Below the pieces are notes generated by a model. It worked only from the letters and a program-made list of their open reading frames with translations, ran no database searches and was not told where the DNA came from. Shown here piece by piece: positions 1 through 62,876 of a stretch of DNA of 62,876 nt. The number at the start of each line of letters is the position of its first letter. Position 1 is the stretch's first letter. The stretch spans positions 1 to 62,876 of the forward strand of contig CAJQKB010000029.1 of the NCBI GenBank assembly GCA_905478775.1. Reading direction: 5' to 3'. The translations under genes were made by a program, and so were the position numbers. This DNA comes from an uncultured Opitutales bacterium. Its GTDB lineage: Bacteria; Verrucomicrobiota; Verrucomicrobiia; Opitutales; Seribacteraceae.

Positions 1-1289
1 GCGTCTAACTTTTCAGGTTCTATTGGAGTAATCTTTGCTTTTCCTTTACCTCTTACCACGCCCGCACTTATTAGTACTTCCACAGCACCTTCAATTGCTG
101 GTAAGTCGTACATAATATCGAGCATGATAGTCTCCATGATAGATCGAAGTGCGCGGGCACCTGTTTTCATTTCGACTGCCTGTTGGGCAATTGCTAAAAT
201 TGCTTCGCGAGTAAACCGCAGGTGTGCACCTTCCATCAGGAAAAGTTTACGATATTGTTTGAGCAGGGAATTTTTTGTCTCTTTTAAAATGCGAACTAAT
301 TCGGGGCGTGTGAGTTCGTCCAAAACTGAAACGATGGGCAATCGACCAATAAATTCAGGAATTAAACCGTATTTAACTAAATCTTCCGGTTTAACCACTG
401 CCAATAATTCGTGAGATTCTTTGGGGGCATCTGCAGAATACCCTACCATTCGATTACCTGTTCTTTGTTCAATAATTTGATCGAGGTCAGTAAAGGCACC
501 TCCGCAAATAAATAAGATGTTGGAGGTGTCCAGTTGAATGTATTCTTGATTGGGGTGTTTTCTTCCACCCTGTGGAGGAACATTACAAATGGTACCTTCT
601 AAAATTTTGAGTAGTGCCTGTTGGACGCCTTCGCCGGATACATCACGAGTGATTGAAACATTATCAGTCTTGCGACCAATTTTATCAATTTCGTCTACAT
701 AGATAATACCACACTGTGCTTTTTCCACATTTTGATCTGCCGATTGAAGAAGGCGAAGAACGATATTTTCAACATCATCTCCGACATATCCTGCTTCAGT
801 AAGAGTAGTAGCATCGGCAATCGCAAAGGGAACATCGAGCATTCGGGCGAGGGTACGGGCAAGGTAAGTTTTTCCACTCCCGGTTGGACCGATTAGTAGA
901 ACATTGCTCTTTTCAATCTCCACATCATCCAGTTCGCTGGATGAAAATTGGTCCAATTTACAATCACCGATGTTTAGTTCGGATGCTAATCTTTTGTAAT
1001 GATTATGGACTGCGACTGATAATACTTTTTTTGCATGTTCCTGTCCGATCACATGTTGGTCAAGAAAACCCTTTATTACACTCGGTCTTTGTAGATTAAA
1101 AACTGGTTTCTCATCAGAACCTTTGGGTGGGGTAGTCTTTTCGCCCAATTCGCGATCGATAATTGTTTTACATACTCGCACGCAAGAATCGCATATGTAA
1201 ACACTTGCAGGACCTGCAATCATCTTTTTAACCTCGCCCTGTGGTTTACCACAAAACGAACAAAAATTGATCTTGGTCGGTTTCGCCAT
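1..1289 (-). CDS. clpX: ATP-dependent Clp protease ATP-binding subunit ClpX (3' end cut by window)
   Basis: AAA+ unfoldase that recognises substrates and feeds them to ClpP in the cytoplasm. The N-terminus carries the ClpX zinc finger (CSFCGKP, then CDSCV; four Cys). Walker A is GPTGSGKT, Walker B is [11 protein letters not shown], and the ClpX signature [10 protein letters not shown] is present. The IGF-type loop that docks on ClpP would lie at or beyond the window edge. It reads from an ATG at 1289 without interruption to base 1, so only the C-terminal end is missing. It follows clpP by a few bases in a tig-clpP-clpX order, the classical proteostasis operon. Identification is very secure. 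Confidence 0.97.
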
Positions 1290-1298
1290 AATGGATTT

Positions 1299-1898
1299 TT
1301 ATTCCTTGGGCTTTTTGGAAATTACTTCGTCCACGATACCGTATTCTTTGGCTTCGTCTGCAGACATGTAATAGTCGCGGTCTGAGTCTTTTTCTAATTG
1401 TTCAATCGATTTCCCACTGTGTTGAGATAGAATTTCGTTGATTGTACGCCTCCAACGAAGAATTTCTTTCGCTGCGATTGAAATATCAGATGTTTGTCCA
1501 CCAGCACCGCCACTAGGTTGATGAATCATGACCCTACTGTTGGGTAATGCAAATCGTTTACCAGGTGTTCCTGCAGCAAGGAGAACAGTACTCATACTCG
1601 CTGCCATGCCAATGCAATAGGTTACAATATTGCATTCCATAAAGTTCAATGTGTCGTAAATCGCCATCCCGTCAGAAACACTTCCTCCAGGTGAATTGAT
1701 ATACACATGAATGTCTTTTTTGGGGTCTTCCATTTGCAGGAAAAGCAACTGTGCAATGATCGAGTTGGCCACATAATCATCAATCGGCGTGCCGATAAAT
1801 ACTATGCGGTCGCGAAGTAATCGACTGTAAATGTCCCAGGCACGCTCTTGGCGACCTTCGCGTTCGTATACGTATGGTAAAGGTAAATAGGCTCCCAT
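1299..1898 (-). CDS. clpP: ATP-dependent Clp protease proteolytic subunit ClpP
   Basis: Serine peptidase that forms the tetradecameric chamber of the ClpXP/ClpAP proteases. At 199 residues it has the usual length. The catalytic triad is visible: Ser101 in GMAASM, His126 in MIHQPSGG and Asp175 in DRDYYMS. The oxyanion loop INSPGGSV is intact. There is little propeptide: the conserved core begins within about 10 residues of the start. The gene sits between tig (32 bp upstream) and clpX (9 bp downstream) on the same strand, so all three are probably cotranscribed. No Shine-Dalgarno sequence precedes the ATG. Confidence 0.97.
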
Positions 1899-1930
1899 GT
1901 CTTCGATTTGGTTATTCGTTAATTAAAATT

Positions 1931-3265
1931 TTAGTGTGAGTGTTCGCCATCGATTTCACAAACTTTTTCCTTTGCTTTGGAAGCAACAAGTTCTAGTGTT
2001 TTGTCGTGTAGGACATCTTGTCGGAGACGACTAATCCGAGCTTGGTCTTTGGCTAACTCTTGCACATAGACCTGTGGGTCTGCACGCATCATCATTGCTT
2101 CGCGGGTCGCTGCTTGGGCAAGATCTTCGTTTGAAACTTCAATCTTTTCTAATTCTGCAATTCTACTCAGAGCAATGGTGATTTTAACTCTTGCTTTGCC
2201 TTGTACTTGTGCTTCGTTCCAAAGTTCATCTCTCTTACTCTCCATATCCTCTTGTTTTGCACCCTGTTGGACTGCTCGTTGGATATTGGATTGAAAAATC
2301 GACTTGGACTCATCTTCCACTGCCTGTTGAGGGAGAGGGAAGTCTGGAATTTCAAGAAATTTTTGGGTAACTTGACTACGTTTACCGTCAATGTTTTCTC
2401 TTTCTTTTCGAGAGAGAAGGTCGTCTTTAATTTTCTTTTTTAAATCATCTACGTTTTCAACCTTCAAAGCCTTTAAGAATTCCTCGTCGTCCACCGCTGG
2501 TGCTTTCTTTTCACGAACTTCGTGAATTTCGAGGGAATAGATTACTTTTTTTCCAGCGAGTGGTGCGACTTCAAAGTCTTTTGCAAAATCTGCATCCACT
2601 TCCTTCTTGTCCTCCTTTTTCATGCCAATCACAGCTTGTGCAATTGCATCCACTCCCAAGCCTTTGGCTTGACCGGCTTCCTCCCATGTATTGGTTTGTT
2701 TTCCGTACATCGGTTTATCGGGAAGAAGTTCCGCCACGGGGGAACCGTCCAGCATTCCTTCATAAGAACATTTTACATAGTCACCCTCTACGATCGCTCT
2801 TTCAACCTCTTCGAAGGAGGCTCGTTGATCACGAAGGGAGTCTAATTCTTTATCAACCTCTTCATCCTTAACTTCGGTGGGATGAGTAGTGAGTTCAAAT
2901 TCTTCGTACTTAGGAAGTTCAAAATCGGGTTCTATATCCACAGTCACTTCCACTGTTGCCGGAATTCCTAACTGCACATCACCTGCATCCACCTTGAGGA
3001 TAGAATAAACTTTAATATCCTTGTTTTCCAATACCGCTTCGTAAGCAGCAGTAGAAACCTTTCGGTTTAATTCCTGAATGATTTCAGTCGCGTATTTTTT
3101 ACGAATGACTTGCTCGGGTGCTTTCCCTTTTCGAAAACCGGGGATATTTGCAATGCGACTAAGCTCTTTACATACTTGATTTCCCTTTTCAGACATTTCG
3201 TCCAAGTCAAAGGATACATTTACTATTTTGCGAGCGTCTCCCGCCTCTTTTATTTCTAGATTCAC
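1931..3265 (-). CDS. tig: Trigger factor, ribosome-associated chaperone
   Basis: Folds nascent chains at the ribosome exit tunnel. The 444-residue length is typical. The N-terminal ribosome-binding domain shows the signature GFRKGKAP near residues 43-50. A FKBP-like peptidyl-prolyl isomerase domain covers about residues 160-245, followed by the long helical C-terminal chaperone arms. The start is a GTG at 3265 without a Shine-Dalgarno sequence. It is first in the tig-clpP-clpX cluster, so its promoter should lie in 3266-3392. I see only a weak candidate there on the minus strand. Confidence 0.96.
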   Translation of the reverse strand: MNLEIKEAGDARKIVNVSFDLDEMSEKGNQVCKELSRIANIPGFRKGKAPEQVIRKKYATEIIQELNRKVSTAAYEAVLENKDIKVYSILKVDAGDVQLGIPATVEVTVDIEPDFELPKYEEFELTTHPTEVKDEEVDKELDSLRDQRASFEEVERAIVEGDYVKCSYEGMLDGSPVAELLPDKPMYGKQTNTWEEAGQAKGLGVDAIAQAVIGMKKEDKKEVDADFAKDFEVAPLAGKKVIYSLEIHEVREKKAPAVDDEEFLKALKVENVDDLKKKIKDDLLSRKERENIDGKRSQVTQKFLEIPDFPLPQQAVEDESKSIFQSNIQRAVQQGAKQEDMESKRDELWNEAQVQGKARVKITIALSRIAELEKIEVSNEDLAQAATREAMMMRADPQVYVQELAKDQARISRLRQDVLHDKTLELVASKAKEKVCEIDGEHSH

Positions 3266-3349
3266 GGCTTTAGGTCAAAGAATATTGATTAGTATTAATG
3301 ATGGTCTATGTGGAAATGCAACGAGCACAACACAAAGTAAGATATCATC

Positions 3350-3368
3350 AAAAAAAACCCTTAGGGTC
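3350..3368 (-). terminator. Short intrinsic-terminator-like hairpin
   Basis: On the minus strand the sequence reads ACCC-TAA-GGGT followed by a run of eight T. It lies 25 bp downstream of the stop codon of the membrane-anchored gene at 3393-4013, where its terminator is expected. The stem is only four to five base pairs, so efficiency is doubtful. Confidence 0.4.
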
Positions 3369-3392
3369 AACGAGATAAAGGTACTCTTTATG

Positions 3393-4013
3393 TTAGCGAC
3401 TTGGAGTCCAGTGAATTAGTTGAACACCTGAAATAAGCCTGGTCAGTTTGGATAGTCCCGATAATGAACTACGTAATTCTGTGGGTGAGAAGTCTTTAAT
3501 TTGAAGAATCCATTCCCCTGTCTTAGAATGTTGGCCGATAATTTTGTACTGTTCTGGATCTAGTTTTTGTTCAATTTCCTCTTTTGTTACTCCGGGGTGG
3601 GGGAGTAGGTAGACTTCAGATGCTCGATAAAAGTAGTACTCACATTCTCCATCGAAGAGGGCACTGCTTGATTGTTCCTGAGCCAGGATAAAGAGTCTTT
3701 CCGAGCGAAAAGACCCGGACGACTCGATGACCCAAGAGCGTTGAAATACGGTTTGATTAAAATCCTCAGTGCTTTGATTATTTTCGAAATAGACCACGAT
3801 ACCATAGGGAATTTTTTCCTTAATTGGTTCAGGGAGGGGATGGAATGGTTCTCCCCCCGATGCACATTGCAATGATTCGTAATTACCGGGTCGTTCTTTG
3901 GTTTGGGTTTCTTTTTTCTCCAAAGCATAGCGGACGAGCATGGAGGAGAGGGCCACCCCGATGGCAATCCCAATCCAAATGGAAAAGGATCTTTCTTTTT
4001 TTGAAATAGACAT
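3393..4013 (-). CDS. Unknown protein with one N-terminal membrane anchor
   Basis: I do not recognise the family of this 206-residue protein. Residues 11-28 form a single hydrophobic segment after a charged Lys/Arg-rich start, so it is probably anchored in the inner membrane with the bulk outside the cytoplasm. The remainder is soluble: a segment near residues 70-140 resembles a small alpha/beta domain, and the last 60 residues (from HPGVTKEEIEQ) may form a ferredoxin-like fold. It stands alone between tig and a divergent ybgC. A weak terminator-like hairpin lies just downstream. Function unknown. Confidence 0.75.
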   Translation of the reverse strand: MSISKKERSFSIWIGIAIGVALSSMLVRYALEKKETQTKERPGNYESLQCASGGEPFHPLPEPIKEKIPYGIVVYFENNQSTEDFNQTVFQRSWVIESSGSFRSERLFILAQEQSSSALFDGECEYYFYRASEVYLLPHPGVTKEEIEQKLDPEQYKIIGQHSKTGEWILQIKDFSPTELRSSLSGLSKLTRLISGVQLIHWTPSR

Positions 4014-4063
4014 TAAAAATTCGTTCGTTGCATATGTTAGGGTTTTTGCAGTAAAGAAAGATT

Positions 4064-4468
4064 ATGCTTTCGGCAAGCGTTGACATTCGAGTGCGTTACA
4101 AAGAAACCGATCAAATGGGAGTGGTTTACCATGCCAATTATTTTACATGGTTTGAAATTGCCCGGATCGAATTACTCGATCAAATGGGTTGCCCCTATCT
4201 TGATTTGGAAAAAAAAGATTATTTTTTACCGGTGCTTACATGCTCGGCTTCTTTTCAATCGCCCGCTTTTTTTGATGATCGACTCCAGGTGAAAGTGGAA
4301 ATTGCAAAAATTCCCCTGGTTCGAATTCAAGCGAGTTATGAGGTGAGAAGAGGGAGTGAATTACTGGTGACCGGTCAAACGGAGCATGCATTTGTTTCGG
4401 GTGCCGGGCGGGTAGTACGGCCACCAGGAAATTTTTTGAATCTCGCGAAAAAAAGTTTTGAAGATTAA
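4064..4468 (+). CDS. ybgC: Acyl-CoA thioesterase, YbgC/4HBT hotdog family
   Basis: Small hotdog-fold thioesterase that hydrolyses acyl-CoA or acyl-ACP. In other bacteria YbgC is associated with the Tol-Pal envelope system and phospholipid metabolism. The N-terminal signature ETDQMGVVYHANYFTWFE contains the catalytic Asp and the Tyr/His/Asn block. The length of 134 residues is typical. It is divergent from the unknown gene upstream and converges on aroK with one base between the stops. No tol genes are nearby, so the Tol-Pal link cannot be inferred here. Confidence 0.88.
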   Translation: MLSASVDIRVRYKETDQMGVVYHANYFTWFEIARIELLDQMGCPYLDLEKKDYFLPVLTCSASFQSPAFFDDRLQVKVEIAKIPLVRIQASYEVRRGSELLVTGQTEHAFVSGAGRVVRPPGNFLNLAKKSFED

Positions 4469-4469
4469 T

Positions 4470-5009
4470 TTAGCTTATTGAACTGAGATACGCTTGCACA
4501 ATTTCATCGGCAACTTGTTCGGTATTTCGCTTTTCGGTTGAAATACAATGATCTGCAAGAAGATATTTGGGTTCCCTTTTTTTCAGAAGCGATTGGATGG
4601 CTTCTTTGGGATTTTCCGTTTGAAGAAGCGGGCGAGAATTATTTTCTGAAGTTCTTTCCAAAATCGCATCGACGGAGGCATCGAGAGTGAAGACCTTTCC
4701 TTTTGATTTGAGCAATTCAATCATTCCTTCGGGAATGGGAAGTCCGCCCCCGCATGAAATTAGGCAATTTGTTTTTGGGCAACCGGATTGAATAAACTTT
4801 TTTTCAAGTTCCCGGAATTTTGCCTCTCCCTCGTTTTCAAAGATTATGCGAATCGAAGAACCGTAAGTTGCTTCAATTTGTTGATCCGAATCAAGGAATT
4901 CCATTTTTAACTTCTTCGCGGCCCATTTTCCGGCAGAACTTTTTCCCGTTCCCATGAAGCCAATTAGGTAAAGGTTGGGCGCCCGGACATTTTTTTTCTT
5001 TGGATTCAT
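4470..5009 (-). CDS. aroK: Shikimate kinase
   Basis: Phosphorylates shikimate at the 3-OH, the fifth step of the chorismate pathway. The P-loop GFMGTGKSS lies at residues 17-25, the Asp motif DSDQQIE binds shikimate and magnesium, and the substrate-binding CGGGLP is present. A lid Arg is seen in NNSRPLL. It has the usual size of 179 residues with a short Lys-rich N-terminal extension before the P-loop. It is divergent from the BFN-domain gene and has no aro neighbours, so it is a dispersed biosynthetic gene. Confidence 0.95.
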   Translation of the reverse strand: MNPKKKNVRAPNLYLIGFMGTGKSSAGKWAAKKLKMEFLDSDQQIEATYGSSIRIIFENEGEAKFRELEKKFIQSGCPKTNCLISCGGGLPIPEGMIELLKSKGKVFTLDASVDAILERTSENNSRPLLQTENPKEAIQSLLKKREPKYLLADHCISTEKRNTEQVADEIVQAYLSSIS

Positions 5010-5075
5010 TCAAGTGAGCAAATAAGAAGTTGATAATTGCTTGCGAAACAGAGAAAATATGGAGATAATAAAAAT

Positions 5076-5519
5076 ATGAATAACGACTCAGTGGAAGTCA
5101 CCGTAAAAGGAGTAATGCCAACATCCAACGGATGCGCAATCTTTTTGGGGAATGATGAAAAGACCTTTGTCATATATGTAGACCCGGCAATCGGCAATGC
5201 GATCAATATGACGATTAATCAGGTCAAAAAGGAAAGACCCTTAACTCACGACCTGATTGGATTAATTCTGAGGGGATTAGAAACGCATATTGAACGGGTT
5301 CTTATTAACGATGTAGATGAGGGTACTTTCTTTGCCCGAATCATTTTACAAATGCAAAATGAATTGGGAAAAAAAATTATTGAATTAGATGCCCGCCCGA
5401 GCGATTCAATTGTTCTTGCCTTACAGATGAAACAACCGATTCATGTGTCCAAGAAAGTATTGGAGAATGTGGAGGATATGTCCGAGATCCTCGAGCGCAT
5501 TCTCCGTAAGCAGGATTAG
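5076..5519 (+). CDS. Bifunctional nuclease (BFN/DUF151) domain protein
   Basis: This 147-residue protein consists almost entirely of one DUF151 domain (VMPTSNGCAIFLG near the start, LDARPSDSIVLAL in the core). Members include plant bifunctional nucleases and many bacterial proteins of unclear role. An upstream in-frame start at 5037 exists, but the ATG at 5076 is preceded by GGAG at 11 nt and fits the domain boundary better. It may be cotranscribed with dus, which begins 23 bp later. Nuclease activity is not established for most bacterial members. Confidence 0.82.
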   Translation: MNNDSVEVTVKGVMPTSNGCAIFLGNDEKTFVIYVDPAIGNAINMTINQVKKERPLTHDLIGLILRGLETHIERVLINDVDEGTFFARIILQMQNELGKKIIELDARPSDSIVLALQMKQPIHVSKKVLENVEDMSEILERILRKQD

Positions 5520-5542
5520 CACTCGTTGGGGCGATTGGTTCA

Positions 5543-6643
5543 GTGATTTCAGAATTGAAATCATTTCCGTTTAATCAAGTGAGTTCAATACCCCATTCTT
5601 TAATAGAGGGACAATGGCCCACTGCCCTTGCACCAATGCAGGATGTAACAAGCTTACCCTTTATGGAAGTAGTTGCAAAAAGAGGGGCTCCCGATTTTTT
5701 CTTTACGGAATTTTTTCGAGTACATGGAAACTCGAGAATCGATCAAGATATTCTTCTCGCAATTACTGAAAACCCAACCGATCAGCCAGTTTTTGCCCAA
5801 TTAATTGGTGAAAATATAGAAGATTTAAGACGAACTGTTCGTGATTTTGCTCCTTATCCTATAGCAGGAATCGATTTAAATTTAGGATGCCCAGCTCCTC
5901 GTGTATTTAAAAAAAATGTGGGGGGCGGGTTATTACGTTCACCTGAGCAAATCCTTGAAATTTTGAAAATGCTTCGAAATGAAGTCAGTTCACTGCTTAC
6001 AGTAAAAATGAGAATTGGTTTTGAAGATGATCGATTTTTTCAAGAATTACTGGAGGTAATGAATGAAACCAAAGTTGACCTATTAAGCCTGCATGCTCGA
6101 ACAGTACTGGGTGGTTATCGATCGGCGCCCAGTTACGATCATGTTAAAACCGCGGTACGGAGTGTGGGTTGTCCGGTTTTGTTAAACGGGAATGTGACCT
6201 CAGTTGAAAGTGCAAATAAGTTACGGGAACTCACCGGTTCCCATGGGGTAATGATTGGCAGGTCTGCAATTCGTAACCCTTGGATCTTTCGACAGATTCG
6301 AGAATCCCAGGATGGGGAAGAAGTTTTTTGTCCGACTTTATCGGATGTGTATGAATATGTTGTAGATCTTTATGATTCGATTGAAAAACCTGAAATTGAA
6401 GAGAGAAAAAATGTGGGTCGGATGAAAAAGTTTCTCAATTTTGTTGGATTATCTGTGGATGCGGAAGGACAATTCCTGCACCTGATGCGCCGAACGCAAA
6501 GTAAAAAGGATCTGTTTGAAGTCTGTGCTCACTATTTACTTAGTGAAGGGCGAGAAGGTCAGTTTTACAATCTTGAACCATTTGATGGTCTAGTAGCGAG
6601 ACCCAGTTCCGAATCCTCGTATTCCACTTGTCAACTAGGATAA
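5543..6643 (+). CDS. dus: tRNA-dihydrouridine synthase
   Basis: FMN enzyme that reduces uridines in the tRNA D-loop. The TIM barrel shows LAPMQDVT (flavin site), the catalytic Cys in LNLGCPAP, VKMRIGFED, HARTVLGGY and the late barrel phosphate-binding motif GVMIGRSAIRNPW. Its length of 366 residues matches the family. Subclass DusA, DusB or DusC cannot be settled by eye. Translation starts at a GTG at 5543. The stop is one base before the ATG of lnt, so the two genes are almost certainly translationally linked. Confidence 0.93.
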   Translation: MISELKSFPFNQVSSIPHSLIEGQWPTALAPMQDVTSLPFMEVVAKRGAPDFFFTEFFRVHGNSRIDQDILLAITENPTDQPVFAQLIGENIEDLRRTVRDFAPYPIAGIDLNLGCPAPRVFKKNVGGGLLRSPEQILEILKMLRNEVSSLLTVKMRIGFEDDRFFQELLEVMNETKVDLLSLHARTVLGGYRSAPSYDHVKTAVRSVGCPVLLNGNVTSVESANKLRELTGSHGVMIGRSAIRNPWIFRQIRESQDGEEVFCPTLSDVYEYVVDLYDSIEKPEIEERKNVGRMKKFLNFVGLSVDAEGQFLHLMRRTQSKKDLFEVCAHYLLSEGREGQFYNLEPFDGLVARPSSESSYSTCQLG

Positions 6644-6644
6644 A

Positions 6645-8240
6645 ATGATGAAGCCGGATTTTTCTTTTAAAGAGTTTTTACAAAAGGTATGGATTCCGTT
6701 GAGTGCTTCAATGGGAACTTACCTTTTCCTGTTACTTGCCCAACCTCCAAGACAGTCACCGGAGTGTGCCTATTTTTTCTTATTACCCGCGATTAGCTGG
6801 TTTTGCTTTAAACCAAAGTTAAAGACTGTTGCATTCAACTTTTTCTTAGCTGGATTACTTTATCATGTATCATTGGTCGGATGGATGAGGCATATTTCAC
6901 TGGGTGGTTTATTGTCTGCATGCACTCTTCTTTCACTTTACTACCTTCCTTGGTTTTTACTGGCTCGGATTCTTGTGCCGCGTGCAGCAACTGGAACCTT
7001 TAAGATTCGTTTGTTAATTCTTCTTATTCTGCCCTCTGCCTGGGTATCGATGGAATGGTTGAGGTGTCAATTTACTTTAGGTTTTCCTTGGTGTCCACTT
7101 TCAGTCACTCAATGGGAACGTCCAGTTTTATTGCAAACTGCTCAATGGCTGGGGTCTTGGGGAGTATCCTTCTTCCTCGTTCTTTTTAATTTGTGTCTCT
7201 GTTCATATGTACATCATTTGTTGGTAAGGAGAAGGGAGTCAAGTGGAGGCATTTTGGGAAATATTTGCCCGGACTTTTATTTAGCAATAATCGTTTTTGT
7301 TTTCATGGTGAGTCCATTTTTTCTTTTTAAAAATCAAACGACGGGTGATAAGGTGGAATTCCAGGTCGGTCTTTGCCAACCCTATTTGATGGAAAAATGG
7401 AAGGGCGGTAATGCGGGGATCCATAAGGATACCTTAAAAAGGCAGACCCGTTTTTTAGGATTGATGAATCCGGACCTGATTGTCTGGCCAGAGGCTTCCA
7501 CTCCTTATGCCTTGAATCAAGATTCTGCATGGGTGGAAGAACTGTCTAGCCAAACTCAAACCCCCTTGCTTATTGGAGCAGTATGGAAGGGAGAGGATTC
7601 AATACACAATACAATATCAGAAGTTTTACCGGAAGCGGGAGTGCAAGATAATTGGTATGCGAAGAGAGTTTTAGTTCCATTTGGTGAGTATGTACCATTT
7701 CCATTTAAATGGATTCCTGGAGTAAGGAAATTAGTTGGACCGGTTGGAAGTTTTAAGGAGGGAGATGAGGTGAAAACCTTTTCCGTTCATTCAAAAAAGA
7801 ATCAAGATTCGACATTCAAAATTGGCCCACTTATTTGTTACGAGGATATATTTCCCAGATTGTGCAGGGAAACCGCACTCGAGGGTGTTGATCTCTTCTT
7901 TGTTACCACTAATGATGCATGGTTTGGTCGGGAGGGTTGCGCTGAGCAACATGCTGCTCATTCTGTCTTGCGTGCGATCGAGACCCAAAGACCTTTTCTT
8001 CGTTGTGGTAATGCAGGCTGGTCGGGATGGATCGATTCTAACGGATACCAGCGCGAAGTATTGAGGAATGAAGAAGGAAGTATCTATTTTGAAGGCGCGA
8101 CCACACTTAGCATTACAATTAATCAGAATCAATTATCCAAAGCATCTTTTTATGTCCGCTATGGCGATTGGTTTGCATATATGTGTCTATTTTTAACCCT
8201 TGCGTCCCTTCCTTTCGCTTTAAGAAAAAAACGAAATTAA
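6645..8240 (+). CDS. lnt: Apolipoprotein N-acyltransferase
   Basis: Inner-membrane enzyme that adds the third acyl chain to lipoproteins, needed for Lol export to the outer membrane. The N-terminal half has about six hydrophobic segments. The periplasmic nitrilase domain follows with catalytic Glu in WPEASTPYA and catalytic Cys in PLICYEDIFP; a final membrane helix closes the protein near residue 510. The length of 531 is typical. Its presence shows a diderm envelope and agrees with the lipoprotein genes at 27023 and 45713. It starts two bases after dus. Confidence 0.95.
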   Translation: MMKPDFSFKEFLQKVWIPLSASMGTYLFLLLAQPPRQSPECAYFFLLPAISWFCFKPKLKTVAFNFFLAGLLYHVSLVGWMRHISLGGLLSACTLLSLYYLPWFLLARILVPRAATGTFKIRLLILLILPSAWVSMEWLRCQFTLGFPWCPLSVTQWERPVLLQTAQWLGSWGVSFFLVLFNLCLCSYVHHLLVRRRESSGGILGNICPDFYLAIIVFVFMVSPFFLFKNQTTGDKVEFQVGLCQPYLMEKWKGGNAGIHKDTLKRQTRFLGLMNPDLIVWPEASTPYALNQDSAWVEELSSQTQTPLLIGAVWKGEDSIHNTISEVLPEAGVQDNWYAKRVLVPFGEYVPFPFKWIPGVRKLVGPVGSFKEGDEVKTFSVHSKKNQDSTFKIGPLICYEDIFPRLCRETALEGVDLFFVTTNDAWFGREGCAEQHAAHSVLRAIETQRPFLRCGNAGWSGWIDSNGYQREVLRNEEGSIYFEGATTLSITINQNQLSKASFYVRYGDWFAYMCLFLTLASLPFALRKKRN

Positions 8241-8320
8241 CTTTTTAGGTTTGAAATTTTTTTACACTTGTTCATCTATTGTAAAGTCTAATGATGTTGT
8301 AATCTAACTACAAAATACAA

Positions 8321-9235
8321 ATGGAATCGAGTTCTATCAATTATGAATATTTAGTCGGGCAAATTCAGCGGAATTTACCCACTTTGCCGACCATTGTTAA
8401 TGAATTGACCAATGTATTGCAAAATCCAGACGCCTCCACTTTTGCTGTTGAAGATGTAATGACTGCTGATCAATCCATGACGATGAAAATTTTGCGAGTT
8501 GCAAACACTTCTTTTTATCGTGGGGGAAGAGAACGGGTAACCGATGCCAATGAGGCAATTGGGACACTGGGCTTTGAAAAAATAAGAAATGTGGTACTGA
8601 CAACCTCTGTGTTTAAGATGTTTTCTGGGCCATCCGCGGAGCAGAAGTTCTCCCTCGAGGGATTGTGGAAGCACTGTCTCGGCGTTGCATCAGCGTCAAG
8701 GTGCATTGCCAATTTTTTAGGTAAATCTTGGAGTGAAAGGGCATATACATGCGGATTAGTCCATGATATTGGAAAAGTGGCTCGATTCAAACTGGATGAA
8801 AGTGAAGAGACGGAGGACTTTATTACTGATTCGCAAACCTCTCTTGATAAAAAGATTAATTTTTATAAATCTGAATTAATCAACCAATCACCCCGTCATG
8901 ATTACCTTGGCTATTTGATATGCAAAAATTGGGGATTATCGTCTTTTGTGGAGGGGGTGGTAAGGTGGCACCATGAACCCCAACCCGAACGCCGACAAAA
9001 AGTAACTTCGGAAGATGCACACGAACTCATTGATGTGGTAATTCTTGCTAATTGGGCAGTGAACGATCAAAAATTTGGCTTTAGTGGACACGAAAGCCCA
9101 GACAAACCATCAGATGCTTTGCTTGCCCGTCTCAACTTGAATCCCGGTCAAACAGATCATTTGTACAAAGATATACAAAACGAATTAAAAATGACGGAGG
9201 ACTTCTGTGACCTTCTTGATAGCGGGGGCGTTTAA
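8321..9235 (+). CDS. HDOD domain signalling protein, paralog 1
   Basis: This 304-residue protein is a single HDOD domain (a HD-GYP relative lacking the phosphodiesterase residues) spanning about residues 15-220. Typical features are LPTLPTIVNEL, the DQSMTMKILRVANTSFY helix, EAIGTLGFEKIRNVVL and the remnant HD motif GLVHDIGKVA. HDOD proteins act as scaffolds in c-di-GMP, chemotaxis or stress signalling; the role here is unknown. It is followed 54 bp later by a close paralog with the same layout, so the pair came from tandem duplication. No attached GGDEF or EAL domain is present. Confidence 0.88.
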   Translation: MESSSINYEYLVGQIQRNLPTLPTIVNELTNVLQNPDASTFAVEDVMTADQSMTMKILRVANTSFYRGGRERVTDANEAIGTLGFEKIRNVVLTTSVFKMFSGPSAEQKFSLEGLWKHCLGVASASRCIANFLGKSWSERAYTCGLVHDIGKVARFKLDESEETEDFITDSQTSLDKKINFYKSELINQSPRHDYLGYLICKNWGLSSFVEGVVRWHHEPQPERRQKVTSEDAHELIDVVILANWAVNDQKFGFSGHESPDKPSDALLARLNLNPGQTDHLYKDIQNELKMTEDFCDLLDSGGV

Positions 9236-9289
9236 ATAAATTTTTCAATTTAGGTTGATTCCTATATTTGAATTAATTAGCTTAACTTC

Positions 9290-10207
9290 GTGGGAGCGGA
9301 AAGTATTGGTGGTTTTATAGATTATAAGTCTATTGGTGAAGAGTTAAAAGATAACTTGCCTACACTTCCTACTGTCTTCGAATCTCTTTCTGACATGTTA
9401 AAAGATCCGAACTCTCCTACCCACTCTATTCAGGAGATAATGAAGTCTGATCAAACTTTAACGATGAAAGTCTTGCGCGTGGCAAATAGCGTCCATTATC
9501 GGGGAGAAAGGGAAAGAGTAACCGATGTGGGAGAGGCGATTGGTACACTCGGGTTTGATAAGATTCATATGGTTATTTTGACTGCATCTGTTTTTAAAGC
9601 ATTTTCCTTTAAAAATGCAAAAGACTTAAATTACGATCCTGTAGAACTTTGGAAACACAGTTTAGGGGTAGCAGTTGCATCTTCTACCATTGCTGAGCTA
9701 ACTAATCATTGTCAAAGGCAGCGGGCTTACAGTTGTGGATTAGTGCATGACATCGGAAAGGTTGCCCGTCTTCAATTACACCCAGAGTCTTTTTGCGAAG
9801 ATGTGGGTGATGCAATTTACGAAGAAATTCCATTGATCGATGTGGAAAGAAAGAAAAATTCCCCGACCCATGATCGAGTGGGGCAAATTGTTTGTAATGA
9901 ATGGGGTTTAAACAGAGATGTGGAATCTGTTATCCGCTGGCATCATGAAACCGATATTGTTGAGCGCGGGACGGTAGGAGAAGACGATTTAAATAAGCTA
10001 ATTGATGTGGTCTATGTTGGGAATTGGCTTTCTCATTCATTACATTTTGGATTTAGTGGTCATCGGTCTCACGGTAAACTTTCAGAGGAGATTATGGCTC
10101 GATTAAATTTAGATGAAGATCAACTCGATTATTTCAAACAGGAAACCAGAGAGAATTTTAAGGAATTCCGCAACTTCCTAAATTTGATCGAGCGTGCTTT
10201 TGGCTAG
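9290..10207 (+). CDS. HDOD domain signalling protein, paralog 2
   Basis: This 305-residue paralog of the preceding gene has matching blocks along its whole length: LPTLPTVFESL, DQTLTMKVLRVANSVHY, EAIGTLGFDKIHMVIL, GLVHDIGKVA, and a shared C-terminal FGFSGH motif. It starts at a GTG at 9290 with no Shine-Dalgarno sequence. The charged segments between the blocks have diverged strongly, which suggests an old duplication with both copies kept for different partners. It precedes gapA on the same strand, but a 102-bp gap suggests separate transcription. Confidence 0.88.
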   Translation: MGAESIGGFIDYKSIGEELKDNLPTLPTVFESLSDMLKDPNSPTHSIQEIMKSDQTLTMKVLRVANSVHYRGERERVTDVGEAIGTLGFDKIHMVILTASVFKAFSFKNAKDLNYDPVELWKHSLGVAVASSTIAELTNHCQRQRAYSCGLVHDIGKVARLQLHPESFCEDVGDAIYEEIPLIDVERKKNSPTHDRVGQIVCNEWGLNRDVESVIRWHHETDIVERGTVGEDDLNKLIDVVYVGNWLSHSLHFGFSGHRSHGKLSEEIMARLNLDEDQLDYFKQETRENFKEFRNFLNLIERAFG

Positions 10208-10309
10208 TTTTTTTCGTATATACTTGCCATTTTTGGTATAAAATCTCATTCGTATTATCTTCACACAAATTTTAGGTTATATTACCTTAAACTCAAACAT
10301 TATCAGTCA

Positions 10310-11332
10310 ATGTCTATTAAAATTGGAATAAATGGTTTCGGTCGTATCGGCCGCTTAGTTTTTCGCGCTCTTGTCGATCAAGGTTTGCTAGGTAGCAAAT
10401 TTGATGTTGTGGCAATCAATGACTTGGTTCCATCTGACAACCTTGCTTATTTATTAAAGTATGATTCCACTCAGGGGCGTTTTAATGGTACGGTTGATGC
10501 ACCGACTGAAGACTCCTTGGTTGTTAATGGTCATACTATCAAATGCTTAGCGGTTCGAGAAGGGCCTGCTGCATTGCCATGGGCAGAACTTGGTGTTGAT
10601 ATCGTGATTGAATCGACTGGATTATTTGTGAGTAAAGATGCCGCCGAAGGTCATTTAAAAGCAGGGGCGAAAAAGGTAATCATTTCAGCACCCGCAAAAG
10701 GAGATGTGAGGACTATTGTTCTTGGAGTGAACGACGACGAGTTGAAAGAAGACGATGCGATTGTATCCAATGCATCTTGCACCACCAACTGTTTGGCTCC
10801 GATGGTAAAAGTAGTTCTAGAAAATTTTGGGATTGTGGAAGGTTTAATGACCACAGTACATAGTTACACTGCGACACAAAAACCAGTAGATGGTCCGTCG
10901 ATGAAAGATTGGAAGGGTGGAAGAGGTGCTGCAATAAATATTATTCCCTCCACGACTGGTGCCGCAAAGGCAGTCGGTTTAGTTCTTCCCGAAGTTCAAG
11001 GAAAGCTCTCCGGTATGGCATTTCGAGTACCCACTCCAACCGTTTCGGCAGTTGACTTAACGGTTAAAACGGAGAAATCAACTTCTTACGAAGAGATTTG
11101 TCAAAAAATGAAGGAAGCTTCCGAAGGTCCTTTAGCCGGAATTCTTGAATACACCGGTGATGAGGTGGTTTCTTCTGACTTTATTCATTGTCCCGCTTCA
11201 TCTATTTACGATGCAGGTTCAGGAATGGGATTAAGTGACACATTTTTTAAACTTGTTTCTTGGTATGATAACGAGTGGGGCTACAGTAATCGTTGTGTCG
11301 ATTTACTGAAGAAAGTAGCTAAGTTTGTCTAG
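10310..11332 (+). CDS. gapA: Glyceraldehyde-3-phosphate dehydrogenase, type I
   Basis: Converts glyceraldehyde-3-phosphate to 1,3-bisphosphoglycerate with NAD in glycolysis. The Rossmann motif INGFGRIGR opens the protein, the catalytic Cys is in [12 protein letters not shown], the assisting His is in [10 protein letters not shown], and the C-terminal NEWGYSNR is conserved. The length of 340 is standard. It is the first gene of a gapA-pgk-tpiA cluster covering three consecutive lower-glycolysis enzymes. A strong hairpin lies in the 76-bp gap before pgk. Confidence 0.97.
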
Positions 11333-11357
11333 ACTTTAGAACTGCTTTTTTTGCCAA

Positions 11358-11378
11358 TAAGCGGAAAACTTCCGCTTA
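11358..11378 (+). promoter_or_regulatory. Hairpin between gapA and pgk
   Basis: TAAGCGGAA-AAC-TTCCGCTTA forms a perfect 9-bp stem with a 3-nt loop, starting 26 bp after the gapA stop and ending 30 bp before pgk. It has no following T run, so a terminator is unlikely. An intercistronic mRNA-processing or 3'-end-protecting element would explain higher gapA than pgk output. Confidence 0.5.
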
Positions 11379-11408
11379 ATTCCATTCCCATTCTGACAGT
11401 ACTTTATT

Positions 11409-12608
11409 ATGAATGATGTAAAAAACATCGATGATGTAAACCTACAAGGTAAACGCGTTTTTGTACGAGTTGATTTTAATGTCCCCTTGGACGCGGATGG
11501 AAGCGTGACAGATGAAACCAGAATCAATGCCGCACTTCCGACCATTAGGAAATTACACGAGCAAGGTGCAAAGATTATACTTGCTAGTCATTTAGGACGT
11601 CCGAAGGGGCAACGTGTTAAATCGATGAGCCTCGCACCAGTTGCACCCATACTTTCTGACAAGTTATCATTACCAGTCTTGTTTTTGAATGATTGTATTG
11701 GTAGTGATGTGGAAGAAGCCCTTCAAAATTTACAGGATGGCCAGATCGTGTTGTTAGAAAACCTTAGGTTTCATAAGGGTGAAACTGAAAATGATCCGAC
11801 TTTTGCAAAAAGTCTTGCCGCACATGCTGATGCCTTTGTTAGTGATGCTTTTGGGACGGCCCATCGGGCACATGCTTCGACCTATGGAGTCGCAGAACTT
11901 TTACCCATTAAAGTATCAGGGTACCTGATTGCGAAAGAGCTTGAATTCCTTGGGCAAAAAACTGCTTCTCCCACTCGTCCATTCACGGTGATCTTGGGTG
12001 GGGCGAAAGTGAGTGATAAAATTATGGTAATCGATTCACTCTTGGACAAGGCAGATGTGATCATTATAGGTGGCGCAATGGCTTACACCTTTGCATTGGC
12101 AAACGGTAAGAAGGTGGGTGAAAGTTTGAGTGAACCGGATAAAGTTGAATTAGCACGGTCCGCACTTACCAAAGCCAAGGAAAAAGGGGTTCGATTCCTA
12201 TTACCCATCGATACGCTTGGAACCAATGCATTAGACTTTGATGCAAAAACTTTGGGCGAGACTCAGGTTTTTGAAGGAGATATTGATGATGGTTGGGAAG
12301 GGGTAGACATTGGTCCTAAAACAACCGAATTATATGTAAAAGAAGTAGGAGAGGCAAAAACTGTCTTGTGGAATGGACCAATGGGTGTTTTTGAAATTCC
12401 GGAGTCCAGTAAAGGTACTTTTGCGATCGGAAAAGCAGTTGCAGAGGGAGATGCCATTTCAATAATTGGTGGTGGCGATTCGGTTAAGGCAATTAATCAA
12501 AGTGGTTACTCGGACCAAGTTACTTTTATGAGTACTGGTGGAGGTGCATCATTAGAATTTTTGGAAGGAAAATCTCTTCCCGGTGTCTCTGTTTTAGATC
12601 GTCGATAA
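11409..12608 (+). CDS. pgk: Phosphoglycerate kinase
   Basis: Transfers the acyl phosphate of 1,3-bisphosphoglycerate to ADP. Family motifs are intact: [39 protein letters not shown], the nucleotide-binding WNGPMGVFE and the C-terminal GGGDSVKAI. At 399 residues it is a standard bacterial Pgk. It lies between gapA and tpiA with only 25 bp to tpiA, and is expected to share their transcript. The ATG follows an A/T-rich leader without a Shine-Dalgarno sequence. Confidence 0.97.
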
Positions 12609-12633
12609 TTATTAACTATAAGAAACTATTAAA

Positions 12634-13398
12634 ATGTCCCGTAAATTTCTCATCGCAGGTAATTGGAAAATGAATAAAACCGCTTCTGAAGCGGTTGATT
12701 TAATCGAAGAAATCAAGTCTTCAGTAGGCGATCAGACTTCTGTCCAGGTGTGTGTTTGTCCACCGTTTACCTCTCTCTCTCAGTCATCAGAGTCTGTCGA
12801 GAAGTCTGAAGTACTTCTTGGCGCTCAGGATATGAATGCCGCTCAATCTGGTGCATATACTGGTGAGATTTCTGCCGAAATGCTTCGTGATTTATATGTT
12901 AGTTTTGTTATTCTTGGGCACAGCGAGAGAAGGCAGTTCTTTGGAGAGACTAATCAAATTGTAAATCAAAAGATCCATGCTGCGATCGGAAATAATTTAA
13001 AACCGATTTATTGTATCGGAGAAACTTTAGATGAAAGAGAGGCGGGGAAAACTTTAGACATTGTCAGGACACAAGTAAGGGAGGGCTTAGAAAATTTTCC
13101 TACTCATTCCATTGAAAACTTAGTCATTGCTTATGAACCTATTTGGGCAATCGGGACGGGTAAAACTGCAACCGATGAGATGGCACAGGAAGTTCATGCA
13201 GAGATTCGAAAGGTTCTTGCTGAAATGTTCGGTGATACTTCGGCGGACAGTATCCGTATTCTATATGGAGGTTCAATGAAACCTGAAAATGCGGCTGGTT
13301 TGCTTGCTCAGAAAGATGTGGATGGTGGTTTAATTGGTGGAGCTTCTTTAACTGCACGTGCTTTTGTGGGCATTATTGAAGCGGCTCAGTCTGCATAA
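12634..13398 (+). CDS. tpiA: Triosephosphate isomerase
   Basis: Interconverts dihydroxyacetone phosphate and glyceraldehyde-3-phosphate. The catalytic residues are visible: Lys in GNWKMNK, His in LGHSERR and Glu in AYEPIWAIGTGKTA; the phosphate loop is YGGSMKPENA. The length of 254 is normal. Codons 13-20 contain a near-perfect palindrome (AACCGCTT-CTG-AAGCGGTT, about 12678-12696) that could fold in the early mRNA. It is last in the gapA-pgk-tpiA cluster and converges on the peroxiredoxin gene. Confidence 0.97.
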   Translation: MSRKFLIAGNWKMNKTASEAVDLIEEIKSSVGDQTSVQVCVCPPFTSLSQSSESVEKSEVLLGAQDMNAAQSGAYTGEISAEMLRDLYVSFVILGHSERRQFFGETNQIVNQKIHAAIGNNLKPIYCIGETLDEREAGKTLDIVRTQVREGLENFPTHSIENLVIAYEPIWAIGTGKTATDEMAQEVHAEIRKVLAEMFGDTSADSIRILYGGSMKPENAAGLLAQKDVDGGLIGGASLTARAFVGIIEAAQSA

Positions 13399-13422
13399 CA
13401 AGCATACGAACAAGCCAACAGA

Positions 13423-13914
13423 TCAAGTAGAGTTACTCTTTTTGTCCTGTAATTCCCGAACAAGTTCTTCGGGGTGACTTTTTGCTTTTACCTTTAAATA
13501 GGTGTTTTCTACGGTCCCCGATTTGGTAATAAGAAATGAAACTCGGTGAATTCCTTCGAATGTACGCCCCATAAATTTTTTTTCACCCCACACACCAAAT
13601 AACTTGGCTATTTTATTCTGCTCATCAAGAAGTAAAGGAAAGGGTAATCGAAATTTTTGCCTGAAATTTTCATGCGTTTTTCTACTCCCTCCCGAAATAC
13701 CAAAGATTTTAATTTCCTTATTTTGAAAAAAGCAATAATGATCCCGGAATCCACAAGCTTGTGCCGTACAACCGGGAGTGTTATCGCGAGGATAAAAATA
13801 AAGTAAGTATTTTTGGCCTAAAAGAATTTCTTTTGAAAAAGAATTTCCTTCTGAGTCGGTAGTAGAAAAATTGGGTACGGTATTAGCTTTTTGAAGAGGG
13901 GAAATCTGTTGCAT
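13423..13914 (-). CDS. bcp: Thioredoxin-dependent peroxiredoxin, BCP/PrxQ type (cytoplasmic)
   Basis: Thiol peroxidase that reduces peroxides using thioredoxin. The peroxidatic Cys is in DNTPGCTAQAC, with the resolving Cys five residues later, the atypical 2-Cys BCP pattern. There is no signal peptide, and the 163-residue length is typical. It is the last gene of a minus-strand run: SDR, exported peroxiredoxin, YhbY, bcp. The genes are 5 bp apart or overlap, so two thiol peroxidases for two compartments are apparently coexpressed. Confidence 0.92.
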   Translation of the reverse strand: MQQISPLQKANTVPNFSTTDSEGNSFSKEILLGQKYLLYFYPRDNTPGCTAQACGFRDHYCFFQNKEIKIFGISGGSRKTHENFRQKFRLPFPLLLDEQNKIAKLFGVWGEKKFMGRTFEGIHRVSFLITKSGTVENTYLKVKAKSHPEELVRELQDKKSNST

Positions 13915-13919
13915 GTTAT

Positions 13920-14189
13920 TTACAATGCAAAGGTAGCGGTTTTTCCGACAAATTCAACCAAGGTGGATTCAATCTTTTCTTGGATCTCTTCCACTAACTT
14001 GACTCGTTTTTCTCGTTCGTCTCGAAAAGAAACTTTTACCATTTTATCTCGGTTCAGAACGAGTTGGATTTCAAGGATGACATTTTGTGTTAATCCTTTT
14101 TTTCCAATTTTGACATCCACCTCTCTTACTTTTGCGGAGGACTTTAACAGTCTTCGTTCGCTTCCACTCTTGCTATTTTCTTCGGACAT
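13920..14189 (-). CDS. yhbY: YhbY-family (CRM domain) ribosome-associated RNA-binding protein
   Basis: This 89-residue protein matches the CRM/YhbY fold: KIGKKGLTQNVILEIQ near the middle, the MVKVSFRDERE strand, and the ending VEFVGKTATFAL, equivalent to the conserved GKT of YhbY. In E. coli YhbY associates with pre-50S particles. The N-terminal 15 residues are polar and probably disordered. Its ATG overlaps the stop of the exported peroxiredoxin by one base (TAATG), indicating translational coupling. Why an assembly factor lies between two peroxiredoxins is unclear. Confidence 0.82.
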   Translation of the reverse strand: MSEENSKSGSERRLLKSSAKVREVDVKIGKKGLTQNVILEIQLVLNRDKMVKVSFRDEREKRVKLVEEIQEKIESTLVEFVGKTATFAL

Positions 14190-14746
14190 TAATTTTGTTT
14201 GTTAATAAATTGCATTACATTACTGCTGTCTTCCGATGCAGTAACTAGCTCATTCTTATAAATGAGTTTTCCTGATTTAGAAATAAGAAATGTCCATCGT
14301 TTGGGAGTCACTCCTCTTTCAAGTGTGAATTTATCACCTTTGAAGAAACGTTCAATTATCCCTCCCTTGCTTATTGGCACATTAAAAAGCTTGGCAACTT
14401 TACCTTGGGGATCCGAAAGAAGGGTGAATGGAAGTTTTTCGGCTTTCTTAAATAAGGAAAGGTTACTGGTTTGGTCTCCACTTATGCCAACAACCTCCAC
14501 TTCCAATTTTTTCCATTTCTGAAAGTCATCTTTGTAGGAGCATGCCTGCTTGGTACACCCACCCGTCATCGCAGCAGGATAAAAATATAAAAGTATCTGC
14601 TTTTTAGCTAAGAAACTTTTGGAGTTCCAAGTTTCTCCTTTTGAATTAACGGCCTGAAAGTTTGGCACTACTTCATTAATCTCAATTCCTGGTAAGGAAT
14701 TGGAAATTAAAAAAAGAGTAGAGAAAATGAGTACATGAATGTTCAT
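14189..14746 (-). CDS. Exported peroxiredoxin (AhpC/TSA, BCP-like)
   Basis: The protein is 185 residues from the ATG at 14746. The first 20 residues (hydrophobic core LIFSTLFLI) form a signal peptide, so it acts outside the cytoplasm. The peroxidatic Cys lies in MTGGCTKQAC with the resolving Cys five residues on; the usual TPGCT reads TGGCT, so the Pro is replaced. A longer frame starts at 14869, but it would overlap the SDR gene and bury the signal peptide, so I reject it. It is paralogous to the cytoplasmic bcp two genes downstream. Confidence 0.85.
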   Translation of the reverse strand: MNIHVLIFSTLFLISNSLPGIEINEVVPNFQAVNSKGETWNSKSFLAKKQILLYFYPAAMTGGCTKQACSYKDDFQKWKKLEVEVVGISGDQTSNLSLFKKAEKLPFTLLSDPQGKVAKLFNVPISKGGIIERFFKGDKFTLERGVTPKRWTFLISKSGKLIYKNELVTASEDSSNVMQFINKQN

Positions 14747-14795
14747 TCTTTTATTTTGCTCTTTAAGTTCCGCGAGAACAAGAATTCTTTTATTA

Positions 14796-15500
14796 TTACC
14801 AAGGAATTGGTTCGCCGTCCTCTCCAATGAAAATACCGGTTTTGTCATGGGGGAGTTTTTCCAGTGCATGGAGCATCATCGAAACTGCCTCCTCTACATG
14901 ATACTTTGCCTCTTGTCCGCCCATTTCCGTTTTTACCCAACCCGGGCTTTGCGAAATCACTCTTATATTGAACGGTTTAAGATCAATAGAGGTCTGCCTG
15001 GTTAACATATTTAAAGCTGCTTTTGAACATTGATATGCAATCGCTCCTCCCAATTGAGTATCCCCTCGTAAATGAATTGAGCCCAAACGTGAAGATAAAT
15101 TAATAATTAAAGGTGAGGTTGAACGTTGGAGGCATGAAACTGCATTTCTGGTCACCAAAAGTGCACCCAGCAAATTGACTTTATAGACCTGCTCGACTGA
15201 TGAACTTGTTACTTCTTCCAGTTTACTCCAGTCAATGATACCCGCATTATTAAAAAGCAGATCGATGTATTTTTGGTTTTTATCCAACTCATCAAAACAG
15301 GATTTTACGGACACCTCATCTTCCACATCTAAGGATAATATTTCAATTCTGCCTTTATATTGCAGTTGCAACGATTGTAATTCATTTGCCCTATTTGTAT
15401 CTCTGCAACAAGCGTAGATGAAATTTCCCTGCAATAGGTATTGCTTTGTCAATTCAAGCCCGATGCCACGGTTGGCTCCAGTTATTAAAATTCTTTTCAT
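14796..15500 (-). CDS. Short-chain dehydrogenase/reductase
   Basis: Classical SDR of 234 residues with a Rossmann fold. The cofactor motif TGANRGIG is at residues 7-14, NNAG follows the fourth strand, and the catalytic Ser (NLSSRLGS) and YQCSK motifs are present. The closest recognisable group is the C-factor/CsgA-like SDRs; the substrate is unknown. The stop lies 49 bp before the exported peroxiredoxin, so it heads the peroxiredoxin operon. It is divergent from the aldo/keto reductase, and the 97-bp gap must hold promoters for both. Confidence 0.9.
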   Translation of the reverse strand: MKRILITGANRGIGLELTKQYLLQGNFIYACCRDTNRANELQSLQLQYKGRIEILSLDVEDEVSVKSCFDELDKNQKYIDLLFNNAGIIDWSKLEEVTSSSVEQVYKVNLLGALLVTRNAVSCLQRSTSPLIINLSSRLGSIHLRGDTQLGGAIAYQCSKAALNMLTRQTSIDLKPFNIRVISQSPGWVKTEMGGQEAKYHVEEAVSMMLHALEKLPHDKTGIFIGEDGEPIPW

Positions 15501-15597
15501 ATTTTTTTAATTCCTTTGAGAATATCCTAGATCAAGGTGTGGAGTAAGGATAGTGTAATAGGGAGTTAGAAGTAATATTAAATAAACAAATTTGGCG

Positions 15598-16599
15598 ATG
15601 AAACAAAATCAATTAGGAAACTCCGATCTTTTGCTATCTGAAATTGGCCTTGGCACTTGGGCGATTGGTGGTGGTGATTGGGGGATGGGGTGGGGCGAGC
15701 AAGACGAGCAAGATTCAATTTCCTGCATACTGGAAGCTTTGGAGCAAGGAATTAATTGGATCGATACGGCTCATGCATACGGTTTTGGGGTTGCCGAAGA
15801 AGCAGTCGGAAAGGCACTTCGTGAATTTAACGATGACAGTATTATTGTAGCAACAAAATGTGGCGTGCTCCCCGAGGAGGATAATAAACCCAAACGATTT
15901 ATCTCGAGAGAAACAATTCTAGAAGAAGTGGATGGTTCATTAAAAAGGTTGGGCCGCGATTGGATTGACCTTTATCAAATCCATTGGCCAGTACCGTCCG
16001 AGAATTTGATTGAGGCGTGGGAAACATTACAGGATTTAAAAAAAGCAGGTAAAATCCGTTGGGCTGGAGTATGTAATTGTTGGCAGCCTGAACTGGAGGC
16101 ATTGCAAGCAGTGGCTCCAGTGTCTTCTAATCAACCCATGTACAACATGTTGGACCGTAAAATCGAAGAGAATGTATTGGGTTGGTGTGATCAAAATAAT
16201 TCTGGTCTTTTGGTTTACAGTCCAATGCACTCCGGAGTATTAACCGGTAAAATTTCTCACCAGTGGCTGGATAGTCTTCCTCAAAATGATTGGAGAAAGC
16301 ATAAAACCGATCACCCCGTGGTTAAACCACTTCATAGTAAAGATGGTTTACAAGCCTTTCTTATTCTGCAAGAAGAGTTACGATTATTCGCACAAGAAAG
16401 AGAGATGACAATTGGGCAACTAGCCGTGTGCTGGGCATTAAGTCCCCGAGAAGTCACTTCTGCTATTGTGGGAGCCCGGAAGCATGGCCAGATTCTTGAG
16501 ACTGTACAGGCATCTAACAATTCGCTTTCTCAGGATGATAAAAATTTAATTATGAAATATATTACCAAATTTGAAGAAAGTCTTGATCATGCCGGATGA
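15598..16599 (+). CDS. Aldo/keto reductase
   Basis: NADPH-dependent oxidoreductase with a TIM barrel, 333 residues from the ATG at 15598 (a TTG two codons earlier is less likely). The catalytic tetrad is visible: Asp and Tyr in WIDTAHAYG, Lys in VATKCG and His in YQIHWP. It resembles the AKR subfamily of sugar or general aldehyde reductases with LGTWAIGGGDW near the start. The substrate is unknown. It overlaps the start of panB by 11 bp, so the two are translated from one mRNA. Confidence 0.92.
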   Translation: MKQNQLGNSDLLLSEIGLGTWAIGGGDWGMGWGEQDEQDSISCILEALEQGINWIDTAHAYGFGVAEEAVGKALREFNDDSIIVATKCGVLPEEDNKPKRFISRETILEEVDGSLKRLGRDWIDLYQIHWPVPSENLIEAWETLQDLKKAGKIRWAGVCNCWQPELEALQAVAPVSSNQPMYNMLDRKIEENVLGWCDQNNSGLLVYSPMHSGVLTGKISHQWLDSLPQNDWRKHKTDHPVVKPLHSKDGLQAFLILQEELRLFAQEREMTIGQLAVCWALSPREVTSAIVGARKHGQILETVQASNNSLSQDDKNLIMKYITKFEESLDHAG

Positions 16600-17683
16600 A
16601 AAAAAAGTAAAGCCTGTGGAGGGCTCTAAAAAAGAAGTAGTGAGTGATAAAACTGCTTCCGAGATTAAGAAGCCGGTAAGAAGGAAAAAAAAGCCCGTTG
16701 CCTTATCAAAAGTAAAAGAGAAAAAACCTGCTACCAAGAGTTCGGTTGCCAAGCCCGTTGAGAAGAAGGAAATAATTACTCAGGAGAATGACGAAAAACC
16801 CCAACCTGTAGAAAGTGCCAAAGTAGCTACTGAACCTGTTGTTTCGACTCGCCCGCAGCCTCCACGTGAACCCTCTCCCCGTCGACATCGTGTCGATCTC
16901 GCCGAGATTAAGCCCAATATCAAATATATTGCCGGATTGAAGGGGAAAAGATCGATAGTGGGTTTAACTGCTTATGATGCAATTATGTCAAAACTTGTTT
17001 CGAAGGCGGGAGTCGATTTTATTTTGGTAGGTGATTCTGTAGGAACTACCCTTTTGGGGTACGACACCACCATTCCGGTTACGATCGATGATATGGTTCA
17101 TCACACTTCTGCCGTTCGTAGGGGACAACCTGGTTGTTTAGTGGTCGCAGATTTACCATTTGGTGAAGCGAGTCTTTCGTTTGATCGATTACTTGAATCT
17201 TCGCGTCGACTTATGCAAAATGGAGCAGATGCAGTGAAGATCGAAGGAGGGAAAGATGTGGCAGATGATATTGAGAAACTGGTTGCCACCGGAATCCCAG
17301 TCATGGGGCACATTGGATTGTTGCCCCAGACTGTTAAGGCGATTGGAGGGTATCGTAAATTTGGATCAAGTCGTGAAGAAGCCGATAGTTTGTACACCGA
17401 TGCGATTAGCTTGGAAGAAGCGGGTTGTTTTGCCGTGATCGCAGAGATGATGGACGATCGGGTTGCCACTCAATTGGCCACTCAAATTCTTCCTCCTTTA
17501 ATAGGTATTGGAAGTGGCGATAAGTGTGATGGTCAAATACTCGTCACCCATGATTTAATTGGACTTACCCCGAGCCCACTGCCTTCTTTTGTTAAACCAT
17601 GTGCAAGTTTAGGTCTCGATGGATTAAATGCCCTCACTGGCTATGTGCAAAAAACGAGGAGTAACCCAATCGCGAAAAAATGA
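16589..17683 (+). CDS. panB: 3-methyl-2-oxobutanoate hydroxymethyltransferase with a long basic N-terminal tail
   Basis: Makes ketopantoate from alpha-ketoisovalerate and methylene-THF in pantothenate synthesis. The PanB core starts near residue 108 (GLTAYDA, VGDSVGTT, HHTSAVRRG, VKIEGG, MGHIGLLPQ) and has normal length. Before it lie about 105 residues rich in Lys, Pro, Glu and Val with KKPVRRKKKP-like repeats, predicted to be disordered; ordinary PanB lacks this. I take the ATG at 16589 as the start; a TTG at 16571 is also in frame. Its stop overlaps gpsA (ATGA). No other pan gene is nearby. Confidence 0.93.
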   Translation: MPDEKKVKPVEGSKKEVVSDKTASEIKKPVRRKKKPVALSKVKEKKPATKSSVAKPVEKKEIITQENDEKPQPVESAKVATEPVVSTRPQPPREPSPRRHRVDLAEIKPNIKYIAGLKGKRSIVGLTAYDAIMSKLVSKAGVDFILVGDSVGTTLLGYDTTIPVTIDDMVHHTSAVRRGQPGCLVVADLPFGEASLSFDRLLESSRRLMQNGADAVKIEGGKDVADDIEKLVATGIPVMGHIGLLPQTVKAIGGYRKFGSSREEADSLYTDAISLEEAGCFAVIAEMMDDRVATQLATQILPPLIGIGSGDKCDGQILVTHDLIGLTPSPLPSFVKPCASLGLDGLNALTGYVQKTRSNPIAKK

Positions 17684-18693
17684 ACTTTTGCGTGCTTGGT
17701 GCTGGTGCCTGGGGGACTGCAATGGCAGTCTATCTATCCAAGTGCGGACACTCGGTCTCGTTGATTCCACGACGCGTTGAACATGCCCTTACCCTTTCTT
17801 CGGAACGAGAAAATAAAGATTACCTGCCTGGGGTTTGTTTTGATGAGGACTTACAAATTGGATGTTCCTTACGCCCCGTTCTCATGGAGTCCGAATACCT
17901 CTTTTTTGCATGTCCATCTCATGCCCTTCGTGACACTTGTAAACAGGTACGTTTATTCCGTGAGGATTCTTGGAATTTAAAAGGTGGCATCGCACTATGC
18001 AAGGGACTGGAGCCAAAAAGTAATTTATTTGCTCATGAAGTGATTCAGGAAGAACTAGGCAATGAAATTGGTTCTGGTTATTTAACAGGACCAAGTCACG
18101 CTCATGATGTAGCTGTCAATAAGCCCACTGCGATGGTACTTGCGATGGATTGTGAGGAGACTGAACTGATTGAACTGCAGAGTAATTTAAGTTCTAAAAC
18201 AATGAGAATTTATAGATCCGAGGATCGGATCGGAGTGGCTCTGGGAAGTTGTTTGAAGAATGTATACGCCATTGCAACCGGCTTATCAGACGGACTGGGT
18301 TTAGGAGATAATGCAAGAGCCGCACTTCTCACAAGGAGTATGAATGAAATGATCAACCTCGGAATTTCACTTGGAGGTGAGAGCGAAACATTTTTTGGAC
18401 TGAGTGGATTTGGTGACTTAATTGGAACTTGCATGGGCGAATGGAGCCGCAATCGAAGATTCGGACTCGCGTTAGCGAAAGGGGGTACACCGAAGGATAT
18501 TATTAGAACTCAAAAAACGGTTGTCGAGGGGTATTGGGCAACTGGATGCTTTTTTGAGAAGTGTGATTCTCAGGGTGTTGAAATGCCAATTCTTCGTGAG
18601 ATTTATGGTATTTTATATGAAGGGAAAGATCCTTATCTTGCACTGTCGGATTTAATGAGTCGTGGGCTTAAGGCGGAATCATTACGGGAATAA
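17680..18693 (+). CDS. gpsA: Glycerol-3-phosphate dehydrogenase [NAD(P)+]
   Basis: Reduces dihydroxyacetone phosphate to sn-glycerol-3-phosphate for phospholipid synthesis. The N-terminal motif LGAGAWGTAMA binds the nucleotide, the catalytic Lys is in LGSCLKNVYAI, and the substrate block GLGDNARAALLTR and GLSGFGDLIGTC are conserved. The length of 337 is standard. The ATG overlaps the panB stop by four bases. The precursor comes from the triose phosphates handled by the tpiA gene 4 kb upstream. Confidence 0.96.
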   Translation: MNFCVLGAGAWGTAMAVYLSKCGHSVSLIPRRVEHALTLSSERENKDYLPGVCFDEDLQIGCSLRPVLMESEYLFFACPSHALRDTCKQVRLFREDSWNLKGGIALCKGLEPKSNLFAHEVIQEELGNEIGSGYLTGPSHAHDVAVNKPTAMVLAMDCEETELIELQSNLSSKTMRIYRSEDRIGVALGSCLKNVYAIATGLSDGLGLGDNARAALLTRSMNEMINLGISLGGESETFFGLSGFGDLIGTCMGEWSRNRRFGLALAKGGTPKDIIRTQKTVVEGYWATGCFFEKCDSQGVEMPILREIYGILYEGKDPYLALSDLMSRGLKAESLRE

Positions 18694-18714
18694 TCAACTT
18701 TCATTTTAATTATC

Positions 18715-19374
18715 ATGAATACTGCGGAAGTACCGATTTTAGAAACCCCCAATAAGGAAGATCGTTTATTACTACATTCATGTTGTGCACCCTGTGAGGG
18801 GGAGGTGTTGGAAACTTTGTTGAATTCAAAAATTCAACCTACTGTATTTTTTTATAATCCTAATATTCACCCCAAAAAAGAATACGAGATCCGCAAGGCC
18901 GAGGATAAGAAATTTTGTGATAAAAAAGGGGTGGAGCATATTGATGTTGATTATGATGTAAGAAATTGGTTCGAACGTATAAAGGGATTGGAATGGGAGC
19001 CAGAGCGAGGAGCACGGTGTACCGTTTGCTTTGATATGCGTTTTGAAAGGACTGCTCTCTATGCACATGAACACGGTTTTAATTTGTTTTCCAGCAGCCT
19101 GGGTATTTCACGGTGGAAGAATATGAAACAAATTAATGGTTGTGGAGAGCGGGCAGCGGCTCGCTATGAGAAGCTAGACTATTGGACTTACAACTGGAGG
19201 AAAGCCGGTGGTTCGCAGAGAATGATTGAGATTTCAAAAAGGGAAAATTTTTATCAGCAAGAATACTGCGGTTGCGTTTATTCCTTGCGGGATACTAATA
19301 AATGGAGAGTTTCTCAGGGCCGAAAAAAAGTAAATATTGGAGAAACTTATTACGGAGTGGAGCCGGGTGCTTAA
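18715..19374 (+). CDS. queH: Epoxyqueuosine reductase QueH
   Basis: Catalyses the last step of queuosine synthesis in tRNA, the non-cobalamin alternative to QueG. The 219-residue protein has the DUF208/QueH Cys pattern: HSCCAPC at residues 22-28, CTVCFDMR, a further Cys in NGCGER and YCGCVYSL near the C-terminus. Several of these Cys should hold an iron-sulfur cluster and a second metal. The [10 protein letters not shown] motif is also typical. No other que gene is visible here. It follows gpsA by 21 bp on the same strand. Confidence 0.92.
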
Positions 19375-19392
19375 TGTTAACTTTTTATTACC

Positions 19393-20202
19393 ATGAATAA
19401 TTCAACGGTTTGGAAAACTTTGGTAGAAGAGGCGCGGGAGATTGCCTCCAAAGAAAGAATTCTGTCAAAGGTTTTGACTGAGTTTATTTTGGAAAGAGAA
19501 AGTCTAAGTGATGCTTTGGGTTGGAGATTAGCATCTCGTTTAGTCAAAAGTAGCGTGCCAGAAAGTGATATTCGTGACTTGATCAAAAAGGCTTTTGAGG
19601 AAGATATTGAAATGCTACAAAGCGTTGAATCTGATTTAATTGCCGTTACTGAGAGGGATCCTGCCTGTAATGATTTTATCAGTCCCTTTTTATATTTTAA
19701 AGGATTTCAGGCACTGTGCTGTTATCGAGTTGCCCATTTTCTTTGGCAAAAAAATCGAAAGGATCTAGCCCTTTATTTACAAAGCTTAGTGGCGGTTGTT
19801 TATTCCGTGGATATTCACCCTGCCGCAACCATTGGAAAAGGAATTCTACTTGATCATGCAACTGGCTTTGTGGCCGGTGAAACGACTGTTATTGAAGATA
19901 ATGTATCGATTTTACACGAAGTGACTTTGGGAGGGACCGGAAAAGATCGTGGCGACCGACATCCCAAAATTAGATCCGGTGTCTTAATTGGTGCTGGAGC
20001 TAAGATTCTAGGTAATGTTGAAATTGGAGAAGGATCTAGAGTGGGGGCCAGTAGTGTAGTGCTCGATGATGTTCCTGCCCATATTTCAGTCGCCGGAGTT
20101 CCGGCCAAAGAAATTGGCACGATTAAAAATGTATCTCCTGCCATGGGAATGGATCATAATTTATTGGAGATGCGTGAATATGAGAGCGGGGGAGGGATTT
20201 AA
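19393..20202 (+). CDS. cysE: Serine O-acetyltransferase
   Basis: Acetylates serine with acetyl-CoA, the first step of cysteine synthesis. The N-terminal helical SAT domain (residues 1-135) is followed by left-handed beta-helix hexapeptide repeats (about 145-240). The catalytic Asp-His pair is seen in VDIHPAATIG and DHATGFV, and the second His in LHEVTLGG. At 269 residues it matches CysE. The C-terminal tail (after GVPAKEIG) should hold the feedback region. It is 18 bp after queH on the same strand. Confidence 0.95.
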   Translation: MNNSTVWKTLVEEAREIASKERILSKVLTEFILERESLSDALGWRLASRLVKSSVPESDIRDLIKKAFEEDIEMLQSVESDLIAVTERDPACNDFISPFLYFKGFQALCCYRVAHFLWQKNRKDLALYLQSLVAVVYSVDIHPAATIGKGILLDHATGFVAGETTVIEDNVSILHEVTLGGTGKDRGDRHPKIRSGVLIGAGAKILGNVEIGEGSRVGASSVVLDDVPAHISVAGVPAKEIGTIKNVSPAMGMDHNLLEMREYESGGGI

Positions 20203-20219
20203 TTAAAAATGTCCTTTTA

Positions 20220-20248
20220 TTGACGAAACTACTCCCTTCATGTACACA
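20220..20248 (+). promoter_or_regulatory. Candidate sigma-70 promoter of the adenylate-kinase-like gene
   Basis: TTGACG, a 17-bp spacer and TACACA. The -35 element is strong, the -10 is weak. The start codon at 20257 is only 9 bp after the -10, so the transcript would be nearly leaderless. No Shine-Dalgarno sequence is present. Confidence 0.35.
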
Positions 20249-20256
20249 AAATTCTG

Positions 20257-21543
20257 ATGCTTCCAAAATCTAAACCCGAACCACCTATTTCTTCCGACAG
20301 TTCTTCAAGCACTGAGGATCAATCAAACGAGTCCATTATTCCTGCTGATTTTGAAAACAAAGGGAAAAAGAAAGTGGAAGATCTTGAAGTAAAAGATGCG
20401 CAATTAATTTTTCACTCGATTTGGCATGAACTCGAACAAGAGGTCGGAGTGGAGAACCTTCATTTCCCGGCTGAGATATTCTGGCTTAATGGATCCCCGG
20501 GGGCGGGAAAAGGTACTCAGACTGCGTTTATCATGGAGTTTCGTGACCTGACTGAGAAGCCAATAATCGTCAGCGAACTGTTAAACTCTCCGGAAGCACG
20601 CAAGAAGATTGATGCGGGTCTACTGGCGGGAGATCGTGAAGTTACCAAGTTGGTACTTCGCAATTTACTGGAGCCCAATTATCAGAGTGGTGCTATTGTG
20701 GATGGGTACCCAAGAACAAAGACCCAGGTTGAATGTTTGAAACTTTTTCATCGTCGGCTCACTGAATTAAGACATAAATATCTTGGTACTTTTCAAGAAG
20801 CACAATTTCCAAAACCTCGTTTTCATATCATCATGCTATTCATTGATGAAGAAGAGAGCGTCAGAAGACAATTTATTCGTGGTCAAAGGTCATTGGATCA
20901 TAATGCAGAAGTGGATGCCTCCGGTGTGGGGAAAAGAAGAGAGGTCCGGAAGACCGATTTGGATGAAGCGGCAGCACATAGTCGGTACAAAACTTTTAAG
21001 GAGTCAACCTATGATTCTCTTACCACTTTGCGTGATGTATTTCATTACCATTTCATCAATGCACATGGCTCGGTTATTGAAGTTCAGCAACGGATTATTC
21101 AGGAGCTTAAATATCAAAGTTCATTGGAACTGGATGAATTAACTCATGACCAAATTTCCTCGATTCCTCTGGCTCAAAAACTTTCGTTACATGCCAGGCA
21201 ACTTTTAGTACAGAGGCTTGATTCTTATCAGAAATTTCACCCGGAGCTTTTTGAACAAGTCGTTGGTTTGATCAAAAGCAAATTCATTCCTATCGTTGAG
21301 AAACATTCCATTTCTGGTTTAGCTTATATTAATTCTGAAGCTTCCGTTTTTGATGATCCACTCGCTGTAGCGATGTTAATTGATATCTTCACAGAAAGAG
21401 GTTTCACCGCTGTTGTGGATATTCGAAGAATGGAAGTTCCTTCCCGAATTGATCCTAAAACCTATGAAATTATTAATCGGGTGAAGAAAGTCTATCGAGT
21501 AAGAATTAATTTCCCTGGTTCTACCATTCGACGAGGTTTGTAA
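20257..21543 (+). CDS. Adenylate-kinase-like P-loop protein with an extra C-terminal domain
   Basis: This 428-residue protein is twice the length of Adk. Residues 1-70 are acidic and Ser-rich, probably disordered. An adenylate-kinase-like domain follows, with the P-loop GSPGAGKGT at about residues 79-87, the NMP-site motif VDGYPRTKTQ near 148 and the lid-type RQFIRGQRS. From about residue 305 a separate domain starts, with blocks SGLAYINSEAS, AVAMLIDIFTERGF and VYRVRINFPGSTIRRG, which I do not recognise. The conserved P-loop suggests activity as a nucleoside monophosphate kinase. A normal adk elsewhere in the genome is not excluded. Confidence 0.8.
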   Translation: MLPKSKPEPPISSDSSSSTEDQSNESIIPADFENKGKKKVEDLEVKDAQLIFHSIWHELEQEVGVENLHFPAEIFWLNGSPGAGKGTQTAFIMEFRDLTEKPIIVSELLNSPEARKKIDAGLLAGDREVTKLVLRNLLEPNYQSGAIVDGYPRTKTQVECLKLFHRRLTELRHKYLGTFQEAQFPKPRFHIIMLFIDEEESVRRQFIRGQRSLDHNAEVDASGVGKRREVRKTDLDEAAAHSRYKTFKESTYDSLTTLRDVFHYHFINAHGSVIEVQQRIIQELKYQSSLELDELTHDQISSIPLAQKLSLHARQLLVQRLDSYQKFHPELFEQVVGLIKSKFIPIVEKHSISGLAYINSEASVFDDPLAVAMLIDIFTERGFTAVVDIRRMEVPSRIDPKTYEIINRVKKVYRVRINFPGSTIRRGL

Positions 21544-21575
21544 AAATTCCACCTAGCTATTTCTTTACTTAAATT

Positions 21576-22694
21576 ATGGATCATAGATACGAAAAATTAG
21601 CGGACACTCTAGTTTATCACTCCACCAAGTTAAATCCTGGAGAAAAGGTATTGATTCATGCAATTGATATCCCTCAGGATATGACCTTGGCACTAATTCG
21701 TGCGACCCGAGAATGTAAGGCAATTCCTTTTGTGCAGGTTCAAAATGGACGGATTGATCGCGAGTGTATATTGGGAGGAGAGGATATTCAGTTTGAAACT
21801 TCTCTCAGTTGGGAAATGGAGAGAATGAAGAGTATGGACGCTTACATAGCGATTCGTGGATCTTTAAATGTCTTTGAAAATTCTGACCTCCCACAGGAAG
21901 ATTTAAAGCGGGCAATGAAGATACTGAAACCTGTTCTTGATTGGCGTGTGCAGAAAACAAAATGGTGCGTTTTGCGTTGGCCTTCTCCCTCGATGGCACA
22001 ACAAGCAAAAATGAGTAGTGAGGCATTCGAGAACTTTTATTTTGATGCCTGTTGTATGGATTATGGACGAATGAGTGAAGGTATGGTTGCTCTCGAGAAT
22101 CGTATGCGAAATGCGGATCAAGTTAAGATTGTTGGTCCGGGTACAGATTTGAAATTTTCAATTAAAGGGATCGATGCCGTAGCATGTGGAGGAACGCACA
22201 ATATTCCTGACGGAGAAGTCTTTTCCTGTCCTGTTCGCGATAGTGTAGAGGGTACAATTACTTTTAATGCAGATACGATTTATCAGGGTACTTCCTTTTC
22301 AAATGTCGTTCTTCATTTTGAAAAAGGAAAAATTGTGGAATCAAGTTCATCCGCTAACTCTGAAAAATTAATCGAAATTTTAGATTCTGACGAAGGAGCT
22401 AGATTTATTGGCGAATTTGCGATCGCCTTTAATCCCATGATTCGTGAACCCATGCTTGATATTTTGTTCGATGAAAAAATTGCAGGCTCATTTCATTTCA
22501 CTCCTGGACAGGCCTATGAAGAAGCTAACAATGGAAATAAATCCCAAGTTCATTGGGATATGGTAAACATTCAACGACCTGAATATGGTGGTGGTGAAAT
22601 TTGGTTCGATGGTGAGATGATTCGAAAAGATGGTGAATTTGTTCCTGAGGATTTACATAAATTAAATCCTGATTATCTTTTGCAAAATTCATAG
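21576..22694 (+). CDS. Aminopeptidase, peptidase family M29
   Basis: Metal-dependent exo-aminopeptidase of the thermophilic aminopeptidase (AmpS/AmpT) group, 372 residues. The C-terminal metal-binding region is well conserved: [33 protein letters not shown], and HWDMVN, giving the Glu, Glu, His, His and Asp ligands expected for M29. There is no signal peptide, so it is cytoplasmic. It precedes the adenosine-deaminase-family gene by 15 bp, suggesting a small nutrient-recycling operon with that gene and rluD. Confidence 0.9.
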
Positions 22695-22709
22695 CACAAT
22701 CTGACTGAA

Positions 22710-23717
22710 ATGAGCCCGCCGGCATTGAATCAATTCCTTGCCTCTTTGCCCAAAACAGAGACCCATTTACATATTGAAGGTGCTCTGCCGTGGGAACTTT
22801 TAATTGAAAAAGATCCTGCGAAGTTTAATCCGGTTCCCTTTTTTCATGAACCGAACTTTAAGTATCAGAGTTTCGAGCAGTTTGAATCTATTCTTATCGA
22901 ACATGCGATGGGTTGGTTTGATTCAGCAGAAAGTTATCATGAAGCGGCAAAAGTAATTTTTTCAAAACACATACAGCAAAATGTTAAGTATGTAGAAACA
23001 AGCTTTCACGCTGGAATGATTGAATTTTTGAAACTGCCTGGCGAAGAAATTTTAAATGCGATACTGGATGCTGTTCCAAAGGGACTTGAGGTTCGTGTTT
23101 TTCTTGGCATTAGTCGTAATGCATATACCCCTTATTTGGGTCCCATATTGGACCAGGCGATTGGTTGGTCCAATTTGTCCGGTATTGATTTACATGGTCT
23201 TGAGTCGTTACCATTCGAGACTTGGATTTCTCCTTTTTGGAAACGTGCACAGGAGCATGGGAAAACAGTAAAGGCCCATGCGGGTGAATTTGGTCCTGCT
23301 TCCAATGTGTCACAAGCCGTTAAAGAATTAAAGGTGAAGAGAATTCAACATGGTACCCGTGCATTTGAAGATGAGGAAGTAATGCAACTCTTGGTTGATG
23401 AACAGGTTACCCTTGATATGTGTCCCATCAGCAATGTTAAATTAAGAGTAGTGGATCGAATGGAAAACCATCCCATTAAAGATTTTATGAAGAGAGGAAT
23501 TCGTTGCACTGTCAGTACGGATGACCCTTTATCTTTTAATAATTCATTGAATGAAGAATATACTTCTTTGGTGAATCACTTATCTTTTTCTTACCAGGAA
23601 ATTGCCCACTTAGTATCCAATGGCTTCGAGGTTGCCGATTTGTCCGAGGCGACTAAAAAAAGTTTTCTCAGTCAAATTAAAGAAGAAATATCCAAAATGA
23701 ACAGAGTTGATGGCTGA
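22710..23717 (+). CDS. Adenosine/adenine deaminase family protein
   Basis: Zinc-dependent purine deaminase of the amidohydrolase superfamily, 335 residues. Ligands and catalytic residues are visible: HLHIEGAL (two His), KAHAGEFGP (His and the catalytic Glu), QHGTRA (His) and STDDPLSF (Asp pair). The family includes adenosine, adenine and aminodeoxyfutalosine deaminases; I cannot assign the substrate from sequence alone. No menaquinone-futalosine genes are nearby. Its last 8 bases overlap rluD. Confidence 0.88.
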   Translation: MSPPALNQFLASLPKTETHLHIEGALPWELLIEKDPAKFNPVPFFHEPNFKYQSFEQFESILIEHAMGWFDSAESYHEAAKVIFSKHIQQNVKYVETSFHAGMIEFLKLPGEEILNAILDAVPKGLEVRVFLGISRNAYTPYLGPILDQAIGWSNLSGIDLHGLESLPFETWISPFWKRAQEHGKTVKAHAGEFGPASNVSQAVKELKVKRIQHGTRAFEDEEVMQLLVDEQVTLDMCPISNVKLRVVDRMENHPIKDFMKRGIRCTVSTDDPLSFNNSLNEEYTSLVNHLSFSYQEIAHLVSNGFEVADLSEATKKSFLSQIKEEISKMNRVDG

Positions 23718-24615
23718 GGAACTTTTTATTTGCCCGGAAGGATTATCGGGAAGGGTTGATAAAATTCTTGCTCAGGTATTTCCAGATAAAAGTCGTTCGT
23801 TAATTCAAAAGGCAATTGAGGGGAAAAAAGTTAGACGACAAGAGGGGGCATTGCTTGTAGCGAAATCAAAGATCTATGCTGGAGAGGTATTGGTAATAGA
23901 TCTGTCTCGAGATGACATTATTCCGTTAGTTGCAAGAGATATCCCCCTTACTATTTTATATGAAGACGAAGAAATAGTAGTAATTAATAAAGCAAGTGGA
24001 ATGGTGGTTCACCCGGGAGATGGAACGAAGGATGATACCCTTGTTCATGCATTGCTCCATCACTACCCAAATGGTTTATGCCCAGTAGGAGCACCTGAAA
24101 GACCCGGTATAGTTCACCGTTTAGATAAGGAAACAAGTGGCGTTATGGTAATCGCAAAATCAGAACGGGCTTACTATTCGTTGGTTGATCAATTTTCGCA
24201 AAGGAAGACGGATAAAGAATATTTTGCCTTAGTTTTTGGGGAACTTCCCGAGGAGAAGGGAAGGGTGGATAAACCAATTGGCAGGCATCCCAAAAACCGG
24301 ACCAGGATGGCAGTGGTTGAACACGGAAAGTCGGCATTGACTGAATGGGAAACCATTCGAACATATCAAGGACCTTTTAGTTTTTTGCGTGTTAAAATTC
24401 ATACTGGTAGAACGCATCAAATCCGTGTCCATCTTTCATTTCTTGGTCATCCGTTGGCAGGTGACTCAACCTATGGAGCAAAGAATCACTCTGGATTTAA
24501 TCGAGTGATGCTTCATGCGCATTGTTTGAAACTGACTCATCCTGTCAGTGCTGAACAACTTACTTTTAGAGCCGAATTACCCTTAGATTTTGAAACCTGT
24601 TTACATTTATTGTAG
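23710..24615 (+). CDS. rluD: RluD-type 23S rRNA pseudouridine synthase
   Basis: Isomerises uridines in large-subunit rRNA. An S4 RNA-binding domain covers residues 10-65. The catalytic domain carries HRLDKETSGVMVIAK with the catalytic Asp, and GRTHQIRVH near the C-terminal third. The 301-residue length matches RluC/RluD. The best start is the ATG at 23710, inside the end of the deaminase gene. RluA, RluC and RluD subtypes cannot be separated with certainty, but the S4 domain rules out RluA. Confidence 0.92.
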   Translation: MAEELFICPEGLSGRVDKILAQVFPDKSRSLIQKAIEGKKVRRQEGALLVAKSKIYAGEVLVIDLSRDDIIPLVARDIPLTILYEDEEIVVINKASGMVVHPGDGTKDDTLVHALLHHYPNGLCPVGAPERPGIVHRLDKETSGVMVIAKSERAYYSLVDQFSQRKTDKEYFALVFGELPEEKGRVDKPIGRHPKNRTRMAVVEHGKSALTEWETIRTYQGPFSFLRVKIHTGRTHQIRVHLSFLGHPLAGDSTYGAKNHSGFNRVMLHAHCLKLTHPVSAEQLTFRAELPLDFETCLHLL

Positions 24616-24662
24616 GGGACGAAGGGAGATCCTGGTTTGTCAAATGGGTGGGTAATCTAGAT

Positions 24663-25478
24663 CTAACTAATTTCTTTTAGGTTTTTGGTAATGAGTTCGA
24701 ATGCCTCATCCACATCATCTACAATTTTAAATAATTCAATATCTTTGGGCGATATAACACCCCATTTAATAAATTGTTCAAAATTGATTAGTCCTTCCCA
24801 AAATTCGCGCCCGTATAAAATAATAGGCATTTGTTTACCCAGTTTTTTGGTTTGGATTAATGTTAATGTTTCAAAAAGTTCATCCATTGTTCCAAATCCA
24901 CCCGGGAAGACTACCACCGCTTTTGCGTGATAAAGAAAATAGAATTTACGTACAAAGAAATAATGAAACTCGAAGGATAATTCTGGAGTCGCATATTGAT
25001 TCACGCCTTGTTCAAACGGAAGACTTATACCCAATGCGATTGATTTACCTTTGGCCTCAGTCGCACCTTTATTTGCCGCTTCCATCATGCCTGGTCCACC
25101 GCCTGAACAAACATAATATTTATTTCCAGGCACTTCTTTAGTATCGGACCACTCTGTTAGGCGGAACGAAAGTTTTACGGCTTCATCATAGTATTTGGAC
25201 AATAGGACGATACTTTCCTTTTGAGCCAGTTCCGCTTGATCCTGATCTGAAATTGTTGCTTTTGAAGAAAGGCTTTTTTTGAATAACGAAAGTTCCTCCT
25301 GTGCTTCCTCCTGAGGTTTTGAGCGAGCGGATCCAAAAAAAACGATTGAGTTCTCAACTCCCTGTTCACGCAGCCGTACTTCAGGTTCAATTAATTCACA
25401 TTGTACTCGGATTGGCCGTGCTTCATGGCTATTGAGGAACTCTTTATTTGAATATGCTTTGGATAATTTTTTTGTCAT
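24663..25478 (-). CDS. LOG family protein (lysine decarboxylase-like, TIGR00730-type)
   Basis: This 271-residue Rossmann-fold protein has the two LOG signatures, SGGGPGMMEAANKGA and FPGGFGTMDELFE. The family includes cytokinin-activating nucleoside 5'-monophosphate phosphoribohydrolases and the nucleotidase PpnN; the older name lysine decarboxylase is wrong for most members. The first 90 residues form a longer N-terminal extension than in short LOG proteins. It points away from the duplicated cassette, and its 5' region shares 25479-25546 with that cassette's upstream region. Confidence 0.88.
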   Translation of the reverse strand: MTKKLSKAYSNKEFLNSHEARPIRVQCELIEPEVRLREQGVENSIVFFGSARSKPQEEAQEELSLFKKSLSSKATISDQDQAELAQKESIVLLSKYYDEAVKLSFRLTEWSDTKEVPGNKYYVCSGGGPGMMEAANKGATEAKGKSIALGISLPFEQGVNQYATPELSFEFHYFFVRKFYFLYHAKAVVVFPGGFGTMDELFETLTLIQTKKLGKQMPIILYGREFWEGLINFEQFIKWGVISPKDIELFKIVDDVDEAFELITKNLKEIS

Positions 25479-25528
25479 ATTGATAGTGTCGCGTTTTCTT
25501 CGGTAAATGAAAAGTTCATTCAGAAAAA

Positions 25529-25545
25529 TAAAAAATGATTTTTTA
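25529..25545. repeat. A/T inverted repeat just upstream of cassette A promoter
   Basis: TAAAAAA-TGA-TTTTTTA, a perfect 7-bp inverted repeat ending one base before the TAAAG -35 element of cassette A. A longer inverted repeat occupies the equivalent place in cassette B. Confidence 0.55.
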
Positions 25546-25546
25546 C

Positions 25547-25573
25547 TAAAGTTGCGTGTTTAACGACCGATTA
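25547..25573 (+). promoter_or_regulatory. Sigma-28 (FliA)-type promoter, cassette A
   Basis: TAAAGTTG, 11 bp, ACCGATTA. The E. coli FliA consensus is TAAAGTTT-N11-GCCGATAA, so 13 of 16 positions match at the exact spacing. A start site 7-8 nt further would fall at about 25580, directly at the base of the 5' hairpin. A TATAAT overlaps (25572-25577), but no sigma-70 -35 is found at 16-18 bp. Confidence 0.65.
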
Positions 25574-25582
25574 TAATAATTA

Positions 25583-25707
25583 GCCGCAAGGATGCAGCCT
25601 CATTTATTACTGATTCAATCAACAGGAGGTCGATTAGAATCACAACCATAAGCAATGTCTTAGGACATTAAATTCAAATTGTTGTGATATTTATTCAAGA
25701 CTATCTA
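25583..25707 (+). promoter_or_regulatory. Conserved structured 5' leader, cassette A
   Basis: In order: hairpin 1 (GCCGCA-AGGA-TGCAGC, 25583-25598, one mismatch); a 36-nt block (25614-25649) with perfect AGGAGG at 25623-25628; stem 2, ATCACAAC (25639-25646) pairing with GTTGTGAT (25681-25688); and inside it a hairpin AATGTC-TTAG-GACATT (25654-25669). The block recurs in cassette B with one change, while both hairpins recur with different bases that still pair. Stem 2 would bury the in-frame GTG at 25684. No start codon lies at normal distance from AGGAGG. Confidence 0.6.
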
Positions 25708-25728
25708 GATAAAAAGGAATTGTTAACT

Positions 25729-25971
25729 ATGAGTGACGAATCAAACCAAACTGCATCTAAATTTAACACCCAACGGGATGTGATCTCATTCCCCTCTGAA
25801 GCAGAGGACGAAGTTACCAAAGAAGAAATTGGTAAATGGGTCGATCAATTAATGGAGATGCCCGAACCTGAAATTTCCTCTTCAGTATTCGTTCATGAAG
25901 GATGTAACGAACTTGATGATCCATTGACCTGTGTTGCAGAAAGAATTCTTTCGGAAGAAAGCTATCTGTAG
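25729..25971 (+). CDS. Small acidic protein, cassette A (possible FlgM-like anti-sigma factor)
   Basis: The protein is 80 residues from the ATG at 25729, or 95 from a GTG at 25684 that lies in a predicted stem. It is about 51 percent identical to its neighbour at 26233 with no gaps. Conserved blocks are VTKEEIGKWVDQLMEMPE and DDPLTCVAERILSEE; the N-terminal third is polar and variable. The last block resembles the C-terminal sigma-binding helix of FlgM (D..KIAxxLIxEA), and FlgM genes are themselves often sigma-28 controlled. The match is short and the spacing between helices differs, so the assignment is an inference. Confidence 0.7.
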   Translation: MSDESNQTASKFNTQRDVISFPSEAEDEVTKEEIGKWVDQLMEMPEPEISSSVFVHEGCNELDDPLTCVAERILSEESYL

Positions 25972-26032
25972 AATGCAATATTTTGGAAAATGAGGTATCT
26001 CATGATGAACCGACGAAATAGGTAAGAGGTTG

Positions 26033-26063
26033 AATCAAAATCTTTTCGTTAAAGATTTTGATT
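26033..26063. repeat. 13-bp perfect inverted repeat overlapping cassette B -35
   Basis: AATCAAAATCTTT-TCGTT-AAAGATTTTGATT. The right arm contains the AAAG of the sigma-28 -35 element. It could be an operator, or a hairpin ending transcripts from cassette A, although no T run follows. Confidence 0.7.
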
Positions 26064-26076
26064 ATACGGTCGACTA
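26050..26076 (+). promoter_or_regulatory. Sigma-28 (FliA)-type promoter, cassette B
   Basis: TAAAGATT, 11 bp, GTCGACTA: 12 of 16 positions match the FliA consensus at the exact spacing. Its position relative to the hairpin and AGGAGG block is the same as in cassette A to within a few bases. The -10 is weaker than in cassette A. Confidence 0.5.
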
Positions 26077-26084
26077 TAGTGGTA

Positions 26085-26211
26085 GCTACATGGATGTAGC
26101 CTCATTAAAATTTGGTTCAATCCACAGGAGGTCGATTAGAATCACAACCATCAATTTTGCCTAATTGGCATTTTTAACAATTTTGTTGTGATATTTATTC
26201 AAGACTATCTA
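26085..26211 (+). promoter_or_regulatory. Conserved structured 5' leader, cassette B
   Basis: Hairpin 1 is GCTACA-TGGA-TGTAGC (26085-26100), perfect here, with G-C in cassette A replaced by A-T at the fourth pair. The 36-nt block (26116-26151) contains AGGAGG at 26125-26130. Stem 2, ATCACAAC (26141-26148) with GTTGTGAT (26185-26192), is identical to cassette A. The inner hairpin is TGCC-TAATT-GGCA (26158-26170), unrelated in sequence to the AATGTC/GACATT of cassette A. The 27 bases from GTTGTGAT to 26211 are identical in both copies, then identity drops sharply. Confidence 0.6.
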
Positions 26212-26232
26212 AAAACGGATGAAAACTTAATG

Positions 26233-26475
26233 ATGAGTTCTGATTCTACTCATTTGAGTTCAAACTCCAGTAATCAGAGTGTGGTTATTACATTCCCCAC
26301 AGATCCAACTGAGGTAGTCTCCAAAGAAGAAATTGGTAAATGGGTAGACTTGTTAATGGAAATGCCGGAACTTGGGAATTCCGATGCTGATTTCATCAAC
26401 AAGGGACTTGAGCAATTCGATGATCCCTTGTGCTGTGTTGCAGAAAAAATTCTTTCAGAAGAAAATTTAAGATAG
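26233..26475 (+). CDS. Small acidic protein, cassette B (paralog of cassette A product)
   Basis: The protein is 80 residues from the ATG at 26233 (95 from the GTG at 26188). Identical blocks with the upstream copy are KEEIGKWVD, LMEMPE, DDPL, CVAE and ILSEE, while the first 28 residues have diverged: a sign of selection on the protein, not a recent copying event. There is no signal peptide or membrane segment. It converges on sixA with 3 bp between the stops. A FlgM-like role is proposed on the same grounds as for the upstream copy and is unproven. Confidence 0.7.
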   Translation: MSSDSTHLSSNSSNQSVVITFPTDPTEVVSKEEIGKWVDLLMEMPELGNSDADFINKGLEQFDDPLCCVAEKILSEENLR

Positions 26476-26478
26476 AAT

Positions 26479-26967
26479 TCAATTTTTTTTGGGATATTCA
26501 AAATTTTCGATTGCACAACTTCCCACTTCGAGAAAATTCCATTTATCGGTTTTACTACTTAAAATTACCACTCCACATGTTGGGATACTTGAGATTGAAC
26601 TCGATCCCAATAAGTTCGCGAGATGGGTAATGGTTGGGTTGTGAAATACTAAAGCAACGGAACTTATTTCTGAGGGAAATGTTTGAATTTTATCCAAAAT
26701 TGTAGAGGTGGATCCTTCGTATAGTAGTTTGTCATATTCTACTCTTTGTAAAGGACACCATTGAGCTTTAATTAATGCGATTGTTTCTTTTGCTCGGCAT
26801 GCAGTCGAAGAAATAATTTTTTCTGGAGAAGCGTAAAGGGATTTTAGTGTTTTGCCCATATTGGGGGCATCTTGTAGCCCTCTTGCATTTAATGTTCGTT
26901 CGTGATCTTGAATTTGGCTGTTGTCCCAAGAAGACTTTGCATGTCGAATTAAGAATAGGTTTTTCAT
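26479..26967 (-). CDS. sixA: SixA-type phosphohistidine phosphatase
   Basis: Histidine phosphatase superfamily, 162 residues from the ATG at 26967. The catalytic His is in FLIRHAKSSW (SixA-type RHxxS), the second His in VFHNPTI, and Arg in the RAKETI helix. SixA proteins remove phosphate from His of phosphotransfer domains or NPr. The longer frame from 27057 adds a stretch that would cover the promoter and start of the divergent lipoprotein gene, so I use the internal ATG. The target is unknown. Confidence 0.88.
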   Translation of the reverse strand: MKNLFLIRHAKSSWDNSQIQDHERTLNARGLQDAPNMGKTLKSLYASPEKIISSTACRAKETIALIKAQWCPLQRVEYDKLLYEGSTSTILDKIQTFPSEISSVALVFHNPTITHLANLLGSSSISSIPTCGVVILSSKTDKWNFLEVGSCAIENFEYPKKN

Positions 26968-27022
26968 TGCGGTAAGTTTTTTTCGTATTGCACGAGTCGG
27001 ACTATTCTTCACCATATCAATT

Positions 27023-27592
27023 ATGAGATCAATTATTCTTTCGTTCGTATGGATCACTTTTTACTTGGGGGGATGTAGTGATCAGGATCCCGAATCTGAC
27101 ACTCAAAACACAGAAACCGCTTTCATTGAAGTAGAGAAGAGCGAAGATTTGGTGATCGATGATCGATTTAGTTCAAAAGATCGTGATGTAGTCAAAATAT
27201 TTGCCGATTTTGAAAAACCGATTGCGACCTTTCCCACGATTGAGCAACGCGAAGCAGTTACCCAAAAAAATGGTCGTCTATATCGTAAAGATTTATGGGA
27301 CGAACCTTTTACCGGTACTGTGATTGAAAATTTCTCCGATGGATCACTTTCGTTAAAAACCTCTTATTACAGAGGATTACCCCATGGGCAACAAGTCAGG
27401 AATTTCTCCGATGGGCAAAGAGCCCTTGAGGCAAACTTTGATCAAGGTGTCCTTGTGGGGGTTAAATCGAGATGGTGGCCCAATGGAGTAATAAGGGAAG
27501 AGGCTTACTGGAGTGAAGGGAAGTATATTGGACGTCGTTTGTGGGATCGAACTGGACGACTAATAAAAGAGGAAATTACACCTCAAAGTTAG
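27023..27592 (+). CDS. Lipoprotein with MORN-like repeat variants
   Basis: The protein is 189 residues from the ATG at 27023. A signal peptide ends in the lipobox YLGGC, so the mature protein is lipid-anchored through Cys. After an acidic linker there are repeats of the form GxxxxxxNFSDGxLxLxxxYxxGLxHGxxxxNFSDG, then WWPNGxIREEAYWxEG, the MORN variant seen in bacterial antitoxin-like and surface proteins. A related but shorter lipoprotein occurs at 45713-46129. It is divergent from sixA, and its stop overlaps the convergent gene at 27589 by 4 bp. Function unknown. Confidence 0.82.
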   Translation: MRSIILSFVWITFYLGGCSDQDPESDTQNTETAFIEVEKSEDLVIDDRFSSKDRDVVKIFADFEKPIATFPTIEQREAVTQKNGRLYRKDLWDEPFTGTVIENFSDGSLSLKTSYYRGLPHGQQVRNFSDGQRALEANFDQGVLVGVKSRWWPNGVIREEAYWSEGKYIGRRLWDRTGRLIKEEITPQS

Positions 27593-28482
27593 CTTCTTAC
27601 TTTTTCACTTTCCTGAATTTTTGATACATACTCAGAAAAGTCTCCGACTCGGATAATGGATAGGTTCTCAATCACCTGCCTTCTTTCAATTGCACGAAGT
27701 AATTCGAATGATTCGTCGCTTATGTCGTCTGGCACTACTACGACGAGATGACGTGACTGGAGTCTGAAATTGGTATCGCTCAGTGTTTGAATTAAAGAAA
27801 TTTCGTCACTATTTTCCCAAGTATTTCTAATTTCAACTCCAAGTGATAAGGAAGGAATCCACAAATCTGTTTCGCCGACTGAGTATCTCTTTCTTACCTC
27901 CAATTTAAGGGCCAATAACTTGTATTCACAAATATGAATCAGATCCATAATCGAAGCAGAATTACTTAATAATGATTCTTTTTCTTTTAGCACAAGGGAT
28001 GAAAGGTAGGCGATCAAGTCGCCATGATGAAGCATCTGCATTCTTTCTCTCGCAAAACTCCGCAGGTGAGGATCTGGAAAGAGAGTGTCCAAAGAGAGTG
28101 TCTCGTTGTTATTTTGTGCTGGATTGAATGTTTTGTTTTCAATTTTTAAAATAGCAGGTTCAAGGTCTTCTGGAAAAGGAATCGTATGGACGCGAAGATC
28201 GTAACTCGCTTGCTTTCTAGACATTTCGCTCAGCTTCTCTCGAAGCCATATACCAAGGTAGAAAACATTTTTATTATTTTCATATCCAACTTCTCTGTAT
28301 CTTTTTACTTTTTCCCTGAATGCAAATACGCCCTTATCATAGTACTCGTATGGTCCATCCAATTTATTTACCGATGCGGCAACTTCTTCAATTAAGTCTC
28401 GATCATCTTTCCAGTCTCTTCTCCTCCGGTGGTAAACTGGGGTTCCAATCGTCGATGCTCTCGGTCTTTCAAATCTAGGCAT
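27589..28482 (-). CDS. Unknown protein, possible PD-(D/E)XK-like nuclease fold
   Basis: I do not recognise the family of this 297-residue protein. The N-terminus is Arg-rich (HRRRRDWKDDRDL). The C-terminal third reads GETDLWIPSLSLGVEIRN, then a long helix and HLVVVVPDDISDESF, followed by IENLSIIRVGDF. An Asp, a hydrophobic strand and E-x-R, then an alternating strand-helix-strand pattern, is what a PD-(D/E)XK endonuclease core looks like, with Arg in place of Lys. Without a profile search this is only a suggestion. No signal peptide is present, so it is cytoplasmic. There is no partner methylase or toxin gene nearby. Confidence 0.7.
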   Translation of the reverse strand: MPRFERPRASTIGTPVYHRRRRDWKDDRDLIEEVAASVNKLDGPYEYYDKGVFAFREKVKRYREVGYENNKNVFYLGIWLREKLSEMSRKQASYDLRVHTIPFPEDLEPAILKIENKTFNPAQNNNETLSLDTLFPDPHLRSFARERMQMLHHGDLIAYLSSLVLKEKESLLSNSASIMDLIHICEYKLLALKLEVRKRYSVGETDLWIPSLSLGVEIRNTWENSDEISLIQTLSDTNFRLQSRHLVVVVPDDISDESFELLRAIERRQVIENLSIIRVGDFSEYVSKIQESEKVRS

Positions 28483-28593
28483 TTTTATAGAATAAGATAA
28501 TTTAAGAACACTTTCAATCTATATTATGTCAGGAATTTTAAAGTTTTCATATTGTTGCATTGAATAGGGAAGAGTGTTTGAATTCAATTCCTT

Positions 28594-29319
28594 ATGAGAA
28601 TCATAAAAGTTGAATTTTTCTTTAGTGTTTTTTTATTACTGCTGATTTCTTTAACTGATTCTTTCGGAGAATTAAACAAATCACAAGTTTCCCCGTCCGG
28701 AAACGAAGCAAATAGCACACTGTTAAAGCAAGAGGTTATTAGAGTTATTAAACCTGGAGTCTTTGACTACCAATCACAGGATTACATGGTTCGGATGAGA
28801 GTATGGGGAGTTGAGTTTCCTAAGCGGGAACAACCTGGTTACAATGAGGCACTCACATTTAGTGAACAAAAACTCTTATCTGTCTCCCCGAAAATTCAAA
28901 TAAGGCAAGAATTTGATTTGCAAAATTTGAAAGTGGTGGAAGTTACCATCATGAATGGGCAGATGAATTTTAGTAGGGAGGCTATTTCGCTTGGAATTGG
29001 CTGGCATTCAGAAAAAGAATCGAACCGTTACGGTCCTTTTGTAATCGCTCAGCTAAAAGCGAAAAGATTAAATTTAGGAATTTGGGCTAATAATTTTAAC
29101 TACAAGCAAATTCAATCCCCTTCTTCCATACCCACACCTCGGCTTCCCGGAATGTACAATAGCCAAAGATCTTTCGTCCCATCGCTTAGTTTTTGGGTGA
29201 CTACTTTTGGAAAGATTCACCGACCAGGGTGCTCTTTTTATCAAAGAGGGCGGGGGAATTTGACCTCAAAACCCCAAGGACTTGATTGTCGAATATGTGG
29301 AGGTCGGAACTCGAAATAA
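28594..29319 (+). CDS. Exported staphylococcal-nuclease-like protein with C-terminal Cys/His motif
   Basis: The protein has 241 residues. The first 25 form a signal peptide (FFFSVFLLLLISL). Residues 50-165 match the SNase (OB-fold) pattern: VRMRVWGVEFPKREQPGYNEA corresponds to the RLxGIDAPE...EA block, and SREAISLGIGWHSE...KRLNLGIWAN to the C-terminal helix block. The metal-site Asp of DAPE is replaced by Glu, and the Glu of the EA loop is kept, so activity is uncertain. The C-terminal HRPGCSFYQRGRG...CRICGG is a likely zinc site (His plus three Cys). Secreted nuclease or a binding protein derived from one. Confidence 0.78.
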   Translation: MRIIKVEFFFSVFLLLLISLTDSFGELNKSQVSPSGNEANSTLLKQEVIRVIKPGVFDYQSQDYMVRMRVWGVEFPKREQPGYNEALTFSEQKLLSVSPKIQIRQEFDLQNLKVVEVTIMNGQMNFSREAISLGIGWHSEKESNRYGPFVIAQLKAKRLNLGIWANNFNYKQIQSPSSIPTPRLPGMYNSQRSFVPSLSFWVTTFGKIHRPGCSFYQRGRGNLTSKPQGLDCRICGGRNSK

Positions 29320-29327
29320 TTAAAAAA

Positions 29328-29351
29328 TTTAAAAAAATGTGTTTTTTTAAA
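29328..29351 (+). terminator. A/T hairpin after the SNase-like gene
   Basis: TTTAAAAAAA-TGTG-TTTTTTTAAA, a perfect 10-bp inverted repeat beginning 9 bp after the stop codon, with a T run on its 3' arm. It could act as a terminator on either strand, but contains almost no G/C. Confidence 0.4.
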
Positions 29352-29393
29352 GCGTAGTATTGTAGAATTCGCAAAAACTTATATACAACCCTT

Positions 29394-30587
29394 ATGTATT
29401 TACCAAATATCAACGAATTCCCAAAGTTTTCTTTAAAGCGTCTTCTCAGTACCTGTTTTGGCAATAATGATTCAGGAGGGAAACAAATCTGCATATTAAT
29501 TGATCTTCCTGACCTTGCTTTGATGCACGGGCACAAATTTTTGGATTCTAGCGAGTTTTCTGTTCAGAAGTATGCACACGATGTCTTTCTTCGAGATTTA
29601 AAAAACGGAGTATCACAGGATCTCAATTATTCGGGCAATGACATATTTGCATTCAAAACTACTGGCGGAAGCAACCTAGATCCGGAGGATGCAGCAACTA
29701 ATTTCAACGGTGATTCTCTTTCCTTGGAAAATGATATTTATCCAAAATATGATATCATACTTGCGATTACTGATTATTCATTAACTGCACCATTAACTGC
29801 TTCTGCTAAGATTCATGGCTTTCGTGGTGCTACACTGCATGGTGTTAATGATATAATTTTGAACTCAGGTTTAGCGGTTGATTACAATGAAATCAGCAAA
29901 CAATCTGAACTCTTTAGGAGTGTATTAGATCAGTCTGATTCCTTTGAACTCGACTTTGAAGTGTTGGGGAAAAAGTCTACACTCACAATCAATTGCCAAA
30001 ACCAATCGGCTCAGAAAAGTCATGGTCTTTGCCCAGGGGGGATACCCGATGTTGCAAATCTTCCCGCCGGTGAAGTTTATTTTGTTCCCACATCTGCCTC
30101 GGGATCATTTCCATTTCGTTTTTCGGACGGTACGCTCGCCCAGATGGAGGTTGATAACGGAGCAATTATTAATGCCTCGCTCGTTCGAGGAGATCAACAG
30201 AAAGTTGATGACCGCAACCAGCAACTCAAGGAAGATCCTGCAACCGGTATAATCGGAGAACTTGGCTTTGGTACTCAATTACTACCTTTCTCTGGTAAAG
30301 ATATTCAAGATGAGAAAATACTCGGTACTTGTCATGTTGCCACCGGACGGAGCGATCATTTAGGAGGTTCATTAACCCCTGACCTTTTCAATTCACGGAT
30401 GAATGCATCGCATGATGATATTTTATATGCACCACCAAAGACTCCTGAAATTAATGTTTCGGAAGTAAGAATGAACAAAAATGGGGAGAGTATTAGTATT
30501 TTAAAGGACTTTCAGCCCACTGCTTTTTTACTGGATCATCTCTCCTCTGAGTATCCGGTTGAAAAATTTCTAACCAGTGTTTCCTAA
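29394..30587 (+). CDS. M29-like (leucyl aminopeptidase/NicX-type) metalloprotein
   Basis: This 397-residue protein has a C-terminal half following the M29-type pattern: NLPAGEVYFVPT, a GELGFGT block, DEKILGTCHVATG and a late His-Asp pair (NASHDDIL). These supply Glu, Glu, His and Asp metal ligands as in M29 aminopeptidases and 2,5-dihydroxypyridine dioxygenase NicX. Overall similarity to the M29 gene at 21576 is low, so it belongs to a distant branch and its reaction is unknown. The N-terminal half is unassigned. It overlaps the small basic-protein gene by 11 bp. Confidence 0.72.
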   Translation: MYLPNINEFPKFSLKRLLSTCFGNNDSGGKQICILIDLPDLALMHGHKFLDSSEFSVQKYAHDVFLRDLKNGVSQDLNYSGNDIFAFKTTGGSNLDPEDAATNFNGDSLSLENDIYPKYDIILAITDYSLTAPLTASAKIHGFRGATLHGVNDIILNSGLAVDYNEISKQSELFRSVLDQSDSFELDFEVLGKKSTLTINCQNQSAQKSHGLCPGGIPDVANLPAGEVYFVPTSASGSFPFRFSDGTLAQMEVDNGAIINASLVRGDQQKVDDRNQQLKEDPATGIIGELGFGTQLLPFSGKDIQDEKILGTCHVATGRSDHLGGSLTPDLFNSRMNASHDDILYAPPKTPEINVSEVRMNKNGESISILKDFQPTAFLLDHLSSEYPVEKFLTSVS

Positions 30588-30927
30588 CAGAAGATTTTTT
30601 TTATTTTATTTAACAGGATTTTTCCTGTTCACAGTTTCTGCTTTTGGCTTTCGACAAGCACCTTCTGTCCCTCGTGCACCCTCAGTCAGTAAAGTTCGTA
30701 CTGTTCCAAACTTCGGTGCCTTCAAGCGTGCACCCTTCGTACCCTCCGCTCGAATTGCTCGAAAATCACCAGGCGCTCCTCGTTCTCCCACTGCTAGATA
30801 TCCAAAGCGTGTCAAGCGCCCACCTTTAGTTAAACGTCCTAAGCCGGTCAGAAACACTCCGTTTGTTCAACGTGTGCCTACATCCAAAAGAGTTCCTTAT
30901 GTAAGACGAGTACCGAAGAGGTCATGA
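30577..30927 (+). CDS. Secreted Arg/Pro/Lys-rich basic protein
   Basis: The protein has 116 residues, starting at a GTG at 30577 inside the end of the previous gene. A signal peptide covers residues 1-24 (FFLFYLTGFFLFTVSAFG). The mature part is about half Pro, Arg, Lys, Val and Ser in a loose 6-8-residue period (APSVPRAPSV, KRVKRPPLVKRP, RVPTSKRVPYVRRVP) with hardly any acidic residues. It is therefore disordered and strongly basic. It lies 84 bp before the giant, largely acidic surface protein gene. Binding to anionic surface polymers or to that protein is possible but unproven. Confidence 0.68.
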   Translation: MFPNRRFFLFYLTGFFLFTVSAFGFRQAPSVPRAPSVSKVRTVPNFGAFKRAPFVPSARIARKSPGAPRSPTARYPKRVKRPPLVKRPKPVRNTPFVQRVPTSKRVPYVRRVPKRS

Positions 30928-30938
30928 GTTAGATCCTT

Positions 30939-30965
30939 CCGAGTTCACTCGGGCAAAATTTTTCC
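30939..30965 (+). terminator. Intrinsic-terminator-like hairpin after the basic-protein gene
   Basis: CCGAG-TTCA-CTCGG forms a 5-bp stem (six with a T-G pair), followed by GCAAAATTTTT. It lies 12 bp after the stop codon and 46 bp before the giant gene, which suggests separate transcription of the latter. Confidence 0.5.
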
Positions 30966-31010
30966 CTAAAAGCTTTGCAATACGACCTTATATTTAGGAG
31001 GTTATTGTTA

Positions 31011-34000
31011 ATGTTTGTGCGCTTACCTATTTTTGCTCGTTGGAGTAATTGCATCCTCGTTTTTTGCAAAAGGTTGCTGGTTTGTTTGTTTTTGCTTTTT
31101 TTGTCTCAGCACAGAGGGTATTCGAGCAACCAAGATGGTAGTATGAACCAGACATATTCGGTGGATTGGAATGGTACGGTCTTCTTAGTGAGTGGGGATG
31201 GGTTTTTGAATTCATCCTTTCCCACTTTGTCATTATACGAAAATAATTATTATGTTTTTAACAATAACAGCACTGGGGAGTTTCGTTTTTCTGTAGGAGA
31301 AGATAACAATACTCAATATTCAGGCCTTGATGTTTGGAACAACGGGTCTTACAGCAGTGACGAATATTTGTTGTACTCCCCTGAGTTAAATTCTTCCCGA
31401 ATCCTTTACTACTTCAATCCCAAAGATAACGCTTCGGTTGGCCAAATTAATATTTCTCCTCATGATTCACAATTTTTTCATCCCCAAGTTAATGTAACTT
31501 CTTTTAAATTTGGTCAATCGGTTGCAATTAATGATTGGAACCAAACTATTATTGGTTCCCCGGGGGAGACAATATCTCATGACGGTGCAATTCATGTTTT
31601 CAATAAAGAAGTAAATGGAAGTTACTCTTACCTTGAAGAAATTGTTCCTCCTGTGCTGGGTCAAAATGGCCAGTTTGGCCATGCATTGGAAGTAGAAAAC
31701 CAATTTCTTTTTGTGAGTTCGCCTGATAGTTCGACTTATTCCGGTTTAGTCGATGTTTTTACTCGCGAATCGAATGGAAGTTATGGATTTACGGAAAGCC
31801 TGAATACCTTTGCAGATAATTTGGACAGTTTTGGTTGGGATATTTCTGCCTCTGGTAACTATTTGGCAGTCAGCTCACGACAATCCATCAACAATGGTGG
31901 TGGTAAAATCTCAATTTTCGAAAATAATGGTACGAATTGGGGTAATGTTACTGTTTTACGTGCAGATGATAATCAAAGTAATGATGAATTTGGTTACTCA
32001 TTAAACCTTTCTGGTTCTCGTCTACTTGTAGGTGCACCGAAAGCGGACGCTAATGGTACTGATTCGGGAGCAGCCTACATTTTTGAGCAAAATGGATCGG
32101 GATGGAATCAAACTGCAAAGCTATCTCCGAGTGGTTTATCGGCTGGCGATGAGTTTGGATATTCAGTCTCGTTAGCAAATAATTTGGCCTTCGTCGGAGC
32201 GAGGCAAAAAGATGGAAATAGAACTAATGCGGGAGCGGTTTATATTTTTCATCTTAATGGACTGAACTGGGAGCAGGTTTCAATAATTTATCCACCCCAA
32301 GACCAATCCAATCAGTTTTTTTCTTCTGACTTGAAAGTAAACTCGGATATTCTTGCTGTCTCCTCACCCAGTCAGGGTGAGGGGTATGTATATTTATATC
32401 GTGTGGAAAACAATGGTTCGAATATTTCATTGATTTCGAGCCTGGGTCTTGATGAGGCCAATTCCACGGATCAGGGTTTTCTTTCTATCGCATTGAAAAA
32501 TGGAACCGCGATAGTTGGAATTCCTGGAGATAGTACTTTTGCGGATGTCGGTGGTGGTGCTTTGGCGTTTCATAATGATGCATGGCAAATGAAGGTTTTA
32601 CCCGAGTTGGCGCCGATTATTGATCATAATGCATCGAGAAATCATACTATCGCGGAAGATAGTGGAATCTATCAATATGACTTCAACGGTTCACATCCAT
32701 TTGATTCAAATTTGATTTGGTCTCTATCCCTCCATCCAGATGGTAATGCAAGTTTTGATTTAAATTCTACTACTGGCATGTTTTCTTACACTCCAGATGG
32801 CAATTTTAGTGGAATTCATGAATTTCAAGCGACTCTTTCAAATGAAAATTACTTCGATGTAGTTGATTTTAATGTAACAGTCACACCGGTTCAGGATGCT
32901 CCAATATTTATTACCACCTCTCTTCCGTCAGGCATGGAAGGAGATGATTATAACCAAACTATCTCCGTTTTTGACGCCGATGATGATGACAACCTATCTT
33001 TGAGTTATAACTCGGCTTTAGTGGGTTTAAACGTATCCGGGTTTAATATTGTTGGAGTTCCGGATGGAGGAAGTGCGAATGGACAAGCATATCAGGATTA
33101 TAATGTTACTCTTTCGCTTAATGACGGGAATGTTAGTGTCCAAGGAATATTCGATATTCGGATTCTCAAGCGCAATAACCCGCCACAAATTTGGGTGAAC
33201 GGAGATTCTAATCTATCAGTTTTACCTGATATTACTCTAAGTGAGGATTTTAATGAGACTACTTGGTATGCCTCTTTACCATTTTTAGACTACAATGATT
33301 CAGACGGTCATTTGGTTGATCTTAATGTGACCGTTTATCCAACCTATGGGAATCTGACTTGGGACATTAATGCAACCGATTTGAACAGGAGTATTTCCTA
33401 TACTCCGCTTGTACCTCATTTCAATGGAATTGATTCCTTTACGATGATTTTAAGAGATATTGAAGGGGAGGGAAATAAATCTACTGTATTAACTTTTAAC
33501 TTGGTGGTTTCTCCAGTCAATGACCCACCAGTAATTTCGTCTGTGCCTTCCTCCACTGTCGTAAATGAAGGTGATATGTTTCATTACCCACTGGTGTTAT
33601 TGGACCCAGATCTTAGCGATGTGGGAAGCACGGAGGTGCTCAATGTGACGGTTGAGAACCTTCCTCCCAGTGGATGGTTGGAATACAATTCCACCACTCA
33701 GATTTTATCGGGTACGCCATCTTGGTCGGACTATGAGGACGCGGGACCGAGGCTAATAGTCATTAAGGTGTTTGATCATGCTGGATTGGAGGATACTCAA
33801 GCATTTACCCTTCAAGTTATCCCTGATAACTATCCACCAGTGATAACACAGGGGGCGACTTTCTCAACCTCCCTGAATGAGGATTCAGTTCTCAATACGT
33901 GGAGTGGGCTTGATTTATCCGTTACAGGATTAGACCAGACCTTGGGTACTTTAACTTGGGCAATTTCACAGCAGGCCCAAAATGGAACCGCATCGGTTAC

Positions 34001-37000
34001 AGGAACCGGAACAACACCCACTTCCCTGAGCTATCAACCAGATGGTAATTTTTCTGGAACTGATTACTTTTTAGTTCAAGTTTTTGAATCTTTGGATCCA
34101 AATGCTTCGGACGTAATTCGAATTAATTTAAATGTTTTGCCAGTAGAGGATGATCCGGTTTTTAAGAGTTTGACCTCAGGGGTGGCCATCCAGGATTTCC
34201 TATTTGACTATAATATCACAACTTTTGATGCAGACCTTGGTACAAATGTAACGATTTCCTCTCTTGTTCCTTTACCTGGGTGGTTAAGCTTAAGTGATTT
34301 TGGGAATGGTTCGGCACGATTGAGGGGCACACCTAATCAATACGACCTTGGTAATAACTTAATCGTGCTCGAAGTTCGCGATCAAACGAATCGATTTGCA
34401 GTTCAGGCTTTTATGCTTGTTGTTTTGGATGAAAACACCAATCCAGTCATCGCACAGGGAGAAACCACCACCTTTGTGCATACAGAGGATCTGGCTTGGA
34501 ATGGAAGTTCGCTCATTTCCGCAACCGATATAGACGGACAATTCTTAAATTGGACTCTCAAATCGAGCCCGTCCAATGGAAGTGTTCAAGTTTCTGGTCA
34601 GGGTTCATCGCCCCCTGTTTTAGGCTATATTCCTGATTCTAACTTTTCAGGTTTGGATTCATTTCAGGTTGAAGTCAGTGATGGAATTGGAAGTGATTTT
34701 ATTACCATTAATTTGAATATTCAAAATATTGACGATGCACCCGTTTTTTCGATTCTTCCCACCGATCAGGTTACGATCGATAACCAAAGTTTTGCCATTT
34801 CTCCAAAGGTATATGATGCAGATAGCCTAGTTGGAAGCGAAATTCAATTGACTGGTCCTGCATGGCTCGGAGTTTCCTCTTTTGATCGTTCCACCGGAGT
34901 TGTTCAATTGGCAGGAGTTCCTGGGGAAAGTGATGAAGGTAATTCATCCTTTTCTTTACTAATTACCGATTCAACTGGATTGTATAATTCCGCTGAATTT
35001 AAAGTTCAGGTGCGGGTTCTTAATTATGCACCATTAATCAATTCTGGTTCGGCGTCGGTATCGGTTACAATGATCGAGGATGATAATACAAGTTGGAGTG
35101 CACCCAATTTAGTTGGTGCTGATCACGAAACTTCTGCAAATGATTTAGTATGGTCTTCCACTAAGCCCAACTTTGGTTCCGTTTCCGTTTCGGGTACTGG
35201 TTCTAGTCCGGTTACTTTTGATTATTATCCTGACGGAAATTTTTCTGGCTCAGATTTCTTTACAGTTATGGTAACCGATGGGGGTGGGATTGAGGGATCA
35301 CCTCCTAAATATGATACGATTTTAGTGAATGTGGAAGTTTCTCCTGTAAACGACGCTCCGGTTTTTATTTCCACCCCAATGACGGACAGGAATGAATCTT
35401 ATAGTTGGAACGATGAATCAGTCTATATTTATCAGGTAAAAACCTATGACGCAGACTGGAATTATGAATGGCACACCATTGATCTAAATGTCAGTGGGAA
35501 TCTACCGGAATGGTTAACTTTTAAAGATGAGGGAAATGGTACCGGACTTCTTTATGGATTGGCTTCCGTCCAAGAGGAAGGAAATTATACTATTTCTCTT
35601 GAGGTTTTTGATTCCAATCAAACTTCAACGATTCAGAATTTCACGCTGGAAATCAGAATCGATAATTACCCGCCAGTTTTTAAGTCAGTCAGCGAAGCGA
35701 ACAAAATAATTTCTGAATTAATTGTATATGTTGATGAGGATTCTAATCTAAGTAGTTCCCGGGGCGGATGGGTTGCCCCCTCAGACTACATAGCTGAAGA
35801 CCCTGATCCGACAAAGCCATCAGCAATGCCCCTGACTTGGACTTTGGCAGAAAATCCTAATAGTGGGGCAAGTGTAGTAGTTCAGGACTCTCCTAATTTC
35901 GGTGTACTTGACAGGCAACGACCTTATTTATTTTCTTATCTTCCCAGACATAATTTTTTTGGTGATGATATTATCAAGCTCAAAGTGAGCGATGGTAATC
36001 GAAGTTCTATCCTTCCTGTACGGGTAAAAGTAAGAGCTCTTCCTGATGCCCCCACTTTTACCACATCGTTTGACTCTGTATTAGTGGCAAAAGAAGGAGC
36101 TCAGTTCAGCTTGGATATTTCAACTGTTGATCCTGATAATAGTCCGAGGACTATCAAGGTTTTTGGACTACCATCAGGGGGGAACTCATGGCTCAAGCTG
36201 GGTGACCAAAATAGTACCAATGGGAGTGCTCGCTTGTTTGGTGTTGCCCCTTCGCAAAGTAGTGGCGATCGATATCAACTTGCTTTTGTTGTTACCGATG
36301 AGACAGGTCTATTTTCAGTGCTCAATTGTCAACTTGTTGTGGATGGAAAGAATTTAAGCCCTGTAATTGACGCTGGTTCCTTCATGACCATTCGTTTCGA
36401 TAGTAGTGGACAAGCACATCCTTCTGATATCGCTCGATTATATGCAAGTGATCGCGAGGGAGAAAATCTTCTCTGGAGTCTGTCTCCCAATTCTTTACCC
36501 TCCTTTGGTACGGCATCTGTATCTGGGAATGGAACCTCAAATCCTCAGATTAAATACCTTCCTTATTCTTCTGTGCAAAAGGATCGCTTTGGGATAAGGG
36601 TATCCGATGGGGTAAGTTTTGATGCAATTGAAATTACTGCCATTATCGTTGAAAACTTCGATTCATTTGATGTTACTGAACCGACGATAACTTCCACATC
36701 AGCAGGGCTTATTTTCTCCGATCATTTTAAGATATCTAATCTGACCCGGAACTCGGTTACTCAAGCACTAATGCTTCAAGGTCCAGCATGGCTAAAAGTG
36801 AAAAAAGTGACATATGATTTATTTAAGTTAGAGGGTATGGTTCCTGATAATGTTACTGGAGACTTTGCAATAAAACTTTCCTTTTTGGAAAATAATCAAC
36901 GGAAAGCGCTCAAAGAGTATACTTTGAAGGTTTTAAATATTTCTCCTCCTCAACTCAGTCTTAAAGGAGATCAATTTATTCAATTAAGCGTGGGGCAAAC

Positions 37001-40000
37001 ATTTTCAGACCCGGGTTATCTTTCCACTGATCAAGACGGAAGTGATTTAAATGACAGTGTTGAAGGTGCTGTAGATACAAGTCAAAAGGGTATTTATCAA
37101 ATTACTTACCGCTCGGAAGATTCTTCAGGGAATTTTTCAGAATTAAAAAGAACTGTTCAAGTTGTGGATCGAAATGACAGCGTTCGTATATCGAATATTA
37201 CTTCAATACTCCCAGTAGGACTTGATACTTTTGCAGTTTTAAAAAACGGATCTTTTTTACTTGGCTCTTCGTCTGAGTCGGAAGCAATAGTATCCAAATA
37301 CGATAATTATGTAGAGCTCTCCCATCCAATTCACACACTAAGATTTAAAGCACAGAAAATTTCGATTGAACAAATTCTGGAGCTAAAAGACGGAGGTTTT
37401 TCAGTCTGTGGCGTCTTTCGTGGGAATTTAGAATTTGGTAAGAACTTAGTGACTTCGAAAGGAAATCATAATGTTTTTATTCTGAGACTAGATAATAATT
37501 TCAAACATGTTTGGTTAAAGACTATTTCCTGTTCCTCTACCTTGTCTAATTTAGAACAAATGGAAACTATCGATCAATCCATTCAAATTGCGGGAAACTT
37601 TCGAGAACAACTTAAACTCAATTCCCAAAATTGGAATGCACAGGGTGAGAGCGATAATTTTGTCATGAAATTATCAGATTCCGGAGAGTTGATATGGCTC
37701 AAGACTTATGGAGGTGAGGGAACGGAGGAAATGGTCGGGATAGGAGCATTATCAGATGGATCTTTTGTTACAGTAAGCAATTCAGTGAAAGAAAACTCTC
37801 CGTCCTATTCTACTTTAGTTAAATTCAGCAAAGACGGAGTCGTAACCGGAGGGAAGTCCTTCCCCAATGTTAACTTGAATCAGTCGCTCGGTCTTGAATG
37901 TATAAATGATTCACTATTGGTTGTTGGGCAATTTGAAACTCAACTAGTCATTGATTCTATGGCAATTTCTTCCAGTTCCCTTTCGAGTGGGTTTACTTTA
38001 TCCTTTAATTCTGATCTCGAATTAAATTGGATGAAATCCTTTTCTTCTACTGGAAGTACTTCTGTACGGGAAGTCCAGACAGATCGATTTGGATATCCAA
38101 TTGTTGTTTTAAATTACGATGGGAACTTGTCGATTCCTGGCAGTTCGCTCATTCATCAACCGTTAGGATTGAATGATTTGATGCTTATTAAATTAGACCC
38201 GATTACCGGAGCAATCATTTGGGAAGAACCAATCAGCACAGCAGGGAATGATCTTGTCAAAGAGTTTCAAGTCGGTCCATTTGGAACTATCTTATTAGGG
38301 GCTTCTTTCACTTCGCCATTTAGCTTAAACGAATTTTCATATTCTGTGGGAAATCAGTTTTTGGTCCAAGTTGAATCTATTCTGGGGAAACCGACTTTTA
38401 CTTCCTTTTCTAATTTGAATCTTCAGGGAAATACTTTTTTTCATCAGGAAATTAAAGTTCTCAATCAACCGTTTGTCCGAATGGAGTTAATTGAATCTCC
38501 TCCGTGGATGAATTTTCAAGATAACTTAAATGGAACAGGCATGCTTGGTGGTGTTCCATCTAGTACGATTTCCAGTACTGGAAATGTAAAGGTTCGAGCA
38601 TACAATGGAGATGGTGGTATTTCTGATTTAGATTTTAATTATTCTGTTACAAGTAATCCCGAAGCAATAATTTCTAATCAAACATTACCCTCTTTTTCTT
38701 CTGCGCTTAATTTTGGTAAAGAAGTCAATATTTCTTCTACTACTCCTTCATCAGATGGAAAATACTTGATCGGTGGTACCTTTTCTCAATCAGTTAAATT
38801 AGGGCAAACTATTCTTCGCAGCCAAGGCCAAAAAGATGGCTTTGTCGCAAAGGTTTCTTTGAGTGGAAATATAGATCGTTCGGTACAATTGATCAGTTCA
38901 GGTGATTTATCTGTAGGCTCTACGATTCTTGGACTCGATGGCGAAATTTATATTATTGGAGACTTTAGCGGAGATCTTCAAATTGGTCCTTTTAGTATTC
39001 AGTCTTCGGGTGGATATGACTTATATGTGGCTCAATGGTCAGAAGATGGATCTTTGAAAAACCTGAGCTCAATTGGAAGCTCCTCCAATGAGTACTTTCA
39101 GGAAGCTTGCTTTTTTCAAAATAGTCTTTTTTTGACAGGACAATTTGACGGAACTTTCTCCCATGGTGCTTACTCTGTTAATTCAAATGGAGGAAAAGAC
39201 GGCTTTGTTTTAGAAGTCCCCTCGATTGATATCTCTTCTGCTACCTGGTTACAAAGCTTTGGAGGAATTGAAGACGACAGGGTTGATGCTCTTGCTATTT
39301 CATCAATGGGCAAAATTTTCCTTGCTGGTTCTTATCAAGGAACTTCTTCTTTTGGAGATATTACCCGTCAATCACTTGGACTGTCCGATTGCTTTGTCGG
39401 GGAACTCAATAATAAGGGAATTTGGCAAAATATTTACTCTGGTGGCGGAGAAGGAGCAGATGAGGTCAATGGCCTCTACATTCAAAAAGAAAACCGGGTA
39501 GTGATTGCTGGTAATTTTCGAAACTCGATGAGTTGGGGAAATCGAGAAGTGATAAGTAACGGGAAGCAGGATGGTTTTATTGCTGTTCTTACTGATAAAG
39601 GAAATTGTATTTCCTTCAATGCCTACGGGGGTACTGGAAATGATTCAATTGACTCAATTCAGAAAAATTCGATTCACTCTTATTTTGTTGGTTCCTTCTC
39701 CAATGAAATAAAATTGGGTGAAAAAACATTCTCAACATCCGGTAAGAAAGATTCTTTCTTAGCAAAGCTCAACCAAGAGGGTACTAGTGTAATTGATGCC
39801 GTGCAGATCGGAGGGGCAGGAGATGACTTAATGAAATCTATTACCAGTGCATTTTCTGGGCATATACTGACTACAGGAATAACTACTGGAATAATGGACT
39901 CAAGTGGATCTTTATCCACCGCGGAGAACGGATCTCTTAATTCGTATATCGCACTATGGGGACCCAGCCAGTTTATTCCCATTCTTTCTCCTACACCTAA

Positions 40001-40877
40001 AAAAAGCATACCCACATCCAGTATGTATCGTTATGAATTCAACTCTGGACCTTGGCCGAGTGGGACCGAGGTGACCCTCAATAATGTGCAAAAGCCGGAT
40101 TGGTTAAATATAGACCTTTTTACAGATGGCAGTGGTTTAGTTTGGGGAAAAAGTCCAACTACAGATAGTCCCGATGTAACAACGGTGAGATTTGATATTA
40201 ATTCGACTAGCCTTCCAGGGCTGACCGCTGAATGGCAAGTTAAAGTTTTAGCGAATGGAAGTGCTTTCTCTGTTCTTGGAAACCCAGTTTTGAATGGAGT
40301 TCAATTTGAACCATACCGCTCCGAATTCATACTTACCGGTTCATCGTTTGATAATATTTTAATAATACCCGAGGGTTTCCCAAAATGGTTACAATTAAAC
40401 CGCATATCGAATAATCGATTTGTGATCGAAGGAACACCATTAGAAAGAGACACTGGAACTTTTCCGATTCAGGTATTTGCCGACAAGTTCATCGATCAGA
40501 ATTTTAGTTATCAAGAAACTCTTGAATATTCCTTAACTGTTCAGACTAAAATGTCTCAAGAAGCAACCTTGACTAATTTGGGGGACTGGAAAACAAATTG
40601 GTTAGGCTATTTTAATACATTTGATAATTCATGGACTTATCACGAAGATTTTTTATGGATCTATTTAGTGGCTGGTACCCAATCCGATAATATCTGGTTT
40701 TGGACTGAAAGATGGGGATGGTCCTGGACCAATACAGAAAATTGGGACGCCACTAAGGGGGAGGGCTATTTATACAACTCTTTGCTTTCGGACTGGTTGT
40801 TTTTTAGAAGAAAGCAAGATAACGTACCATCTGCTGTTTACCACTACAGTTTGAAGAAATGGCTTTCCTATGAATGA
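31011..40877 (+). CDS. Giant secreted repeat protein (FG-GAP, cadherin-like, SBBP-like, Trp-rich tail)
   Basis: The protein has 3288 residues from the ATG at 31011, chosen because a perfect AGGAGG lies 8 bp upstream; 12 earlier codons are in frame. An N-terminal signal sequence is followed by FG-GAP-type propeller repeats (about 160-525), a long array of cadherin/Ig-like domains with NDAPVF and PDGNFSG motifs (about 530-1980), a DUF5011-like Ig domain (about 1985-2056), two SBBP-like propellers (about 2060-2460 and 2555-2980, GGxxxDxxxA motifs) separated by an Ig-like domain, two more Ig-like domains and a Trp/Tyr-rich C-terminal domain of about 100 residues. It is a probable cell-surface adhesin or matrix protein. 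It is Asn/Ser/Asp-rich with very few Cys. Confidence 0.88.
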   Translation: MFVRLPIFARWSNCILVFCKRLLVCLFLLFLSQHRGYSSNQDGSMNQTYSVDWNGTVFLVSGDGFLNSSFPTLSLYENNYYVFNNNSTGEFRFSVGEDNNTQYSGLDVWNNGSYSSDEYLLYSPELNSSRILYYFNPKDNASVGQINISPHDSQFFHPQVNVTSFKFGQSVAINDWNQTIIGSPGETISHDGAIHVFNKEVNGSYSYLEEIVPPVLGQNGQFGHALEVENQFLFVSSPDSSTYSGLVDVFTRESNGSYGFTESLNTFADNLDSFGWDISASGNYLAVSSRQSINNGGGKISIFENNGTNWGNVTVLRADDNQSNDEFGYSLNLSGSRLLVGAPKADANGTDSGAAYIFEQNGSGWNQTAKLSPSGLSAGDEFGYSVSLANNLAFVGARQKDGNRTNAGAVYIFHLNGLNWEQVSIIYPPQDQSNQFFSSDLKVNSDILAVSSPSQGEGYVYLYRVENNGSNISLISSLGLDEANSTDQGFLSIALKNGTAIVGIPGDSTFADVGGGALAFHNDAWQMKVLPELAPIIDHNASRNHTIAEDSGIYQYDFNGSHPFDSNLIWSLSLHPDGNASFDLNSTTGMFSYTPDGNFSGIHEFQATLSNENYFDVVDFNVTVTPVQDAPIFITTSLPSGMEGDDYNQTISVFDADDDDNLSLSYNSALVGLNVSGFNIVGVPDGGSANGQAYQDYNVTLSLNDGNVSVQGIFDIRILKRNNPPQIWVNGDSNLSVLPDITLSEDFNETTWYASLPFLDYNDSDGHLVDLNVTVYPTYGNLTWDINATDLNRSISYTPLVPHFNGIDSFTMILRDIEGEGNKSTVLTFNLVVSPVNDPPVISSVPSSTVVNEGDMFHYPLVLLDPDLSDVGSTEVLNVTVENLPPSGWLEYNSTTQILSGTPSWSDYEDAGPRLIVIKVFDHAGLEDTQAFTLQVIPDNYPPVITQGATFSTSLNEDSVLNTWSGLDLSVTGLDQTLGTLTWAISQQAQNGTASVTGTGTTPTSLSYQPDGNFSGTDYFLVQVFESLDPNASDVIRINLNVLPVEDDPVFKSLTSGVAIQDFLFDYNITTFDADLGTNVTISSLVPLPGWLSLSDFGNGSARLRGTPNQYDLGNNLIVLEVRDQTNRFAVQAFMLVVLDENTNPVIAQGETTTFVHTEDLAWNGSSLISATDIDGQFLNWTLKSSPSNGSVQVSGQGSSPPVLGYIPDSNFSGLDSFQVEVSDGIGSDFITINLNIQNIDDAPVFSILPTDQVTIDNQSFAISPKVYDADSLVGSEIQLTGPAWLGVSSFDRSTGVVQLAGVPGESDEGNSSFSLLITDSTGLYNSAEFKVQVRVLNYAPLINSGSASVSVTMIEDDNTSWSAPNLVGADHETSANDLVWSSTKPNFGSVSVSGTGSSPVTFDYYPDGNFSGSDFFTVMVTDGGGIEGSPPKYDTILVNVEVSPVNDAPVFISTPMTDRNESYSWNDESVYIYQVKTYDADWNYEWHTIDLNVSGNLPEWLTFKDEGNGTGLLYGLASVQEEGNYTISLEVFDSNQTSTIQNFTLEIRIDNYPPVFKSVSEANKIISELIVYVDEDSNLSSSRGGWVAPSDYIAEDPDPTKPSAMPLTWTLAENPNSGASVVVQDSPNFGVLDRQRPYLFSYLPRHNFFGDDIIKLKVSDGNRSSILPVRVKVRALPDAPTFTTSFDSVLVAKEGAQFSLDISTVDPDNSPRTIKVFGLPSGGNSWLKLGDQNSTNGSARLFGVAPSQSSGDRYQLAFVVTDETGLFSVLNCQLVVDGKNLSPVIDAGSFMTIRFDSSGQAHPSDIARLYASDREGENLLWSLSPNSLPSFGTASVSGNGTSNPQIKYLPYSSVQKDRFGIRVSDGVSFDAIEITAIIVENFDSFDVTEPTITSTSAGLIFSDHFKISNLTRNSVTQALMLQGPAWLKVKKVTYDLFKLEGMVPDNVTGDFAIKLSFLENNQRKALKEYTLKVLNISPPQLSLKGDQFIQLSVGQTFSDPGYLSTDQDGSDLNDSVEGAVDTSQKGIYQITYRSEDSSGNFSELKRTVQVVDRNDSVRISNITSILPVGLDTFAVLKNGSFLLGSSSESEAIVSKYDNYVELSHPIHTLRFKAQKISIEQILELKDGGFSVCGVFRGNLEFGKNLVTSKGNHNVFILRLDNNFKHVWLKTISCSSTLSNLEQMETIDQSIQIAGNFREQLKLNSQNWNAQGESDNFVMKLSDSGELIWLKTYGGEGTEEMVGIGALSDGSFVTVSNSVKENSPSYSTLVKFSKDGVVTGGKSFPNVNLNQSLGLECINDSLLVVGQFETQLVIDSMAISSSSLSSGFTLSFNSDLELNWMKSFSSTGSTSVREVQTDRFGYPIVVLNYDGNLSIPGSSLIHQPLGLNDLMLIKLDPITGAIIWEEPISTAGNDLVKEFQVGPFGTILLGASFTSPFSLNEFSYSVGNQFLVQVESILGKPTFTSFSNLNLQGNTFFHQEIKVLNQPFVRMELIESPPWMNFQDNLNGTGMLGGVPSSTISSTGNVKVRAYNGDGGISDLDFNYSVTSNPEAIISNQTLPSFSSALNFGKEVNISSTTPSSDGKYLIGGTFSQSVKLGQTILRSQGQKDGFVAKVSLSGNIDRSVQLISSGDLSVGSTILGLDGEIYIIGDFSGDLQIGPFSIQSSGGYDLYVAQWSEDGSLKNLSSIGSSSNEYFQEACFFQNSLFLTGQFDGTFSHGAYSVNSNGGKDGFVLEVPSIDISSATWLQSFGGIEDDRVDALAISSMGKIFLAGSYQGTSSFGDITRQSLGLSDCFVGELNNKGIWQNIYSGGGEGADEVNGLYIQKENRVVIAGNFRNSMSWGNREVISNGKQDGFIAVLTDKGNCISFNAYGGTGNDSIDSIQKNSIHSYFVGSFSNEIKLGEKTFSTSGKKDSFLAKLNQEGTSVIDAVQIGGAGDDLMKSITSAFSGHILTTGITTGIMDSSGSLSTAENGSLNSYIALWGPSQFIPILSPTPKKSIPTSSMYRYEFNSGPWPSGTEVTLNNVQKPDWLNIDLFTDGSGLVWGKSPTTDSPDVTTVRFDINSTSLPGLTAEWQVKVLANGSAFSVLGNPVLNGVQFEPYRSEFILTGSSFDNILIIPEGFPKWLQLNRISNNRFVIEGTPLERDTGTFPIQVFADKFIDQNFSYQETLEYSLTVQTKMSQEATLTNLGDWKTNWLGYFNTFDNSWTYHEDFLWIYLVAGTQSDNIWFWTERWGWSWTNTENWDATKGEGYLYNSLLSDWLFFRRKQDNVPSAVYHYSLKKWLSYE

Positions 40878-40912
40878 AAGCGATTACATGCCTCGCTAAG
40901 CAATTTGTATTT

Positions 40913-42838
40913 TTAAGCAAATATTGGAGCAGACAACTGATCTTCGATTAAGAGAAATGCCTCGATCGATTTCGTTAGACTTTCTTGATCCAGTCCTACT
41001 TTACTTCTTAATTCATGAACCGAGTTTCCGTGTTCAATGAATTGATCAGGCCAACCAAATCGTTTAACCGCAGTTGTGGTATTATTCTTTTCAAACACCT
41101 CAAGAATACTAGACCCGAATCCACCCATGAGAACATTATCTTCAAGCGTAACGATATATTGGTGAGATTCAGCATGTTTGAGTAAGTTTTCTTCGTCTAG
41201 GGGTTTGATAAACCGTGCATTTACCACTGAGATTTTAATTCCGTATTTCTCTAACAAGTGATCGGCAATATGTAGTGCGGTTTGAACAAAATCCCCAATC
41301 GCCCAAATCGAGCAGGTAGTACCTTCCCTTAGAATTTCAGCTTTTCCGATTTCAAGGGGGACGGGTTTATCCTTTCGCTTAACGCCCACTCCTTCTCCAC
41401 GAGGATATCGGACAAAGGAGGGAGATCCAGATGTTATACCGGTCGCCATCATGTCCTGTAATTCGTCCTCGTCCTTGGGTTGCATAATAATTCCATTTGG
41501 TATGCAGCGCAGGTAGGATATATCAAATAACCCATGATGGGTGGGACCATCATTAGGAGACAGTCCGGCACGGTCTAAGCAGAAAGTAACTGGAAGGTTT
41601 TGTAAGCAGACATCATGAATGATTGGGTCATAAGCCCTTTGTAAAAAAGTGGAGTATATTGCACATACCGGAAGTTTACCTCCAGTTGCCATACCAGCTG
41701 CTAAGAGGACGGCATGCTCTTCAGCAATCCCCACATCAAAGAAGCGTTCCGGAATTGCCTTGTGCAGGGCGTCCAATCCAGTACCGCTTGGCATTGCTGC
41801 AGTAATACCGACAATATTTTCATTCTCTGCGGCCAATTTGGATAGGCATTCTCCAAATACATCTTGGTATTTGGGCGGAGAAGTGGGAGAGGAGGGTTTA
41901 CTTTGTCCTGTTTGCTTGTCAAAAGGTCCGGATCCATGCCATTTTTCCGGTTCTTCCAACGCCACGGGAAACCCTTTTCCTTTTTGGGTAAGAAGGTGAA
42001 GAACAATGGGTTCGTCGGAAGTTTTGGCAAATTCAAAAAAGCGAACTAACGACTGTACATCGTGTCCGTCAATTGGACCGAGGTAACGGATGCCCAGTTT
42101 CTCAAAAATACTTGAGGGTGCAATTAATTCTTTTGTGTCTCGCTTCGCCTTCGATAGAAATTTCATCAGTGAAGGACCACCGGGAACTTGAGTGAGGAAA
42201 CTTTCCGCGTCTTTGTGTAATCGAGTGTAAGCGGGATTGGTTATTAATTCGTTGAAATACTTGGAAAACGCACCCACATTTTTGGCGATTGACCACTCAT
42301 TATCATTCAAAATTAATATGAACCGTTTAGTCGAACTGGCAATGTTGTTCAAAGCCTCCAAAGTAATTCCACAGGTAAATGCGGCATCACCGGCTACCGC
42401 AACAACATGTTCGTCCTTTTGATTAAGGTCACGTGCAATGCAACGTCCAAGAGCGGCAGAAAGGGCAGTGCCTGCATGACCGGCTCCAAATGCATCGTGC
42501 TTGCTTTCTTCCCGGGAAAGAAATCCACTTAATCCGTTTGATTGACGAATTTTTTCAAACCGCTCGTCATTTCGACCGGTAAGTAGCTTGTGAACATATC
42601 CTTGGTGGGAAACATCCCAAAAGAAAGAATCCTGTGGAGTATCAAAGGCAAGATGCAAGGCAACGGTTAATTCGACCACGCCAAGGTTGGGACCAACATG
42701 CCCTCCGTTTTGAGAAGTAGCATCAATAATTCTGTTTCGAATTTCTTGGCAAAGAATTTCGATCTGTTCGTAATCGAGCTTTTTTAAATCAGCTGGACTT
42801 GATATTTCTTTTAAAATCTCAGAATTATTTTCCATCAC
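40913..42838 (-). CDS. dxs: 1-deoxy-D-xylulose-5-phosphate synthase
   Basis: Condenses pyruvate and glyceraldehyde-3-phosphate in the first step of the MEP isoprenoid pathway, using thiamine diphosphate. At 641 residues it has normal length. The ThDP-binding region reads AGDAAFTCGITLEALNN (usual GDG is GDA), the catalytic Glu lies in DVGIAEEHAV, and the transketolase C-terminal DRAGLSPNDGPTHHG is conserved. It overlaps xseB by 4 bp in the common xseB-dxs order. A usual partner, ispA, is absent here. Confidence 0.96.
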   Translation of the reverse strand: MMENNSEILKEISSPADLKKLDYEQIEILCQEIRNRIIDATSQNGGHVGPNLGVVELTVALHLAFDTPQDSFFWDVSHQGYVHKLLTGRNDERFEKIRQSNGLSGFLSREESKHDAFGAGHAGTALSAALGRCIARDLNQKDEHVVAVAGDAAFTCGITLEALNNIASSTKRFILILNDNEWSIAKNVGAFSKYFNELITNPAYTRLHKDAESFLTQVPGGPSLMKFLSKAKRDTKELIAPSSIFEKLGIRYLGPIDGHDVQSLVRFFEFAKTSDEPIVLHLLTQKGKGFPVALEEPEKWHGSGPFDKQTGQSKPSSPTSPPKYQDVFGECLSKLAAENENIVGITAAMPSGTGLDALHKAIPERFFDVGIAEEHAVLLAAGMATGGKLPVCAIYSTFLQRAYDPIIHDVCLQNLPVTFCLDRAGLSPNDGPTHHGLFDISYLRCIPNGIIMQPKDEDELQDMMATGITSGSPSFVRYPRGEGVGVKRKDKPVPLEIGKAEILREGTTCSIWAIGDFVQTALHIADHLLEKYGIKISVVNARFIKPLDEENLLKHAESHQYIVTLEDNVLMGGFGSSILEVFEKNNTTTAVKRFGWPDQFIEHGNSVHELRSKVGLDQESLTKSIEAFLLIEDQLSAPIFA

Positions 42839-43089
42839 ACCATGTCCTCAAAATCTTTTTTGATTAATTCTTTGTCCTTTTCCTGAACTTCTTTGATGTT
42901 CATTTCTGCAGCCTCTATTTTTTCTCGGCAAAGTTTTAACATTTTCACGCCAGTTTGGTAGTGCGTAATTAAAGAGTCGAGTGGAGCCTCACCGGACTCC
43001 ATACGTTGAATGATTTCTTCAAGGTTTGCCAAGGCCTGTTCGAAAGAAAGCTCTTCTTGAGCTGCGGACTGTTTTTCAGGAGTTCCCAT
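42835..43089 (-). CDS. xseB: Exodeoxyribonuclease VII small subunit
   Basis: Small helical subunit of the XseA-XseB single-strand DNA exonuclease. The 84 residues show the family pattern SFEQALANLEEIIQRMESGE, PLDSLITHYQTGVKM and CREKIEAAE. No xseA is in the window, so the large subunit must be elsewhere. It heads the minus-strand pair with dxs. Its upstream region (43090-43305) is shared with the divergent M48 protease gene and holds a conspicuous hairpin. Confidence 0.93.
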   Translation of the reverse strand: MGTPEKQSAAQEELSFEQALANLEEIIQRMESGEAPLDSLITHYQTGVKMLKLCREKIEAAEMNIKEVQEKDKELIKKDFEDMV

Positions 43090-43160
43090 TTTATATGAAT
43101 TTTTCTATAGCATTTTTACTTAATCGCAATTCAAATAGAATTAGTTGAACATCGGCATGG

Positions 43161-43190
43161 TTGGAAAAATACTAAAGTAGTTTTTTCCAA
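43161..43190. repeat. Inverted repeat in the xseB/M48 divergent intergenic region
   Basis: TTGGAAAAA-TAC-TAAA-GTA-g-TTTTTTCCAA forms a 12-bp stem with one bulged base. It is 72 bp upstream of xseB and 115 bp upstream of the protease gene, so it is not a terminator of either. It may be an operator or the 5' hairpin of a leader. I see nothing else in 43090-43305. Confidence 0.5.
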
Positions 43191-43305
43191 AGGCTGATTA
43201 CTTTCTTTTTATTTTCCAACAATGTAATTGCAATCACGCTTACTATTATCACGACGAACTGAGAAAGAGTTTTTGGGGGCTCTATAGTCGACAACTTTAA
43301 ATTGA

Positions 43306-44583
43306 ATGGATAGATTAGAAATAATGACTGATTTGCAAACGATTATAGTGGTGTTGGCAATATGCCAATTTTTATTTGAGTATTTTCTCAAGGTTCTGAA
43401 CGAGAAGCATGTGGCTAATTTGATCGAAGCTCAACCGGAGGAATCGAAGTCATTGATGGATGACGAGACCTGGAAAAAAGCGAGTAATTATTCAATCAGT
43501 AAGAGCCGGTTTTCAAGGGTAGAAGAGATTTTTGGTTTCGTGGTCTTCTTTCCGGTGTTTTTATATGTCTTGCCCTCAGTATTTGAAATTTGGCCGGTGA
43601 CTCTCCTCGATTCAGTTTGGTGGGGGGCTTTTGTGGCAACTGCATTGCTAAATGTTCTACAAATACCGGGGCTGTTTTTTGACTGGTATAATCAATTCAC
43701 ATTGGAAGAAAAATTTGGCTTTAACAAATCGACAAAAAAACTATGGGTTACGGATAAGGTAAAGGGAATAATTTTGGGCTTTGCTCTTTCCTACCTTCTG
43801 TTGGCATTATTGATCTGGTTGTACCGGACAATCTCAGCGGCATCGCCTGAATATTGGTGGGCCGCTGCATTTGTGGTGTTTTTTGGTATACAGCTTTTAA
43901 TGATGGTACTGTACCCCAAGTTAATTCTTCCCTTATTTAATAAGTTGACCCCGTTGGAAGATGGTGAATTGAAGGATCGACTAATGGCCCTATCCGATAA
44001 GACCGGATTTAAGGCAAATACAATTGAAGTGATCGATGGAAGTAAGCGGTCGGGGCATTCGAATGCTTATTTTACCGGTTTTGGACGATTTCGCCGAATT
44101 GTATTGTATGATACACTGATCAAACAGATGTCTATTGAAGAGATTGAGGCGGTACTTGCCCATGAGGTGGGACATTATAAAATGGGACATATTCCCAAGC
44201 GCTTGGTGATGTCTTTTGCGATGGGATTAGCGGGCTTCGGGTTAATGGGGTACTTGCTCGAAAGTGCCTGGTTTTATAAGGGACTGGGCTTAGATGTTAG
44301 TTTAGTTTCCTCTTTGAGTCCCTTGATTATTGGCTTATCCCTGACACTAGGCTTTTTTACCTACTGGCTCACTCCAGTCAGTAATTTATTTTCTAGAAAA
44401 CACGAGTTTGAAGCCGATCATTTTGCAAAAATTGCAGTAGGGGGGGAGGAGCCGTTAATTTCTGCCCTGAGAAAACTGTATGTCGAAAATTTATCCCATC
44501 CATTGCCTCATCCATTAATGGCAGGATTTCATTATTCTCATCCGACCCTGCTCGAAAGAGAAGGAGCGATGAGAAAAAATTAG
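43306..44583 (+). CDS. Ste24-type M48 family membrane metalloprotease
   Basis: Integral membrane zinc protease of 425 residues. The zinc motif HEVGH lies in VLAHEVGHYKMGH, and the third ligand Glu in HEFEADHFA. Around it are about seven hydrophobic segments; the N-terminal region resembles the M48_N domain of CAAX prenyl protease 1. Bacterial relatives are thought to act in membrane protein quality control, because no prenylation substrates exist. It starts at ATG 43306; an in-frame ATG at 43324 is an alternative. It converges on the VanZ gene with 6 bp between stops. Confidence 0.9.
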   Translation: MDRLEIMTDLQTIIVVLAICQFLFEYFLKVLNEKHVANLIEAQPEESKSLMDDETWKKASNYSISKSRFSRVEEIFGFVVFFPVFLYVLPSVFEIWPVTLLDSVWWGAFVATALLNVLQIPGLFFDWYNQFTLEEKFGFNKSTKKLWVTDKVKGIILGFALSYLLLALLIWLYRTISAASPEYWWAAAFVVFFGIQLLMMVLYPKLILPLFNKLTPLEDGELKDRLMALSDKTGFKANTIEVIDGSKRSGHSNAYFTGFGRFRRIVLYDTLIKQMSIEEIEAVLAHEVGHYKMGHIPKRLVMSFAMGLAGFGLMGYLLESAWFYKGLGLDVSLVSSLSPLIIGLSLTLGFFTYWLTPVSNLFSRKHEFEADHFAKIAVGGEEPLISALRKLYVENLSHPLPHPLMAGFHYSHPTLLEREGAMRKN

Positions 44584-44589
44584 ACTGTA

Positions 44590-45045
44590 TTACGGTGAGA
44601 GTGTACCGAATTTTCGGCATAGGATGGAATGTGTGATTAAGCCAAGAAATACTCCTGCCAAATTCATGATCAAATCGCCAGGGGAGGGGAAACGATCGGG
44701 AATAAAAGCCTGTGCCATTTCATTAATAATTCCATATAGCGTGGCGATATAAAATGCCTTGCACTTAAGAGCTGAAAAAAAGGAACGAATTGGTCCGAGG
44801 TACCAGGACCATAACCAGGCAAGTCCATAAAAGAGGGGCAAGTGACTTAGGTCCTGCAGCCAAAAGGGGTAAGCAAAGAGTTCCTCGGAAAAGCGGACAA
44901 AAAGTTCATTTGCATCCAGCTCCTTTAGACTGTCTGGCTTGGGGAAACCGGTGAGCACTTGTAGAAAAAAAGTATAGCCCAATGGCAGGGCAATCCAAAG
45001 CTTACTGGGTGGTGGGTTGCTCCAAAAGTGGAAAATTGTCTTCAT
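44590..45045 (-). CDS. VanZ family membrane protein
   Basis: This 151-residue protein has about four hydrophobic segments and the VanZ-like pattern: LSHLPLFYGLAWLW in the middle, then GIINEMAQAFIPDRFPSPGDLIMNLAGVFLG with the conserved Glu, Gln, Arg, Asp and Asn. VanZ was named for teicoplanin resistance, but most members have no known role, and nothing here suggests a glycopeptide cluster. Function unassigned. Confidence 0.82.
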   Translation of the reverse strand: MKTIFHFWSNPPPSKLWIALPLGYTFFLQVLTGFPKPDSLKELDANELFVRFSEELFAYPFWLQDLSHLPLFYGLAWLWSWYLGPIRSFFSALKCKAFYIATLYGIINEMAQAFIPDRFPSPGDLIMNLAGVFLGLITHSILCRKFGTLSP

Positions 45046-45131
45046 TGCAGATTCGAAAAGATTGCTAGCGTAAAAACTTTACGTCATTGATTTGTTTTAA
45101 GTTAGTATTTAACTAGTAGAACTTTTATATT

Positions 45132-45716
45132 ATGCCAATCTATGAATTCATGAGTCGAGAGACGGGAAAGATTTATTCATTCTTTGCCCACTCCACTTCA
45201 TACTCGGATAAAACGCCTGAATGCCCCGATGGAAAAAAGTATAAGATGGAAAAAGTGATGTCGGGGTTTTCGATTACCGGGAAAAAGGAAGAACCTCAGG
45301 ATATGCCCGAGCAAGGTTCGGGGGATGATCCCAATGATCCATTTGCAGGAATGGACCCCAATCAAGCAGAAAAAGTAATGAAGGAGTTGGAGGGTGCCAT
45401 GGGAGGAATGGACGAAGATAACCCAGACCCCAAACAAATGGGCCAGTTGATGCGCAAAATGTGTGAGATGACCGGGGAAACAATGGATGAACCAATGGAA
45501 GAAGTAGTACGCAAGCTCGAAGAGGGAGCCGATCCGGATGAGTTGGAAGATCGAATGGGAGATTTTTTGGGAGATGATGAACAATCGCCTGCACTGCCCG
45601 CAGGAGAAGAGGGCGCCTCACAAGAAACGATCAAGTCGAGATTGAAGAAGTTGATGAAGGCAAAAATCATTCGCGACCCAGAACTTTATGAATTTTCAGA
45701 CTACCTAAAAAATTGA
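45132..45716 (+). CDS. FmdB-like N-terminus with an acidic Met-rich tail
   Basis: This 194-residue protein begins MPIYEFMSRETGKIYSFF, the typical start of FmdB/CxxC zinc-ribbon regulatory proteins, but has only one Cys (PECPDGKKY) in place of the two CxxC pairs, so it probably does not bind zinc. The remaining 130 residues are acidic and rich in Met, Gly and Pro (GMDPNQAEKVMKELEGAMGGMDED), likely flexible with amphipathic helices. The stop overlaps the TTG start of the lipoprotein gene (TTGA), so they are translationally coupled. Function unknown. Confidence 0.75.
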   Translation: MPIYEFMSRETGKIYSFFAHSTSYSDKTPECPDGKKYKMEKVMSGFSITGKKEEPQDMPEQGSGDDPNDPFAGMDPNQAEKVMKELEGAMGGMDEDNPDPKQMGQLMRKMCEMTGETMDEPMEEVVRKLEEGADPDELEDRMGDFLGDDEQSPALPAGEEGASQETIKSRLKKLMKAKIIRDPELYEFSDYLKN

Positions 45717-46129
45717 GAGATTTCTGTACTCGATTTCTCCCACCTGTCTGGATCTCTTTGCTGCTCTCTTGCGGAGAGGATATTAAAGAAGAAACTCCCC
45801 GAGAAATTCCAACTGAATGGATCGGAAAGGAAGAAGATTTTCAAAAAGAATTTATAGTCGAACCTGATGATAATCTCACCATTCTTTTGCACCGGGAAAG
45901 TGCAGTTCCGTTTGCAGGTAAGTTAGAAAGAAACGGATCTAAATTAAATACAATTCAAACATTTGACGGTGGTCGCTTGAACGGAAAGAGTATTAAAAAA
46001 TCAAAAGACGGTTCTTGGGTGGAAGCAAATTACTTGGACGGACGGCTTCATGGAGAAATGATCTTTTATGGGAAAAATGGAAAAATAAGATCCACACTGC
46101 GTTATGAGAAGGGAATTTTAACCAAGTGA
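45713..46129 (+). CDS. Small lipoprotein with MORN-like repeat variants
   Basis: The protein has 138 residues, starting at a TTG at 45713 that overlaps the preceding stop. The signal peptide ends in the lipobox SLLLSC. A charged linker is followed by MORN-type units (TFDGGRLNGKSIKKSKDG, YLDGRLHGEMIFYGKNGKI). It is related in plan to the lipoprotein at 27023 but shorter. A TTG start is weak, but there is no in-frame ATG before the lipobox. Function unknown. Confidence 0.75.
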   Translation: MRDFCTRFLPPVWISLLLSCGEDIKEETPREIPTEWIGKEEDFQKEFIVEPDDNLTILLHRESAVPFAGKLERNGSKLNTIQTFDGGRLNGKSIKKSKDGSWVEANYLDGRLHGEMIFYGKNGKIRSTLRYEKGILTK

Positions 46130-46150
46130 AATAATGTGTAATTCAAAATT

Positions 46151-47731
46151 TTATTGATTGGTCGTTTTAATAAAAGCCCGGGTAGCTCGTTTTGCACGTT
46201 TCACATTTTGAGAAGGCTTGTCTTCTTCATCTGTTTCTAATGGAAGAAATAAGAAAAATGTAGTCCCTTTTCCCTTCATCGTTGAAAATCCAATTAATCC
46301 ATTGTGATCTTCGATGAAAATTTTGGCATTATATAACCCAAATCCTGAACCGCCTCCTGAAGACTTTGAAGTAATGAATGGATCAAACAGGTTTTTCTCA
46401 AGTTCTGAAGGAATACCTTTCCCATTATCACTTAACGCCAGTTCGGCACCTTCTGCAGGGGCGGTTGTTTTATTTCCAACGGCTCCCTTCATGATTAATT
46501 GTCCTTTTTTGACTTTCCTTAACGATATTTTAATTTTCCCTGTTCGGTCGATTGCATCCCTTGCATTGATTACTAAATTAAGTATCATCTGCCTAAAGCC
46601 AGTCTCTTCAATAAATGCCGGCATGGTCTGAGTGCCAAAATCGGTGGTTATCTTAGCACTTCTTGGTATTATAATATCTACTAAGTCCATTTGATCTTTT
46701 AGTAATAATCTCAGATCGTGAACGGTTCGTGAAGCAGCTTTCTCTCGGTGTAAATCAATAATTCTACGCACTAATTTTTGGGCCTGCATTGCACTTTTCT
46801 TAATCTGCCCCAGTCCTTTGGCCATTGGGTCGTCCTTGGCCATCATGCCATGATAAAGTTCGCTAATTGAATAAATTCCTGCCATCAGATTACTAAAGTC
46901 GTGCACTAGGCCATTTGTGAGTGTGGCCAAGCCTTCCCGCCAAACAGAGTGAGATAATCTGTGCTCGGCGATCGCTTGCCTTGTTATATCAACAAAAACT
47001 CCATCATATCCAAGAAGTTTGTTGGTCGCAGTAATTATGGGGGTACGAACATCTAATAAATAAATAATCTGGCCCGTCGGTGGAATAGTTACTCGGTAGG
47101 TAAAACTAAAGGTTTCCGGGTTTTTTCCGTTGGTATTTAATTCTTTCAAAAAGTGTTCTCTGTCCTTTTCGAATATTTTGCTTAAAAACAAGCCACCATT
47201 ACGAGCCAGTTCAGTGTGTTCGGCTGGAAATATTTTTTGGATTCCCCGTGACAAATAACTAAAGGTCATGTCCGGCCTTTGCGTAAAGAAAATCCCAGGG
47301 AAGTTGCTAATATAGTCGGATAGTCTACTTTCAGCCTTTTGAAGCCTTATCAAGGTGTTTGCCAGTGCCCGGGGGTCATTCATTAAATCGCCCATAAATG
47401 CCTTTTTTAAAGAATCATGTGGCGCAAGGGCAGGGGACAGAGAAATTACAGAGTTGTGGGAATAACTTACATTTTGAAAGTGAATACCAACTGACGAACG
47501 GTGACTTTCTGGAGACAAGGGGAAAAAACACTCGAAGTCTTTCCGATGAAATTCTTTCGGGAGCAGGAGTGACCAACTTTTTTCTAGAGAAAGAAAAAAG
47601 GGTCGGAAGTTTTCTCCGATTAAGTCTTTGGCTCCCTTTCCTGCCCAAGATGCAAATGCGTCGGAAACTTTTTCAATCTTTCCCTCTGGAGTTAAGCCTA
47701 CTTGACAATTTTCAAAATTTGGTGATTTCAC
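46151..47731 (-). CDS. PAS-domain sensor histidine kinase
   Basis: The protein has 526 residues, no membrane segment and no receiver domain, so it is a cytoplasmic kinase. Two PAS-like regions cover roughly residues 5-110 and 135-260 (TYRVTIPPTGQIIYLLDVRT, GYDGVFVDITRQ). The phosphoacceptor box is LVHDFSNLMAGI near residue 279. ATP-binding boxes follow: NLVINARDAI near 384, LSDNGKGIP near 435, GSGFGLYNAK near 464. It is divergent from flgB with 214 bp between. A flagellar role like FlrB or FleS is possible through position, but no response regulator is adjacent. The start is GTG. Confidence 0.85.
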   Translation of the reverse strand: MKSPNFENCQVGLTPEGKIEKVSDAFASWAGKGAKDLIGENFRPFFLSLEKSWSLLLPKEFHRKDFECFFPLSPESHRSSVGIHFQNVSYSHNSVISLSPALAPHDSLKKAFMGDLMNDPRALANTLIRLQKAESRLSDYISNFPGIFFTQRPDMTFSYLSRGIQKIFPAEHTELARNGGLFLSKIFEKDREHFLKELNTNGKNPETFSFTYRVTIPPTGQIIYLLDVRTPIITATNKLLGYDGVFVDITRQAIAEHRLSHSVWREGLATLTNGLVHDFSNLMAGIYSISELYHGMMAKDDPMAKGLGQIKKSAMQAQKLVRRIIDLHREKAASRTVHDLRLLLKDQMDLVDIIIPRSAKITTDFGTQTMPAFIEETGFRQMILNLVINARDAIDRTGKIKISLRKVKKGQLIMKGAVGNKTTAPAEGAELALSDNGKGIPSELEKNLFDPFITSKSSGGGSGFGLYNAKIFIEDHNGLIGFSTMKGKGTTFFLFLPLETDEEDKPSQNVKRAKRATRAFIKTTNQ

Positions 47732-47915
47732 TAGAAATTCAAGTAAACATTAAATTACCGCTGAAGAAAAGAGAGAACGACGGCTCAGAGCAAAACAAGA
47801 GATTTATTCCTATCTCGGAAAAAAATGCTAGGTTTAAAATCAATTTGCTACACTTCATTTCGATAATTCTAAGGATTTATTCCTTTAGACTCTTAGTTTA
47901 AGGCGGAAATACTAT

Positions 47916-47932
47916 TTGGCACAAGTATTGCA
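47916..47932 (+). promoter_or_regulatory. Sigma-54 promoter of the flagellar operon
   Basis: TTGGCAC-AAGTA-TTGCA: the -24 GG (47918-47919) and -12 GC (47930-47931) have the obligatory spacing, and 11 of the 12 best-conserved positions match the RpoN consensus. The predicted start is about 47943, three bases before the flgB ATG, so the mRNA would be nearly leaderless. Confidence 0.82.
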
Positions 47933-47945
47933 TTGTGTGTGCCAC

Positions 47946-48335
47946 ATGGCAGTCGTACTCGATAACTTATATAGTCAGGAGAATTACCTAATCTCCAAAA
48001 AACTCCTTGATGCTACTCATTTGCGTCACGAGGCACTTTCTAACAATATTGCGAATGTAGAAACGCCTGGTTTTAAAAGAAGAGACTTGCCTAAGACTTT
48101 TTCGGTTGAATTGAGAAGAGCAGTGGATAGGAGCGATTTTCGTCGAGTGAAAGGACTCCTTCCTCGAAGTGTAGAAGACCGTCAGGCTAAACCCGTACGG
48201 ATGGATGGCAATACGGTACAAATCGACGAAGAAATGCTCGCGATGAACCGTAACGCCTTAAATTATGAATATCTGACTGGTGCAGTAGGTGGTTCCATTA
48301 AGGAATTAAACAAAGCAATTAGAGGGCGCGTCTAA
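47946..48335 (+). CDS. flgB: Flagellar basal-body proximal rod protein FlgB
   Basis: Proximal rod subunit; 129 residues from the ATG at 47946. The flagellar rod signature HEALSNNIANVETPGFKRRDLP and the C-terminal helix (ALNYEYLTGAVGGSIKELNKAI) are clear. The upstream in-frame TTG at 47916 lies inside the sigma-54 -24 element and cannot be the start. A truncated start at a later TTG would remove conserved residues, so the ATG next to the predicted transcription start is the best choice. It is first in a 21-gene flagellar operon. Confidence 0.95.
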   Translation: MAVVLDNLYSQENYLISKKLLDATHLRHEALSNNIANVETPGFKRRDLPKTFSVELRRAVDRSDFRRVKGLLPRSVEDRQAKPVRMDGNTVQIDEEMLAMNRNALNYEYLTGAVGGSIKELNKAIRGRV

Positions 48336-48346
48336 AATATTTTATT

Positions 48347-48787
48347 ATGAGTATGAATCTAATACCGGGGATCGAATCAACTGGCAGTGCATTATCTGCG
48401 GAGAAGATCAGGCTTGAAATTATCGCCCAAAATATAGCAAACTCGAACACTACACAGGATGCTTCGGGAAATGTATATAAAAGAAAAGAGGTTTCCTTTG
48501 AAGAATTTATCAAAACTCCCGAGCGAAGAGTCCCTGGTTTTGTGGATGAAAATCTTTATCAAGGAGTTCGAGTCACTGATGTGTTTGATGACCAAACCCC
48601 AGGTCGAATGATCTTCAACCCTGGCCATCCTCATGCAAATGAAGATGGTATGGTCGAAATGCCCAATGTGGATGTGTCCCGCGAAATGATTGATTTAATA
48701 AGTGCTTCACGTGCGTATGAGGCTAATTTAACTGTTGTCAAAACTTCCCGTCGATTAGCCCAGCAAGCTCTCGCGATCGGTCGATAA
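48347..48787 (+). CDS. flgC: Flagellar basal-body rod protein FlgC
   Basis: Proximal rod subunit of 146 residues. It shows the N-terminal helix with IIAQNIANSNT, the middle GVRVTDVFDDQTP and the C-terminal VDVSREMIDLISASRAYEAN that form the coiled-coil core of rod proteins. It sits 11 bp after flgB and 8 bp before fliE. It has no Shine-Dalgarno sequence, only an A/T-rich leader ending TTATTATG, like most genes of the operon. Confidence 0.96.
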   Translation: MSMNLIPGIESTGSALSAEKIRLEIIAQNIANSNTTQDASGNVYKRKEVSFEEFIKTPERRVPGFVDENLYQGVRVTDVFDDQTPGRMIFNPGHPHANEDGMVEMPNVDVSREMIDLISASRAYEANLTVVKTSRRLAQQALAIGR

Positions 48788-48795
48788 TTTATATT

Positions 48796-49212
48796 GTGAA
48801 CGAAATATCATCACTTCCTAGTCTGAGCGACCTGCTCACACAAAATTCTAATCTACAGGCCAACAAGCAACTCGACCGTTTTGCCAAAACGAGTGAATTG
48901 GGTCAAGGCTTTGGTGCGAAAGAAGCGCAGCAAACTAACGGTGTTGATTTTGTTCCAATTGATAAAACTTCCCCAACCGATCGAGTTACTGCGCCCGGTT
49001 TCTCTCAAATGTTTGAAAACTTTGTTAAAGGGGTTGATCAAAAGAAGAAAATTTCAGCCCGTGAAACTCAGGATCTTATTCTCGGGAAATCTGATAACAT
49101 CCATGAAGCAGTTGTTAAATCACAGGAAGCAGGTGTGGCATTTAATTTGATGATCGAAGTACGAAATAAACTGGTTGAGTCCTACAAAGAATTAATGAGG
49201 ATGCAAGTTTAG
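48796..49212 (+). CDS. fliE: Flagellar hook-basal body complex protein FliE
   Basis: Links the MS ring to the rod. It has 138 residues with a GTG start at 48796. The FliE core is in the C-terminal two thirds: FSQMFENFVKGVDQ, then DNIHEAVVKSQEAGVAFNLMIEVRNKLVESYKELMRMQV at the end. The first 45 residues are polar and longer than in E. coli FliE. It lies between flgC and fliF, the standard order. Confidence 0.95.
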   Translation: MNEISSLPSLSDLLTQNSNLQANKQLDRFAKTSELGQGFGAKEAQQTNGVDFVPIDKTSPTDRVTAPGFSQMFENFVKGVDQKKKISARETQDLILGKSDNIHEAVVKSQEAGVAFNLMIEVRNKLVESYKELMRMQV

Positions 49213-49237
49213 TGTTCACTCACTTTAGTTAATTTAT

Positions 49238-50806
49238 ATGAAAGAACGATTTAGTAAGCTTGCCGAACTTTGGAACGGCTTGAATTCAAGCAGAAAATTA
49301 ACCCTCGTCGTAGCCGTAGGTGGAATTTTGCTTTTGAGTGTTGGTATTCTCTCTTGGTCAGGTGGAGGCACTTCAATGAGAGTTTTGGTAAGCGGAGCTG
49401 ATGCCGATGACCTAAGTGATGTGGTTGATGTGTTAAGATCAAATCAAGTCGAATTCGAGTACAGTGAGAATGGTGACACAATATTAGTACCTGAAGACAA
49501 ACGTGCAGCTATGAGAATGGAACTTGCAATGAAGGGTCTTCCAAGAAGCGGTGATGTGGGTTTTGAAATTTTTGACGAAGGAAATTTTGGGATTAGTGAT
49601 TTCGTGCAGCGGACAAATCACACACGCGCCATTCAAGGCGAATTACAGAGAACTATTGCAATGATGGATTCGATTAAGTCGGCAAAAGTATTTATTGTTA
49701 AACCAGAAAATAATCTTTTGCTCAGCGAAGATCCTAATGATAGACCAAGTGCGTCAGTTTATGTAGATACCGGTGGAAGTACGCTTGACAAGGCCAATGT
49801 AAATGCAATTCAGTTTCTTGTATCCAATGCCAACAAGGGAATTAATAAATCGAATGTAGCGGTGATGGATAATCAAGGGAATCTTCTTTCTGAACAGGGA
49901 GAATCTAGCGGTGCAGCAGGTATCGCGGGTCAGATGATGAAAGCCTATGAAGCACAGGAACGCCGATTGGAAACTAAGATTGAAACTATGCTTGCTAAAA
50001 CAGTCGGAAGGCAAAATGTGATTGCACGAGTTTCAGTGAATTTAGATACCAAATCAATGACAGAATTGGATGAAAAGTTTGATCCTGACGGCCAAGTTCC
50101 ACGAACTTCGACCACCGATAAGGATATGGCTACTACTGTCGAGACACAGCCACAAAATAACGCAACAGGAATGGGTGCTAATGTTCCTAATGTTAGTCAG
50201 GATGCGACACAACAAGACCCCATAATGGCAAAAAGTGATGAGTCCAGAGAGTCTAAAACCACAGATTTTGAGATCAGCAGGAACCTGAAAGAAACAGTGC
50301 AGGAACCGGGCTCTATTATTAGCCGAAGCGTAGCGGTTCTTATCGCGAAGGGTGAGTCACCAAGAACTGCAGAGGATATTGATGTTATCCGAGAAGCTGT
50401 AATTAATGCAGTGGGAGCTAGATTCAACCTTGAGGAAAGCGAACTTCTTACTCATGTTTCTGTGAAAGAAGTAGTTTTTCAAGACCCAGCGATTGGCGGT
50501 ATTGGGGGGGAGACATTAGATCAGTTTCAAAACTTCGTTGATAAATATGGCCCTCATGTAAAGACTCTAGTAGGTGTAATCCTAGCAATTGCATTGTTTA
50601 TTGTCTTCATTACGATGCTCAAAAGATTCAAGCCCAATGAGGCTGAGGTACAAGTTTTGGATGAGGATGATCAACAACTTCTAGCTGGTACAAGAAGCCT
50701 TGGCAGTGGATTGACTCCAGAACTTCTTAACGACTTAATTCAGGAAAAACCTGACAATGTTGGAACAGCCCTCAGGAGGTATTTAGAAACGGGTTCCTCC
50801 TCCTAA
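49238..50806 (+). CDS. fliF: Flagellar MS-ring protein FliF
   Basis: Inner-membrane ring of the flagellum, 522 residues. The first membrane helix covers about residues 20-40, followed by ring-building motifs with RMELAMKGLPRSGDVGFEIFD, TNHTRAIQGELQRTI and ASVYVDTGG. The second membrane helix is near 442-462. The cytoplasmic tail (ending with NDLIQEKPDNVGTALRRYL) binds FliG. The region at about 275-360 is a polar, low-complexity insertion. It is directly followed by fliG. Confidence 0.95.
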   Translation: MKERFSKLAELWNGLNSSRKLTLVVAVGGILLLSVGILSWSGGGTSMRVLVSGADADDLSDVVDVLRSNQVEFEYSENGDTILVPEDKRAAMRMELAMKGLPRSGDVGFEIFDEGNFGISDFVQRTNHTRAIQGELQRTIAMMDSIKSAKVFIVKPENNLLLSEDPNDRPSASVYVDTGGSTLDKANVNAIQFLVSNANKGINKSNVAVMDNQGNLLSEQGESSGAAGIAGQMMKAYEAQERRLETKIETMLAKTVGRQNVIARVSVNLDTKSMTELDEKFDPDGQVPRTSTTDKDMATTVETQPQNNATGMGANVPNVSQDATQQDPIMAKSDESRESKTTDFEISRNLKETVQEPGSIISRSVAVLIAKGESPRTAEDIDVIREAVINAVGARFNLEESELLTHVSVKEVVFQDPAIGGIGGETLDQFQNFVDKYGPHVKTLVGVILAIALFIVFITMLKRFKPNEAEVQVLDEDDQQLLAGTRSLGSGLTPELLNDLIQEKPDNVGTALRRYLETGSSS

Positions 50807-50824
50807 CTGCAAATTTTTTGAACG

Positions 50825-51868
50825 ATGGATGAAGTAACCGAAGAAGATTCCGTTTATGACCGCTACTCCCGTATGTCTAGGCATCAAAAATTGGGTCTTC
50901 TTATGATCGCACTTGGACCTGAAGCTTCCGCAACACTCTTAAAACGTTTTGATTCCAAGGATTCTGAAGGAATCTGCAAAGAAATCGGAAACTTTCCAAT
51001 TGTGGATCAAGAACTCAAGGATTGCGTGCTGGATGAATTTTCTGAAATTATTGAATCAAGTGTGAATTCAAACCTTGGTGGATTGACATTTGCCCAAAAG
51101 ACCTTGGAACTTGCCCACGGTGACTACAAAGCGAATAATATGATGAATCGAATCGCACCCGTTCGAGAATCACTTGATTTCATGGATGACATTAAAGAAA
51201 TGGACTCCGGTCAGATTTACAATGTTCTTCGCTTCGAGCAACCCCAAACGATTGCTTTTGTTCTCGCTAATGTGGATGCAGATAAAGGTTCTGAAGTTCT
51301 TCAAATGATGGCACCTAATGTCCAGGAGCAAGTAGTGGAAAGAGTCGGTTCCATGGAGACAACTCCAATAGATCAGATTGAGGTTGTTGCTAACACATTG
51401 GGAGCAAGAATGGGCAAGAAAGGACAATCGCCTCGCGTAAAAACGGGTGGAGTAAAATCTGCCGCTGATTTACTGAATTGGTTCGACAAGGAAGAAGGCA
51501 AGGAATTACTCAAAAGTATTGAGAAAAGAAACCCTAAATTAGGCGGTTCCATTCGCCAACGGATGTTCCGTTTCGAAGACTTGGTACGTCTCAGTCCTGG
51601 TGATGTGAGTAAAGTCACGAAAGAGGTGGATCAAGATGATTTAGTTATTGCACTTAAAAACGCTTCTCCTGAACTCAAGAAAATAATTTATTCGACTATG
51701 TCCAAGAGAGCAGTTGAGGCGCTTGAAGAACAACTTACTTTTCTTGGACCTAAACGCTTATCTGAAGTGGAATCTGCCCAAGACCGAGTGATACAAATTG
51801 TACGCGAACTCGAGGAGGACGAGGAAATTATTCTCGATACCGGAGGAAGCGACGTTGTCGTACAATAG
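50825..51868 (+). CDS. fliG: Flagellar motor switch protein FliG
   Basis: C-ring protein that contacts the stator. It has 347 residues with three armadillo-like domains: the N-terminal FliF-binding region (RHQKLGLLMIALGPEASA), the middle PQTIAFVLANVDADKGSEVL, which keeps the QTIA core, and the C-terminal torque helix FEDLVRLSPGDVSKVTKEVD with charged residues expected for stator contact. The end of the coding region contains the start and the Shine-Dalgarno sequence of fliH. Confidence 0.96.
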   Translation: MDEVTEEDSVYDRYSRMSRHQKLGLLMIALGPEASATLLKRFDSKDSEGICKEIGNFPIVDQELKDCVLDEFSEIIESSVNSNLGGLTFAQKTLELAHGDYKANNMMNRIAPVRESLDFMDDIKEMDSGQIYNVLRFEQPQTIAFVLANVDADKGSEVLQMMAPNVQEQVVERVGSMETTPIDQIEVVANTLGARMGKKGQSPRVKTGGVKSAADLLNWFDKEEGKELLKSIEKRNPKLGGSIRQRMFRFEDLVRLSPGDVSKVTKEVDQDDLVIALKNASPELKKIIYSTMSKRAVEALEEQLTFLGPKRLSEVESAQDRVIQIVRELEEDEEIILDTGGSDVVVQ

Positions 51869-52535
51869 ATCCATCAATTTCCCGAAACCACTCAGTGGAT
51901 TCAAGGTAGATCATATTGGCGATCCGTCAGTTACAGCGGCTCAATCGAAAGAAAATTCGTTAAATGAGTATAATCGTGGAAAAGCAGAGGCCACCGCTTT
52001 CTATCAGGCTGAAATTTCAAAATTACGAACTAACTACGCGGATTCTCAGTCTAAGTTATTAGCGAGTATTGATACTAAAACAAACGAGGTTATTGCAAAA
52101 CTTGACCACCGACTTCCAGATTTGGTCATCGGGCTTGCGGAACGTGTTCTTGGTCAAATCTCCTTGGATCGTAATGCGATAGAAGAAATCGTCCGGAGCA
52201 TGGTTTCAGAATTTTCAGGTGAAGACGAGAAACTCGAAGTGTTTCTTTGTCCGCAGGATTTATCCTTATTGAAATCGATGGCTGATTCTGAAAAGCCAGC
52301 AGTTGAAGAGGAAAAAGCTGAAGATGAAGAAGGCTTTGCATCTGCTATTGCTGGTATTTTTGATGGATTAGATGGGGATGATGCTCTTCTCGAAGGTTAC
52401 CCCAATGTTAAATTTTTTGAAGACCCTTCTTTACAGTCTGGAGATTGTCAGATCAAGAGTCGGTTTGGTCTTCTGGATGGCCGGGTTTCGACAAAACTAA
52501 GAAAAGTGGAAGAGGAGCTTAAGCGAAATGATTGA
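51855..52535 (+). CDS. fliH: Flagellar assembly protein FliH
   Basis: Regulator of the FliI ATPase in the export apparatus. It has 226 residues from a TTG at 51855, chosen because GGAGG lies 8 bp upstream within fliG; the frame extends further up, but those codons are fliG shadow. It has a helical N-terminal region (QSKENSLNEYNRGKAEATAF) and the FliH/HrpE-like C-terminal region LVIGLAERVLGQISLDRN. An acidic insertion (VEEEKAEDEEGF) near residue 155 is unusual. It overlaps fliG by 14 bp and fliI by 8 bp. Confidence 0.88.
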   Translation: MSYNRSINFPKPLSGFKVDHIGDPSVTAAQSKENSLNEYNRGKAEATAFYQAEISKLRTNYADSQSKLLASIDTKTNEVIAKLDHRLPDLVIGLAERVLGQISLDRNAIEEIVRSMVSEFSGEDEKLEVFLCPQDLSLLKSMADSEKPAVEEEKAEDEEGFASAIAGIFDGLDGDDALLEGYPNVKFFEDPSLQSGDCQIKSRFGLLDGRVSTKLRKVEEELKRND

Positions 52536-53853
52536 GTCACTTGATGAGAGGTTCGCCTTTATGGAGGACGGAATTAAGGGGGTTAGAACTTACGATAAAG
52601 TGGGAACTGTACGTCGTGTAACGGGTCTCATTATTGAATCTGAAGGTCCTGAGGTAAGTATCGGTCAAGTCTGCTCAATTGTTTCGGATAGACATAAGGA
52701 TAAAATTGAAGCACAGGTGGTCGGGTTTAGAGATAATTTTGTCCTTCTAATGGCTTTGGATAGTGTCCATTTAATTCATCCGGGATGTAAGGTGACGTCC
52801 CAACGTAATAATAATTTTGTCCCTTGTGGACCCGCGTTACTCGGTAGGATTATTGATGGGATGGGAAGACCGATAGACGGAAAAGGCCCACTTCTTACAC
52901 CTCGGCGAGAGGGCTTTTATGCTGAACCTCCCAACCCGTTGAGTCGTTCAATGATCTCAGAACCCTTTACTACGGGAATCAAATCAATTGATACTTTTAT
53001 TCCACTTGGTGTTGGTCAAAGAGTCGGGATTTTTTCTGGTAGTGGCGTAGGGAAATCAATTCTGCTTGGAATGATTGCACGAGGTTCTGATTCTGATATA
53101 AATGTAATCTCTTTGGTCGGGGAACGTGGTCGTGAGTTAAGGGAATTCGTGGAAAAAGATCTCGGTCCAGAAGGAATGAAAAAAACTGTAATTGTAGTTT
53201 CTACCTCCGATCAACCTGCCCCGATGAGAATACGGGCTTCTATCTTAGCGACTGCAATTGCCGAGGGATTTCGAAACGAAGGTTCAAAGGTTCTTCTCTT
53301 AATGGATTCCTTAACTCGTTTTGCAATGGCACAGCGCGAAATTGGCCTTGCCGCAGGAGAACCCCCAGCTTCCCGTGGATATGTTCCTTCCGTTTTTTCT
53401 TTATTGCCAAAATTACTGGAAAGAACCGGTACGAGTGATTCGGGAGCAATTACTGCTATTTACACTGTTCTAGTCGAGGGAGATGATATGAATGAACCCG
53501 TTGCAGATGCAGTCAGGGGTTTTCTCGATGGACATATTGTTCTCAGTCGTAGACTTGCCAATGCTAATCATTTTCCTGCTGTGGATGTGTTGCAAAGTGT
53601 AAGTCGTTTAGATCGTGCGGTATGCAATGAGTCGGAGATTCAGATTATTTCTGAGGCTCGAGATTTACTTTCTGTTTACAAGCAAAATGAAGACCTTATC
53701 AATGTCGGTGCCTATGTTAAAAAGAGTAACCCTAAAATAGATCGTGCGATTGAGAAATTCGACAGAATCGATTCATTTCTTAAACAAAGATATGACCAAG
53801 TTTCGACTCGGGAGTCCTCTTTTCAACAACTTTCAGAAATTTTTGGTTCATGA
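52528..53853 (+). CDS. fliI: Flagellum-specific ATPase FliI
   Basis: Hexameric ATPase that powers substrate entry into the export gate; 441 residues. Walker A is in IFSGSGVGKSILLGM, Walker B is in VLLLMDSLTRFAMAQREIG, and SLVGERGRELREF matches the F1-beta-like catalytic site. The N-terminal beta barrel and C-terminal helical region have the usual lengths. It overlaps fliH at the start and fliJ by 4 bp at the end. Confidence 0.97.
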   Translation: MIESLDERFAFMEDGIKGVRTYDKVGTVRRVTGLIIESEGPEVSIGQVCSIVSDRHKDKIEAQVVGFRDNFVLLMALDSVHLIHPGCKVTSQRNNNFVPCGPALLGRIIDGMGRPIDGKGPLLTPRREGFYAEPPNPLSRSMISEPFTTGIKSIDTFIPLGVGQRVGIFSGSGVGKSILLGMIARGSDSDINVISLVGERGRELREFVEKDLGPEGMKKTVIVVSTSDQPAPMRIRASILATAIAEGFRNEGSKVLLLMDSLTRFAMAQREIGLAAGEPPASRGYVPSVFSLLPKLLERTGTSDSGAITAIYTVLVEGDDMNEPVADAVRGFLDGHIVLSRRLANANHFPAVDVLQSVSRLDRAVCNESEIQIISEARDLLSVYKQNEDLINVGAYVKKSNPKIDRAIEKFDRIDSFLKQRYDQVSTRESSFQQLSEIFGS

Positions 53854-54302
53854 AAGCATTTACTTTTCGTCTGGAGACTCTTTTGCACCTTCGTGAAATG
53901 TCTAAAGAGAAGGCAATGAAAAATTATGCGCTAGCGATTTCAAAACGTGAGAATGCTGAGATTGATTTAAAAAATGCCGTAAAGAGTCTAGAAATCCTTA
54001 ATAAGGATATTATTGTTAAAAGAACTTCTGGATTTTCTGGTCATGAACAAGAGAATTTCAACCAATCTATTAATCGAACGAAAGGGGAGATTATTGATTT
54101 CAATTCGAAGCTTGCTGAATCAAAAAATATAGAATCTGCTAACCGTAAAATTTACTTGGAGGCAGACTCCAATTGCAAGAGTTTACTGAAGCTTAAACAG
54201 AAGAAAAGAAGCGAACATTTGAAAACAGAAGAAAAAAAAGAAGAAACAGAACTTGAGGACATCATTGGTGCTCGGTTTGTTTTCAACAAAACTAGTTATT
54301 AA
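53850..54302 (+). CDS. fliJ: Flagellar export chaperone FliJ
   Basis: A coiled-coil stalk protein of 150 residues in the FliI ring. Family features are limited to the N-terminal FRLETLLHLREMSKEKAMKNYA and long heptad-like helices rich in Lys and Glu, ending in a strongly charged stretch (KQKKRSEHLKTEEKKEET). The position directly after fliI with a 4-bp overlap makes the identification firm. Confidence 0.88.
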   Translation: MKAFTFRLETLLHLREMSKEKAMKNYALAISKRENAEIDLKNAVKSLEILNKDIIVKRTSGFSGHEQENFNQSINRTKGEIIDFNSKLAESKNIESANRKIYLEADSNCKSLLKLKQKKRSEHLKTEEKKEETELEDIIGARFVFNKTSY

Positions 54303-54304
54303 TT

Positions 54305-54976
54305 ATGAAAATATCACCCATTATTATTGTTATATTAGCTGTATTGCTATCAGTCGGGGCCGCTGGTTTTATGGTAGTACTTAGCTACGATGATTTGTTT
54401 AAGCCCAAACCTGAGATAAAGGCAGAATTTACTAGTGTTGAATTTGATGCTGATGATACTAGCTATTCTCCTGCAGAAACTCATTCGATGAACCAATTAT
54501 CCAAAGAGTTGGCTGCATTGAAGGAAAAATTACTAGAAAGAGAAACTGAGCTCGACTCGCGCGAATCTGCGATCGCAATGGACTTAGAAGCACTGGAAAA
54601 ACAGAAAAAAGAGATGAATCAAATCCAGGATGATCTATCTGCTCGTTTAGCTGATTTTGAAGCAAGGCAAGGGCAGGATTTAAGTGAGGAAAAATTAAAA
54701 GAATATAAAGACACATCTAAAAGATGGGTTGAAATGGGTCCGGAAGTTGCGACTGTAGAGATCCAAAATTGGAGGCAAAAACGGAGGTTTGAAGAAGCCC
54801 TGACCATATTTGAACTTCTCAAAGCGGAAGACAAAGCTCCGATTATTTCTTTTATGTACAACAGCGATGAAGATTCTTTGATCGAATTGGCTGATGCACT
54901 ATCAATGAGAGATCGTGGTTTGCTTCCTAGCTTAGACTTAGGAGATCTTGCCCCAACTGGCATACCTGCAAACTAG
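54305..54976 (+). CDS. MotE-like flagellar protein (MgtE N-like domain)
   Basis: The protein has 223 residues: one N-terminal membrane helix (residues 5-27), a periplasmic coiled coil (about 60-125, LEALEKQKKEMNQIQDD), and a C-terminal domain with EEALTIFELLKAEDKAPIISFM, resembling MgtE intracellular N-domains. This is the architecture of MotE, which is a chaperone for the stator partner MotC in Rhizobium and recurs between fliJ and fliK in several phyla. Its function here is inferred from that context. Confidence 0.8.
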   Translation: MKISPIIIVILAVLLSVGAAGFMVVLSYDDLFKPKPEIKAEFTSVEFDADDTSYSPAETHSMNQLSKELAALKEKLLERETELDSRESAIAMDLEALEKQKKEMNQIQDDLSARLADFEARQGQDLSEEKLKEYKDTSKRWVEMGPEVATVEIQNWRQKRRFEEALTIFELLKAEDKAPIISFMYNSDEDSLIELADALSMRDRGLLPSLDLGDLAPTGIPAN

Positions 54977-54985
54977 GTTTTATTG

Positions 54986-55933
54986 ATGTCAGATTCTCCG
55001 CAGATTCAAAGTCTTGGTAATGGTCATTCCACTCCCAAGCATCAGACAATTGGCAGGAACGGATCATTTTGGATGCCTAAAGATTCTCCTGATATTAAAC
55101 AGACTAGCACTTTGAATTCCAAATCTAGTAAGAATGATTCTTCTGTTCCTCCCAAGACAACCAATTCACATTCTTCGAAGCAAAGCTCCAATCTTCATTC
55201 TTCCAACCGCTCCAATGTTAGCTTTGAAAGAACAATTTTGTCTGAGTCTAGCAAGATTTCACCTCGAGTATCTTCACCCAATAATTTTGCCACCAAACAA
55301 AACACAAACCCGACAAAGCAAGACTTAGTTAAACCTAACCTTTTTCAACCATCGATAACTGCTAAGAGTGTCAAAGCATCTGCTCTTAATACACGTCCTA
55401 CTGTTATTTTAGTTCCCAAGGAACCTATTAAAAACCCAATATTCAATGAACCAACCCATAGGTCAACGAATCGGGATAATCAAAACCAAGATAGTAGAAA
55501 AAAGAACAAGGATCATGGCGCAAAAAATGCTCAATCCTTAAAGTCAATGAATCTCAATGATAAAGAATCCTCTGTTTTGGAGGTTGGTGCATCGAACTCT
55601 TCGACTTCTGATTCTTCAATTGTTCTTAAGCTAGTAAATCTTATTAGTAAGGCTGTTTCGCCTCGAGTATCATATACCAACAAATTTTCAAAGAAAGTAG
55701 TTCGTTTTGCAATTGATTTACCCAGTGGAGAGAAATTGGGCGTGCGAATAGAAAAATCTGAAAAAGGAGTTTCTTTATGTTTTATTGCTCCTGATGAGAA
55801 AACTAGAAGTATGCTCGATCTTTGCCAAAAGGGGATTAAGCAGAAAATAGACTCAGACCAAGAAATTGAGGTTAATGTTCATGTATTTTCCGATTATCAA
55901 GAGATGGATAACTATTTTCTCAAAGCAGCTTAA
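54986..55933 (+). CDS. fliK: Flagellar hook-length control protein FliK (divergent)
   Basis: The protein has 315 residues from the ATG at 54986. The first 220 residues are Ser, Asn, Lys and Pro rich without order, as in the secreted ruler part of FliK. The last 90 residues (KKVVRFAIDLPSGEKLGVRIE, then EIEVNVHVFSDYQEMDNY) match the Flg_hook C-terminal domain, which signals the FlhB switch. Its place between the MotE-like gene and flgD supports this. Amino acid composition alone would not have identified it. Confidence 0.82.
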   Translation: MSDSPQIQSLGNGHSTPKHQTIGRNGSFWMPKDSPDIKQTSTLNSKSSKNDSSVPPKTTNSHSSKQSSNLHSSNRSNVSFERTILSESSKISPRVSSPNNFATKQNTNPTKQDLVKPNLFQPSITAKSVKASALNTRPTVILVPKEPIKNPIFNEPTHRSTNRDNQNQDSRKKNKDHGAKNAQSLKSMNLNDKESSVLEVGASNSSTSDSSIVLKLVNLISKAVSPRVSYTNKFSKKVVRFAIDLPSGEKLGVRIEKSEKGVSLCFIAPDEKTRSMLDLCQKGIKQKIDSDQEIEVNVHVFSDYQEMDNYFLKAA

Positions 55934-55957
55934 GTTTAATTTTTACAAAATAACATT

Positions 55958-56383
55958 ATGATAGACGCAATTGCAGCAACCCAAGCGAATCAAAACCCCC
56001 GAGCATCAACAGCATCTGATGCGTCCAACTCTTCTAATTCTGCCATGCAGATGGAAGACTTTCTTCAGTTGCTAACAAGCCAAATTAGTAACCAGGATCC
56101 ACTTGAGCCAATGAAGGATACCGAGTTCATTTCTCAAATGGCAAACATTGCTTCATTGGAACAAATGCAGCAGTTTACTAAAGGTTTTGAAACATTTGCT
56201 GATTCTCAGAAAGATATGGTTGCACAAGCTTATCTTGGCAAAATGGTCAATATTTCTGAGGAAGGACAAGATGTTACCGGTTTGGTTGATTCTGTTGAAA
56301 AAAATGAGGATGGTAAAATCTTTGTTACTGTCGGAGATAGAAATTACCTCCCTGCGAACATCACACGCGTGAGCAATCCATAA
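55958..56383 (+). CDS. flgD: Flagellar hook capping protein FlgD
   Basis: Scaffold for hook polymerisation. It has 141 residues, shorter than the 220-230 of enterobacterial FlgD. The conserved N-terminal part is present: FLQLLTSQISNQDPLEPMKDTEFISQMANIASLEQMQ. The rest holds a small FlgD-type domain (YLGKMVNISEEGQ) but lacks the fibronectin-like and Tudor-like C-terminal domains, a minimal form known in several phyla. Confidence 0.93.
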   Translation: MIDAIAATQANQNPRASTASDASNSSNSAMQMEDFLQLLTSQISNQDPLEPMKDTEFISQMANIASLEQMQQFTKGFETFADSQKDMVAQAYLGKMVNISEEGQDVTGLVDSVEKNEDGKIFVTVGDRNYLPANITRVSNP

Positions 56384-56389
56384 TCGTAA

Positions 56390-57241
56390 ATGATTGCTTC
56401 ATTACATAACGGTGTAACCGCTCTTAAAAGTCTTACTCAGGGATTGCAGGTTCTTGGTAATAACATTTCTAATGTTAATTCGCTCGGGTACAAGTCTTCT
56501 AGGGCAAACTACTCGGATAATTTTTATTTACACATGAACGATGCTGAATCTGGTGCGGGGGGGATACCAAGCAACAACATTCAGCAACATGGTACTGGCG
56601 TTCATGTTGGTTCAATATCTTCCGATTTTACTCAAGGAACTGTAGAGATTACTGGTTTGGACTTGGATTTAGCGATCCAAGGCGAAGCACTTCCGAACGG
56701 GGGCGGCTTTTTTGAAATTGCAGATCCAGTGACTGGCGAATTGTTTTATACTCGAGCGGGTGCATTTGAATCAACTGTGGAAGGATTTGTTGTTACCCGA
56801 GATCAATACCGATATCAATTACAAGGATTAGATGGTCCTTTAGTTGTAGGAACACAAGAGGGGGAAACTCTTCTAGCCCGTAGGGTTGAGGAAGATGGTA
56901 AAATCAATTTAGTAGTAAATAAAGACGGAGCAGATGAAATCAGAGGTTCAGGTCAAATAAAACTTAATAATTTTCTCTCTCCTCAATATCTAAGAAGGGT
57001 AGGGAACGGATTTTATTCAAATGGACAAGCCGGTCAAAACATTGCTGGTATTAGTGATAACGCAATCCCAGCAACAGGCTCAAACGGTAAGCTCAAACAG
57101 TACGCTTTAGAATTGTCTAATGTTGATCTGACTAACGAGTTTGCTGCCATGATTTCTCACCAGCGTTCTTTTCAGGCTGGGTCTCGTGTTGTTACTACCT
57201 CTGATATGATTCTCTCTGAAGCCGTTAACCTTAAACGATAG
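56390..57241 (+). CDS. flgE: Flagellar hook protein FlgE (short form)
   Basis: The protein has 283 residues. It starts with the hook/rod signature LHNGVTALKSLTQGLQVLGNNISNVNSLGYK and ends with ELSNVDLTNEFAAMISHQRSFQAGSRV, the helical core. The middle hook domain is small compared with the usual 400-700-residue FlgE. FlgF or FlgG would have similar lengths, but the position directly after flgD favours FlgE. No second hook or rod gene occurs before the window end. Confidence 0.85.
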   Translation: MIASLHNGVTALKSLTQGLQVLGNNISNVNSLGYKSSRANYSDNFYLHMNDAESGAGGIPSNNIQQHGTGVHVGSISSDFTQGTVEITGLDLDLAIQGEALPNGGGFFEIADPVTGELFYTRAGAFESTVEGFVVTRDQYRYQLQGLDGPLVVGTQEGETLLARRVEEDGKINLVVNKDGADEIRGSGQIKLNNFLSPQYLRRVGNGFYSNGQAGQNIAGISDNAIPATGSNGKLKQYALELSNVDLTNEFAAMISHQRSFQAGSRVVTTSDMILSEAVNLKR

Positions 57242-57266
57242 ATCTTAACCTTTATTCCCTAACGAT

Positions 57267-57806
57267 ATGTGTGCCGCTCAACTTGACGAACTTCCTGAAA
57301 CCACTGAGGTTCCTGCCCCTAAGGCAGGTGGTGGTAACTTAATTCCTGCTCTTATAGCAATCATTCTTGCCCCTGCTCTAACAGTCGGTGCAATGTTTTT
57401 ATTGATTAAGATGAATAAACCGGAGGAGACTATAAAACCTCAAATAACTGAAGGTGGTCAACCCTTAGATATGGAACCATCGGGTGAGGAGAAGATTTAC
57501 GAACTCAATTCTTTAATTACTAATCTTGGTGGGCCGATTAAATCCCGTTATATTAATTTGGATTTGAAATTAGAGGGTCAGGCAGGTGACTTTGAGAAAG
57601 TACTTGATATGAACCAACACAGGATTCGTGATAAAGCACTCGCTATTATGGGTGGCTACACATACGAAGATGCCCAGCTTGACGGTTTTCAGGAAAGAGT
57701 TCGGGTTGATTTAAAAAAGGGCTTTTCTTCCATTCTACGCAAGTACCGAGATGGAGAAAGTGATTTGATCCGACAAATTTACTTCACCAACTTCGTAGTC
57801 CAATAA
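57267..57806 (+). CDS. fliL: Flagellar basal-body protein FliL
   Basis: Single-pass inner-membrane protein that surrounds and stabilises the stator. It has 179 residues with a membrane helix at about 25-47 (IPALIAIILAPALTVGAMFLLI), a Pro/Glu linker and the C-terminal stomatin-like FliL domain (YINLDLKLEG, IRDKALAIMGGYTYEDA). It precedes fliM by 11 bp. Confidence 0.9.
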   Translation: MCAAQLDELPETTEVPAPKAGGGNLIPALIAIILAPALTVGAMFLLIKMNKPEETIKPQITEGGQPLDMEPSGEEKIYELNSLITNLGGPIKSRYINLDLKLEGQAGDFEKVLDMNQHRIRDKALAIMGGYTYEDAQLDGFQERVRVDLKKGFSSILRKYRDGESDLIRQIYFTNFVVQ

Positions 57807-57817
57807 TCTAATTTTAA

Positions 57818-58831
57818 ATGTCTTCCGATCCCAATTTTAAAGACGAAAGCTTCGATTTAAGCGAACTGCAAGGTTCTGCTGATGGACAGCCTGTATTCAA
57901 CTGTGACGGTGAAAGAATCACCGATCTTTCTGCTGTAAAAATTAAGAAGTATGACTTTACCAATCCCATTGTACTATCGGATGCGGATTTGAGTAAGTTG
58001 AAAACCAAGTCAGAGCAGTTTGTTTATTATTTAGCGGGTCACCTCTCGATGTTTTTGAGGACAGAGTTTAATCTTGAATTAGAGGACTTAACGGCTGATT
58101 TATATGCTAACTTTACTCAGTCCATAAAAAATCCTTCCTGCATAACTATGTTTAAGCTGCAGGAGTTAAATGGAGTTTGTTTATTAGATGTTAATTCACA
58201 TTTATCCGCAACAGTAGTAGACCGTATTCTTGGCGGTCGGGGTTCTACAAATCCAGAAGAGCGTGGATTGACTGATATAGAAAAAGCTCTTGTGGAAGAT
58301 TTTAATCAAATCATTTTAGAAGAATGGTGTAAGCAATGGCAAAATACAATGTCACTTACTCCGAGTATTATTGGAACGGAAAGTTCCGGGAAATTCCTGC
58401 AAACATCACCATCAGATGCGATGATGTTAATTATGAGTATGGAGGCATCATTTGGCGATGTATCGGGCCCGATGAGAATTGCGGTTCCATATTACACCTT
58501 AGAACCAGTTGTGAGTCGTTTGTTAAATGCGGTTTCTTCTACTGAGAAACAGGCAGTTAAACCTCCCCGATGGCATGAGATTTATGATGAAATTCCCGTT
58601 TCAGTTTCAGCAGAATGGGATGCTTTTGAGTTGAGCTTAAGAGATCTGTCCAATTTAGAGGTAGATGATGTTATCGAGATGTCACCTGCCTTAATTGAAA
58701 TGACAAATTTGAGAATAGAAGGAAGGACCTGCTTTATCGGTGAGATTGGTATAGAATCTGATCAAGTTGCTTTTCAGGTGAGTGAGAGTATTGTCGAAGC
58801 AGTAAAATTAATCGGAAAAAAACATGGATAG
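57818..58831 (+). CDS. fliM: Flagellar motor switch protein FliM
   Basis: C-ring protein that binds CheY-phosphate. It has 337 residues. The middle CheC-like domain is recognisable by LLDVNSHLSATVVDRILGGRG, LTDIEKALVEDF and IAVPYYTLEPVVSRL. The C-terminal SpoA/FliN-like domain covers about 255-335 (VSVSAEWDAFELSLRDLSNLEVDDVIEM). The extreme N-terminal CheY-binding EIDALL motif is not obvious; DFDLSELQ-like text stands in its place. It overlaps fliN by 8 bp. Confidence 0.94.
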   Translation: MSSDPNFKDESFDLSELQGSADGQPVFNCDGERITDLSAVKIKKYDFTNPIVLSDADLSKLKTKSEQFVYYLAGHLSMFLRTEFNLELEDLTADLYANFTQSIKNPSCITMFKLQELNGVCLLDVNSHLSATVVDRILGGRGSTNPEERGLTDIEKALVEDFNQIILEEWCKQWQNTMSLTPSIIGTESSGKFLQTSPSDAMMLIMSMEASFGDVSGPMRIAVPYYTLEPVVSRLLNAVSSTEKQAVKPPRWHEIYDEIPVSVSAEWDAFELSLRDLSNLEVDDVIEMSPALIEMTNLRIEGRTCFIGEIGIESDQVAFQVSESIVEAVKLIGKKHG

Positions 58832-59072
58832 TAAAAAAATGGATATTGTGATGGATGTGAAGGTAAGTGTCACAGTCCAATTAGGAACGGCAGAACTTCC
58901 AATGAAAGAAGTGGTAGAACTTAGCCCAGGTGCTCAAATTCAATTGAAGCAAAATGCCAAAGACCCTGTTAGCTTATTGGTTAACGGAAAACTTATTGCC
59001 CATGGTGAAGTTGTTGTAATTGACGATCGGTTTGGACTTAAGATTACCGAGATAGTTGATTCGGCATCGTGA
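58824..59072 (+). CDS. fliN: Flagellar motor switch protein FliN
   Basis: This 82-residue protein is a single SpoA/FliN domain: VSVTVQLGTAELPMKEVVEL, then SLLVNGKLIAHGEVVVIDDRFGLKITEI. It lacks the N-terminal extension of E. coli FliN and of Bacillus FliY. The start overlaps the end of fliM. A 61-bp gap to fliO is the longest internal gap of the operon, and I see no promoter in it. Confidence 0.93.
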   Translation: MDSKKMDIVMDVKVSVTVQLGTAELPMKEVVELSPGAQIQLKQNAKDPVSLLVNGKLIAHGEVVVIDDRFGLKITEIVDSAS

Positions 59073-59133
59073 ATCTCCTTGCCATGCTTTCTTCTGCGAA
59101 CCGCAGTTGAATGCATATCTTTAAAATTTTGAA

Positions 59134-59487
59134 ATGATGTTTTATCATTTTGCCGTGTCTCCTTCATTTGTTAATACAGATGCAGAAATGCTTTATTTAT
59201 GGATCCGCGTAATTGGGTTTATTGGAGTTTTAGGTGCAAGTGCCTATTTCCTCTCTATTTACGCTAAGAAAAAAAGGACGAGAGTAAGCACGATTAAAGA
59301 AGGTGAAATTGTTATTGCTGATACCTGCTCTCTTGGTAATCGGCAGTTTTTAATGGTGGCTCAATATGGAGGTGAAAAACATCTTTTGGGAGTGAGTTCA
59401 AGTTCGATTAATCACTTGGCTAAATTAGACAACCGATCCCCAGCAAGTAACGATTTAACCTCAGATTTAGGAGAGGAGACTAGTTGA
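59134..59487 (+). CDS. fliO: Flagellar biosynthetic protein FliO
   Basis: Small membrane protein that helps FliP assemble. It has 117 residues with one membrane helix (about 23-43, YLWIRVIGFIGVLGASAYFL) and a cytoplasmic domain with GNRQFLMVAQYGGEKHLLGVSS, matching the FliO pattern. It overlaps fliP by 4 bp. The family is poorly conserved; position and this pattern together support the call. Confidence 0.87.
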   Translation: MMFYHFAVSPSFVNTDAEMLYLWIRVIGFIGVLGASAYFLSIYAKKKRTRVSTIKEGEIVIADTCSLGNRQFLMVAQYGGEKHLLGVSSSSINHLAKLDNRSPASNDLTSDLGEETS

Positions 59488-60275
59488 AAAAAGTATTGAT
59501 AATATTGAAGAGAGTAAGACTTCTTGCGTTGATCTTGTTGGGGTTTGTTTTCTTCAGCTTTTCGCATACTTGCTTGGACGCACAAACTACTGGTACTGGA
59601 GCTCCAGGTCTTCGAATTGATGTAACTGGTTCAAATGACGAGGGGGATTTTGGAGTTGCGATACAACTTGTTGTTGCAATGACAATTTTGTCCCTCGGTC
59701 CCTCTGTCATCATGATGATGACCTGCTTTACCAGGATGATTATCGTGTTAGGTTTTGTTAGAAATGCCATCGGCGTTAATTCTGCTCCCTCTAGCCAGAT
59801 AATTGTCGGATTAGCATTATTCCTTACTTTCTTTGTGATGGGGCCAGTTTGGAATAAAATTTATGACGACGCTGTAACACCCTACATGTCTGCTACTATG
59901 AAATCAAGTGATGCACTTATGGTAGCAACTGCACACATGAAGGATTTCATGATGAATCAAACTCGCCAGCAGGACGTGCAATTTTTTCTCGAAATTTCAA
60001 AGCAGGGTGCGATGACTCGGGATCAATTACCTTTGAGCATTGTAGTTCCTTCCTTTGTCCTTAGTGAATTACGTACTGCGTTTCAGATGGGTTTTCTAAT
60101 TTTCATACCATTTATTATCGTGGACTTTATTGTCGCATCCACCCTTATGTCTATGGGGATGATGATGATGCCGCCCGTAGTAATTTCAATGCCGTTTAAG
60201 TTGTTACTTTTTGTGCTGGTGGATGGATGGTATTTGGTCATTCAATCTCTCGTTAATAGTTTTAATATCGCGTAG
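59484..60275 (+). CDS. fliP: Flagellar type III export protein FliP
   Basis: Core of the export gate. It has 263 residues, starting at a TTG at 59484 preceded by GGAGAGGAG. A cleavable signal-like N-terminus is followed by four membrane segments; conserved text includes PSVIMMMTCFTRMIIVLGFVR, LSIVVPSFVLSELRTAFQMGF and MSMGMMMMPPVVISMPFKL. It forms the FliPQR complex with the following genes. Confidence 0.95.
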   Translation: MKKVLIILKRVRLLALILLGFVFFSFSHTCLDAQTTGTGAPGLRIDVTGSNDEGDFGVAIQLVVAMTILSLGPSVIMMMTCFTRMIIVLGFVRNAIGVNSAPSSQIIVGLALFLTFFVMGPVWNKIYDDAVTPYMSATMKSSDALMVATAHMKDFMMNQTRQQDVQFFLEISKQGAMTRDQLPLSIVVPSFVLSELRTAFQMGFLIFIPFIIVDFIVASTLMSMGMMMMPPVVISMPFKLLLFVLVDGWYLVIQSLVNSFNIA

Positions 60276-60290
60276 AGGGAAGACTAGTAT

Positions 60291-60560
60291 ATGACAATGG
60301 AACTAGCAGTGGACATAATGAGAAACCTGTTGCAAACTGGACTCATCTTGGCAATTCCGATCCTTGGCACTGCTACAGTTGTTGGTCTTTTAGTTAGTTT
60401 CATTCAGGGTATTACCAGTCTACAGGAACAGACGCTAACCTTTGTGCCTAAGTTAGTCTGTGTTTCTCTCGCAATTGTTCTTTCTGCTAATTTTATTTTA
60501 AAAACTTTAACAGAATTCTGTATTTCCATGATTAATATGCTTCCAACTATGGCACAGTGA
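60291..60560 (+). CDS. fliQ: Flagellar biosynthetic protein FliQ
   Basis: Export-gate subunit of 89 residues with two membrane helices. The conserved GLILAIPILGTATVVGLLVSFIQGITSLQEQTL region is typical. The stop overlaps the GTG start of fliR by four bases (GTGA), so FliQ and FliR synthesis is coupled. Confidence 0.95.
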   Translation: MTMELAVDIMRNLLQTGLILAIPILGTATVVGLLVSFIQGITSLQEQTLTFVPKLVCVSLAIVLSANFILKTLTEFCISMINMLPTMAQ

Positions 60561-61321
60561 CTATTGAAGCTAGTCAAATTATTGTTTGGGTACTTGTTTT
60601 TTTAAGAACTGGAGCCTTCTTTATGGGGATTCCATTATTTGCAGGCAAAATGATTCCTACAAAAATTAGAACTGCATTTGGCTTACTTCTTTCCTTGTTA
60701 ATTAACCCGGTGGTTCCTGCCAACCTTGAGATTGCAAATCATTTTGTTGGGGCAATTGTCCTGTCCATCAATGAGATATGCATTGGCTTATTGTTGGCCA
60801 TGATAGTTCGAATGGTATTTTTTGCCGTTGAACTGGCGGGTCACCTGATCTCCTACGAGATAGGACTAATGGCAAGTAACAGTGTAAACCCTTTACTAGG
60901 ATCTACTGATTCAACTGTTACCTCTCTTTTATATTATTTCAGTCTTCTTGTTTTTTTTATCAATGGAATTCATTATGATGTACTCAAAGCTTTTGTTTTA
61001 ACTTTCGAGATTTTCCCTATTGGCACATTCTTTTTAACCGCGAATCCAACTGCCGATTTTGTTTCAGAAGTCTCTCATGTATTTGTACTTGGGACACTTA
61101 TTGCCGCCCCCTTTATTGCGTTGAACTTTTTAATTAATATATCTTTTGCAGTTCTTGGAAAAGCCGTTCCCAAAATGAATGTGTTTATGACCAGTTTTTC
61201 GGTACGAATTTTATCTGGTCTAGTATTACTAGTTTCTTCAATCCTTTTGATCACTTCATATATTGTTGATAATAGTAAACGGTCGGTTGAGGTTATGTTG
61301 AAAATAATTCAGCCAGGATAA
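60557..61321 (+). CDS. fliR: Flagellar biosynthetic protein FliR
   Basis: Export-gate subunit of 254 residues with about six membrane segments, starting at GTG 60557. Conserved parts are FMGIPLFAGKMIPTKIR near the start, the ELAGHLISYEIGLMAS loop and PFIALNFLINISFAVLGKAVPKMNVF towards the C-terminus. It precedes flhB by 3 bp. The absence of fusion to FlhB is the ordinary arrangement. Confidence 0.95.
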   Translation: MTIEASQIIVWVLVFLRTGAFFMGIPLFAGKMIPTKIRTAFGLLLSLLINPVVPANLEIANHFVGAIVLSINEICIGLLLAMIVRMVFFAVELAGHLISYEIGLMASNSVNPLLGSTDSTVTSLLYYFSLLVFFINGIHYDVLKAFVLTFEIFPIGTFFLTANPTADFVSEVSHVFVLGTLIAAPFIALNFLINISFAVLGKAVPKMNVFMTSFSVRILSGLVLLVSSILLITSYIVDNSKRSVEVMLKIIQPG

Positions 61322-61324
61322 ATA

Positions 61325-62434
61325 ATGTCAGATGTAGATAAAAGCTCTAAGACGGAACCACCTACTGCTAAGAAGTTATCAGAATCTAGATCGAAAGGAC
61401 AGTTTGCGAAAGCACCTGAAATTGGGATGACTTTGACCATGCTAGCGGGACTGGTTGTCATTTTGTTTTATGGACCGAGTAAGGCACTGGATGTTATGGC
61501 TTTTACAAAATCAATAATGCAGAACCTTCATACAATAAAAGCTACGCAGGAGGGAATGGCGACTACATTGCAAGGTGCATTTATATTCCTTGGGGTTATT
61601 GTTTTTCCTATGTTAGCTTTGACCTTTATTGCGGCATTTGTGGCGGAGGGTTTACAGACGGGTTTTCGCCTCACTCCCAAAGCGATCGAGCCTAAATTAA
61701 GTAAGTTTAATCCAATTAGCGGCGTCAAAAGAATCTTTGGCTTAAAGGGGTTGAAGGCTTTTATGATTGATTTTATGAAGTTTTCTATAATTGGGACGGT
61801 TGTTTGGCTAACTTTAATTATTTTTTTTGATGATCCTATTTTCTATGCTCCTATCCCCATTCAGCATCTACCCATTTTTATTTATGATTTATTTGTGACA
61901 ATGTTCGCAATTTTAGTCCTTCTTTTACTGATTATCGCGATCATCAATTACATGATTAAGAAGAAAGAAAATGATGAAGAGATGAAGATGACTAAGGATG
62001 AGGTGAAAGAGGAGACTAAAAGTAAGGAAGTCGCACCCGAAGTAAAATCGGCCCAGCGCAAGAAGGCAATGGAGATGCTTTCTGGTCAAAACTTGATGGA
62101 TGTTGGTACCGCTGATGTAGTAGTGACCAATCCCACCCACTACGCAATTGCCCTTCGCTATGAAAAGGGCATGGATCTTGCTCCTGTTGTTATCGCGAAA
62201 GGAGAAAACATATTGGCTAGAAGAATAAAATTGATTGCAGCAGAAAATGATGTGCCCACCATTGAGAATAAACCAGTGGCCCGTGCACTCTTTTTGCTTG
62301 GGCGCATTGGCGAACCTATCCCTCTCGATTTTTACCAAGTTGTTGCAGAGATCTTAGCTCAAGTCTACAAGTCTCATGCTTACTATTATCACAGATTGAA
62401 GGCTAGACGGCTGCTCGCAAAACCAATTGCATGA
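61325..62434 (+). CDS. flhB: Flagellar export switch protein FlhB
   Basis: Substrate-specificity switch of the export apparatus, 369 residues. The N-terminus SSKTEPPTAKKLSESRSKGQF is typical, four membrane segments follow, and the cytoplasmic domain contains the self-cleavage motif VTNPTHYAIALRY (NPTH near residue 268). A Lys/Glu-rich linker joins the two parts. Intact NPTH implies a normal hook-to-filament switch working with FliK. Confidence 0.96.
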   Translation: MSDVDKSSKTEPPTAKKLSESRSKGQFAKAPEIGMTLTMLAGLVVILFYGPSKALDVMAFTKSIMQNLHTIKATQEGMATTLQGAFIFLGVIVFPMLALTFIAAFVAEGLQTGFRLTPKAIEPKLSKFNPISGVKRIFGLKGLKAFMIDFMKFSIIGTVVWLTLIIFFDDPIFYAPIPIQHLPIFIYDLFVTMFAILVLLLLIIAIINYMIKKKENDEEMKMTKDEVKEETKSKEVAPEVKSAQRKKAMEMLSGQNLMDVGTADVVVTNPTHYAIALRYEKGMDLAPVVIAKGENILARRIKLIAAENDVPTIENKPVARALFLLGRIGEPIPLDFYQVVAEILAQVYKSHAYYYHRLKARRLLAKPIA

Positions 62435-62440
62435 TTTCTA

Positions 62441-62876
62441 ATGAACGATTTGTATCAAAAATTTAAATCAAACTTGGGTCGTCTTAGCGGTAATTCAGAC
62501 TTGGGATTTGTTTTTGGTTTATTTGGTGCTGTCTTGCTTTTGGTCGTCCCTGTTCACAAGGATATTCTCAGTATTCTCCTTGTCGTTAGTATCGCAATTT
62601 CTTTGCTAATATTGCTTACTGTCATATATGTAAAAGATCCGCCTGAGTTTTCTGTTTTTCCGACACTGTTACTTTCGGTAACTCTTTACAGACTGGGTCT
62701 GAATGTTGCATCCACTCGGTTGATTTTACTGGACGGAGATGCAGGTTCTGTGATCGAGTCTTTTGGCACATTTGTGGTGGGTGGTAACTATGTGGTCGGT
62801 ACGGTGATATTTCTAATTTTAGTTATCATTAATTTCGTTGTAATTACCAAAGGTGCGGGTCGAATTGCTGAAGTAA
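62441..62876 (+). CDS. flhA: Flagellar biosynthesis protein FlhA (5' part)
   Basis: The first 145 codons, starting at ATG 62441 and running off the window end. The translated text has two membrane helices at the start ([20 protein letters not shown]) and the FlhA signature [27 protein letters not shown]. It continues the fliP-fliQ-fliR-flhB-flhA order. The cytoplasmic chaperone-docking domain lies outside the window. Confidence 0.95.

Follow-up and report, generated by a model that had tools for sequence, protein, structure and literature searches.

In Campylobacter jejuni, the leader of the flagellin mRNA flaA folds into two stem-loops with CANGGANG-type loops that bind CsrA; CANGGANG hexaloops constitute the high-affinity CsrA site, and the flgM mRNA of the same organism is bound by CsrA as well (PMC4894983). 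In Bacillus subtilis, translation of the flagellin mRNA hag is regulated by CsrA together with FliW (PMC6529632, PMC7652899), and the SELEX consensus for CsrA is RUACARGGAUGU (PMC7652899). The locus described here lies in a window of 62,876 nucleotides (the whole stretch of DNA that was analysed) from an uncultured Opitutales bacterium and comprises two tandem units, regarded in the initial annotation as an arrangement of no known kind. This view is not supported: the leader of the units also forms the 5' end of flagellin mRNAs, it is built like CsrA-bound flagellin leaders, that of C. jejuni flaA among them (PMC4894983), and the encoded protein is most probably a divergent FlgM. On balance, we favour the reading that each unit is a late flagellar gene under sigma-28 (FliA), with a CsrA-binding two-hairpin leader common to it and flagellin mRNA, and encodes a divergent second FlgM paralogue.

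As in C. jejuni flaA, a predicted sigma-28 flagellar mRNA begins with two adjacent GGA-loop stem-loops with compensatory changes, and both FliW and CsrA are encoded in the genome. Unlike flaA, the module is common to flagellin and a small FlgM-like gene, the latter with a third stem over its GTG start codon and with hairpin 2 about 50-60 nt upstream; the GGA motifs are spaced by about 35 nt as compared to 21 in flaA. The parallel to the hag/FliW/CsrA homeostasis of B. subtilis lies in the CsrA-FliW flagellin circuit itself, although the phylum and the leader differ and no report of that organism having a second FlgM behind the same leader was found. The CsrA-FliW-flagellin loop, known mainly from Bacillus and Campylobacter, is thereby extended, on sequence grounds, to uncultured marine Opitutales. 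The open-access literature (titles, abstracts and term counts, with few subscription journals) yielded neither CsrA/FliW control of flagellin in Verrucomicrobia nor a description of a second FlgM. The features of the locus are as follows.

24663-25478, minus strand: flanking gene of the LOG/Lysine_decarbox family, divergent, conserved; same neighbour in genus g3
25546-25574, plus strand: unit 1 promoter of sigma-28 type, CTAAAGTT ... CCGATTAT; elements and spacing match relatives
25583-25598, plus strand: unit 1 hairpin 1, GCCGCA-AGGA-TGCAGC, with CANGGANG as candidate CsrA site 1; covariation
25612-25641, plus strand: unit 1 hairpin 2, GATTCAATC-AACAGGAGGTC-GATTAGAATC, with the AGGAGG loop as candidate CsrA site 2; covariation, 98% of cells paired
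25639-25688, plus strand: unit 1 stem 3, ATCACAAC paired with GTTGTGAT, including the GTG start
25684-25971, plus strand: small protein copy 1, probable FlgM-like paralogue, 95 aa, GTG start
26033-26063, plus strand: A/T inverted repeat between the units, overlapping the -35 element of unit 2; from sequence
26049-26077, plus strand: unit 2 promoter of sigma-28 type, TTAAAGAT ... TCGACTAT; from sequence and relatives
26085-26100, plus strand: unit 2 hairpin 1, GCTACA-TGGA-TGTAGC, close to the CsrA SELEX consensus RUACARGGAUGU; covariation
26114-26143, plus strand: unit 2 hairpin 2, AGGAGG in the loop; covariation
26141-26192, plus strand: unit 2 stem 3, including the GTG start
26188-26475, plus strand: small protein copy 2, probable FlgM-like paralogue, 95 aa, GTG start
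26479-27057, minus strand: flanking gene for a SixA-like histidine phosphatase, convergent, conserved; same neighbour in genera g3 and g4

Unit 1 spans positions 25546-25971 and unit 2 positions 26049-26475, each with a sigma-28-type promoter, hairpin 1, the AGGAGG block, a further stem and a 95-codon ORF. This order, as originally proposed, was found in both units and recurs in relatives (promoter, hairpin 1, AGGAGG block, stem, ORF); the proposed repeat unit of about 430 bp gives way to a leader-to-leader period of 502 bp (leader starts at 25575 and 26077). The proteins had been described as about 51% identical over 80 residues; their length is 95 aa when counted from the GTG, with 53-54% identity between the copies. 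GTG (25684 and 26188) is invariant in all 23 sequences aligned, and the protein sequence of the first eight codons (MIFIQDYL) is conserved despite changes at third positions, the variation in codons 2-8 (IFIQDYL) being mostly synonymous or conservative among the 23 sequences, which together mark GTG as the start of the small ORF. The ATG starts that would give 80-aa products (25729 in copy 1) were rejected, as relatives do not share them. The suggestion that both copies are under selection stands: between-species Ka/Ks values of 0.16-0.24 (copy 1) and 0.21-0.36 (copy 2) indicate purifying selection on both ORFs. Homology searches recovered the small protein from many genomes of the genus and family, the named relatives being Opitutales/Opitutia and Verrucomicrobia records, mostly MAGs. 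Two copies were seen, among the genomes searched, only in the window's own genome, G006 and G008; the duplication is older than the split of these three species.

An A/T inverted repeat, originally assigned to each unit, is clear only before unit 2 (about 26033-26063); before unit 1 it amounts to a short A-run/T-run that relatives do not retain. The repeat at 26033-26063 is retained in one of the two other duplication-bearing species and weaker in the other. This nearly perfect 13-bp inverted repeat might serve as an operator or terminate transcription of unit 1.

The proposed sigma-28 control is supported. Promoters of relatives show TAAAG, a constant -35 to -10 spacing and a CGAYTAT-like -10 element, a comparison made on sequences with correctly located elements, with a few other rows read by eye. 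The exact pattern CTAAAGT-N10-17-CGAYTAT occurs at just three sites in the 2.78-Mb genome (this locus and contigs C45 and C164), one of which precedes a flagellin-domain gene, and a FliA homologue in the same genome (C168) passes the NCBIfam cut-off. Consensus promoter, fixed spacing and FliA homologue, the hallmarks of a FliA (sigma-28) regulon, are hence found together. No CsrA-type leader was found at the genes on C45 and C164; since these carry the promoter without the leader, the latter is not simply part of the promoter. On C45 (L049, 483-2011), the ORF immediately downstream of the sigma-28-type promoter has a flagellin N-terminus and, after it, a region with an HExxH motif, resembling flagellinolysin-type flagellins. 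On C164 (L050, 1500-2127), the exact promoter is followed by an ORF of 192 aa whose N-terminus is signal-like.

A conserved RNA leader, as originally suggested, is borne out by consistent pairing of hairpins 1 and 2 and stem 3, with covariation. Hairpin 1 of unit 1 forms the 5' end of the predicted transcript. Across 24 sequences, 95.6% of the cells of hairpins 1 and 2 are paired, as compared to 19-37% in slid controls, and compensatory changes occur at 7 of 17 pairs, in both helices, so that the structure is not due to chance; most weight is given to the slid controls and the count of double-change pairs, as shuffle controls ignore kinship. For stem 3, 95.3% of the cells are paired. In the small-gene leaders, both loops have an invariant GGA, and hairpin 1 always shows CANGGANG. 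Stem 3 of unit 1 encloses a small variable hairpin and shares AUC (25639-25641) with hairpin 2; in single-sequence folding of this unit, the hairpin 2 and stem 3 alternatives both appear (minimum-energy fold versus centroid), the stability of single-sequence folds being unremarkable (z -0.7 and -1.5). The GTG lacks an ordinary Shine-Dalgarno (SD) sequence nearby, and the AGGAGG of hairpin 2, about 50-60 nt before the GTG in g1 and g2 genomes (g1 being the window's genus), is the sole SD-like sequence upstream of it. That AGGAGG might serve as the Shine-Dalgarno of a short upstream ORF was rejected by eye, as no conserved start codon follows it. Rfam searches with the window, the region and the flagellin loci gave no credible match (a weak snoRNA match with E 0.41 was taken as chance), and the RNA family described here is absent from Rfam.

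At E<=1, a covariance model built from hairpins 1 and 2 (R1) had matches in 41 of the family's 42 genomes, the weakest ones being unreliable; outside the family it matched only three genomes, with marginal E values of 0.003-0.006. Homologous leaders, which the initial annotation had proposed to seek in related genomes, are thus found as a conserved element in four genera of a single Opitutales family. Strong matches in G009 (C13), G003 (C66) and G025 (C17) revealed further small proteins behind the leader; a match on G009:C38 (E 0.004) was taken as chance, since it precedes another kind of gene (translation judged by eye). Second-tier matches in g1, g3 and g4 precede flagellin-like ORFs behind a like promoter, namely on contig C80 of the window's own genome and in G008, G012, G013, G004, G024, G028, G029, G032, G034, G036 and G061. 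The hairpins of these flagellin leaders covary independently of the small-gene leaders. In the flagellin leader on C80 (L092), hairpin 1 is TCACAAGGATGTGA and includes ACAAGGATGT, which exactly matches ACARGGAUGU, the core of the SELEX consensus for CsrA. The flagellin leaders are 102-809 nt long and contain additional CANGGANG hairpins: 12 of them hold 40 occurrences of CANGGANG versus about 1.1 expected, figures that serve as a guide only because the sequences are related. In g4 flagellin genes, the GGA hairpin GAGACAAGGAGGTCTC stands directly before the ATG, over the ribosome-binding site. In the g4 leaders L099, L100, L101 and L103, a second GGA hairpin, GAGACAAGGAAGTC, lies about 290 nt upstream of the flagellin start; the sequence after it, ATGCAACTTAGCAATTT, opens a short ORF and resembles a degenerate version of that start.

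CsrA (MLILSRK...LRREI) and FliW are encoded by adjacent genes in the window's own genome (C44), and each was found in 34 of 57 genomes, with the genes adjacent. GGA hairpin loops with covariation thereby coincide with CsrA and FliW in one genome, as in known CsrA-binding flagellar leaders, and binding of CsrA to the leader is strongly inferred. The sole family genome without the leader, G033 (91% complete), gave no match for the small protein, CsrA, FliW or FlgM, and no FliA above the cut-off. In G008, G014 and G027, csrA and fliW were not found despite the presence of leader and FliA, perhaps because these assemblies are incomplete.

Searches of Pfam, NCBIfam and PDB with the small protein returned no credible match, including no direct match to Pfam FlgM, and the g3 and g4 orthologues likewise gave none to this family (PF04316). 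In g3, however, the same leader and LOG/SixA flanks precede proteins of 86-91 aa that match a Pfam-positive FlgM of g3 in blastp (E 1.8e-5 and 3.4e-7 in a nine-sequence set). Against a template of FlgM sequences recovered by profile search from the own genome and relatives, hhalign gave probabilities of 96.9% for g3 (E 1.8e-10), 93.0% for g4 (E 3.4e-7) and 88.0% for the whole small family; for g1 and g2 together it gave 37.2% (E 3.5e-4, score 24.9), as compared to at best 1% and a score of 14.1 in 40 column shuffles. It is the C-terminal half of the small protein that aligns, matching the conserved C-terminal part of FlgM. Hence, the bridging g3 and g4 orthologues behind the same leader are clearly FlgM-like, as judged from these alignments, and the small protein of the window is most probably a divergent FlgM paralogue; its FlgM ancestry is inferred from profiles, intermediates and synteny, the direct link from g1/g2 being modest.

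Small size, the C-terminal helical pattern and the profile link through sister genera thus connect the protein with FlgM (PF04316), and a sigma-28-type promoter is also seen, by eye, at several FlgM genes of the class. It differs in the missing direct family match, a new N-terminal motif (MI[FYH][IF]xDYL, conserved in the small proteins and absent from the FlgM proteins found), the long CsrA-type leader and its coexistence with a true FlgM. Free FlgM is largely disordered, and a low-confidence AlphaFold model of the small protein (pTM 0.28; mainly disorder, apart from two helices at the C-terminus and a short pair of helices at the N-terminus) is for this reason compatible with FlgM but no evidence for it. 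A profile search revealed a separate FlgM in the own genome (C154) as well as in many relatives, so that the small protein as the only FlgM of the genus was rejected and a second anti-sigma factor would not be required; a profile of FlgM plus the g3 proteins found the separate FlgM and missed the window locus. Upstream of the separate FlgM gene (L146), a sigma-54-like promoter, TGGCAC-N5-AAGC, was seen by eye, while the FlgM-like paralogue has a sigma-28-type promoter.

From these elements, a circuit may be proposed in which FliA would transcribe the flagellin and small-gene mRNAs simultaneously. Before hook completion, intracellular flagellin would hold FliW, leaving CsrA free to bind the GGA loops of both mRNAs; upon flagellin export, FliW would be released and CsrA blocked, and translation of both mRNAs would shift together, with the FlgM-like product, as a putative anti-sigma factor, then trimming FliA activity. 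As both mRNAs carry the same CsrA-type leader, they should respond jointly to free CsrA, and one RNA switch probably sets both the filament protein and the FlgM-like brake on the sigma factor. In g1 and g2, CsrA at hairpin 2 should alter access to the start, because the GTG lies in stem 3 and the base of this stem has three nucleotides in common with hairpin 2. Repression is argued for by hairpin 2 carrying the only SD-like sequence before the GTG; activation would be allowed by its competition with the stem 3 base, which conceals the GTG, and translation might start at the GTG by initiation across the folded spacer. More tentatively, we regard it as conceivable that this lineage has a circuit of its own, with one RNA module tying both the translation of flagellin and the production of a dedicated second anti-sigma-28 factor to flagellin export via FliW-CsrA; hairpin 2 and stem 3 would be mutually exclusive, such that CsrA could open the start codon instead of closing it. 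Should the small protein prove to be an anti-sigma factor, a single RNA module would join the translational loop of flagellin to the transcriptional loop of sigma-28.

A different emphasis would place the RNA first, with the two tandem leaders acting as sponges for CsrA, buffering it for flagellin, and the protein being secondary. The C. jejuni flaA mRNA is indeed both a CsrA target and a sponge (PMC4894983), the duplication has doubled the number of leaders, and all four genera have kept hairpins 1 and 2 while the ORF varies in its N-terminus and start region. Nevertheless, both ORF copies are under purifying selection (Ka/Ks 0.16-0.36) and retained in all four genera, which argues that the protein matters too, and the leader lacks the many repeats of CsrB-type RNAs; we deem a primary sponge role improbable. 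A possible though less favoured view accepts the leader as a CsrA target and assigns the protein, even if derived from FlgM, another late-flagellar role, for example as a partner of flagellin or of FliW/CsrA. The extreme divergence from FlgM, the N-terminal motif and the separate FlgM in the same genomes would suit such a role, against which stands the alignment of the C-terminal region with the conserved part of FlgM.

That the leader senses a metabolite, temperature or another protein, with coincidental GGA loops, appears very unlikely. Stem 3 does mask the start codon, in switch-like competition with hairpin 2, and the role of CsrA is proposed from the leader sequence; yet the GGA loops are conserved while stem sequences drift, flagellin leaders contain extra CANGGANG hairpins, one of them over the g4 ribosome-binding site, and no Rfam family matches the leader. 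Elsewhere in the window, positions 30975-40877 hold a 3300-aa ORF with many repeated stretches, possibly encoding a surface protein.
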